Assembly: GCA_021163105.1 (NCBI GenBank)
Contig: JAGGXJ010000148.1
Location: 1 to 43,083 of the forward strand
Direction: 5' to 3'
Source of the DNA: Syntrophobacterales bacterium
GTDB taxonomy: Bacteria; Desulfobacterota; Syntrophia; Syntrophales; UBA2210
Length of the DNA stretch: 43,083 nt
This document shows, one piece after another, positions 1 through 43,083 of the stretch. The notes beneath the pieces are model-generated. The model did no database searches. It saw nothing but the letters and a program-made list of their open reading frames with translations, and was not told the DNA's origin. The stretch's first letter is position 1; every line of letters begins with the position of its first letter. The position numbers and the translations under genes were made by a program.

Positions 1-818
1 CCTGTGAAAAGGATCTTATCTTCAATGTTAAGAGTTTTGATCTGCCTTGAAAGCGCCCCGTAAGGCAGTCCGCCTATAATCACGACTTTAAAATTAGTAT
101 GGACTGTATTTTTTAGTCGGGATGCGGCTTCGACAAGTGGCTCTATCCCCTTTTTCTTCAAGTCATATGAAACAAATAAGAAAGCAACATCGTTCTCTCT
201 TACTCCCAGTTGTTTTCTTAATGGACCTCTCAATGTCTGTCGCAGCTCTTGATTATATCGGGTTATATCGACACCATTGTAAACGATATCGATCTCTTTC
301 TCGTCTACCTTGAAGAAAGACACCATGTCTTTTTTTATCATTTGGGAAATAGCTACTATTTTCGGCCGTGGATAAAGTCGAAACGGAGCGGATTCAATCC
401 AGGCCCGCACCCATTGTTTCAGTGACAAGATGATAATCAATCGTTTTATTGCCCGCTTAATCTTGTTCTTTTCCGAATAAACTTTTCTCTCTGTCGAAAG
501 CCAGTGAACGCCGCCATGACTTTGATAAACATTCATATACAAAGTATTGCCAAAACCCATGATAACATCAAAATCCTGCTTTTTTGTCGCTCTCTTATGC
601 TTCGATGCAAACAGGACCATCTTGAGCCAGGCTGGAAGATATTTCGGGATGGTTATTTTATGAAAAACTGCGGTTTCTGGTTCGCCATCCCACACTTCTC
701 CAAAGAAATGCACTTCCCATCCATCTTTAATAAGGGAATCAGCAAGCGAGACGGTGTACGACTCCGCTCCTCCGGCATAGCGACTGAACTTTTCTATTGC
801 GAACGCAATTTTTTTCAT
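1..818 (-). CDS. GT4-family glycosyltransferase (WaaG-like), 3' end truncated by left window edge
   Basis: Not in the ORF track because it runs off the window. Manual minus-strand translation from ATG at 818: MKKIAFAIEKFSRYAGGAESYTVSLADSLIKDGWEVHFFGEVW...VAISQMIKKDMVSFFKVDEKEIDIVYNGVDITRYN...FLFVSYDLKKKGIEPLVEAASRL; no stop to position 1; GT4-type GGAE and YNGVD motifs. Confidence 0.85.
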   Translation of the reverse strand, partial: MKKIAFAIEKFSRYAGGAESYTVSLADSLIKDGWEVHFFGEVWDGEPETAVFHKITIPKYLPAWLKMVLFASKHKRATKKQDFDVIMGFGNTLYMNVYQSHGGVHWLSTERKVYSEKNKIKRAIKRLIIILSLKQWVRAWIESAPFRLYPRPKIVAISQMIKKDMVSFFKVDEKEIDIVYNGVDITRYNQELRQTLRGPLRKQLGVRENDVAFLFVSYDLKKKGIEPLVEAASRLKNTVHTNFKVVIIGGLPYGALSRQIKTLNIEDKILFT

Positions 819-841
819 GACACTCTTTAAATCAAAATCAT

Positions 842-1783
842 CTATGGTAATAATTTTGTGTAATATTTGCGGGATTTCCCGAATTTAGCTTTCCAGTTTT
901 TCTCTCTCGCTTTATCCCATTTCCGACCATCAAAATTCGGCCCCTGACGTGTACTGCACCAATTGTGATGCACGATGCTCTTGCCGCAGAACCCACATTT
1001 CCATTTTGCCTCTTCCGGGTATATCTCATCAGTCAACCATGATGGCTTTAAAATTTGTTCCATCCTCAGAAAATATTCCAGATCTTCAGCGAGACCGATT
1101 GGAGAGTAGTCGTCATCAAAGAAACCGATCTGGTCAATCATTGCTGGTCTTACCATAAAGCAAACAGCGGAGCGACCCTCTTTTTGAAAGGGGATAAAAA
1201 GGGGTAACCCTTTGCTCCTGACAAGCCGGCAGAAAGGCTCATGCCCGCCCCATTTTCCATAAATCTGCTTCAAACTCTCATTAACGACCTCTGTTGTATA
1301 TGATATCTGAGGATTTACTCGATAGCTTTTTGACAACGAATGGGCCTCTGTCAGCTCTTCCAATACGGGAGAACCGTTTTCCATAGTGGAGATCCAGCCA
1401 ATCCTTTTGTCCGCTTTCATGGCCTCCACCATTGGCTGCAGCCAGTCAGCACCAAAAAACGCGTCGTTATTTGATACAACATAATAATCGTAATAAAAAG
1501 ATTGGCTGGATATTTTCTCCGGCGCGAACTGCAATATCTGATTCCATGCGGCGGCCACACCTTTGTTTTGTGGATTTCTCAGGAAATAAGTGGTAAACGC
1601 CGGATCTTTAAAATCTTGTCGAAAGATGTCCTCGATATTACTTTGTGACCCGTTATCAATAATCAAAACAGAAACATTGAGTCTCAGCCTTTCTGTTTCA
1701 GTATTTAGATAAAGATGTTGAAGGCATGCTCTGGTTATTTCCACATTATCCAGAACAGGTATTCCGATTAAGATCTTTTTCAT
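842..1783 (-). CDS. GT2-family glycosyltransferase
   Basis: 313 aa; N-terminal IGIPVLDNVEITRACLQHL, LIIDNGS, NKGVAAAWN, SNNDAFF (GT-A fold motifs). Confidence 0.85.
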   Translation of the reverse strand: MKKILIGIPVLDNVEITRACLQHLYLNTETERLRLNVSVLIIDNGSQSNIEDIFRQDFKDPAFTTYFLRNPQNKGVAAAWNQILQFAPEKISSQSFYYDYYVVSNNDAFFGADWLQPMVEAMKADKRIGWISTMENGSPVLEELTEAHSLSKSYRVNPQISYTTEVVNESLKQIYGKWGGHEPFCRLVRSKGLPLFIPFQKEGRSAVCFMVRPAMIDQIGFFDDDYSPIGLAEDLEYFLRMEQILKPSWLTDEIYPEEAKWKCGFCGKSIVHHNWCSTRQGPNFDGRKWDKAREKNWKAKFGKSRKYYTKLLP

Positions 1784-1908
1784 ATTTTTTCACTTCCTTA
1801 TCTTATAGAGATTCATATTCTGATCGATGTGTTCGCCACTTTTGGGAACTTCACTAATCACTTATAAAAAGGAATAATCATGGTATCCATAATTTAACCT
1901 CGATAATC

Positions 1909-2868
1909 TTATAATAAATTCATCTTTTTTTTCAATTTATAGATAATATGTCGGATTTGAGCCTTATTACTTCTCCTGTAAGCCGGAATTATAACAGACA
2001 CTTTATTACTTTCACCACCCGGTTGAGAATGAATCATCTCTGATAAGTATGGAAAGAGTTGATAGCGATTCAGCACTAGGTTTCTCGCTTTTTCCAGGGC
2101 CGGGATGTGTCTTTCCCAGTTGTCTTGATTAATAATACGCCTTATTTTTGCAAGACTCTCTTCCGGTTGCCCTATGTCGATTCGTATAAATGATTCTTCA
2201 GGAAAATAATCCTCCAGATTAGTGCATCCATAGTAAATGGGGACGGTCCAGGATAAGAAGCAGTCAGCTATCTTTTCAGTCCAGTAATCCGGCCCGCTGG
2301 TATTTTCGATGGCAAGAGAGTATTTATATGGAGCAAGCCCGTCCCACTTATCTTCGATAAAATTAGTTTTTCTACCATATAAATCTAATCCCACCCGCTT
2401 ATCATTTTGAATATATCGTAAGAATTTTTTTCTCTTTATATGCCCCGGTAAATCCATCGCGTCACTCACTATAGCCGACAGATTTTTTGATTTTGCGGGA
2501 ACTCCGACAGAGATCAGTTCATCGAAGGTTTTGTTTACATGCCATGGGATGGCAGGTTGAGAATGAGTATATTTCTTATCCTTTACAGGTACATAATGGG
2601 TAAAGACTTTAGAAAAAAAATCATGCTTTTCAATCATCCAGTCGCTATGGCCTTTCATGTACGGTTCCTGCATGACAGCCCATATATTCTCTTTCGGGCA
2701 TTGTGCATGCGTATCAATCCCCATTTTGTTGTTGAGCATAATAAGAAAATCACAATCCCCTACGGAAGCAGTGGTAAATTGTATTCCATCCCATATACCC
2801 TTTTTGCCGGGTGTCTGACGAATAAGATCCGGCCAGTCCCAATTTTTAACTATCCTTACCAGTGTCAT
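1909..2868 (-). CDS. GT10-family (alpha-1,3-fucosyltransferase-like) glycosyltransferase
   Basis: 319 aa; GT10 signature-like YKYSLAIENTSGPDYWTEKIADCFLSWTVPIYYGCTNLEDYFPEESFI. Confidence 0.8.
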   Translation of the reverse strand: MTLVRIVKNWDWPDLIRQTPGKKGIWDGIQFTTASVGDCDFLIMLNNKMGIDTHAQCPKENIWAVMQEPYMKGHSDWMIEKHDFFSKVFTHYVPVKDKKYTHSQPAIPWHVNKTFDELISVGVPAKSKNLSAIVSDAMDLPGHIKRKKFLRYIQNDKRVGLDLYGRKTNFIEDKWDGLAPYKYSLAIENTSGPDYWTEKIADCFLSWTVPIYYGCTNLEDYFPEESFIRIDIGQPEESLAKIRRIINQDNWERHIPALEKARNLVLNRYQLFPYLSEMIHSQPGGESNKVSVIIPAYRRSNKAQIRHIIYKLKKKMNLL

Positions 2869-2904
2869 ATTGTCCCTTATTCAGATTGAATTAACCAGCG
2901 AGCG

Positions 2905-3177
2905 CATTCCCCGCTACTTGCAACGGGGTTAGCGACCGAATAAGAATAAACATTTTCCTTAACCCCGATAAACGGGATAAGTCCCACCAAAGAGGATAAG
3001 TGCGATAACGAAGTTGCTTTCTACGAGAAAACAACTTCTATCTTACTAATGCGTTAACGAAATTATTTTCTGCCAGAAAACACAGAAAATAATTTCTAAC
3101 TTACTAAACAATCGGAGATTCCCCGCAACTGTCGAAGTAATAGCGACGATTCCGCTTATACGGGATTGCGGGGAGCT
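2905..3177. repeat. Intergenic block of four inverted repeats, two forming a tandem structured unit
   Basis: Stems: CCCCG/CGGGG (2909-2928); GAAGTTG/CAACTTC (3010-3038); 14-bp perfect GAAATTATTTTCTG/CAGAAAATAATTTC (3059-3096); CCCCGCAA/TTGCGGGG (3121-3173). CTTACTAA follows both central hairpins (3042-3049, 3100-3107). Confidence 0.8.
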
Positions 3178-3232
3178 TCAATTGTTAGTGTAAAAGAATG
3201 TTCGCAATTTGTCCTGTTGGAGATCACCATAT

Positions 3233-4057
3233 TTATTTCGTTTTGTTGTCAATACGCGTTTTTGTCAGTCCGTTATCACAAAACCATGGAATATGTTTCC
3301 TCCGTATGTACTCTATATTGGGCCCATTCTCCCAATCTCGATTTTTTATCTCGCTTGGGTGCCACAGATGTAATGCTCGTGCTTCCCGCATTATTGACTT
3401 CCCCTGAAATCCTGCTTTGGCGAATCTAATTGCCAGGTCTTCATCCTCTCCACCCCATCCGACAAAGTTTTCATCGTAGCCATTAATATATTCCATATCC
3501 GCACGATGAATAGAAAAATGGCTGCTGCACCTTTGCTTTCTCGCACCGGCAAGATGCAGGCTGTAAAGAATCCTGTGCCTGACAAAGTTTCGATGGTCTC
3601 TGACAATCGGTTTTTCAGGCAGGGAACTATAGGATTCCTCAAGTAAAGTGTTGGATACACCCGTTTGAAATATTTTATTTGTCTGTTCTTCGCTCAAATA
3701 TTTACAAAAGCCGGCAACAAACCTGCCGCGCCTAGCTGCATTCAAGTGGTATTCGATTGTTCCGGGCAAAACCATGAAATCGCAATCCAGAAAAATCAGA
3801 TAATCTCCACTGGCGCGTTTAATACCATTATTACGGGATGCCGCAAGCCTGAACCCTTCATCCCGATGCCAGGCATGAACAATGGGAAAATCGTAAGACT
3901 TAATCAACCCTCTCAGTTCTCTCACGCAGGATTCACCCGAACCGTCATCAGCGATTACTACCTCATCAAAATCTCCAGAATTAGAACTCAGGGAATCGAG
4001 ACATGCCTTCAAATATTTCAATCGTTCATAAAAACTGATGATAATCGAAGATTTCAT
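3233..4057 (-). CDS. GT2-family glycosyltransferase with galactosyltransferase-type C-terminal region
   Basis: 274 aa; SIIISFYERLKYLKACLDSL, VIADDGSG, EGFRLAASRNNGIKRASGDYLIFLDCD, GWGGEDEDLAIRFAKAG. Confidence 0.85.
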   Translation of the reverse strand: MKSSIIISFYERLKYLKACLDSLSSNSGDFDEVVIADDGSGESCVRELRGLIKSYDFPIVHAWHRDEGFRLAASRNNGIKRASGDYLIFLDCDFMVLPGTIEYHLNAARRGRFVAGFCKYLSEEQTNKIFQTGVSNTLLEESYSSLPEKPIVRDHRNFVRHRILYSLHLAGARKQRCSSHFSIHRADMEYINGYDENFVGWGGEDEDLAIRFAKAGFQGKSIMREARALHLWHPSEIKNRDWENGPNIEYIRRKHIPWFCDNGLTKTRIDNKTK

Positions 4058-4134
4058 AATAGTAATTGCCAGTCTAAAGTATTTAATATCGGTATTCCAC
4101 TAATCAGGATGTTTCTAATATTGAAATTAAGCAG

Positions 4135-5031
4135 TTATATTAGATCTATTGTTTCCTTTTTCCATTCATTCAACTTATCTCTTAATGTGCTCAAATTTTT
4201 ACTGTAAACGCTGCTATTTACAGGTTTAAATTTTAGGGGGTCAGACCCTAATTCATTTACAGGAACACCCAGATAAGAGAGTAAGGTAAATCTTTTGTCA
4301 TTCGGATTACCGAAGAAAATCACAGGTTTTTTCTGCGATATCGCGGGTAAAACACCATGGAGACGGCCTGTACACACGAAATCGGCTCCGGCATATTGGC
4401 GCATTACATCAGCAGGATCATCATAATTGAAAACATGTTTTGTAATTTGTTGAGCTATCGGCAATTCACAGGCTGCCTCTTGCAGAGAAGCAACCAATCG
4501 TTTATCACGGTTGACTGATAGCGGTTTAAAAAGATCGTTTATCTGCCAGTCTACATATTTTCTGGCAAAACCGATTATATCATACGGTATCACTGAGCTC
4601 TCTTTAACTTCCGGCAGTAACATTGTCGGACAACCAATAAACTTCACGGGTACTCCTGCTTTCTTACATTGATCATACGTGTGTAAATCTCTAATACCAA
4701 GAGACCCATCAATATGTTTCATGGCCTTAAAATTTAATTTGAATAATGGATGCCATCCCCCCGCGCCGATACAAAATTTTGGTGGTTTCATTTTCTTCAA
4801 TGAATTCATTGCCTCGCCTTGGCCTTTTCCCTTAGCAAGAATAGTAGCTCCTGGAAGTAAAATGAAATCGCATTGGTTGATCTGGTCTATTTGGAATCGT
4901 CGCGGGTTTACAAACATTGGGATCGAGACCGATGGTTCCGGCAAACCGAGGACTTTCTTAATAGCATATTCGATTAGTCGATTGCCTCGATTTGATTCGG
5001 GTGTATCTATAGTCAATATTCCGTATCTCAT
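4135..5031 (-). CDS. Polysaccharide pyruvyl transferase family protein
   Basis: ORF 4135..5064, preferred start MRYGILTIDTPESNRGN at 5031; DFILLPGATIL, CTGRLHGVLPAISQKKPVIFFGNPNDKRFTLLSYLGV. Confidence 0.75.
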   Translation of the reverse strand: MRYGILTIDTPESNRGNRLIEYAIKKVLGLPEPSVSIPMFVNPRRFQIDQINQCDFILLPGATILAKGKGQGEAMNSLKKMKPPKFCIGAGGWHPLFKLNFKAMKHIDGSLGIRDLHTYDQCKKAGVPVKFIGCPTMLLPEVKESSVIPYDIIGFARKYVDWQINDLFKPLSVNRDKRLVASLQEAACELPIAQQITKHVFNYDDPADVMRQYAGADFVCTGRLHGVLPAISQKKPVIFFGNPNDKRFTLLSYLGVPVNELGSDPLKFKPVNSSVYSKNLSTLRDKLNEWKKETIDLI

Positions 5032-5124
5032 TTTTTTACTTTTGTTACTTTGATCGATTCGCAAAAAACCGGCGAGATTTCTTTCGAATGTGCCAACTTT
5101 CTTACGTAAAACTAAAAGATCAAT

Positions 5125-6285
5125 TCAATCCTTTCCGGGTTTTATACGCGTGAACACGTTACTCAATTGAGATTTTATCCGCCGTGTTTCACGCATCAAT
5201 TTTGTGCGCCATTGTGGCCGGTTTAAAACCAGTTTCAAAGCTTGATATAGCTCTCCATAATCCTTGTTTTGCTCCAATGCCTCCAGACTCGTTGTAAGGT
5301 TTATGCGACCACTATCAAGAATAAGCAGTTGCGATACCCTCTTGATATCCAAGCCAGTGTTAAACGTTGTGCAACGATCCAGGGCATCAACAGCCTGCAG
5401 ACTAATCATTGTGCTCAGGCATTTCCCGCATTGGCCGCAGTTATAGGCTCCATCACGATTTTCATAACAGACTCGAAGTGACTGCAGGGCCTTGTCAAAC
5501 TCGCTTATCATGGCAACCTTCTGTATCCGGTTTGCTTCACACCCATCATGAACGAACTCGAGAGTCTCTGTACCCCACAGAGGATCTATTAACGGGTGAG
5601 AACCCGAGGGGCGGTGGAGATTCGGATAAGCATAGGAAGCAGCAATGTATATCCGCTTGAAATAAGGGTATAGAAGATGCCCGACGCATGTAAGCGCGGG
5701 CCCATGCCCCAGAATTCCCCACCCAACGTATTTCTCCAGAAAGGAGAGACGCAGGTTGGTTTTCACCTCTATGACCCGCTTGCCGAAATGTGAGCCAACG
5801 TCGCGAACCATGGTTAGCGTTTTCTCATGAAGATTGTTATCATCAATATCTACGTCGAATCCATGCACAAAGATAAGATCTGTGATCTCATCGCGGTTTT
5901 TTAAGAGTGTATAGAAGGAATCTACACCACCTGAAAAGAATACGCCTACTCTCTGTTCCTTTGTGTCGGTTTTTTTTACGGGTGTTGCCTTCTCAATTTT
6001 TACACTGTGAAGTGAGGGATGCCAGGAACGGTAGATGTCTGACAGGGTGTTAATTGATTCAAGCAGGCGCGGGCTCACCTCTCCATCAACGACCAAGATA
6101 TCCGTGTGTTTCATGCCGGGTAAAAGTGCAAGCGTAAGAAAAGCGTCCATATTATTGGCCAGTTGGATATCTTTACTTTCAAAGAAGAGGTCATGCTCGT
6201 TTGTCCCCATCTGCATGGTGACTCTTACCGGCGCATCTTTGGTTGTGGATTGGATGGATTTAATATACAGAGTCTCGGTGCTCAT
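5125..6285 (-). CDS. PP-loop ATPase (QueC-like / adenine nucleotide alpha-hydrolase superfamily) in glycan cluster
   Basis: ORF 5125..6381, preferred start MSTETLYIKS at 6285 (ATGA overlap with upstream GT9). PP-loop FSGGVDSFYTL; QueC-like cysteine cluster CYENRDGAYNCGQCGKC. Confidence 0.7.
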   Translation of the reverse strand: MSTETLYIKSIQSTTKDAPVRVTMQMGTNEHDLFFESKDIQLANNMDAFLTLALLPGMKHTDILVVDGEVSPRLLESINTLSDIYRSWHPSLHSVKIEKATPVKKTDTKEQRVGVFFSGGVDSFYTLLKNRDEITDLIFVHGFDVDIDDNNLHEKTLTMVRDVGSHFGKRVIEVKTNLRLSFLEKYVGWGILGHGPALTCVGHLLYPYFKRIYIAASYAYPNLHRPSGSHPLIDPLWGTETLEFVHDGCEANRIQKVAMISEFDKALQSLRVCYENRDGAYNCGQCGKCLSTMISLQAVDALDRCTTFNTGLDIKRVSQLLILDSGRINLTTSLEALEQNKDYGELYQALKLVLNRPQWRTKLMRETRRIKSQLSNVFTRIKPGKD

Positions 6286-7418
6286 GTCGCAACCTCTCCG
6301 GATTTGTTTAAAGAGACTGACCGGCGCATCTGGGTTTTTACTACGTCTTGCACTTCTTCGAAAGTCAGTTCCTCCAGACAACGGCTGAAACCGCTATCCT
6401 CACACCCTTTGTTTTTGCAGGGCACACATGGGAAATCTTTATGGACTACCCGGTGTTCCGCACCCCTTGGTGCCCAGGCAATATATGACGAAGGACCAAA
6501 TATGCACACTGTGGGCAGGCCTACCGCTGCGGCAATATGGACTCCGGCGCTGTCGACGCCGATAAATAACCTGCATGTCTTAAAAACAGCGGCCAGTGTT
6601 CCTATGAAAGTTCTGCCCGCTAAATTGTATGTATTTTGTGGACATTTCTTTATTATTTCATCCGCGCGTTCCCTTTCATCAAGAGAACCTGTAATAATAA
6701 CAGAGACGTTGTATTCCGATATGAGCCAGTGGATAAGTTGAATGTACTTATCCATTCCCCATTCCTTGTATTTCCATAGAGAAAAAGGCTGAACGGCAAT
6801 GATCGGCCGGTCTGATGGAACCCCCTCGTTTTTTAAAAGGACTTTAGCTTTTTGATATCTGTCATCAGGAATATCATGCTCAGGCCGGAGATTGTCTGTT
6901 TTGATATTATAAGCTTCCAGAAGACCAAGGTAATATTGGGTCATATGCCCTCCCGGATTGGATTCGGGAATAACCAGATGGGTAAAAACTCTGTTTCGCC
7001 AGATCTTTCCATCATTGGCAAAAAAGCCTATCTTCTGCCGTGCTCTGGAAAGAAGCGCAAGAAAAGCCCCCCGCTCACCCGTTCTCATATCGACAGCTAA
7101 ATCAAAATGGAATCTGCGCAAATCTGAAAAAAACTTTTTTTGATATCGTAATTCCTCTATCCATGTTCTTTTTTCTTCATTTATGGAAATTACATCCGAG
7201 GCCCACCTGCAATCTTCCATCAACTCCCTTGCTTTTTCCCTTACCGCAACGATTATATTAGCCTGTGGAAAATTTTCATGCAGCGCCCTGACAGAGGGAA
7301 AAGAAAGAACAACATCCCCGATATCACCGAGCTGTATCAGCAGGATATTGCGAATGTCTTCTTTGGATATATTATTTCCCTTAACAAACATAGGTTCAGC
7401 TGCCCACCATTTCATCAT
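6282..7418 (-). CDS. GT9-family glycosyltransferase (ADP-heptose:LPS heptosyltransferase-like)
   Basis: 378 aa; ILLIQLGDIGDVVLSFPSVRALHENFP, FIGVDSAGVHIAAAVGLPTVCIFGPSSYIAWAPRG; alternative start at 7391 (MFVKGNN). Confidence 0.9.
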   Translation of the reverse strand: MMKWWAAEPMFVKGNNISKEDIRNILLIQLGDIGDVVLSFPSVRALHENFPQANIIVAVREKARELMEDCRWASDVISINEEKRTWIEELRYQKKFFSDLRRFHFDLAVDMRTGERGAFLALLSRARQKIGFFANDGKIWRNRVFTHLVIPESNPGGHMTQYYLGLLEAYNIKTDNLRPEHDIPDDRYQKAKVLLKNEGVPSDRPIIAVQPFSLWKYKEWGMDKYIQLIHWLISEYNVSVIITGSLDERERADEIIKKCPQNTYNLAGRTFIGTLAAVFKTCRLFIGVDSAGVHIAAAVGLPTVCIFGPSSYIAWAPRGAEHRVVHKDFPCVPCKNKGCEDSGFSRCLEELTFEEVQDVVKTQMRRSVSLNKSGEVAT

Positions 7419-8538
7419 AGATCTTCAGTACTTTATCCGCCATGATATTCCAGGTATTATTTGTTGCCGTCTTATGCGCCTCTTTTGCCATATTCTCTCT
7501 GTTTTTTTCATTCAGCATAAACTCGATTCTGGAACTTATTGAATCAACATTTTCTTTTTCAACGACAAATCCATTGATGCCATCCTTAACCAGATCCATT
7601 GCCCCCACATTATCACTGATGATTACAGGTAATGAAGCGGACATTGCTTCCAACACCACCATGCCGAAAGTGTCAAATTCTGAAGGCATCGCAAAAATAT
7701 CTGAAGCCATGTAAATTTGCTCAATATTATCCTTCCAAATTCCTGAAAAGATAACATTATCTTTTATACCCAATTTCTGCGCCAGGTTACCGTATTTTTT
7801 TTCATTTCCTTTTCCAACCACTAAAAGTTTAAGATTCCCTGATGGATGCTTCGATTTTGTCGTGGTCATTGCAGCCATGAGATTGTCCAGTCCCTTGAGT
7901 TCGAAATTCATGCTGACAAACAGAACTACCATGTCGGTTTCATCTATCTCAAACCGCTTTCTTATTTCACCGCGGCAGATTTTCCTGTCGAGTTTATCAA
8001 ATCTGTCTATGTCGACGCCGGGGTGAACAACCTGGACCTTTCCCGGATCAACGTCAAATTCTTGGGTAAATTTATCCTTTGCTATGCCTGACACAGGAAG
8101 AAACATCCGGCATTTTCCATGGTTGATCAAACTCTCTTCGACCCGGATTGTGCCATAATCAAAGAGGCTCATGCTTTTTCTCCGGACTTTCTTAACCCAG
8201 AATCGATGTGGAACACCATGCATGGTAAATATATCGGCATGAAAAATTCTGTCGTGTGTGTGAATAATATCAAAGTTCATTTTTGCCATTTTGCGATTGG
8301 CAAACCAGGCAAAACTGATAGTGGTCAAGAATTTAGGGAATGAGATGACGGGGACTTTATGAAACGTAATGTGATCAGATTGAGACTCCCATTTATTTGC
8401 AAAGACATGGACATCATAGCGATGGTCCGAGGCAATACGTTCCGTTAATTCCCGAACGAATTTCTCCCCGCCGCCCACCAGTCCATATTTGGGAACCACA
8501 ATTGCTATCTTGCACCTTTTAAGCACTATTTTCCTCAA
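7396..8538 (-). CDS. GT4-family glycosyltransferase
   Basis: 380 aa; GLVGGGEKFVRELTERI, VVHPGVDIDRFD, ASDIFAMPSEFDTFGMVVLEAMSASLPVIISDNVGAMDLVKDGING. Confidence 0.9.
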   Translation of the reverse strand: MRKIVLKRCKIAIVVPKYGLVGGGEKFVRELTERIASDHRYDVHVFANKWESQSDHITFHKVPVISFPKFLTTISFAWFANRKMAKMNFDIIHTHDRIFHADIFTMHGVPHRFWVKKVRRKSMSLFDYGTIRVEESLINHGKCRMFLPVSGIAKDKFTQEFDVDPGKVQVVHPGVDIDRFDKLDRKICRGEIRKRFEIDETDMVVLFVSMNFELKGLDNLMAAMTTTKSKHPSGNLKLLVVGKGNEKKYGNLAQKLGIKDNVIFSGIWKDNIEQIYMASDIFAMPSEFDTFGMVVLEAMSASLPVIISDNVGAMDLVKDGINGFVVEKENVDSISSRIEFMLNEKNRENMAKEAHKTATNNTWNIMADKVLKIYDEMVGS

Positions 8539-8593
8539 TGTTCCTTGATACCGTTACGGCAGGGAAACAGTTTCTCTGCCTCACCAGATGATA

Positions 8594-8752
8594 TCAGCCT
8601 ACATTATATAAAATCTGTTTTCCATCCCTGAATTTCTCGATCACACCTTCATGTATTAACTCCATCAGGTGTACATGTGTTTCATTGAGAGCGAGAAATT
8701 TATCAAATTCGGGAAGGTCCGTTCCAAAAACATCCTGAGGGATTTGAAACAT
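8594..8752 (-). CDS. Possible small protein (52 aa) downstream of msbA
   Basis: Manual translation MFQIPQDVFGTDLPEFDKFLALNETHVHLMELIHEGVIEKFRDGKQILYNVG*; below the ORF-track length cutoff; same frame as msbA, directly after its TGA. No strong Shine-Dalgarno seen. Confidence 0.35.
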   Translation of the reverse strand: MFQIPQDVFGTDLPEFDKFLALNETHVHLMELIHEGVIEKFRDGKQILYNVG

Positions 8753-8785
8753 CGTTTTGAGTTCTTGAAGTTTTTTAATCAGACA

Positions 8786-10519
8786 TCAGACGTTATTATT
8801 ATTTTCTTTAAACTGCATATTATACAGCTTAAAATACTCGCCTTTCTTTGCAAGGAGGCCGTCATGAGTTCCCTCTTCGATAATTTTTCCGCTAACTATC
8901 ACGATAATCCGATTCGCGTGACTTATTGTTGAAAGGCGATGGGCGATAACAAAGGTCGTTCTACCCTTCATAAGATTTTCAAGGGCCCCCTGGACTTCCA
9001 TTTCGGCTTCAGTATCAAGCGAGGAAGTGGCCTCATCAAGGATAAGTATGGGGGCATCTTTGAGAAGCGCCCTGGCTATGGAGAGTCTCTGCCTTTCACC
9101 GCCGGAGAGCCTTGCCCCCTGTTCCCCGATGATTGTTTCAAACCCCTTAGGCAGATTCTTAACAAACTGATACGCGTTGGCTGACTTTGCCGCATTTATT
9201 ATTTCTTCATCGCTCTTTTTTATATCACCATAAGCAATATTATTTCTGACGGTATCATTAAATAATATCGTCTGCTGCGTAACAATCCCTATCTGTCCCC
9301 GGAGCGATTCGATGGTGACATCACGGATATCGTGGCCGTCAATCAGTATCTCGCCCTCCGTTACATCATAAAATCTTGGTATCAAATTGACAAGGGTTGT
9401 CTTTCCGCCTCCGCTCATTCCGACAAGGGCCACCACTTCACCGGACTTTATGTCAAGGTTGATGTTTTTCAGGACAGGTTCATCATCATAACTGAAGGTA
9501 ACATTTCTGATTTCAATCCTGTCTGAAATTTGCGGTAGTTTCACCGAGTCTGTTCTGTTTTCTATGTCCGGCGTAATATCCATAATGCTGAAAACACGGA
9601 TGGCAGCCGCTATTCCCCGCTGAATCGTATTGTTGACGTTTGTAAGTCTTTTTACAGGCTCGTAGAGCATGATAAGGGCTGTAAGAAAGGAGAAAAAATT
9701 ACCCGGAGTTGAGACCCCCTGTATCACCTGGTAGCCCCCATAAAAGACAATCGCGGCGATCCCGAGACCGCCCAGAAATTCCATAAATGGAGATGACATG
9801 GCCCGTATGGAGACTGCTTTCATAAAAAACCGGAAGAGATTTTCATTCTCTTTCGCGAATCTCCTACCTTCATAATCTTCCATCCCGAAGGCTTTTACAA
9901 TTCTTGTTCCTGATATGGTTTCCTGAAGGAGACTGGTGAGGTTTCCCATGGTAACCTGTGTGCTTGTGGCCACCTTCCTCATCTTCCTGCCGAATCTGGC
10001 TATGGGATATATCGTCAGGGGGAAAACAACCATGGCAACCAGCGCCAGCTTCCAGTCACGATAAAAAATCACAAAAATAAGGCAAACCAGCGTAAACGAA
10101 TCTTTAAAAAGACTTGTCACGGCCTCTGAAACCGCTCCCTGGATGAGGTTCACATCGTTTGTAATGCGTGACATAAGTACCCCGGTGGAGTTCCTGTTGA
10201 AAAAGGAGAGAGATTGTCTCTGGATGTGATTGTAAAGGTTGCTTCTGAGATCTGTTACCACCCTCTGACCGATAAAACTCATCAGGACGGTCTGGCCATA
10301 GCTGCACGCGCCTTTGATAAAGTATATTGCGATGATTGCTATTGGTATCCACTTCAGCATGGAGGCATTTTTATTTAGAAATATTCCATCCAGAGCGGGC
10401 TTAACGAGGAAAGCAAGCGAGGAAGTAGTGGCGCCGACAACAAGCATGCACAACATCGCCAAGATAAACTTCGGAATATGCGGTTTTGACAGTTTTAAGA
10501 TGCGTTTGAATATGTCCAT
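8786..10519 (-). CDS. msbA: Lipid A export ABC transporter, ATP-binding/permease protein MsbA
   Basis: 577 aa half-transporter; Walker A GMSGGGKT, signature LSGGERQRLSIARALLKDAPILILDEATSSLD; located in LPS locus. Confidence 0.92.
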   Translation of the reverse strand: MDIFKRILKLSKPHIPKFILAMLCMLVVGATTSSLAFLVKPALDGIFLNKNASMLKWIPIAIIAIYFIKGACSYGQTVLMSFIGQRVVTDLRSNLYNHIQRQSLSFFNRNSTGVLMSRITNDVNLIQGAVSEAVTSLFKDSFTLVCLIFVIFYRDWKLALVAMVVFPLTIYPIARFGRKMRKVATSTQVTMGNLTSLLQETISGTRIVKAFGMEDYEGRRFAKENENLFRFFMKAVSIRAMSSPFMEFLGGLGIAAIVFYGGYQVIQGVSTPGNFFSFLTALIMLYEPVKRLTNVNNTIQRGIAAAIRVFSIMDITPDIENRTDSVKLPQISDRIEIRNVTFSYDDEPVLKNINLDIKSGEVVALVGMSGGGKTTLVNLIPRFYDVTEGEILIDGHDIRDVTIESLRGQIGIVTQQTILFNDTVRNNIAYGDIKKSDEEIINAAKSANAYQFVKNLPKGFETIIGEQGARLSGGERQRLSIARALLKDAPILILDEATSSLDTEAEMEVQGALENLMKGRTTFVIAHRLSTISHANRIIVIVSGKIIEEGTHDGLLAKKGEYFKLYNMQFKENNNNV

Positions 10520-10535
10520 AGTATTATGCAGGTTT

Positions 10536-10688
10536 AAGGTTGATGCACCCGCAAAAAGTCTTTAAATGTGTCATTTCGAACGAATGTGAGAAATCTTTAC
10601 GATGTAACATTCTAAAAATACAAGATTTCTCCCTGTGGTCGAAATGACAGATCCGTTGCGGTTGACTTTTGACGAGTCCATCAAGGTT
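10536..10688. repeat. Nested palindromic repeat (family A, copy 1), MITE-like
   Basis: Outer imperfect arms AAGGTTGATGCACCCGCAAAAAGTC / GACTTTTGACGAGTCCATCAAGGTT; inner arms TGTCATTTCGA...AGAAATCT // AGATTTCT...TCGAAATGACA (10569-10649). Inner arms recur at 38036-38116. Confidence 0.8.
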
Positions 10689-10701
10689 CAATTATTGATT
10701 A

Positions 10702-10890
10702 CTAGTTTGTACAAATGGCTTCGTCTATAAGCATGACGGGGATTCCATCCCTGATTTTATACATCAGCTTACACTTATCACATATAAGGCCACTTTCATC
10801 TTTGTTTAAGCGAATATCTCCTTTGCACTTCGGGCATGCCAGGATCTCCAGCAATTCTCTTTCTATCTCCATTGATCGCTCCTTTTTCAC
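10702..10890 (-). CDS. Trm112 family protein (YcaR-like, UPF0434)
   Basis: 62 aa; LLEILACPKCKGDIRLNKDESGLICDKCKLMYKIRDGIPVMLIDEA. Confidence 0.9.
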   Translation of the reverse strand: MKKERSMEIERELLEILACPKCKGDIRLNKDESGLICDKCKLMYKIRDGIPVMLIDEAICTN

Positions 10891-10948
10891 GCGTCACACG
10901 GCTCCTATATCACTCACCGGTCTTTATGTAAAATTCTTCCCTGAGGGA

Positions 10949-11545
10949 CTAAAAGAATACTGAATATCCGATCGTTCCAAAATAGGTGTTGATGCCTCCG
11001 TTGGGTTTCTCTAAACCGGCGTTTGAAAGATGTCTTGCCCCGCATCCCAGGTTAACGGCGGATTTATCCGTCACAAAGACCGAGATACCCAGGCCAATCG
11101 TACTGGAGAAAACAAAACCTCTGGCCTGACTCTCCGTATTGACAGTGACCCAATGCGGACCGACGGATGCCATGAAATAGGCCGACAGGCTGTTCGTTAT
11201 GTGGTGCATATATTTTAGTCCGGCGCCGACACCAAATTCCACATCTGTTTCGGGTCTTGTTACCGGATTTATCTGAGGTTCGATGTAGAAGGAAATTATA
11301 TTTTTACAATCTTCTTGTTGTTCCGATGGGAATTCTTTCAAACTGAAGCCGATATGCCATATCATCAGCACCGGTTCATATTTTCCCTCTTCCACATTTC
11401 CCGTTCCATAACCTATGAGGAATCCTGATTCTGTTACAGGACAACAGGTGCCACCGGACGTGGCACCGGCGTTATCAGGAGTTGCAAGAACCGCAAAGAT
11501 AATCAGTGCTATCGATATTCCTTCTAAAAACTTTCCGGAGTTCAT
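10949..11545 (-). CDS. pagL: PagL-like lipid A 3-O-deacylase (acyloxyacyl hydrolase family)
   Basis: 198 aa outer-membrane-type protein with N-terminal hydrophobic signal, ending in F; RHLSNAGLEKPNGGIN matches the PagL catalytic HxS / SNAG..PNxGxN region. 4-bp overlap with waaC. Confidence 0.75.
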   Translation of the reverse strand: MNSGKFLEGISIALIIFAVLATPDNAGATSGGTCCPVTESGFLIGYGTGNVEEGKYEPVLMIWHIGFSLKEFPSEQQEDCKNIISFYIEPQINPVTRPETDVEFGVGAGLKYMHHITNSLSAYFMASVGPHWVTVNTESQARGFVFSSTIGLGISVFVTDKSAVNLGCGARHLSNAGLEKPNGGINTYFGTIGYSVFF

Positions 11546-12609
11546 GAGAGATCCTTTCGCACTTTGTCTGCTACAGCCTGGAATACATCTTCAACAGAGA
11601 TTTCCTTCATACACCTTTTTGTCTCACACTTTTTTAAGAAACAGGGACTGCATGGCAGACCCCTGCGAATAACTGTATGACCCTCACCGTATGGTCCCGT
11701 TCGCGCGGGATCCGTGGGCCCGAAAAGGGCCACTGTCGGTGTGCCCACAGCCGCCGACACATGCATGGGCCCCGAGTCTGTTGTAATGAGAAGGTCCGAT
11801 AATTTGTACAGATACGCCAGATCTCTGAGAGTTGTTCTGCCCGCGAGATCCGCGGATGGATATTTCATAAATGATCGGATACGTTCCACCGTCTTCCGGT
11901 TACGCCCCCCTGTAAAAACAATCTTCATCTTCAATTCTCTCGTTATCCTGTCGCACAACCGGGCGAATTTGTTATTCTCCCACAGCTTTGTATCCCAGAA
12001 CGCCACAGGGTTCACCGAAACGAATGAGTCCTCCATGCTGATTTCGCTTTCTTTTAGAAGGTTATCGACCCTGTTTCGATTTTCCTCTCCAATATGGATG
12101 GTAAACTCAGGTTTTTCAATATCCGCTCCAAGGTGGCGTGGAAGATCCAGATAGCGATCCACGGCATGCTTGTTCATATCCTCATAAATTTTCTCACTCA
12201 GAAAAAAGCCGGATAGTTCCTGCATACTGTCATATCCAAGTTTCCGTCTGCCTCCACTCAGCAAAACAACAAGGGAACTCTTCAATAAACCGTGAAAATC
12301 GACGACAAGGTCATATCTTCTGTCTCTGAGGGTAGCGACAAATGATGCCATCTCATCAATCGTTTTCCTCACCTCGCGCAGTCTCTTGAGATTTTTCAGC
12401 CAGCTTTTTCTGCGGGAGATAATAACCCTGTCGAGACGGGGATGTCCCTCTATGATATCCGAAGAATCCTCCTCTATCACCCATGTGATATGGGCATCGG
12501 GGTAAAGTTTTCTAAGCGCTTCGAGCGATGGCAATATATGAATCACATCACCTATGGCGCTCAGCTTTACTATAAGGATATTCAATTTTTCATGTCCTTC
12601 ATTATCCAT
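11542..12609 (-). CDS. waaC: GT9 ADP-heptose:LPS heptosyltransferase I
   Basis: 355 aa; ILIVKLSAIGDVIHILPSLEALRKLYPDAHITWVIEE, LITTDSGPMHVSAAVGTPTVALFGPTDPARTGPYG. Confidence 0.88.
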   Translation of the reverse strand: MDNEGHEKLNILIVKLSAIGDVIHILPSLEALRKLYPDAHITWVIEEDSSDIIEGHPRLDRVIISRRKSWLKNLKRLREVRKTIDEMASFVATLRDRRYDLVVDFHGLLKSSLVVLLSGGRRKLGYDSMQELSGFFLSEKIYEDMNKHAVDRYLDLPRHLGADIEKPEFTIHIGEENRNRVDNLLKESEISMEDSFVSVNPVAFWDTKLWENNKFARLCDRITRELKMKIVFTGGRNRKTVERIRSFMKYPSADLAGRTTLRDLAYLYKLSDLLITTDSGPMHVSAAVGTPTVALFGPTDPARTGPYGEGHTVIRRGLPCSPCFLKKCETKRCMKEISVEDVFQAVADKVRKDLS

Positions 12610-13148
12610 TCCGTCGCATCGAGGATATCCCGGGCGATACAGGCCGCTTTTATATCGGAAGCCTTTACCTTTTTCCCATAGCCTGTTCTTACAAGTATCC
12701 CTCCAGCTCCGACATTATTCGCGAGTTCTATATCCTTCGCCATATCGCCCACCACATAGGAACCGGGCAGGTCAATGTCAAGTTCTTCAGACGCCTTTAT
12801 AAGCATTCCCGGAGCTGGTTTTCTGCAGTCGCATGATATCCGGTATTTGCCGATTCCCTCTGTCGGATGATGGGGGCAATAGTAAAACCTGTCAATAAAC
12901 GCACCCTGTGCCCGGAATAATTCATTTGTTCTTGCATGGACGGCGTTCACAAAATCTTCATCGAAGAAACCTCTCGCTACACCCGACTGGTTTGTGACCA
13001 CCACCACCTTCATTCCCGCCTCATTTATCATCCGCACGGCATCAAATGCCGCTGGGAATATCCTCAATTGCTCCAGATTGCCAAGGTAGCCAACCTCTTC
13101 ATTGATTGTTCCGTCCCTGTCCAGAAAGACAGCCCTGTTTTTTTTCAT
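12582..13148 (-). CDS. gmhB: D-glycero-beta-D-manno-heptose 1,7-bisphosphate 7-phosphatase
   Basis: 188 aa; HAD motif AVFLDRDGTINEEVGYL, VVVTNQSGVARGFF, CPHHPTEG...CDCRKPAPGMLIKA. Confidence 0.93.
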   Translation of the reverse strand: MKKNRAVFLDRDGTINEEVGYLGNLEQLRIFPAAFDAVRMINEAGMKVVVVTNQSGVARGFFDEDFVNAVHARTNELFRAQGAFIDRFYYCPHHPTEGIGKYRISCDCRKPAPGMLIKASEELDIDLPGSYVVGDMAKDIELANNVGAGGILVRTGYGKKVKASDIKAACIARDILDATEWIMKDMKN

Positions 13149-14212
13149 TGTTCTATATCCAGAATATTTTTTGCGGCATCATATACATCATCCACCCCTA
13201 TCAGATCCATACATCTGAAATCGGTCGGACATACCTCTTTGAGACAGGGACTGCAGGAAACACCCTTGTAAATAACGACACTTTTCCTGCCTGCCGGAGA
13301 TGTTGTCGCGGGATTTGTCGACCCGAATATGGCGACGAGAGGGATATCCAAAGCTCCAGCAAGGTGCATCAGCCCTGAATCGTTCGATATAAAGAGATTA
13401 CACTCGTTTATCAGTCCCGTCACCTCTTTAAGATCTGTCTCGCCGGCAAGATTGACCATTGCGTTTTTCGAATATCGTTGGACCTGGTCTGTTTTCTCTC
13501 TGTCTCCGGCACTTCCGAAAAGGATAATCCTGGCTGAAAATTCATCCGCGAGTCTGTCTGCCACGGCTGCGAATCTTTCCGGGAACCACATCTTGGCAGG
13601 TCCGTAACTGGCCCCCGGCGCGATGCCTATCAGGGTGTCTCTTTCTTTAATATTATGTTCGGTAAGGATCTTTCTTGCAGACATGGAATAATCATTACCG
13701 GGCACTATATTAATATCTCTTCCTGATGTTCTAAATCCCAGCGCCTCGACCATCTCCAGATAATAACCAATCTGGTGAATCTTTCTTGTCGCCCGTGTTC
13801 TCTTAACCGAATGGGTCAGAAGAAGCCCCCTGCAGTCAGAGTTATACCCGGCCCTCAGGGGTATTCGCGCGAGCCACGCGATAATAGCTGCCTCTATGGC
13901 ATTTTGGAGAAGAACAGTCAGATCGAAATTCTCTTCCCTCAGTTGCGCGGCAAGCCGTATTTTCCCACCTGTTCCATCATGTATGCCGGGACTCTGAAAT
14001 ACAATGACATCGTCAACATCCGGGCAGGCCCTGTAGAGTTGTGCTACCCAGGGCTTTGCCAGTACGGTTATCCTTGCGTGGGGGAAAGTATGTCTGACAG
14101 ACGACACAGCCGGGAGACTCATAATAACATCACCGATCCAGTTGGTTCCTCTCACCAGTATATTTTTGATTTCTTCAGGGGAGAGTTCCTTCGATTTTCT
14201 TGCCTTCAGCAT
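13145..14212 (-). CDS. waaF: GT9 ADP-heptose:LPS heptosyltransferase II
   Basis: 355 aa; ILVRGTNWIGDVIMSLPAVSSVRHTFPHARITVLAKPWVAQLY, APGASYGPAKMWFPERFA. Confidence 0.93.
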   Translation of the reverse strand: MLKARKSKELSPEEIKNILVRGTNWIGDVIMSLPAVSSVRHTFPHARITVLAKPWVAQLYRACPDVDDVIVFQSPGIHDGTGGKIRLAAQLREENFDLTVLLQNAIEAAIIAWLARIPLRAGYNSDCRGLLLTHSVKRTRATRKIHQIGYYLEMVEALGFRTSGRDINIVPGNDYSMSARKILTEHNIKERDTLIGIAPGASYGPAKMWFPERFAAVADRLADEFSARIILFGSAGDREKTDQVQRYSKNAMVNLAGETDLKEVTGLINECNLFISNDSGLMHLAGALDIPLVAIFGSTNPATTSPAGRKSVVIYKGVSCSPCLKEVCPTDFRCMDLIGVDDVYDAAKNILDIEQ

Positions 14213-14231
14213 ATTAAATCACTCTCCAAAC

Positions 14232-15113
14232 CTATAAGACCTGAGCTTTCTTGGTCTTCCAGCGCTGGTGAAGCCAGAACCACTGTTCGGGATGTTTTCT
14301 CACGATGTCTTCAACAATATTCGTAAATCTTTGAGTGTTTTCAAGGATATCCCTGTCATAATCGCCGGTTCTTGAAATCTCGATTTCCGGCCCGATAGCA
14401 AACCGGTATTTCCCGTTCTCCATTCTGAATATAAAACCTGGCAGAACGGGCGCCCCTGTCTGGAGCGCGAGAGAGGCAAGGCCCTTGGTGGTTGATGCCG
14501 GTCTTCCGAAAAAATCCACGAATACACCTTCCCGCCATGAAACATTCTGATCTATCAGAATGCCTACATTCTCATTTTTTCCAAGAACTTGGATTATTCT
14601 CCTGGCGGCGCCTCCCTTGGGGATAAGCTTGTTGCCTGCATGACTCCTTACCCTATCAACAATATTCCCTATGACAGGATTGTCCAGTGCCCGGTATACA
14701 ATATTTACCGGCTGGCAGCGGAGGGCAAAAGCAGCCACCATTATTTCCCAGTTTCCGAAATGCCCGGTAAAGAAAAGAATCCCCTTATTCTTTTTGTGAG
14801 CTCTCAGATAGTTCTCCATCCCCTCAAACTCCAGCCAGTTAGATATATTCTCCCTTGTCATGGAAAGAATATCGAAAAACTCGGCGGCAACTATTCCCAG
14901 GTTCTTATAGCAATCTCTGCCGATTTTTGTCACTTCGAGCATATCTTTTTCCGGGAACGCACGCGTGAGATTATGCAGGACGATCAATCTGTTTTTCTCG
15001 GAAAACTGGTAAAACAGAATCATCAGGGTTTTGAACAGGATTCTTCTTATATTTAGGGGGATGACCCTGAATATAAGAAAGACGATTTTTGCTGTCCGTG
15101 TCTCTTTTTTCAT
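14232..15113 (-). CDS. Lysophospholipid/lipid A acyltransferase (LpxL/HtrB family)
   Basis: 293 aa; GILFFTGHFGNWEIM, GVFVDFFGRPASTTKGLASLALQTGAPVLPGF, EQWFWLHQRWKTK. Confidence 0.9.
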   Translation of the reverse strand: MKKETRTAKIVFLIFRVIPLNIRRILFKTLMILFYQFSEKNRLIVLHNLTRAFPEKDMLEVTKIGRDCYKNLGIVAAEFFDILSMTRENISNWLEFEGMENYLRAHKKNKGILFFTGHFGNWEIMVAAFALRCQPVNIVYRALDNPVIGNIVDRVRSHAGNKLIPKGGAARRIIQVLGKNENVGILIDQNVSWREGVFVDFFGRPASTTKGLASLALQTGAPVLPGFIFRMENGKYRFAIGPEIEISRTGDYDRDILENTQRFTNIVEDIVRKHPEQWFWLHQRWKTKKAQVL

Positions 15114-16198
15114 GTTTCTAACCGTGTAAGAATATATTCCTTAAAGTTCAGACTGGAGGGGGTTATCTCCATCTCCATTTTCAGCCGGTAAACATCCCGG
15201 AAGAAATCGGGGAACTTAATCAATTTAATCCCGTCTTTCTCCGTAGTCAGTATAAGCTCCGCGCGGGAATCACGACAGGCCTCCAGGATATGTTCAATGT
15301 CCCCTCCGGTGTACACATGATGATCCGGGAACGGTATAAAGGCAGTAATCTCTCCACAGAGAGGCCCCAGTATATTTCTGAAACTGTCGGGGTTGGCTAT
15401 GCCTGAAAACGCGCATATCCTTTTCCCTTTGAGATATTCAAGTGGGAGAATATCCTGCGCTTCGCCTCCGATAAGTCCCCTTGCTCTTCGATAACCCCTG
15501 AAGGTCGGAAGCTGAGGGATTTCAACTGCGGGCATATTGTCCGCTGCCGGATCCGCGCTTCCCTCTGTGGATGTAAATATTATGGCATCGGCCCTTTGCA
15601 AACCTTTTTGCGGTTCACGCAGACCTCCTCTCGGAAGCATGAACCCGTTCCCGAACGGGTTTTCGCTGTCCAGCAAAACGATATCGATATCTCTGGAAAG
15701 ACGGCGGTGCTGAAACGCGTCATCAAGTATAAGAACATCAGCGCCGAAACGCTCGACAGCCAGTTCTCCGGCAGGAAATCTTTCCTTCCCGATAATGACG
15801 GGAACCCCTTTCAGACTGTTTGCGATCAGCACCGGTTCATCGCCCGCCTCGTTCGCCCCCATTAATATGTCATGACCGTCCGATACCACGCCTGTGTGTC
15901 TTTCCTTTTTGCCCCCGTAGCCCCTGCTCAGTATAGCCGGTCTGTACCCATGTTCCTTAAGCATACCGGCCAGCATGATTACCACGGGTGTCTTCCCGGT
16001 TCCTCCGACAATTATATTTCCCACGCTGATAACCCTGCATTTCATGCTCTGTGCATGGAATATGCCTGCATCATAGAAATGATTACGAAGAATTACAGCA
16101 CCACGGTACATGAAGGAAGCGATAAGAAGAGGGGAAAACCGCAACAGTTTTCTGTCATCACGCAATATCCTGGAAGCAACATTTTTCAGTTTCAACAT
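15110..16198 (-). CDS. lpxK: Tetraacyldisaccharide 4'-kinase
   Basis: 362 aa; SVGNIIVGGTGKTPVVIMLAGML, AILSRGYGG, DEPVLIA, LILDDAFQHRRLSRDIDIVLLD. Confidence 0.94.
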   Translation of the reverse strand: MLKLKNVASRILRDDRKLLRFSPLLIASFMYRGAVILRNHFYDAGIFHAQSMKCRVISVGNIIVGGTGKTPVVIMLAGMLKEHGYRPAILSRGYGGKKERHTGVVSDGHDILMGANEAGDEPVLIANSLKGVPVIIGKERFPAGELAVERFGADVLILDDAFQHRRLSRDIDIVLLDSENPFGNGFMLPRGGLREPQKGLQRADAIIFTSTEGSADPAADNMPAVEIPQLPTFRGYRRARGLIGGEAQDILPLEYLKGKRICAFSGIANPDSFRNILGPLCGEITAFIPFPDHHVYTGGDIEHILEACRDSRAELILTTEKDGIKLIKFPDFFRDVYRLKMEMEITPSSLNFKEYILTRLET

Positions 16199-16211
16199 AT
16201 TTGGTCACTAC

Positions 16212-17351
16212 TCATATCATTTCACACGCCAAACTGGCCGCTCTTGCGGACGCGCCCGGACCGCCCAGCATCTCGCTCACACCGGACAGATTTCTTTTCA
16301 TTTCATCCATTCTGGGCGCACTGGTAAGGATATCGTACGCTTCATCCGCCATCTTTTCGGGATTAGCGTTTCCCTGTATAAGCTCCGGGACTACTGTTTT
16401 TCCTGCTATTATGTTGACAAGTCCTATGTTATCAACATTAACAACTATCCGGCCTATGAGGTATGTCAGCGGTGAAAGTCTGTAGACGATAATCATCGGT
16501 ACTCCGAGAAGCGCTGTCTCCAGCGTGGCCGTTCCTGAAGCTACGACGGCAATATCGGACAGGCCAATGACATCATACACATCCCCCTCTATAATTCTGA
16601 AATCAACCTTATATGGGTCAGCCAGTTCGTGCACAAAATCGAACGAAAGCGTGTCCGCAAGTGGCAGGACAAACTGAATGGCCGGGATCCTGTCCTTCAG
16701 GATTTTTGCCATTCCAAGCATTTCAGGAAGGAGCCTTGCAACTTCGCCCTTTCTGCTCCCCGGCAGGAGGGCAATAGTTGTCAGCCCCTCTTTCAAGCCG
16801 AACTTTTTGAGCGCCTCTCCGCGCGTGTACTGTCTCTTTACCGTATCCAAGAGCGGATTACCAACAAAACGGGCATCCAGATTTACCTTCTCATAGACCT
16901 GCTCTTCAAATGGAAGTATAAGCGCCATACGATCTACATACTTCTCCAGAGCATATATCCTTTTTTTTCTCCATGCCCATACCTTGGGACTTATGTAGTA
17001 AAAGACCTTAATCCCGTCTTCCCTGGCAAACTTAGCCAGAGGCAGGTTAAAGTCCGGGTAGTCTATAAGGATCAGAAGGGCCGGCCTCGATTGCCGCAGA
17101 GATTTTTTAAGCTCGCGTTTTACCTTCAGTATAAAACCCAGTCTTGGTAATACCTCGGTAATCCCCATAACGGCCATTTCAGATGAATGGGCAATCAGAG
17201 AAACACCGGATTCTTTCATCTTTTCGCCTCCAACCCCGTAGAAACGCAGGCCTGGATTGGTGTCATGCATCGCCCTGACAAGATTTGCCCCATGCAAGTC
17301 GCCCGATGCCTCACCGGCAATAATCATTATATCAAGGTTTTGTGGCTGCAT
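16212..17351 (-). CDS. lpxB: Lipid-A-disaccharide synthase
   Basis: 379 aa; IMIIAGEASGDLHGANLV, YYISPKVWAWRKKRI, LLPGSRKGEVARLLP, VVASGTATLETALLGVPMIIVYR. Confidence 0.95.
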   Translation of the reverse strand: MQPQNLDIMIIAGEASGDLHGANLVRAMHDTNPGLRFYGVGGEKMKESGVSLIAHSSEMAVMGITEVLPRLGFILKVKRELKKSLRQSRPALLILIDYPDFNLPLAKFAREDGIKVFYYISPKVWAWRKKRIYALEKYVDRMALILPFEEQVYEKVNLDARFVGNPLLDTVKRQYTRGEALKKFGLKEGLTTIALLPGSRKGEVARLLPEMLGMAKILKDRIPAIQFVLPLADTLSFDFVHELADPYKVDFRIIEGDVYDVIGLSDIAVVASGTATLETALLGVPMIIVYRLSPLTYLIGRIVVNVDNIGLVNIIAGKTVVPELIQGNANPEKMADEAYDILTSAPRMDEMKRNLSGVSEMLGGPGASARAASLACEMI

Positions 17352-17438
17352 AATTCAACAGAATTATTCATAGCGTGAGATAAGAGATGAAAGACAGAAG
17401 ACAGCAAAGGGTAAAGTCTCCGCCATATAATCACTAAT

Positions 17439-17576
17439 AGTAATCGTTTACGGTTGTCGGTTCACAGTTCACAGTTTTTTCAATGAACTATGCAACGATC
17501 GAAACATTTTGGATATTGCTTTCAACCCTCTGTTTTTTAACCGAGAACCGATAACTGGAAACCGTGAACGGTTACT
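17439..17576. repeat. Imperfect palindromic repeat (family B, copy 1)
   Basis: Ends AGTAATCGTTTACGGTT / AACCGTGAACGGTTACT; internal GGTTGTCGGTTCACAG...GAAACATTTTGGATATTGCTTTCAACCCTCTGTTTTTT also present at 29044-29120. Confidence 0.8.
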
Positions 17577-17649
17577 AATTCTCGGGGGTTAGGGATCAGG
17601 ATTCAGTGTTGGATTCCGCAAAAACTTTTGAGTCCCGGCATCTTATTCT

Positions 17650-18423
17650 TTACCGGCAGACCCCTCTTTCAGATTTTTCGATGAATTCTATAAAATGATC
17701 CACCTCGGGTGAGTTCTTGATTTCCGCTCTTATCTTCTCCGCAGCTTCAGAAAGCAGAAGGGATGATCTGAAGACTATCCTGTAAGCCTTCTTCAAATTT
17801 CCCACAGTTTCCTCCGAAAACCCACGTCTCTTCAGACCGATAAGATTAAGACCGTACGGTCTTGCGTGATTACCCGCGACTGTAACATATGGGGGGACAT
17901 CCTTATTGACCGCGGATGTGCCGCTGATCATTGCGTGGCATCCTATGCGTGTAAACTGATGAGCGCCCGATAGTCCGCCTATTATAGCGTAATCTTCAAC
18001 ATGTATGTGCCCGGCCAGATTGGCGGCGTTTGCCATAACGATATTGTTACCAAGCTTGCAGTTATGGGCCACATGACAATATGCCATCAGGAGATTATTG
18101 TTCCCGATAAATGTCATGCCTATATCGGAAGATGTCGCCCTGTGTATTGTGACAAATTCTCTTATCGTATTATTGTCACCAATAATAACGGGGCACTTCT
18201 CTCCTTCGAATTTCAGATCCTGGGGAGGCGCGCCGATGGATGCAAACTGGAATATGTGGCAGTTGCTGCCTATTTTTGTGGGACCTTCTATGACTGCGTG
18301 CGGACCCACGACAGAATCTTTTCCTATCTGTACATCCGGGCCGATAACACTGTAGGGTCCTACCTCAACATTTTCTCCAACAGTCGCTTCGGGCGATATG
18401 ATAGCCGTTGGGTGAATACTCAT
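17650..18423 (-). CDS. lpxA: Acyl-ACP--UDP-N-acetylglucosamine O-acyltransferase
   Basis: 257 aa left-handed beta-helix; [70 protein letters not shown]. Confidence 0.96.
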
Positions 18424-18437
18424 CTCTTCTCTACCCC

Positions 18438-19475
18438 TTATTTTTCTGCTTTTTCTTCCAATTTATCTATTCTTTTTAACAGGGATTTTAGAGTCTTTCT
18501 CATCTCCGGCAGTTTCGGCAAACATGCCTGCATCCGGAGCCAGCTGCGATGCGGCATGTGAGGTGTGCCGGACACTATCTGATTTGAAGAGACATTTTCA
18601 TGGACACCCGACTGGGCTCCGACCATGACATTATCTCCTATGGTTATGTGCCCGACAAGTCCAACCTGCCCCCCGAGTATTACACTCTTTCCCAATTTTG
18701 TGCTTCCGGAAATGCCGACCTGGGCAACAACAATAGAGTTTTCACCAATGACCACATTGTGAGCGATCTGGACCAGGTTATCAATCTTGGCCCCTCTTTT
18801 TATCCATGTTTTTCCCAGCGTTCCTCGATCTATGGTGGTATTTGCTCCGACCTCAACATCATCATCTATCTGAACTATTCCCACCTGAAGCACCTTGCGG
18901 TTGTCGGCCCCCGGATTCGCGAAGCCGAATCCATCCGCTCCTATAATGACTCCAGCGTGAAGGATCACCCTTTCCCCGATCCTGCATTTCTTATATACTA
19001 CAACGCTTGGGTATAATATGGAGTCTTCCCCAACGATTACGTCATTGCCCACAAAAACACCGGGGTAAAGCACAGCCCCACTTCCTATCCTGGCCCTCTT
19101 GCCGATGTACACCCCTGGATAGATGGCGACATTTTCCCCGATCTCAGCACCCGTTTCAATAAAGGCATCACCACTTATTCCTCCAGCAACAGGTTCGTCC
19201 GGGTAGAGAAGCGTGAGCGCCATGGCCATGGCGGTGTAAGGATCTTCCGTGACAATCAGATTTTTATCAGGGCTTACAATCCCGGGTGAAACAAGAATTG
19301 CCGACGCACGGGTTTCATCGAGCCTGTCCCTGTATCTTGGATTTGAGATGAAGGTAAGATCTCCCTCGCCCGCCTCATCTATACCACGCACACTGGAGAC
19401 AACTATATCGGCATTTCCCACCACCGTGCCGCCCACATATTCCGCAATCTCTTTTAGCTGTTTTCCGACCGTCAT
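18438..19475 (-). CDS. lpxD: UDP-3-O-(3-hydroxyacyl)glucosamine N-acyltransferase
   Basis: 345 aa hexapeptide protein; [66 protein letters not shown]. Confidence 0.96.
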
Positions 19476-19489
19476 TTGAATCCTGATAT

Positions 19490-20020
19490 CTACTTCTTGG
19501 AATTATATTCCCTGTTATATTCCTCTATTACTTTTTTCGTTATATCATTCGCCGGAGAATGAAAGATAAGACCCGCGGTGCTCACGTCCATTATGCACGC
19601 ATACCCCCCCTTTTTACCGATGCTGTTCGCGATCTTGAACACCTCGGGAATCAGTTTCTGGGAAAGTTTCTGCTCTCTTGATCTCATCTCTTCATTGGCA
19701 TCTTCGATGGATCTCTTATAATCCCTGTATGCTTTCTGGTAGACAAGCTCTTTTTCCTTGTAAGCGCTTTCTGCCATGACAGCGCGTTGTTTTTCCAGAT
19801 CAGACTTCATCTTTTTAAGAGCAGCTTCCTTTCCCTGTATATCTGCTTTTTTCTTTTCGACAAACTTCTTTAGATCCACGGTCGCAGCCTTTCCTGCATC
19901 CGAGTTAACAATGATATTTTTCATATTGATAAATCCTATCTTTCCCGCCCCGGCAGAGCAAACACCTACCAATATAAAAGAAACAACAACTAAAAGACTT
20001 ATAACCTTTTTCATGAACAA
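19490..20020 (-). CDS. OmpH/Skp family periplasmic chaperone
   Basis: 176 aa; signal peptide, [52 protein letters not shown]; between bamA and lpxD. Confidence 0.88.
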
Positions 20021-20103
20021 AAACCCCCTATTGTAATTTGTTGAGTCTGTTGATTAATAATTGCCTTGTAATTTTACGGATCCATCAATTTTGACGACGG
20101 AGT

Positions 20104-22761
20104 CTACATAAACATACCTATCGTAAACTCCCACCTGCTCTGAGGTTCAAGATCTTTTCTGTCGAGAACATATCCCCATTCCAGTCTCAATGGGCCTATC
20201 GGAGAATACCAGCGCACCCCGGCTCCCGCTGTTCTTCGCATGTCATCCAGATAATAACCACTGTTCCACGCATTGCCTGTATCGAAGAATACCACCCCTC
20301 TCAGGCCGGCATCTTTGATAAGGGGAAAGACAACTTCCGCGTTGAAATTCAGCATGGTCGCACCGCCTATGGTATCACCTTCCGAATCTACCGGCCCAAC
20401 TTCTCTTAACCCCCTGAGAGAATTTATTCCACCCAGGTAGAAACGTTCGAAAACAGGAACCTCTTTTCCCTCAAGCCCCTGCACATAACCAATCTTTCCA
20501 TGAATGCCGAATACAGTATCCAGCGGCATGGAAAAAAACCATCTTGAATCGGCGATATATTTCGCGAAACTGACGTCTCCCTGAAAGATCGTTCCCACCA
20601 CTTCCGTGGAAATGCTGTTTTTAGAACCTTTTGTGGCAAACATTATATCATCCGTTGTATTTCGTGAGAGCGTTAGCGTAACGCCGCTTGAGGTGGTTTC
20701 CCCTTCCTGGTCCTTTATATATTGCGAGGCGGTGTCTTCTATATTTGTGATATCATCTATTGACAAATTGTAACCAATATAGCCCATTACATATTCAAAG
20801 AGAGGATAACCTAGCGTCGCGCCGAAACCCTGTGTGTGCAAATCGTATGAGTCATAATCCCGTTCCGTGTCCCATATCTCAAATTTACTCCACAGTGGCA
20901 TATCAAACAGCCAGGGCTCCACGAAAGACAGCTCATAGCTCGTTTTCGTTGATCCAAAGTAACCATTTAGGCTCAATGTCTGTCCTCTTCCGAAGAGATT
21001 TTGCTCGGATACCTGGGCCATGAAAACCATTTTATCTACCGCGCTGTATCCGGCGCCCACACTGAACATGCCGGTGGATTTTTCTCTGACGTGGACGTCG
21101 ATATCCATAAGACTTTCATTGGCTCCCTTTTCCGTCTTGAAATTTACCTCTTCAAAATATCTGAGCCTGTTCAGCTTCATATAACTTGTCTTGAGTTTGC
21201 TGCTGTCATAGAGATCTTTTTCCACAACAGCAAGTTGCCTGCGTATTACCTTGTCCCTCGTTATGGTGTTACCCGTTATGGATATAGTATTGATATATAC
21301 AAGATCACCCTTATCTATATTGTAGGTTATATTAATCTTTTGTTCATCATCCCTGGGTACGGTTCGCGTAGTAATGTTGGCATAGGCATAGCCCTCTTTA
21401 CTGCAAGCCCGCGTCAACATATCAACATCCTTTATTATGGCTTCTCTGTCAAAATAATCTTTTTCGGTAATCTGAAGCTGCGGTATCAGTTCAGACCGGG
21501 GGACGGTAAGAGTATCGCCAGTAATTATCACATTGCCAACCCTGAATTGTTTTCCCTCGATTATGGGTATCTTAACGTATATCCACTCTTCATCCTGGGT
21601 GATCTCCGGTTCACCGATTTTGGCATTGATGTACCCGTTGTTCAGGTAAAAAACCGTCAGCCTGTTGGCGTCCTGTTTTAACTTAGCTTCATCGAACACA
21701 CCGGAATCAGTAATAAAGTGCAACATACTCCACTCCGAGGTTTCCATCATGTCACTCAGTTCTTCGTCCGTATACGCCTTGTTTCCCTCAAAGGTAATCT
21801 CTTTTATATAGAGTTCTTTGTTTTCAATTATGTTAAATACTATCCTGACACCCTTTTTGTTTTCATCTGTGTTGTATTTAACCTCAGCATTGAGATACCC
21901 TTTATTCTTGTAAAGGGCTTTTATACTCTCCATGTCCGACTTCAATCTGCTCAAATTGAGCAGTTGTTTTCTTTTAACAGAGATTACCCCTTCTATATCC
22001 TCTGTCTCTATATCGTCATTTCCCTCAATATCTACGCTTGTTATCAAAGGCATCTCTTCCAGTGTGAAGTTTATAACCTTTCCCTCACGCGTAGTTGTAA
22101 CCCTGGCCGCGACGTTCTTGAAGTAACCCAGCTTGTATATGGCCTTTATATCGGATGAAAGTCCCTGCCTTGAGAGAAGTTTGCCTTTTGTGCTTTGCAG
22201 GACATTATAGATGGCATCATCTTCGATCCGGAAATTTCCCGTGAACTTTATCTCCACAATCCTTTGACGGCTAAGTATCTTCAGAAGAATATCATTATTC
22301 AACCGCGAGGCCAGGTCATCCATGTTATTGCCCTGTGCAAAGATATTCCAGCGATGCCCGCTTTCGATGTTTACCACTCCAACGTCAGCGCTCAACATGT
22401 CGCCCAGTTTTGTGAGACTCCCCACAATCGCAAAGTCGGCGCCCGTATTTTCTCCAACAGCAACAGCCAGCCGGTCATCCATCTTCTTTCCCTCAATCAG
22501 CCCCTCAAAAGTCTCCTTTCTGATGATCTCTATATGTCCGGATTTTATCAGTTCGGCCATCAGTCTGTCGGCTATCTGATTCTGCAGCAAAAGAACATTT
22601 TCGCTGCTGTGTATCTCAAACGGGAGAAAGACGACTTTCTCGGCGCTTTCCTTTTCAATGGAGGAGTGCGTAGCGGAAAAAACACTTACGGGGAGAAATA
22701 TAAGTAATATTGCCATGACAAAGATGCATTTCCTGCGTCTAAATATCATAAGTCTTTCCAT
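20104..22761 (-). CDS. bamA: Outer membrane protein assembly factor BamA with extra N-terminal domain
   Basis: 885 aa; multiple POTRA repeats, C-terminal barrel with RFYLGGINSLRGL, FFDTGNAWN, GAGVRWYSPIGPLRLEWGY...FTIGMFM; about 130 aa precede the first POTRA. Confidence 0.93.
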   Translation of the reverse strand: MERLMIFRRRKCIFVMAILLIFLPVSVFSATHSSIEKESAEKVVFLPFEIHSSENVLLLQNQIADRLMAELIKSGHIEIIRKETFEGLIEGKKMDDRLAVAVGENTGADFAIVGSLTKLGDMLSADVGVVNIESGHRWNIFAQGNNMDDLASRLNNDILLKILSRQRIVEIKFTGNFRIEDDAIYNVLQSTKGKLLSRQGLSSDIKAIYKLGYFKNVAARVTTTREGKVINFTLEEMPLITSVDIEGNDDIETEDIEGVISVKRKQLLNLSRLKSDMESIKALYKNKGYLNAEVKYNTDENKKGVRIVFNIIENKELYIKEITFEGNKAYTDEELSDMMETSEWSMLHFITDSGVFDEAKLKQDANRLTVFYLNNGYINAKIGEPEITQDEEWIYVKIPIIEGKQFRVGNVIITGDTLTVPRSELIPQLQITEKDYFDREAIIKDVDMLTRACSKEGYAYANITTRTVPRDDEQKINITYNIDKGDLVYINTISITGNTITRDKVIRRQLAVVEKDLYDSSKLKTSYMKLNRLRYFEEVNFKTEKGANESLMDIDVHVREKSTGMFSVGAGYSAVDKMVFMAQVSEQNLFGRGQTLSLNGYFGSTKTSYELSFVEPWLFDMPLWSKFEIWDTERDYDSYDLHTQGFGATLGYPLFEYVMGYIGYNLSIDDITNIEDTASQYIKDQEGETTSSGVTLTLSRNTTDDIMFATKGSKNSISTEVVGTIFQGDVSFAKYIADSRWFFSMPLDTVFGIHGKIGYVQGLEGKEVPVFERFYLGGINSLRGLREVGPVDSEGDTIGGATMLNFNAEVVFPLIKDAGLRGVVFFDTGNAWNSGYYLDDMRRTAGAGVRWYSPIGPLRLEWGYVLDRKDLEPQSRWEFTIGMFM

Positions 22762-23407
22762 CCTTCAGGTTGATAATGCGAGACATGTTATCTGCAAGTA
22801 ATCTGTTGTGAGTAACTACAATGAGAGTGGTATTCTCTGTTCTGCCAAGGTCTAAAAGCAAGTCTTGTACCCTCTCTCCAGTTTTCATATCAAGATTTCC
22901 CGTAGGCTCATCAGCCAGGATTACATCCGGATTCATCATTAACGCCCTTGCTATGGCAACCCGTTGCTGCTCGCCTCCGGAAAGTTCGCCCGGTTTGTGG
23001 GCCAACCTATCACCAAGCCCCACCTTCGTCAAGATAATCTCCCCTTCCTTAAAGGCATATTCTTTCTGCGCCCCGTTTATCAGGGCGGGCATGGCGGTGT
23101 TCTCCAGGGCGGTGAATTCGGGAAGCAGATGGTAAGACTGGAAGACAAAGCCTATCTTTTTATTTCTAAATTCAGCACGTCCGGGTTCATCCAATTCGAA
23201 GATATCAGCGCCGTCAAAGAGCACGCGACCGGAAGTCGGATGATCAAGCGCCCCGAGTATCTGAAGGAACGTAGTCTTACCGGTACCGGAAGCACCCAGA
23301 ATTGCCAGAGACTCCCCCCTGGCAATACTGCAATCGATTCCCTTTAACACCTCAATCCGGGTTCCATTCTTCATGAAGGTTTTGGTCAGTTGCTGGATTT
23401 CTATCAT
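22739..23407 (-). CDS. lolD: Lipoprotein-releasing system ATP-binding protein
   Basis: 222 aa; GASGTGKTTFLQILGALDHPTSGRV, LSGGEQQRVAIARALMMNPDVILADEPTGNLD; adjacent to lolC/E. Confidence 0.92.
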   Translation of the reverse strand: MIEIQQLTKTFMKNGTRIEVLKGIDCSIARGESLAILGASGTGKTTFLQILGALDHPTSGRVLFDGADIFELDEPGRAEFRNKKIGFVFQSYHLLPEFTALENTAMPALINGAQKEYAFKEGEIILTKVGLGDRLAHKPGELSGGEQQRVAIARALMMNPDVILADEPTGNLDMKTGERVQDLLLDLGRTENTTLIVVTHNRLLADNMSRIINLKDGKTYDI

Positions 23408-23424
23408 CTCACGCTACCTGCTTC

Positions 23425-24678
23425 CTATTCATACCTCAACGCTTCCGCAGGATCCAGCCTTGAGGCCCTCCACGATGGATATATCGACGCCAGAAAGCAT
23501 ATGAGCATTGCCGCAATGACTATAACAATGACATCACCATAGTTTATCTTAGAGGGAAGCTCGTTCAGATAATAGACATCCTTAGGAAGTATCTTGAAAC
23601 CGAAGAGATTTTCCATTGCCCGGCTTATCCATTCCAGGTTCAACGCGACAGTAATCCCTGCAATGCAGCCCAGGATGATCCCGATTGCCCCTATAACAAC
23701 CCCCTCTATCATGAATAGTTTCATGATGCCCCTTGCGGTGGCGCCCATTGATTTCAATATGGCTATATCTCTGGACTTTTCCATAACCGTCATAATCAGT
23801 GTGGTTATTATATTGAAGGCGGCGACGATCACAATCAGGCTGAGAATGATAAACATAACTCTTTTTTCAAGCTTGAGTGCCGAAAAAAGGTTCTTGTTCA
23901 TTTCTATCCAGCTTCTTGCCCAGTAGGGATATCCAAGTTTTTCTTGGATAGTCTTTGCAATTTTGCCCGCCCCGTAGATGTCATCCACCTTTATTTCGAG
24001 CCCGGTAACCGTATTCTTCATGCCGAGAAACTTCTTGCAATTCTCAAGCGACATGAAGACCAGTGATGAATCATACTCATATGAACCTGAATCAAAGATA
24101 CCCACTACACTGAACTTCTTAATCTTGGGGACAATTCCCATAGGGGTGGAAATTCCCATGGGAAGCAATATTTCCACCGTGTCGAAAAGCAAAACCCCCA
24201 GATTCTGTGCCAGTTCCTTCCCTATAACAACCCCGGGTAGATCTGTCGTATTGCTCCTGCCGGAGAGATAGTCAATCTTCCCATCCTTCATCTTTCCAAG
24301 ATTTATAACATCGGCGGACGTTTCGACCGACATGCCGCGCAATACCGCGCCCGTTACCCGCCCCCTGTTCTTTATCATAATCTGTCCATATATGAACGGG
24401 GTGGAGGCCACAACGCCGTCAACCGATTCGATTTTCTTCATGATTTCTTCATGGTCTTCCATTCCTCCGGTGTATTCCATAAGAACAATGTGAGAATTTA
24501 TTCCCAGGATTTTGTCGCGAAGCTCAATCTCAAAACCGTTCATGACAGCCAGCACAATAATAAGCGCGGCAACTCCCAGGAAGATACCTGCCACTGATAT
24601 AAACGTGTTGGCTGATATGAAGGTTTGTTTTCTTTTTGCCCGGAGATAACGCAGGCCTATGAAGAGCTCATACGACAT
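23425..24678 (-). CDS. Lipoprotein-releasing ABC transporter permease (LolC/LolE family)
   Basis: 417 aa; LFIGLRYLRAKRKQTFISANTFISVAGIFLGVAALIIVLAVMNGFE, C-terminal YPSWRASRLDPAEALRYE. Confidence 0.93.
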   Translation of the reverse strand: MSYELFIGLRYLRAKRKQTFISANTFISVAGIFLGVAALIIVLAVMNGFEIELRDKILGINSHIVLMEYTGGMEDHEEIMKKIESVDGVVASTPFIYGQIMIKNRGRVTGAVLRGMSVETSADVINLGKMKDGKIDYLSGRSNTTDLPGVVIGKELAQNLGVLLFDTVEILLPMGISTPMGIVPKIKKFSVVGIFDSGSYEYDSSLVFMSLENCKKFLGMKNTVTGLEIKVDDIYGAGKIAKTIQEKLGYPYWARSWIEMNKNLFSALKLEKRVMFIILSLIVIVAAFNIITTLIMTVMEKSRDIAILKSMGATARGIMKLFMIEGVVIGAIGIILGCIAGITVALNLEWISRAMENLFGFKILPKDVYYLNELPSKINYGDVIVIVIAAMLICFLASIYPSWRASRLDPAEALRYE

Positions 24679-24873
24679 ATTCTGGAAACCTGTATTATGA
24701 CTGTTGACATAATCGACCTATCCCGACGAGTCGAGAGATCAGCCCGAAAGGGTCAAGGGGACACAATTGTTGCACTTTGGTGGAGAAACAGCAACTGTTA
24801 GGTCAAGCATGGGTTCAGAATGTGCCATATCCTCGTTTTTCCCTGACAGTCTTCAGCCCACAGCCTAATCTCC

Positions 24874-26367
24874 CTAAGTAGTTGCTTTCATTTTTGCTCT
24901 CATGTGCGGAAACAATATAACATCCCGTATGGATGGCGAATTGGTAAAAAGCATCACAAGCCGGTCTATCCCTATTCCTTCGCCTGCGGTTGGGGGCATG
25001 CTGTATTCCAGAGCGCCGATATAATCTTCGTCCATTTCATGAGCCTCCTCGTTTCCAGCCTCTCTTTCTCTCAACTGCATGGCAAACCTGTTTCTCTGGT
25101 CCTCAGGATCATTGAGCTCTGAAAAGGCGTTGGCAAGCTCCCTGCCATAAATATAAAGCTCGAAACGATCGGTAAATTCGCTGTTACCGGCGCTTTTTCT
25201 CGAAAGGGGTGACACCTCTATAGGATAACTTGTGACAAATGTCGGCTGTACAAGTTTGCTTTCCGCCACCTCCTCGAATATAGCCACTATAATTTTTCCC
25301 AGCGGTTCGTCGTCTTCGACTGGCATTCCCATGCTCCTTGCGTATTGGGCGGCCTTTACGCGGTCTTCCAGGATATCCGGTGTGGTATCTGAATACTTCA
25401 GGATAGCTTCTTTCACTGTCAGGCGCTGCCAAGGACGGCTGAGATCAATTTCAGTGTCCTGATAATCAAAGCTGAGGGAACCGAAAACCTCCATGGCAAC
25501 TAACGTTATCATTTCCTCTGTCATAACTATCAGGTCTTCGTAAGTAGCGTATGCCTGATAAAACTCCATCATGGTAAATTCCGGATTGTGAGAGGTTGAT
25601 ATGCCCTCATTTCTGAAATTTCTGTTTATCTCAAAGACCCTTTCAAGTCCTCCAACGATAAGGCGTTTCAAGTAAAGTTCCGGCGCTATCCTGAGATAGA
25701 GATCCATATCCAGGGCATTGTGATATGTCTTAAAGGGTCGCGCAACCGCACCGCCGGCCATAGATTGCATCATGGGAGTTTCCACTTCAAGAAAATCCCT
25801 TTTCTGCATAAAATCGCGAATAAGTTTTATGATCCTGCTTCTTGTATAAAAAACTTTCTTGACGGCAGGATTCATTATAAGATCAAGATGTCTCTGTCTG
25901 TATCTGGCTTCGACATCGGTGAGACCGTGCCATTTCTCCGGCAATGGCCTTACAGACTTTGACAGGAGCCGTATCTCTTCGGCCTCAACGGTAAGTTCGC
26001 CGGTTTTTGTCTTAAGGAGACTCCCTGAAATGAAAACCATATCTCCAACATCAAATTTCTTGAAGATGGAGTATCTATCTATGCCGACTTTATCCCTTGC
26101 TATGTATCCCTGTATCCGTCCATCTCTATCCTGGATACTTACGAACGCGGCTTTGCCGAAGTTTCGTATTGCCATCAGCCTTCCAGCCAACGCAAACTTT
26201 TCGTCAATTCCCTTAAGATCTTCGTTATCCATATCGCCGAATCGGTCGATAACAGATTTAGTCGTGGCGGTTACGCTCACATCATTCGGATACAGCTCAA
26301 CCCCCATGGACCTCAGCGATTCTATCTTTTCCTTCCTTTTCCGCAGTAACTCACTCTTCTCATTCAT
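24874..26367 (-). CDS. lysS: Lysyl-tRNA synthetase, class II
   Basis: 497 aa; RYRQRHLDLIMNP, FLEVETPMMQSMAGGAVARPFKTYHNALDMDLYLRIAPELYLKRLIVGG, GEGIGIDRLVMLFT. Confidence 0.97.
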   Translation of the reverse strand: MNEKSELLRKRKEKIESLRSMGVELYPNDVSVTATTKSVIDRFGDMDNEDLKGIDEKFALAGRLMAIRNFGKAAFVSIQDRDGRIQGYIARDKVGIDRYSIFKKFDVGDMVFISGSLLKTKTGELTVEAEEIRLLSKSVRPLPEKWHGLTDVEARYRQRHLDLIMNPAVKKVFYTRSRIIKLIRDFMQKRDFLEVETPMMQSMAGGAVARPFKTYHNALDMDLYLRIAPELYLKRLIVGGLERVFEINRNFRNEGISTSHNPEFTMMEFYQAYATYEDLIVMTEEMITLVAMEVFGSLSFDYQDTEIDLSRPWQRLTVKEAILKYSDTTPDILEDRVKAAQYARSMGMPVEDDEPLGKIIVAIFEEVAESKLVQPTFVTSYPIEVSPLSRKSAGNSEFTDRFELYIYGRELANAFSELNDPEDQRNRFAMQLREREAGNEEAHEMDEDYIGALEYSMPPTAGEGIGIDRLVMLFTNSPSIRDVILFPHMRAKMKATT

Positions 26368-26443
26368 CAGCCAACCCCTTAAACGTAAAGCAACCCTAAC
26401 TATATCCTTTTCTATATTTAGTCAAGGGTTTTGAGAAAAAGGA

Positions 26444-26472
26444 TTGACAAAAAAACTCTATAATAATAGCAT
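26444..26472 (+). promoter_or_regulatory. Candidate sigma70-type promoter for the plus-strand operon
   Basis: TTGACA (26444-26449), 17-bp spacer, TAGCAT (26467-26472), in the lysS/rfaE1 divergent intergenic region; -10 matches only 4/6. Confidence 0.35.
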
Positions 26473-26559
26473 GCTGGCCATGTTCGCACATGGAGATTAT
26501 CTGTAGAATCTAATTGGAATAGTTATTTTACCGTCTGTGGTGTTGAAGAGTGTTGTATA

Positions 26560-27561
26560 ATGAAAGATATTATAAATAAAAAGAGAGCTCTCGATATTAT
26601 CAGCCGTTTTCACAGTTCGAAGGTGATGATAGTCGGAGACGTTATGATTGACCAGTTTATCTGGGGAAAGGTATCGCGTATTTCACCGGAGGCTCCTGTG
26701 CCCGTGGTGAAGGTCACATCTGAGAGCCTTCTCCTGGGTGGCTGTGCCAATGTGTTGAACAATGTGTTCTCTATGGGAGGAAAAGTTGCGGTCTCCGGCA
26801 TTGTCGGATCAGACAACATGGGCATCTGGCTGGTGGATAAGCTGGAAAAGATGAACATTGATACAGCCGGTATCATCGTGGAACATGGACGTCCCACCAT
26901 AGTAAAAACGAGAGTTGTTGCGCACAGCCAGCAGGTGGTAAGATTTGACAGAGAAGACAAAAGACCGGTTTCCAGGGACAGTCTTCAAAAAATAATAGAA
27001 TACGTAGACTCGATGAAAGATAGTCTGGGAGCCGTGGTTATCTCGGATTACAACAAGGGAGTATTTTCAGAAGAACTTGTTAATGGAATAAAGGGAATAA
27101 CATCGGAGAGGGGAATACTTTTGTGTATTGATCCCAAGCAGAGTGATTTTTCTCTTTATCGCGGATCTGACCTGATAACACCCAACCACCAGGAGATGGA
27201 ACGCGCGCTCGGCATGGAACTTGAGACCACTGATGATATTACAAAGGGTGGCAGGACGCTTATCAAGAGATTCGATTTCGGCGCCCTGCTGGTAACGAGG
27301 GGCGAAGAGGGAATGAGCCTCTTTGAAAATGACGGCAGCGTCACTCACATTCCGACTGTTGCAAGAAATGTCTTCGATGTAACCGGCGCCGGCGATACGG
27401 TGATAGGGGTATTTGCTCTTTGTGCCGCGGCGGGTGCAACATTCAAGGAGGCCTCTGCCCTGGCCAACCATGCAGCTGGTATCACTGTAGGCAAGGTGGG
27501 CACAGCGCCGGTCTATCAAAATGAGTTGAAAAAATATTATGAGCAAGCCAGCCCTTCCTGA
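26560..27561 (+). CDS. rfaE1: D-glycero-beta-D-manno-heptose-7-phosphate kinase (RfaE1, kinase domain only)
   Basis: 333 aa PfkB-type; VMIVGDVMIDQFIWGKVSRISPEAPVPVVKV, FDVTGAGDTVIGVFALCAAAG; no nucleotidyltransferase domain follows. Confidence 0.92.
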   Translation: MKDIINKKRALDIISRFHSSKVMIVGDVMIDQFIWGKVSRISPEAPVPVVKVTSESLLLGGCANVLNNVFSMGGKVAVSGIVGSDNMGIWLVDKLEKMNIDTAGIIVEHGRPTIVKTRVVAHSQQVVRFDREDKRPVSRDSLQKIIEYVDSMKDSLGAVVISDYNKGVFSEELVNGIKGITSERGILLCIDPKQSDFSLYRGSDLITPNHQEMERALGMELETTDDITKGGRTLIKRFDFGALLVTRGEEGMSLFENDGSVTHIPTVARNVFDVTGAGDTVIGVFALCAAAGATFKEASALANHAAGITVGKVGTAPVYQNELKKYYEQASPS

Positions 27562-28108
27562 ACCGGTGAAATTAATATCCAGCATATTTTCCGGAAGCAG
27601 AGACATATTGAACAAAACTATAATAAGCCTGTCGGAGAAATTTGGAAAGCTTGATTATATAAGCGCTCTTATTCCTTTTGAATATACCGATTACTACGCA
27701 AAGGAATCAGGGACTTCCCTTATCAGGCGGTTTATATCTTTTGAAAATCTTGTGTCGCCGGACACGCTTCCCGACATAAAGTTGTTCACAAACAAGGTGG
27801 AGGAAAACTTTATGAGAGATGGCAGCCGGCTTGTCAATATAGATCCGGGATATATATCACGAGCCCACCTGATTCTTGCCACCGGGAAGGCTTACACTCA
27901 CCGGCCATATATCAGGGATGGCATATATGCCGACCTGACGCTCATTTTTGTAAAACATACTTTTCGGAGTCTTGAGTGGACATACCCTGATTATTCAGAC
28001 AGAGACATGATAATGATGTTTAACAATATAAGAGAAAGGTACATGATTCAGGCTCAAGGGTTGAAAAATGATCAGATGCGGACCATGAGTTCTGAACAGG
28101 GAGAATAA
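27539..28108 (+). CDS. DUF4416 family protein
   Basis: 189 aa; PEPVKLISSIFSGSRDIL...IPFEYTDYYAKE...NIDPGYISRAHLILATGKAYTHRPYIRDGIYADLTLIF...FRSLEWTYPDY. Confidence 0.82.
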   Translation: MSKPALPEPVKLISSIFSGSRDILNKTIISLSEKFGKLDYISALIPFEYTDYYAKESGTSLIRRFISFENLVSPDTLPDIKLFTNKVEENFMRDGSRLVNIDPGYISRAHLILATGKAYTHRPYIRDGIYADLTLIFVKHTFRSLEWTYPDYSDRDMIMMFNNIRERYMIQAQGLKNDQMRTMSSEQGE

Positions 28109-28111
28109 TCT

Positions 28112-28996
28112 ATGATAAGAAGCATGACAGGCTATGGAAGATCGGAGTCAACTCTTGCGGGGAAAAAATTGATTGTTGAAATCAAATCTCTCAACCATAA
28201 AAACATGGAAAGCAGTATACGCCTACCTGTCTTTCTCGCACCCCTGGAGGTAGATATTAAAAAAAGAGCGGAGAAACGGATTTCGAGGGGAAGAGTTGAG
28301 ATAAACATCAGAATAGATTCAGATCCGGGCGCAAATGGTGGAGATAATCTGGAGGCAAATCTTCCCCTCATCAGCAGTTATTATTCCTTAATGACAGACC
28401 TGAAGGAGAGGTTCAATCTCAGTGGTGAGATAACACTCGACACACTTGTTAACCTGAAAGGGAGCATCCATGTTTCCGAGGTGGAAATTGACCCTGAAGA
28501 AGCATGGAATACAATTCGCGGAGCGCTGGATGATTCAGTCGATTCCCTGATACAGATGAAGGAAATTGAAGGCAAACTTCTTTACGAAGATTTTGTCACG
28601 CGCCTTGATACAGTCAGCGCTTGCATAAAAGAACTGGAGTCAAGAATTCCACAGGTGGCTGATGATTACCAGAAAAGACTTTCGGAGAGAATCCGGGAGC
28701 TGACAGACGGTATGGAATGTGACGAATCAAGGTTAATCCAGGAGGTCGCGATAATGGCTGAAAAGAGTGATATTACCGAAGAGATTGTACGTTTCAGAAG
28801 CCACATAAAGCAATTTGGCGAGATGCTGAACAGCGATATCGCTATAGGTAGAAAAATGGATTTCCTGCTTCAGGAAATGCACCGGGAAATAAATACAATA
28901 GGGTCCAAGAGCAACGATCTTACAATATCCGGCAATGTAATAGAGGTAAAGGCGGAACTTGCAAAGCTGCGAGAACAGGTGCAGAATATTGAGTAA
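28112..28996 (+). CDS. YicC/YloC family endoribonuclease
   Basis: 294 aa; MIRSMTGYGRSE, IEIKSLNHKNMES, C-terminal DFLLQEMHREINTIGSKSNDLTISGNVIEVKAELAKLREQVQNIE. Confidence 0.95.
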   Translation: MIRSMTGYGRSESTLAGKKLIVEIKSLNHKNMESSIRLPVFLAPLEVDIKKRAEKRISRGRVEINIRIDSDPGANGGDNLEANLPLISSYYSLMTDLKERFNLSGEITLDTLVNLKGSIHVSEVEIDPEEAWNTIRGALDDSVDSLIQMKEIEGKLLYEDFVTRLDTVSACIKELESRIPQVADDYQKRLSERIRELTDGMECDESRLIQEVAIMAEKSDITEEIVRFRSHIKQFGEMLNSDIAIGRKMDFLLQEMHREINTIGSKSNDLTISGNVIEVKAELAKLREQVQNIE

Positions 28997-29043
28997 GGTA
29001 CGGTTTTGAGTTAGAGTAAGAAATAAAATATTGGGATCATCAA

Positions 29044-29137
29044 AGTAACAGTTCACGGTTGTCGGTTCACAGTCTGAAACATTTTGGATATTGATTTCAA
29101 TGCTCTGTTTTTTCAACCGTGAATCCCGACGAGTCGG
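29044..29137. repeat. Imperfect palindromic repeat (family B, copy 2)
   Basis: AGTAACAGTTCACGGTTGTCGGTTCACAGTCTGAAACATTTTGGATATTGATTTCAATGCTCTGTTTTTTCAACCGTGAATCCC; matches family B at 17439-17576. Confidence 0.8.
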
Positions 29138-29153
29138 AATTATCCATTAAGGT

Positions 29154-29792
29154 TTGAACACCATGAACAATATGAACGCACAGGGACTTCTTATGGTCAT
29201 CTCCGCACCTTCAGGCGCGGGCAAGACCACTATATGCAAAAGGCTTCTGGATGAATTTCCCGACCTGTATTTTTCCGTGTCCTGCACTACGCGTCCTCCA
29301 CGGAAAGGGGAAAAAGACGGAAAAGATTACCACTTTATCTCCCTTGAGGAGTTCAAAAACAGGATAGAAAAGAACGAATTCGTAGAGTGGGAAAAAATCT
29401 ACGGCCAATTTTACGGCACGTTAAAGAAGGAGATAAATGACCTGATCGTAAAGGGTCATGACGTAATGCTGGACATAGATATCAAAGGGGCCGGCAATGT
29501 AAAGTCAATATATCCCGAAGGTGTGTTTATCTTCATCATGCCTCCATCTGTAGAAGTTCTGAAGGAGAGGTTGAAGAAACGCGGTTCAGAAACTGGGGAT
29601 GTTATAAAAATGCGTTTCAGCAGGATTATGGAAGAGGTGAGAGAAAATGAAAGGTATGATTATGTGATATTTAATGATATACTAAGCAGTTCTGTTGATA
29701 TAATGAGATCTATATATATAGCGGAGAAAAACAGGAGATCCCGGCTGAAAGCCAGGATAAACGATTTTTATTCAATAACCGGAGGTATATAA
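29154..29792 (+). CDS. gmk: Guanylate kinase
   Basis: 212 aa; LLMVISAPSGAGKTTICKRLL, SVSCTTRPPRKGEKDGKDYHFIS. Confidence 0.95.
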   Translation: MNTMNNMNAQGLLMVISAPSGAGKTTICKRLLDEFPDLYFSVSCTTRPPRKGEKDGKDYHFISLEEFKNRIEKNEFVEWEKIYGQFYGTLKKEINDLIVKGHDVMLDIDIKGAGNVKSIYPEGVFIFIMPPSVEVLKERLKKRGSETGDVIKMRFSRIMEEVRENERYDYVIFNDILSSSVDIMRSIYIAEKNRRSRLKARINDFYSITGGI

Positions 29793-29795
29793 CGC

Positions 29796-30074
29796 ATGGC
29801 AAGAATTACTGTAGAAGATTCTTTGGAAAAAGCAAAAAACAGATTTGCCCTGACACATCTTACTGTTCAAAGGACAAAGCAACTACTAAGGGGATCGAAC
29901 CCACTCAGCAAAAAGAAGGACAATCGGGAAATCGTTATCGCTTTGAGGGAGATAGCGGAAGAAAGGGTGCAATATTCTCATCCTGAGATTCTTAATGCCA
30001 AATCAGCAGATGTTGAAATCACTGAGTTCATAGAGAACAGCGCGGATGTTATCGAAGATGCAAGCGCCGAGTAA
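29796..30074 (+). CDS. rpoZ: DNA-directed RNA polymerase omega subunit
   Basis: 92 aa; MARITVEDSLEKAKNRFALTHLTVQRTKQL, directly after gmk. Confidence 0.92.
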   Translation: MARITVEDSLEKAKNRFALTHLTVQRTKQLLRGSNPLSKKKDNREIVIALREIAEERVQYSHPEILNAKSADVEITEFIENSADVIEDASAE

Positions 30075-30804
30075 AAACAATCGGGACAAACTGATATTCG
30101 CCCTTGACCTGGGAGAAGATATGAATGAGGCCATAAAATGGGCCGATCTCCTGAAGGATCATGTGGGAATGTTTAAGATAGGGAAGGAGGCATTTACCCG
30201 CTTCGGACCCTCTGTCGTCTCAAGGATAATGGAAAAGGGTGGAGAGGTCTTCCTCGACCTGAAGTTTCATGACATTCCAAACACCGTTGCAATGGCCTCC
30301 GAGGCCGCGGTAAAACTTGGTATTTCCATGTTCAATATACACGCACTCGGCGGGAGGGAGATGATGGAGCGAGCGGTAGATTCCGTCAGCAATGCTGCGA
30401 GAGTTATGGGAGCTGTTCCACCGGTGCTGCTCGCGGTAACCGTTCTTACAAGTCTGGATGATTCGGATCTTGAAGATATGGAGTTCAACTGTTCCACCAG
30501 AGAACTCGCACTGAAGCTCGCGGTATCAGCCAGAAAAGCAGGCGTTTCCGGAGTTGTGGCATCCGCCCGGGATGTAATCCCCATACGAGAGGCATGCGGA
30601 AAAGACTTTATCATTGTAACCCCGGGCATAAGACTGGGCAGCAAAGTGGCAGGCGACGACCAGAAAAGGGTGTTGACTCCGGGGGATGCTATTGCAATGG
30701 GCGCGGATTATATCGTAGTGGGCAGGCCAATAAGGTTGGCTGACGATCCGGTGGCTGTCGCGGACAAAATCACCGAAGAGATCTCCAGAGGACTCGCTGA
30801 TTAA
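30058..30804 (+). CDS. pyrF: Orotidine 5'-phosphate decarboxylase
   Basis: ORF 30046..30804; preferred start MQAPSKNNRDKLIFALDLG at 30058; VFLDLKFHDIPNTVA, VTPGIRLG, ADYIVVGRPI. Confidence 0.95.
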   Translation: MQAPSKNNRDKLIFALDLGEDMNEAIKWADLLKDHVGMFKIGKEAFTRFGPSVVSRIMEKGGEVFLDLKFHDIPNTVAMASEAAVKLGISMFNIHALGGREMMERAVDSVSNAARVMGAVPPVLLAVTVLTSLDDSDLEDMEFNCSTRELALKLAVSARKAGVSGVVASARDVIPIREACGKDFIIVTPGIRLGSKVAGDDQKRVLTPGDAIAMGADYIVVGRPIRLADDPVAVADKITEEISRGLAD

Positions 30805-30835
30805 GTGTTTCCAAGGTCCGGCCGGAGGAAAAACA

Positions 30836-31588
30836 ATGCAGATAGTCTATGGAATTCATCCGGTTGTTGAGACCCTCAGGGCCGGCGGAAAAATAGAGAA
30901 GGTTATCCTGCTTAAAGGGGGGAAACAGAGCAGTATCCGGGATATATTGAAAGTTACAACCCGGAGGAATGTGCCTGTAATCTTCAGAGACAGAGAACAT
31001 CTGGATACCACCGCTGGCACCAGTCATCATCAGGGTGTTGTTTGTGTATGCGAGGAGTTCCGGTATGCCGGCATGGATGAAGTCTTGGCCGATTGTAAAT
31101 CCCGGAAAAATGCTTTAATTCTTATACTTGACGGCATCATAGATCCCCAGAACCTTGGCTCGCTCATAAGGACGGCTCTCTGTTTTGGCGCGTCCGGTGT
31201 CGTTATCCCCGAAAACCGCGCTGCCTCTATCACCCCCGCCGTAGTCAAGGCTTCAGCGGGAGCGGCTATGCATCTTCCGGTTGTTAAAGTGGTAAATATA
31301 TCAAGGACAATCGACACCCTGAAAAAAGAAAACTTCTGGATATATGGTGCCGATGCCACAGGCGGGGAAAACTTGGACCCCCATGATTACAGCACTCACA
31401 AGGGTCTTGTAATGGGAAGCGAGGGAAAGGGGATAAGGCCCCTTGTCAGGGAAAAATGCGATTTTCTGATCTCCATACCCATGACAACTACTATTGATTC
31501 TTTGAATGTATCCGTATCCGGAGGCATTATTCTATATGAGATGACTCGTAATTGGAATTCCCTGAAAGCCAGGGAGAAAAGAGGGTAA
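30836..31588 (+). CDS. rlmB: 23S rRNA (guanosine-2'-O-)-methyltransferase RlmB (SpoU family)
   Basis: 250 aa; YGIHPVVETLRAGGKIEKV, LILDGIIDPQNLGSLIRTALCFGASGVVIPENRA, MGSEGKGIRPLVREKCDFLISIPM...LNVSVSGGIILYEM. Confidence 0.93.
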   Translation: MQIVYGIHPVVETLRAGGKIEKVILLKGGKQSSIRDILKVTTRRNVPVIFRDREHLDTTAGTSHHQGVVCVCEEFRYAGMDEVLADCKSRKNALILILDGIIDPQNLGSLIRTALCFGASGVVIPENRAASITPAVVKASAGAAMHLPVVKVVNISRTIDTLKKENFWIYGADATGGENLDPHDYSTHKGLVMGSEGKGIRPLVREKCDFLISIPMTTTIDSLNVSVSGGIILYEMTRNWNSLKAREKRG

Positions 31589-31590
31589 AT

Positions 31591-32799
31591 ATGCCTGTAT
31601 ATCTGTGGGAGGGCACGACAAAAAAGGGTGAGATCAAAAAAGGCGAAATGGAAGCCCCCGCTGAAAGTGCCGTTAGAATCCAGTTGCGTCGTCAGCGTAT
31701 CAGGCCGGGGAGCATAAAGAAAAAACCCAAGGATCTTTTCGAAAACATCCCTTTTCTACAACAAAAGGTCAGAGAAAAGGACATAGTTGTGTTTTCACGT
31801 CAGTTTGCCACCATGATCAATGCCGGGCTACCCATCATCCAGTGCCTGGAGCTACTGGGCGATGAGGAACAGAACAAAACCTTTGCAAAGATTATCAAAT
31901 CAATAAAAGAAGATATTGAAGGTGGAAGCTCTCTCTCGGAGGCCCTGAAAAAACATCAGGATGTATTCAATGATCTCTTCATAAATCTGGTTGCTGCCGG
32001 CGAGGCAGGTGGTATCTTGGACGTGATTCTTAATCGTCTGTCAGCGTATATGGAAAAGGCAATGAACCTGAAAAGAAAGGTGAAAGGGGCCATGACCTAC
32101 CCGATCAGTGTTCTCGTGATTGCCATAGCGGTTGTCATTCTGCTTCTGTATAAAGTGGTTCCCGTCTTTGATGATTTGTTTTCAAGTATGGGATCGGCGC
32201 TGCCGGGCCCCACACAGTTTCTCGTAGACATGAGCCGTTTTGTCCAAGGCAATATATTATATATAATAGGTTCTATTGTTGTTGCCGTCTTCATATTCAG
32301 AAAATATTACGGGACTGAAAGTGGAAGGCTCCGGATAGATCGCACGGTACTCAAGCTGCCTGTTTTTGGTATGCTACTCAAGAAGGTTGCCGTAGCAAAA
32401 TTTTCAAGAACCCTTTCCACCATGATGAGCAGTGGTGTTCCTATACTTGACGGGCTTGAAATTGTAAGCAAAACAGCGGGCAACAAGGTTGTCGAAAATG
32501 CCCTGATGAAGATAAGAAAGAGCATAAGCGAGGGCAAAACAATAGCGGAACCCCTGTCGGAATCAGGAATATTCCCTTCCATGGTTGTTTCCATGATATC
32601 AGTCGGTGAAAACACAGGCGCCCTTGATGCCATGCTGGAGAAGATCGCCGATTTTTACGATTCCGAGGTTGACACGGCGGTTGACGCAATGACTTCATTG
32701 CTTGAGCCCATAATGCTGGTATTTCTGGGTGGAGTTGTGGGAGGAATGATAATAGCCCTTTATCTTCCAATCTTTTCCATGGCGGGCGCAATCGGATAG
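31591..32799 (+). CDS. Type IV pilus/type II secretion inner-membrane platform protein (PilC/GspF family)
   Basis: ORF from 31552, preferred start MPVYLWEGTTKKGEIKKGEME at 31591; FSRQFATMINAGLPIIQCLELL, two GspF domains, ALYLPIFSMAGAIG C-terminus. Confidence 0.93.
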   Translation: MPVYLWEGTTKKGEIKKGEMEAPAESAVRIQLRRQRIRPGSIKKKPKDLFENIPFLQQKVREKDIVVFSRQFATMINAGLPIIQCLELLGDEEQNKTFAKIIKSIKEDIEGGSSLSEALKKHQDVFNDLFINLVAAGEAGGILDVILNRLSAYMEKAMNLKRKVKGAMTYPISVLVIAIAVVILLLYKVVPVFDDLFSSMGSALPGPTQFLVDMSRFVQGNILYIIGSIVVAVFIFRKYYGTESGRLRIDRTVLKLPVFGMLLKKVAVAKFSRTLSTMMSSGVPILDGLEIVSKTAGNKVVENALMKIRKSISEGKTIAEPLSESGIFPSMVVSMISVGENTGALDAMLEKIADFYDSEVDTAVDAMTSLLEPIMLVFLGGVVGGMIIALYLPIFSMAGAIG

Positions 32800-32818
32800 A
32801 ACAATAAGGGTTTAAAAA

Positions 32819-32895
32819 TGGTCGGGATGGCGCGATTTGAACGCGCGACCCCTGCGTCCCGAACGCAGTGCCCTACCAGACTGGGCCACATCCCG
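32819..32895 (-). tRNA. tRNA-Pro (anticodon CGG), CCA encoded
   Basis: Minus strand CGGGATGTGGCCCAGTCTGGTAGGGCACTGCGTTCGGGACGCAGGGGTCGCGCGTTCAAATCGCGCCATCCCGACCA; 7-bp acceptor CGGGATG/CATCCCG, anticodon stem CTGCG/CGCAG with loop TTCGGGA, T arm GCGCGTTCAAATCGCGC. Confidence 0.95.
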
Positions 32896-33050
32896 ACACC
32901 CCCCTGACTATATAATTTGTCCGCAGATGTCCATAAAAAAATGAAAAGAGCCGCAATATTCGCTAAAACAGCATCACAGCTTGTCTCGGGGCAGAGTTCA
33001 TGATATTTAGAAACCGCAGTTAGAAGGACAGGAAGAGAGGAACAGGCGGA

Positions 33051-33464
33051 GTGATAATATACGATCTTAAATGTGAAAAGAATCATATATTTGAGGGCTG
33101 GTTCAACGACCGTACGGCTTTTGAGGAGCAGAAAGAAAAAAAGCTCGTCACATGTCCGGTATGCGGAAGCTCAGATGTAGAAATAGCACCTTCCTCTATA
33201 ACGGTTATGGGTAAAGGGACCGGGAGATTGAATAAGAATAATAAAGATCTATCTCCTGCAAAGGCGCTCCGGATGTTCAATGAATATGTGGACAAAACAT
33301 TTGAAGACGTGGGCAACAAATTCGCGGAAGTCGCGCTTAAAATACACACAGGTGAGGAAGACAGCCGAAATATAAAGGGAACCACAACAAAAACGGAAGA
33401 AGATAATCTTAGAGAAGAAGGTGTCCCATTTGTAAAGATTCCCATACCGAAATTTGATAGTTAA
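33051..33464 (+). CDS. DUF1178 family protein
   Basis: 137 aa; MIIYDLKCEKNHIFEGWFNDRTAFEEQKEKKLVTCPVCGSSDVEIAPS (GTG start). Confidence 0.88.
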   Translation: MIIYDLKCEKNHIFEGWFNDRTAFEEQKEKKLVTCPVCGSSDVEIAPSSITVMGKGTGRLNKNNKDLSPAKALRMFNEYVDKTFEDVGNKFAEVALKIHTGEEDSRNIKGTTTKTEEDNLREEGVPFVKIPIPKFDS

Positions 33465-33504
33465 CCAGTATGGATCATCTCCCGATTAGTTGTAGTTACC
33501 AGAA

Positions 33505-33539
33505 GGGTTCGAGGAGTTAAGGGTTCAAGGGGTCGAGTG
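33505..33539. repeat. Short degenerate tandem repeat GGGTTCRAGG
   Basis: GGGTTCGAGGAGTTAAGGGTTCAAGGGGTCGAGTG upstream of the cysK/M-cysS fusion. Confidence 0.5.
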
Positions 33540-33626
33540 AAAGGGAAAAAGACAACCTTGGATCACATTCTCTTCTTCAACTAAATTGGAGAAGCGCCAC
33601 TAATATTAAAGTCCATCCTTAAATTA

Positions 33627-35936
33627 ATGAAAAAGAAATATAATAATATCCTGGATCTGATTGGCAACACCCCCATCGTAGAGATACGTAATCTTAATCC
33701 CAACAAAAATGTGAAGATATATGCGAAGCTGGAAGGACACAACCCCGGGGGGTCGATAAAGGACAGAACCGCTCTCTATATGATAGAAAAAGCGGAGGGA
33801 AAAGGATTACTTACCGCTGAAAAAACTGTTCTGGAAGCCACAAGCGGGAACACAGGTATAGGCCTCGCCCTGGTGGCTGCGGTAAAAGGATACAAAATCA
33901 CCCTTGTGCTTTCAGAGTCGGCCAGCGAGGAACGAAAGAAGATTTTAAAGGCCCTCGGTGCTGAATTGGTCTTGACTCCCACAAATCTCGGTACAGATGG
34001 GGCAATCGAAGTGGTCTATGAGATGTTGAGAGAACACCCCGATAAATATTTTGTTCCTGATCAACATAACAACGAAGATAACATTCTTGCCCACTACTAT
34101 GGCACGGCGGAGGAAATCTGGCACCAGACAGATAAAAAGGTAACAATGGTAGTGGCTGCACTGGGTACATCCGGCACTGCCATGGGCGTGTCCAGAAAAC
34201 TCAAGGAATATAATAAAAACATCAGAATTGTAGGCGTAGAACCATACCTTCACCATAAAATACAGGGTCTCAAAAATATGCAGGAGTCATACCGGCCGGG
34301 CATTTTTGACAGGGGACACTTGGATGAAAAGGCCAACATTCTGGATGATGACGCCTTCGAAATGGCAAGAAAACTCACGAGGGAGGAAGGAATTCTGGCA
34401 GGGATGAGTTCCGGCGCGGCGATGCACGTGGCCCTGGAAAAAGCCAGAGAGACGAAAGAAGGATTGATTGTGGTAATCTTCCCGGACAGCGGAGAAAGAT
34501 ATCTCAGCACAGAGCTCTTTGCGGATAGAGAAGAGACCTCGCTCTCTCTGTACAACACACTCACGAGAAACAAAGAATCTTTCAGGCCGATAGGCACAGA
34601 TCAGATACTCATACATTCATGCGGTCCGACCGTTCACGATATTCCTCACATAGGAACCTACCGACGCTTTGCTGTGTCGGATATGATATCCAGGTACTTG
34701 GAATTCAAGGGATACAAGGTCAAACATGTCTCCAATATAATAGACCTGGCCGACAGATCCATAAATGGTGCCGACAGAGCCGGTATGGACATCCGAAAAT
34801 TCACAAAGGAACACACTGAAACATTCTTCAGCGATCTGGACAAACTTAACATCAGCCACGATAATACCTACCCGGTAGCGAGTGAGAACGTCGATCTGAT
34901 GGTCAAGCTGGTCGAAAGGCTCGTGGGAAAGGGCTATGCCTACGAGAAATTGAAGTCTGTCTATTTTGACATATCCCGGCTCGACGACTACGGACTCCTG
35001 TCAAACATAGATCTGGCAAAGGTAAGACACTCAAGGACAGTAGATCAGGATAATTATGAAAAGGACAGTCCGGTTGACTTCACCCTCTTAAAGAGATCGA
35101 CTCTGACGGAGTTAAAGGGGGGTATATATTTCAAGACCAGGTGGGGGAATGTAAGGCCCGGCTGGCACCTTGAATGTGCGGCCCTGGCCATGGAATACCT
35201 GGCAGAGACCTTTGACATCTACATAAGCGGATCCGATATCATCTTCCCGCACTGTGAAAATGTCATGGCTATAGGAAAGGCTGCCACCGGAGAAAAACTC
35301 GCGAATTACTGGCTCGCCTCTGAACTTGTCATGATGGAAGGCAAGAAGATGTCTCGATCCACAGACAATTCTTTCACGGTAAGCGCTCTGGAGGCAAGGG
35401 GATATTCCGGTGGGGAAATCAGGTATTTTCTCCTCAGCTCTCACTACAGAAAACCGCTGACCTTTTCATTCGGCGCACTGGATACTGCATGCAATACAAT
35501 CAAAAGGCTGAACAACTTTATACAGAGATTGATACGCTTCGTTCCCGGAGACGGGCACACGGATGTGGACCAGCTTGTCTATGACGTCAGGAAGGGGTTT
35601 GCCGAAGCGATGGATGACGATTTCAATATCTCTGAAGCCCTTGCATGTGTATTCGAATTTGTCAGGAAGATAAATATTTCTCTGACCGGAAAACAGCTTA
35701 ACATCAAGCAGAGAGACATGATTCTCGATACTATGAGAGGAGTAAATTCCATTCTTCGTATAATGAATTTCGAGGAGGAAACGCTTGGCGAAGATGCCAC
35801 AAGGCTGATGGAAGAAAGAAAAAAGGCCAGGGCAGCCGGTAACTGGGAAAGATCCGATCACCTGAGAGAAAAACTTTCGACGATGGGAATAATTGTTCAC
35901 GATACACCGGAAGGCGTGATCTGGACATTGAAATAG
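33627..35936 (+). CDS. Fusion: cysteine synthase (PLP, CysK/CysM family) + cysteinyl-tRNA synthetase-like domain
   Basis: 769-aa uninterrupted ORF. N-half: LIGNTPIVEI, KLEGHNPGGSIKDRTAL, EATSGNTGIGLALVAA, GTSGTAMGVSRKL, FPDSGERYLSTELF. C-half: LIHSCGPTVHDIPHIGTYR, RPGWHLECAALAMEYL, IIFPHCENVMAI, KKMSRSTDNSFTV, C-terminal ARAAGNWERSDHLREKLSTMGIIVHDTPEGVIWTLK. Confidence 0.93.
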   Translation: MKKKYNNILDLIGNTPIVEIRNLNPNKNVKIYAKLEGHNPGGSIKDRTALYMIEKAEGKGLLTAEKTVLEATSGNTGIGLALVAAVKGYKITLVLSESASEERKKILKALGAELVLTPTNLGTDGAIEVVYEMLREHPDKYFVPDQHNNEDNILAHYYGTAEEIWHQTDKKVTMVVAALGTSGTAMGVSRKLKEYNKNIRIVGVEPYLHHKIQGLKNMQESYRPGIFDRGHLDEKANILDDDAFEMARKLTREEGILAGMSSGAAMHVALEKARETKEGLIVVIFPDSGERYLSTELFADREETSLSLYNTLTRNKESFRPIGTDQILIHSCGPTVHDIPHIGTYRRFAVSDMISRYLEFKGYKVKHVSNIIDLADRSINGADRAGMDIRKFTKEHTETFFSDLDKLNISHDNTYPVASENVDLMVKLVERLVGKGYAYEKLKSVYFDISRLDDYGLLSNIDLAKVRHSRTVDQDNYEKDSPVDFTLLKRSTLTELKGGIYFKTRWGNVRPGWHLECAALAMEYLAETFDIYISGSDIIFPHCENVMAIGKAATGEKLANYWLASELVMMEGKKMSRSTDNSFTVSALEARGYSGGEIRYFLLSSHYRKPLTFSFGALDTACNTIKRLNNFIQRLIRFVPGDGHTDVDQLVYDVRKGFAEAMDDDFNISEALACVFEFVRKINISLTGKQLNIKQRDMILDTMRGVNSILRIMNFEEETLGEDATRLMEERKKARAAGNWERSDHLREKLSTMGIIVHDTPEGVIWTLK

Positions 35937-36003
35937 GAAGCTTCAAAGGGAAGAAGTCTTTCTTAAACGCCACCCTGAATGGATAATCCCATGGATATTA
36001 TTA

Positions 36004-36288
36004 ATGGATATTATTATATGTGTTGTTATTCTTATAGCTGCCTGTGTTCTGACACAGCTTGGTGTTGTGTGGAAAACAAAACGTGCGTGTCTGACAATCA
36101 TCAAAGACCTTCAGGACAGGAAAGCATGCGATCCTGAGTTTGCTGTTTCCCTCCCCTATGCCCAAAAAAAGGGTCTTCTCCACTTCGGCGCGAGAGACTA
36201 TAAACCGCAGGCCTTGCAGCATTTGATTCAGAAAGAGATAATCTGTGTTACTGACGACGGTAGATACTATCTTGGTGAAAATGTTTAG
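36004..36288 (+). CDS. Small protein with one N-terminal transmembrane helix, unknown function
   Basis: 94 aa; MDIIICVVILIAACVLTQLGVVWKTKRACLTIIKDLQDRKACDP...LQHLIQKEIICVTDDGRYYLGENV. Confidence 0.6.
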   Translation: MDIIICVVILIAACVLTQLGVVWKTKRACLTIIKDLQDRKACDPEFAVSLPYAQKKGLLHFGARDYKPQALQHLIQKEIICVTDDGRYYLGENV

Positions 36289-36393
36289 AATGTAAAGCTA
36301 TAGATCTATGCCTGTCGACAATCTGGATCTTTCACGGTCACCCTGGTGGGAGAACCAGCCGTACGAGACAACCAGGTCTCAACCTATCGATTG

Positions 36394-36618
36394 TCAATTG
36401 AGTCCCATTCCAATAACAAGCCCTATCGCAATGCCCAACCCGATAAATACAGACCCCACAACAATCCCGACGGCTATATTCTTTTCCGCCAGCGCCCGGG
36501 ATGTATCAAAAGGTGTTATCCTGTCGAATATTTTATAGCCTGTCACCATACATACCATGGTGAGTATTGCCCCGAATATTGCGTAACCGATGTTTAATGC
36601 CATTATGGAAATGTCCAT
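36394..36618 (-). CDS. DUF350 family membrane protein
   Basis: 74 aa, two TM; GYAIFGAILTMVCMVTGYKIFDRITPFDTSRALAEKNIAVGIVVGSVFIGLGIAIGLVI; TAATG overlap with upstream gene. Confidence 0.75.
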   Translation of the reverse strand: MDISIMALNIGYAIFGAILTMVCMVTGYKIFDRITPFDTSRALAEKNIAVGIVVGSVFIGLGIAIGLVIGMGLN

Positions 36619-37190
36619 TATCTTAAAACCTCCTTGATCTTGTTGATCTTCTTGATATATCCGATTGTTTCATCGCTGTTTTTCCCCGTAACCCTGGGCA
36701 AGGTCTGCTCTATCGATTCCCACAGATTTTCGTTCATCGATTGCTTTCCGGCAATTCGTTGAGCCTTGATTATGTTGCCCTTTCCGGCGTTGTAGGAACC
36801 AAACATAAAATTTATACGGTCCTCAAATGGACGTCTGGCCTTCCATTCCTTCCAGAGCATCCTGTCATAATAGATACCTGCCGCTATGTTCCAGCGGGGA
36901 CGCGTGATTCCACCCTGAACATTGGGGTTTTTTCTGGCGATATCTTTGAATGTCCGGGGCATGATTTGCATGATGCCACGGGCTCCGACATGCGATTTCG
37001 CATTTGACTTTAGTCTCGACTCAGCGATTGCCTGGGCCTTGAAATAACGCCAATCAAAGCCGGGACCGAAATATCGTTTGGAATACTTCGAAAAATGTCT
37101 GTCATATTTTACAATCTTATTAAAACCTTCATAGGCATTGGCCTGCAACGGTATAATGAGCAGGAGAAATAGGACGGCCAGCTTTTTCAT
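36618..37190 (-). CDS. Lytic transglycosylase (SLT domain)
   Basis: 190 aa; signal peptide; FKAQAIAESRLKSNAKSHVGARGIMQIMPRTFKDIARKNPNVQG...FMFGSYNAGKGNI. Confidence 0.92.
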   Translation of the reverse strand: MKKLAVLFLLLIIPLQANAYEGFNKIVKYDRHFSKYSKRYFGPGFDWRYFKAQAIAESRLKSNAKSHVGARGIMQIMPRTFKDIARKNPNVQGGITRPRWNIAAGIYYDRMLWKEWKARRPFEDRINFMFGSYNAGKGNIIKAQRIAGKQSMNENLWESIEQTLPRVTGKNSDETIGYIKKINKIKEVLR

Positions 37191-37292
37191 TGAGCCTCCA
37201 ACCGGGTGGTGTTTTGTATCAAGTTCAGTATAAAAATAAGATAGCCGTGTGTCAAAAGAAAAACCGGAATAAAAAATTGCCTGTAAAAATTG

Positions 37293-37949
37293 TCAACGAC
37301 TTCTTGTTACCCCACATCTCTGACAGTGGACCGAGACGGGGCATTCGCTGCACATTGGCGAGGTGGGCCGGCAGATATTTCTTCCGAATGCCACCATGAT
37401 TGTATTATAATCTATCCAGTATATCGGAGGAAGTTTTTCCCGCAGGGCATATTCTGTCTCTTCAGGTGTTTTCGTTTTCACATAACCCAGGCGGTTTGAG
37501 ATCCTGTGGACATGCGTATCCACGCATATTCCCTTTCCCCCGTATCCCAGCGTGACCACCAGATTGGCGGTTTTTCTCCCCACCCCTTTTAGCGTAAGCA
37601 ACTCTTCAATACTGTCGGGAACATGGGAATTATATCTTTCGATCAGTTCACGGCAGACATGAAGTATCGTTTTTGTCTTGTTTCTATAGAAACCGGCGGG
37701 ATAAATAGCATTTATGATTTGATCTTCAGAGAGTTTCAGCATCTCCGAAGGAGTGCCGGCGAGCATAAAGAGCTTCCCGGTGGCTATCTTGGTAACCTCG
37801 TCCTTTGTCCTGAGACTGATAAGCGTGGAAATGAGTATCTGGAAGGGGGCTGATTTTTTCTCCGCAAGATCGGAAACTATCGGAAGCTTCTCAGACTTGA
37901 GGCTTTCTTTGAGGAGTTCAATTACTGCTGTTATATCGGTTTCTTTCAT
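37293..37949 (-). CDS. nth: Endonuclease III
   Basis: 218 aa; HhH LLTLKGVGRKTANLVVTLGYGGKGICVDTHVHRISNRLGYV and C-terminal CRPTSPMCSECPVSVHCQRCG 4Fe-4S cysteines. Confidence 0.94.
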   Translation of the reverse strand: MKETDITAVIELLKESLKSEKLPIVSDLAEKKSAPFQILISTLISLRTKDEVTKIATGKLFMLAGTPSEMLKLSEDQIINAIYPAGFYRNKTKTILHVCRELIERYNSHVPDSIEELLTLKGVGRKTANLVVTLGYGGKGICVDTHVHRISNRLGYVKTKTPEETEYALREKLPPIYWIDYNTIMVAFGRNICRPTSPMCSECPVSVHCQRCGVTRSR

Positions 37950-38035
37950 GCGCTATGATTATTAGTGGAGGGCATCCGGCATTCAGAGCAGCCTGATCCC
38001 TGACCACTGGAGATCTTTGCACAAATGCTGTAATT

Positions 38036-38116
38036 TGTCATTTCGACCGCAGGGAGAAATCTTAACAGACTTGATTCATTAAGATTTCTCGTCGCTCCCG
38101 CTCCTTCGAAATGACA
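38036..38116. repeat. Palindromic repeat (family A, copy 2)
   Basis: TGTCATTTCGACC...AGAAATCTTA // TAAGATTTCT...CCTTCGAAATGACA; same inner arms as 10569-10649. Flanked by CCTGATCCCTG at 37992-38002 and 38159-38169. Confidence 0.82.
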
Positions 38117-38171
38117 AAAAAATAACACTCCCCGAAATGACATTATGCAAAGCTCTACCCTGATCCCTGTC

Positions 38172-39008
38172 TTACTCGTACCCTTCCTCATCAGCCAATA
38201 TATCCAGATGCAGGGTTGCTATATCTTCCACATCCAGATTGGGTCTTTTCTCCGCTTTTCTGAAGTCCACCGTCTTTATATATTTATTGCAGGCGTTGCA
38301 CACATCAACCCGGTATTTCTCCTCATTTTCAATAGTGAAGTAGGCTAACGTCTGTTGATCTTCATTCCCGCAAAAGGGACATTTAACACGCCTGAATTGC
38401 CATTCAAATCCGCACTGACCACAGAAGAGAAACCTCTTTCCGCCTTCTTCCCTGAGCTCTGATATCTTTGGTTCCCTGCCGCAGATGGGACAATATCCCT
38501 CAGACCACGGCGACCCTGCGATGATATCTCTGTATTTTTCCGAAAGGACCTCCAGTGCCGGCCTCAGGCTCTCTTCAACAAGAAAACCCAACAGATCAAA
38601 AATGCCCTCATTATCATCATTCTCCCGGGCATCTTCATCCTGCTGAAACGTGAAGGAATCACGAACCATTTCTATATAGTTTAGTTCACCGTCTTTCATC
38701 TTTTTTATTATTTCGCCGGTTTCCTCCAATGCTCTCTTATGGGCTATTTCCAGCAGGGCGGCAAAATATTCCTTTGGGCCTTCAAGGTCAAACTTACCCC
38801 CGGGGAAATCAACGAGAGGCAATCCACCGGCCAGTTTTTTCTCTATAAGCGATTCATCCACGTTAAAGATATCTTCCTTTACCTTGCGGCGATGCTTCTC
38901 TCTCAGGATAAGCACCTCTTCGAGAATATCCAGCAGTTCTTCGTAATGGGGATTCATATTTTTGTACCCGTCAATCGTTTTCAGGGTATCTCTCAGTACC
39001 TCTGCCAT
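38172..39008 (-). CDS. fdhE: Formate dehydrogenase accessory protein FdhE
   Basis: 278 aa; cysteine pairs YCPICGREP, LFCGQCGFEWQFRRVKCPFCGNEDQ, VDVCNACNKYIKTVD; adjacent to fdh operon. Confidence 0.93.
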   Translation of the reverse strand: MAEVLRDTLKTIDGYKNMNPHYEELLDILEEVLILREKHRRKVKEDIFNVDESLIEKKLAGGLPLVDFPGGKFDLEGPKEYFAALLEIAHKRALEETGEIIKKMKDGELNYIEMVRDSFTFQQDEDARENDDNEGIFDLLGFLVEESLRPALEVLSEKYRDIIAGSPWSEGYCPICGREPKISELREEGGKRFLFCGQCGFEWQFRRVKCPFCGNEDQQTLAYFTIENEEKYRVDVCNACNKYIKTVDFRKAEKRPNLDVEDIATLHLDILADEEGYE

Positions 39009-39089
39009 GCATCACCTCTTCTTGGGTTCTAAAACGAAAGATCTCTATATATTCTTTTTCTTATAAACTCAAGGAATTCTTGCCCCGGC

Positions 39090-39126
39090 AAAAAGGGGCC
39101 CGTTCTCGATTGAACAGACCCCTTTA
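39090..39126 (-). terminator. Candidate rho-independent terminator after fdh gamma subunit
   Basis: Minus strand AAAGGGGTCTGTTC-AATCGA-GAACGGGCCCCTTTTTG: ~14-bp stem (with G-U pairs) followed by T run. Confidence 0.65.
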
Positions 39127-39154
39127 CTTTCAACAGACTTTCCAGACCATGTTC

Positions 39155-39793
39155 CTAATCTGAAACTTCCAGTTTCCCCGTCTCTTCCATCTCTTTCAAC
39201 CACTTTGGGCACTGTTTTTCCGCCCAGGATCTTGTGACCCATCCTGTCAGGATAGCGGACACAGAACCGGGAACGCCGACAGTCCCCAGATATAAATGGA
39301 CAAAAAAGAATGGGAATATAACAAAGAATCCGAGGGCATGCAGGGGGTACATCCACCTCACCAGCTCCACCGGAAAACCAAGAGGAAACCACATAATCAA
39401 CCCGGTGACCGACATGACAACCCCGAAAAATGCCACTGCCCAGAAGAATGCCTTCTGGCCGGGATTGTATTTTCCTGTTTCGGGGACTTTGTCGACATGC
39501 CACAGATAACCACCCGCCACCCTAATCCACTCCAGATCCTCGGGAAACTTGAATATACCCGCTTCTTTCCACCATATTAATATGGCAAAGAGAAGTGACG
39601 GGATGAACACAAGCCCGGAGAAGTTGTGAATCAGTTTCAGATTCTTCAATCCTCCAACGGGAATCGCTAAAAAATTGAACGAATGGAACATCATCCCCAG
39701 ACCCGTAACCATAAGGATCAGACAAGAAATAGCCATACACCAGTGCACTATCCTCTCAAACCCATCAGATGCTTTTATCATTCCTTTTTTCAT
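39155..39793 (-). CDS. Formate dehydrogenase gamma subunit (cytochrome b)
   Basis: 212 aa; DGFERIVHWCMAISCLILMVTGLGMMF, LKLIHNFSGLVFIPSLLFAI, YPLHALGFFVIFPFFFVHLYLGTVGVPGSVSAILTGWV. Confidence 0.9.
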   Translation of the reverse strand: MKKGMIKASDGFERIVHWCMAISCLILMVTGLGMMFHSFNFLAIPVGGLKNLKLIHNFSGLVFIPSLLFAILIWWKEAGIFKFPEDLEWIRVAGGYLWHVDKVPETGKYNPGQKAFFWAVAFFGVVMSVTGLIMWFPLGFPVELVRWMYPLHALGFFVIFPFFFVHLYLGTVGVPGSVSAILTGWVTRSWAEKQCPKWLKEMEETGKLEVSD

Positions 39794-39794
39794 C

Positions 39795-40592
39795 TTATTC
39801 GCCTCCTTCCCTGCTTACCTGATCCCCATCGCCGCTTGTATCCTTGGGGCCATGGGTAATGTAGTGTAAGAAGGATCCCGCAAGTACGCCACCCGCCGCA
39901 AGCAGGCTGAGTGGTTTGAGCCAGTCTTTCCAGGCAATAACTGAAAGCGGCACTCTCGGTTTTTCCGGAAGCTTGTCGTAGACGCCTGCTTTTTCCGGAA
40001 GGACATACACCATGTGGGTTCCATCCACAAATTTGTCGCCATATACGGAGGCATTACCGCCAAGCTCCCTGGCCCTCTCATATGCCACCTCCAGCATCTC
40101 AGTCTTGTCGCCAAACATAAGGGCGCCGGTCGGGCAGGCTTTGACACATGCCGGATCCATCGCGTTGTCTATCCTGGAATAACACATATCACACTTGAAG
40201 ACCTTGTCGGTCTCAGGATCATATTTGGGTACTTCGAATGGACACGCAGAGACGCACTCCTTACATCCTATGCACTTGCTATTGTCAAGGGCGACCGTGC
40301 CGTATTTCGTATGGGAAAGAGCGCCGCTCGGGCACACTTTCACGCAGGCCGCATCGGTGCAGTGCATGCAGGCACTATGCCTGAACAGCCAGTCAACTCC
40401 ACCATTTCCATCAGATATCTCCTGAAATCTTATGATATTCCAGGTGTTTGTCTGAAGATCAGGCGGGTTCTGGTATGTCCCGGTGTTGAATGTCTGTTTT
40501 GCCGGCAACTGGTTCCACTGTTTACATGCCAGCTGACAGGCTCTACAGCCGGTACACTTTGAAAGATCACACAGTTTGATTTTTTCAGACAT
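39795..40592 (-). CDS. Formate dehydrogenase beta subunit (4Fe-4S ferredoxin-type)
   Basis: 265 aa; CTGCRACQLACKQWN, CMHCTDAACVKVCPSGAL, CIGCKECVSACPFEVP, CDMCYSRIDNAMDPACVKACPTGAL; C-terminal TM anchor. Confidence 0.93.
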   Translation of the reverse strand: MSEKIKLCDLSKCTGCRACQLACKQWNQLPAKQTFNTGTYQNPPDLQTNTWNIIRFQEISDGNGGVDWLFRHSACMHCTDAACVKVCPSGALSHTKYGTVALDNSKCIGCKECVSACPFEVPKYDPETDKVFKCDMCYSRIDNAMDPACVKACPTGALMFGDKTEMLEVAYERARELGGNASVYGDKFVDGTHMVYVLPEKAGVYDKLPEKPRVPLSVIAWKDWLKPLSLLAAGGVLAGSFLHYITHGPKDTSGDGDQVSREGGE

Positions 40593-40595
40593 AGC

Positions 40596-43083
40596 TTACA
40601 CCCCCTTCCTTTCGACATTTACCATGAAGGCCTTGCTCTCCGGTATCATGGTATTGGCGTCTCCGATAAACGGAGTAACAATGTTGGCGGAATCACCAAA
40701 GGTAAAGATCTCAGGTTTTTTGTCACCATGCACATATTCTCTCATCTTTGTGGTAATCCAGCCGTAGTGCCATGGAATCCCGACCTCATGGACGATATTA
40801 CCGTCTATCTTGAATGGTTTCCATCTGCCTGTCACAATTGCCACGGCATCAACCTGTCCCCTTATGGACTTCACGGTGACTATCTCGCCGTTTTTGATCT
40901 TCTTGTTTTTGGCAAGCTCAACGCCGATCTCCACAAACATGCCGGGTTGCATCTCCGCTAACCATGGACACCACCTTGTCATAAGGCCGGTCTGCCAGTG
41001 TTCGCTCACACGATAGGTTGAACAGATAATCGGGAATCTCGGATCGCAGGTAGCCCTCGCGTCCACGCTTGTCCCCGTTCCTTCTCTGTCCCATCTCTTG
41101 ATCGTGGGATTGACAAGCTGCGGTGACATAATATTCTTTTCAACGGGACATTCCAGCGGTTCATAGTGTTCCGGGAATGGCCCGTCAGCCCGCCCCGGAC
41201 CGAAGATAGCGCCGACACCATTCGGTTTCATGATGAATGGAGGCCTGCCGGAACCCGGCGCGGCGACGCCATCTGGAACATCGCCAACCCACTTGGAGCC
41301 GTTCCAGAAGATGACGGGATGTTTCTCGTCCCACGGTTTCCCCGTTTCAGGATCAACGGAAGCGCCGTTATAAATGATCCTGCGGTTTACAGGCCAGCAC
41401 CATGCCCACTCGGAATAGAGCCCGATGCCGGAAGAGTCTTTTCCTCCACGCCTTGCGGCCATATTGCCTTTTTCCGTATAGGAATTGCAGTAGAGCCAGT
41501 TTCCTGAAGAGGTAGAACCGTCATCCTGCAGATATGCGAAGCTGGGAACAAGGGTACCTTTCTTGAATAACTTGCCCTTGACCGTGGTATCTTTCAGGAA
41601 ATAGCCGTTGATCTCTTTGGCGATATAATTTGTGTCCAGATGCCGGATCTTGCCGGTCGGACTCTTCGGACCATAATCCCAGGTCATCTCGGTGATGGCC
41701 TCTTTCAGTGGGCCACCTTCCTTTTCGTACAGACCTTTGATCCTGTAGTAAAGCTCCGAAATGATCTCACCATCGGGCATCGCGACGCCTGGTGAATCAA
41801 CTGCCTTGTATCTCCACTGCATCCAGCGACCGCTATTTGTTATGCTCCCCTCTTTCTCAATCGAAGCAGCGCAGGGAAGCATGAAGACCTCCGTCTTTAT
41901 CTTCTTCGGATCCATATCGGGTCCCTTCCAGAAGGATCCCGTCTCGCTGTCGAAGATATTGACATTGACCATCCAGTCCAGCTTGCCCAAGGCCTGCCGG
42001 GTCTTGTTGGAGCTTGCGCCGCTGCACGCGGGGTTCTGCCCCCACGCGAAGAAGCCAGTGAACTTCTCCTTGTACATCGCGTCGAAGAGGCTGAGCCAGG
42101 AGTAGTTCTCACCATCGTCCAGTTTGGGCAGATATGAGTAGGCATCTTCCAGGGAAACACCCGCTCCATAGTGGGCTCGGAGAAGACTCGCCGAATACTT
42201 AGGGTAATTTTTCCACCAGTTAAGACTCTGCGGCTCCTTCGTTTTGGGTGTATATTTGGTGTCATACGCGGCCAGTGTAGGTTGAGACGCCTTGGGAGTT
42301 TTCAGGTATCCGGGCAGGATATGGAAAAGGAGGCAATGATCGGTGGAACCCTGCACGTTGGACTCGCCCCTGAGGGCATTGACGCCGCCGCCGGCCACGC
42401 CCATGTTACCCAAGAGGAGCTGAATAATGCTCATCGTCCTGATATTCTGCACACCGACTGTATGCTGGGTCCATCCCATGGCGTACATAATTGTTCCGGC
42501 TTTCCCAACTTTGCCGGATTTCGAATATTCTTTATAGACCTCAAGGAGTTTCTCTTTCGGTGTGCCGGTAATTCTGGATACGATATCCAGGTTATACCGC
42601 GAATAATGTTTCTTCAGGAGCTGATAAACACAGTTGGGATCTTTGAGACTCTTGTCCTTTTTGATTACACCGCTCGCGTCCTTCTGGAATGACCACGAGG
42701 ATTTATCGTACTTCGCATTGTTGAGACCGGAGAACACGCCATCATTATCTCCGGGAAGCTTGAATCCTGGATTTACCAGAAATGGAGCATTGGTATAATA
42801 CTTTACATATTTTTTCTGTATAAGCTTGTTATCCAGTATATATTTGATCATACCACCCAGGAAAGCTATGTCGCTTCCCGATCTCAGGGAGGCATAAATG
42901 TCAGCCTTCGAGGAGGTCTGTGTAAATCTTGGGTCTACACTGATCAGCTTCGCGCCCCGCCCCATAGCTTCTGTGACATACTTGAATGAAATGGGGTGAT
43001 TGGAAGCCGCGTTACTTCCCATAATCAATATACAATCGCTGTTTGCAATATCATTCCAGTGATTGGTCATCGCCCCGCGTCCG
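40596..43083 (-). CDS. Formate dehydrogenase alpha subunit (FDH-N/FDH-O type molybdopterin enzyme), 5' end truncated by window edge
   Basis: Frame stays open past 43070 to the edge: GRGAMTNHWNDIANSDCILIMGSNAASNHP; GWTQHTVGVQNIRTMSIIQLLLGNMGVAGGGVNALRGESNVQGSTD. Confidence 0.93.
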   Translation of the reverse strand, partial: GRGAMTNHWNDIANSDCILIMGSNAASNHPISFKYVTEAMGRGAKLISVDPRFTQTSSKADIYASLRSGSDIAFLGGMIKYILDNKLIQKKYVKYYTNAPFLVNPGFKLPGDNDGVFSGLNNAKYDKSSWSFQKDASGVIKKDKSLKDPNCVYQLLKKHYSRYNLDIVSRITGTPKEKLLEVYKEYSKSGKVGKAGTIMYAMGWTQHTVGVQNIRTMSIIQLLLGNMGVAGGGVNALRGESNVQGSTDHCLLFHILPGYLKTPKASQPTLAAYDTKYTPKTKEPQSLNWWKNYPKYSASLLRAHYGAGVSLEDAYSYLPKLDDGENYSWLSLFDAMYKEKFTGFFAWGQNPACSGASSNKTRQALGKLDWMVNVNIFDSETGSFWKGPDMDPKKIKTEVFMLPCAASIEKEGSITNSGRWMQWRYKAVDSPGVAMPDGEIISELYYRIKGLYEKEGGPLKEAITEMTWDYGPKSPTGKIRHLDTNYIAKEINGYFLKDTTVKGKLFKKGTLVPSFAYLQDDGSTSSGNWLYCNSYTEKGNMAARRGGKDSSGIGLYSEWAWCWPVNRRIIYNGASVDPETGKPWDEKHPVIFWNGSKWVGDVPDGVAAPGSGRPPFIMKPNGVGAIFGPGRADGPFPEHYEPLECPVEKNIMSPQLVNPTIKRWDREGTGTSVDARATCDPRFPIICSTYRVSEHWQTGLMTRWCPWLAEMQPGMFVEIGVELAKNKKIKNGEIVTVKSIRGQVDAVAIVTGRWKPFKIDGNIVHEVGIPWHYGWITTKMREYVHGDKKPEIFTFGDSANIVTPFIGDANTMIPESKAFMVNVERKGV

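Follow-up and report, generated by a model that had tools for sequence, protein, structure and literature searches.

Analysis of a 43,083-nucleotide stretch of a contig of a Syntrophobacterales bacterium (JAGGXJ010000148.1, positions 1 to 43,083, the whole stretch being referred to below as the window) revealed a gene in which an intact PLP-dependent cysteine synthase is fused in frame to a degenerate cysteinyl-tRNA synthetase (CysRS)-like region. Because the loading site of this region is worn down and its tRNA-recognition part is retained, we propose with moderate confidence, on the basis of sequence, that the protein is a cysteine synthase with a CysRS-derived domain that binds tRNA-Cys without charging it and serves as a charging sensor or regulator; the two-part protein is probably mono-catalytic. 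According to this proposal, the N-terminal half would supply the cell with cysteine by combining sulfide with an activated serine, which is most likely O-phosphoserine, while the C-terminal half, a pseudo-synthetase, would recognize tRNA-Cys via its anticodon and charge it inefficiently or, in many lineages, not at all. Upon cysteine shortage, uncharged tRNA-Cys would dock on the C-terminal half and change the activity of the synthase, a coupling whose existence and direction are both part of the proposal. If correct, a biosynthetic enzyme would read its own tRNA in addition to, or in place of, the free end product, and amino acid supply would be tied to translation within one protein, with no need for a transcription step.

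Architecture and distribution of the fused protein

The single uninterrupted frame noted in a preliminary description of the window was confirmed (Table 1). Pfam matches comprise PALP (residues 9-287, 243 bits) and tRNA-synt_1e (319-622, 271 bits), followed on the C-terminal side by DALR_2 and CysS_C, and both halves exceed the NCBI subfamily/equivalog cut-offs, with 358 bits for cysKM (TIGR01136; cut-off 344) and 384 bits for cysS (TIGR00435; cut-off 340). These matches and the synthase motifs, which are present as first quoted, agree with the earlier reading of a full PLP cysteine synthase joined to a full-length CysRS-like region including its C-terminal tail, the two halves being functionally adjacent, one on the side of cysteine synthesis and the other on that of cysteine-tRNA.

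Table 1 Features of the fusion gene in the window.
Feature	Position	Strand	Details
Complete fusion ORF	33627..35936	+	ATG to TAG, 769 aa, no internal stops
Cysteine-synthase half (residues 5-300), CysM-like	33639..34526	+	K45 (PLP lysine), SGNTG 73-77, GTSGT 180-184, S261, D287
GLKN (214-217), substrate-loop motif	34266..34277	+	common to Nitrospirota standalone enzymes
CysRS-like catalytic domain (residues 306-622), degenerate	34542..35492	+	
HIGH-equivalent, HIGT (341-344)	34647..34658	+	
KMSKS-equivalent, KMSRS (574-578)	35346..35360	+	
DALR_2 domain (658-709)	35598..35753	+	Pfam
CysS_C anticodon-binding domain (720-766)	35784..35924	+	R731, R735, W740, D744, R747, D759

The source genome is a 2.0-Mb draft in 154 contigs with a completeness of 97.5%. 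An assembly artefact was rejected, since the same in-frame fusion is conserved in more than 100 independent genomes, of which several consist of a single contig, and no stop separates the domains in them. A near full-length fused frame was found in 117 of the 155 genomes of the host's order (Syntrophales), and about a dozen further genomes of the order carry pieces of it, mostly at contig ends. At the level of the phylum (Desulfobacterota), at least 150 of 395 sampled genomes contain the fusion at identities from 44% upwards; the overall range is 41-87%, with the most divergent fusions at approximately 41-43%. Named relatives bearing it are labelled Syntrophaceae and Deltaproteobacteria. At the thresholds used, samples of 118 Nitrospirota genomes, 101 Chloroflexota genomes and 97 genomes from a third phylum yielded no fusion, and such empty samples do not amount to proof of absence.

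Phylogenetic analysis placed the C-terminal halves in one clade separate from all canonical CysRSs (support 1.0), and the two halves co-evolve (distance correlation 0.78), the slower of them being the synthase half. Thus, the fusion is most simply explained as an old protein of single origin that has been inherited as a unit. In one genome (G166, locus L177) the CysRS part is divided between two frames, the second of which contains an in-frame TGA, possibly reflecting a degrading copy or a sequencing error.

No description of the fusion was found in the open-access literature, most subscription journals and preprints lying outside the scope of the search, nor is it mentioned in the passages found in studies of CysRS paralogues and of cysteine coding (PMC9437257, PMC8762117, PMC5424206, PMC2922099). 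As the architecture is probably visible in domain-architecture databases, any claim of novelty is limited to the functional description.

Synthase half and cysteine supply

The catalytic set of the synthase (PLP lysine, SGNTG, GT.GT loop and cofactor Ser) is invariant in 81 of 81 fusions, which together with the TIGR01136 score places the N-terminal half among the PLP cysteine synthases (CysK/CysM). Its best score among the specific NCBI models is that of CysM. The substrate loop of the fusions reads IQGLKNMxES and that of standalone CysK from the same phylum IQGI---GAGF; at the GLKN position, CysE-partnered CysK shows GI---GAGF. Standalone synthases of Nitrospirota (L251-L267) are 56-60% identical to the N-terminal half and likewise possess the GLKN loop; no CysRS match was found beside them in the seven regions examined.

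In 16 genomes, including the source genome, no strong cysKM match exists besides the fusion (G000, G021, G090, G091, G116, G144, G145, G153, G180, G189, G215, G248, G249, G346, G354 and G463). The search for a second cysteine synthase in the source genome therefore came back empty, as did that for the serine acetyltransferase CysE, which is absent from all 16 genomes (best matches 24-77 bits). CysE scores of 160-166 bits were obtained in seven genomes that have a separate cysK besides the fusion (G073, G035, G305, G405, G412, G443 and G500), and in several of these cysE adjoins that cysK. PF01053, the Cys/Met transsulfuration family, is lacking in 13 of the 15 sole-synthase genomes checked, while G021 and G354 have one member each. 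Without CysE, a lone fusion must use something other than CysE-made O-acetylserine (OAS).

Judging from these sequences, the N-terminal half is probably a catalytically active PLP cysteine synthase and belongs to the CysM/O-phosphoserine sulfhydrylase type, and O-phosphoserine is the probable substrate wherever the fusion is the sole synthase. M. tuberculosis CysM (3dki/3dwg), an O-phosphoserine sulfhydrylase, belongs to the same fold-type II and has the same long substrate loop, the two spans being of equal length; the CysRS-like domain sets the fusion apart from it. The assignment is based on the absence of CysE combined with a fitting loop type, a loop whose length is shared with the OAS-using CysM enzymes of E. 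coli and Salmonella.

A separate canonical CysRS was present in all 50 genomes of a panel picked by hand for completeness, and the source genome encodes an ordinary CysRS as well as a normal tRNA-Cys(GCA). The fusion as the cell's sole CysRS was therefore rejected, and translation in these genomes has its own canonical enzyme. As classical CysE feedback is absent from the anaerobes without CysE, a sensor function of the fusion could explain cysteine control in these organisms. Should the sensor model prove wrong, labelling as "cysteine--tRNA ligase" by automatic annotation may still mask what is probably the sole cysteine synthase in many genomes of the phylum, a point of importance for metabolic models.

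Adenylation site and anticodon-binding domain

Calling the CysRS half divergent, as was done initially, turned out to be an understatement. The window protein shows HIGT for HIGH/HIGN, KMSRS for KMSKS, RSING for KIIKR and PHCENV for PHHENE, its cysteine-pocket Thr is replaced by Ile (Ile or Val in many fusions), and its zinc site retains C332, C517 and H542 but has V546. Both KMSKS lysines are kept in 0 of 81 fusions (KMSRS in 53), HxG[HN] in 14, and HIGH and KMSKS are both lost in 13, compared with KMSKS in 100 and His at the first HIGH position in 103 of 104 canonical reference CysRSs. The zinc Cys/Cys/His triad occurs in 73 of 81 fusions and all four ligands (E/D at 546) in 22; several lineages that keep the fusion have lost zinc ligands along with HIGH and KMSKS. 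Neither the HIGH/KMSKS signature of a class I CysRS nor its Cys-Cys-His-Glu zinc site is therefore a general property of the fusions. Invariant residues specific to them are R347, S444, R490, L496 and G499, with K441 and K497 nearly so.

The preliminary description had suggested a genuine second CysRS that makes cysteine, loads it onto tRNA-Cys and channels the product. Models computed with AlphaFold2 for the window protein (pLDDT 89.4, pTM 0.75) and for a fusion from a degenerate lineage (pLDDT 89.0, pTM 0.68) do show a full CysRS fold with anticodon domain, the relative placement of the two halves being uncertain at these pTM values, and Foldseek ranked the CysRS:tRNA-Cys complex 1u0b first for the former and second for the latter. 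The whole protein also passes the cysS cut-off, and HxG, KMSRS and the zinc triad occur together in 51 of 81 fusions including that of the window, so that some adenylation or cysteine binding may persist in the window's own lineage. However, channelling of cysteine into tRNA charging presupposes a working synthetase, and the lack of an intact KMSKS lysine pair throughout, the rarity of HxG[HN], the altered pocket, the missing zinc Glu in most fusions and the canonical CysRS across the panel speak against one, as do whole lineages that keep the fusion with the adenylation site destroyed. The KMSKS loop is broken in G463, G180 and G215, which have neither a PF01053 enzyme nor any cysteine synthase besides the fusion, and this makes charging an unlikely reason for retention of the domain. 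We consequently regard a second CysRS as improbable. The persulfide formation suggested initially found no support either, and a persulfide synthase acting via KIIKR was rejected: this activity of CysRS reportedly depends on lysines of the KIIKR and KMSKS motifs, which read RSING and KMSRS here, both KIIKR lysines being kept in 5 of 81 fusions versus 36 of 104 canonical CysRSs.

Alternatively, the C-terminal half could load or present a serine derivative on tRNA-Cys for conversion to Cys-tRNA by the PLP half, a one-protein analogue of SepRS-SepCysS. The altered amino acid pocket, the retained tRNA recognition, the lack of CysE and the probable O-phosphoserine type of the PLP half would fit such a pathway; the degenerate adenylation site in the sole-synthase genomes G180, G215 and G463 and the presence of canonical CysRS argue against it, and we consider it very unlikely.

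The anticodon-binding domain presents a different picture. In E. coli CysRS, G34 of tRNA-Cys is contacted by R423, R427, W432 and D436 (PMC12684709), which align with R731, R735, W740 and D744 of the window protein, next to a further conserved pair, R747 and D759 (R439 and D451 in E. coli numbering). R731, R/K735, an aromatic residue at 740, D744, R747 and D759 are present in 81 of 81 fusions, i.e. the tRNA-Cys anticodon-reading set is complete in each of them, the stretch that carries it being among the most variable of the protein. The hydrophobic surroundings are less conserved than these polar contacts (A734 in 60, I746 in 42 and W766 in 67 of 81), and the seven most degenerate fusions keep 55% of the positions conserved in canonical CysRS in the catalytic domain versus 87% in CysS_C. 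The Arg/Asp set could in part be structural.

Relation to known systems and genomic context

Compared with bacterial CysRS (TIGR00435; 1u0b), the fusion shares the domain plan, including DALR and anticodon-binding domains, and the G34-reading residues, but its KMSKS is never intact, HIGH is altered, the zinc Glu and pocket Thr are mostly lost, and a canonical CysRS always accompanies it in the 50-genome panel. HisZ (PMC9437257) offers a precedent for a synthetase paralogue joined to a biosynthetic enzyme of the same amino acid; it has no adenylation activity, much as the adenylation motifs of the fusion have decayed at the sequence level, whereas HisZ is a separate subunit, of class II and a sensor of free histidine. 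By analogy, cysteine bound at the zinc site might regulate the synthase by feedback, tRNA playing no part. The frequent Cys/Cys/His triad, which is also the three-ligand set of MshC (PMC9736012), would support such a free-cysteine sensor, but it does not account for an anticodon set that is invariant while the rest of its domain varies, and several lineages have lost the zinc ligands. We judge it unlikely overall, and it is the alternative least readily dismissed in lineages with the triad.

MshC itself, a CysRS paralogue with a Cys/Cys/His zinc site, raises the possibility of a ligase that joins activated cysteine to a small molecule to give an unknown thiol. The fusion does match TIGR03447, at 195 bits against a cut-off of 485; in contrast to MshC, which has an intact KMSKS and lacks the CysRS anticodon domain, it has lost KMSKS and conserved CysS_C, and conserved biosynthetic neighbors were not found across the phylum, leaving a ligase hardly probable. 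A pseudo-CysRS that holds the synthase close to tRNA-Cys or canonical CysRS for local hand-over of cysteine, with no allostery, draws on the same evidence as the sensor model and cannot be separated from it by sequence; we assign this scaffold a low probability.

The proposed tRNA-sensing synthase resembles GCN2, whose HisRS-like domain binds uncharged tRNA (PMC4335047), in uniting a pseudo-synthetase domain and another enzyme in one chain. For the fusion tRNA binding is a proposal, and GCN2 is a eukaryotic kinase whereas the fusion pairs a metabolic enzyme with a class I synthetase. That tRNA-Cys charging, read by the built-in pseudo-CysRS, directly determines how fast cysteine is made across the phylum, as a bacterial metabolic counterpart of GCN2, is a broader idea that we put forward tentatively and with some doubt.

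CysRS* of Desulfobacterales, described as a noncanonical CysRS that serves SelC* and is devoid of an anticodon domain (Mukai 2017b, in PMC9437257), comes from the same bacterial group. CysRS* is unfused, and on that description its lack of an anticodon domain marks it as a different protein, so that an identity with the fusion was rejected. Four genomes (G009, G088, G114 and G500) contain a third CysRS-like ORF of approximately 400 aa without an anticodon domain, three of them with an in-frame TGA or TAG, which fits CysRS* as described by Mukai et al.

A dedicated operon or tRNA neighbor that would explain the function was rejected, as only order-level synteny with housekeeping genes was observed; no partner gene conserved across the phylum and no tRNA-Cys near the fusion were found. 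A pfkB-DUF4416-YicC-gmk-pyrF-SpoU methylase-T2SSF-DUF1178 run of housekeeping-type genes (26560-33464) leads to the fusion, its order being conserved within the order and not across the phylum. A tRNA-Pro (CGG) lies upstream on the opposite strand (32819-32895, minus) and occupies that place in nearly all genomes of the order examined. Further along the window (39155-43070, minus strand), ORF reading alone indicated a molybdopterin-type dehydrogenase set (cytochrome b, 4Fe-4S subunit and an 824-aa subunit) adjoined by an FdhE-like protein.
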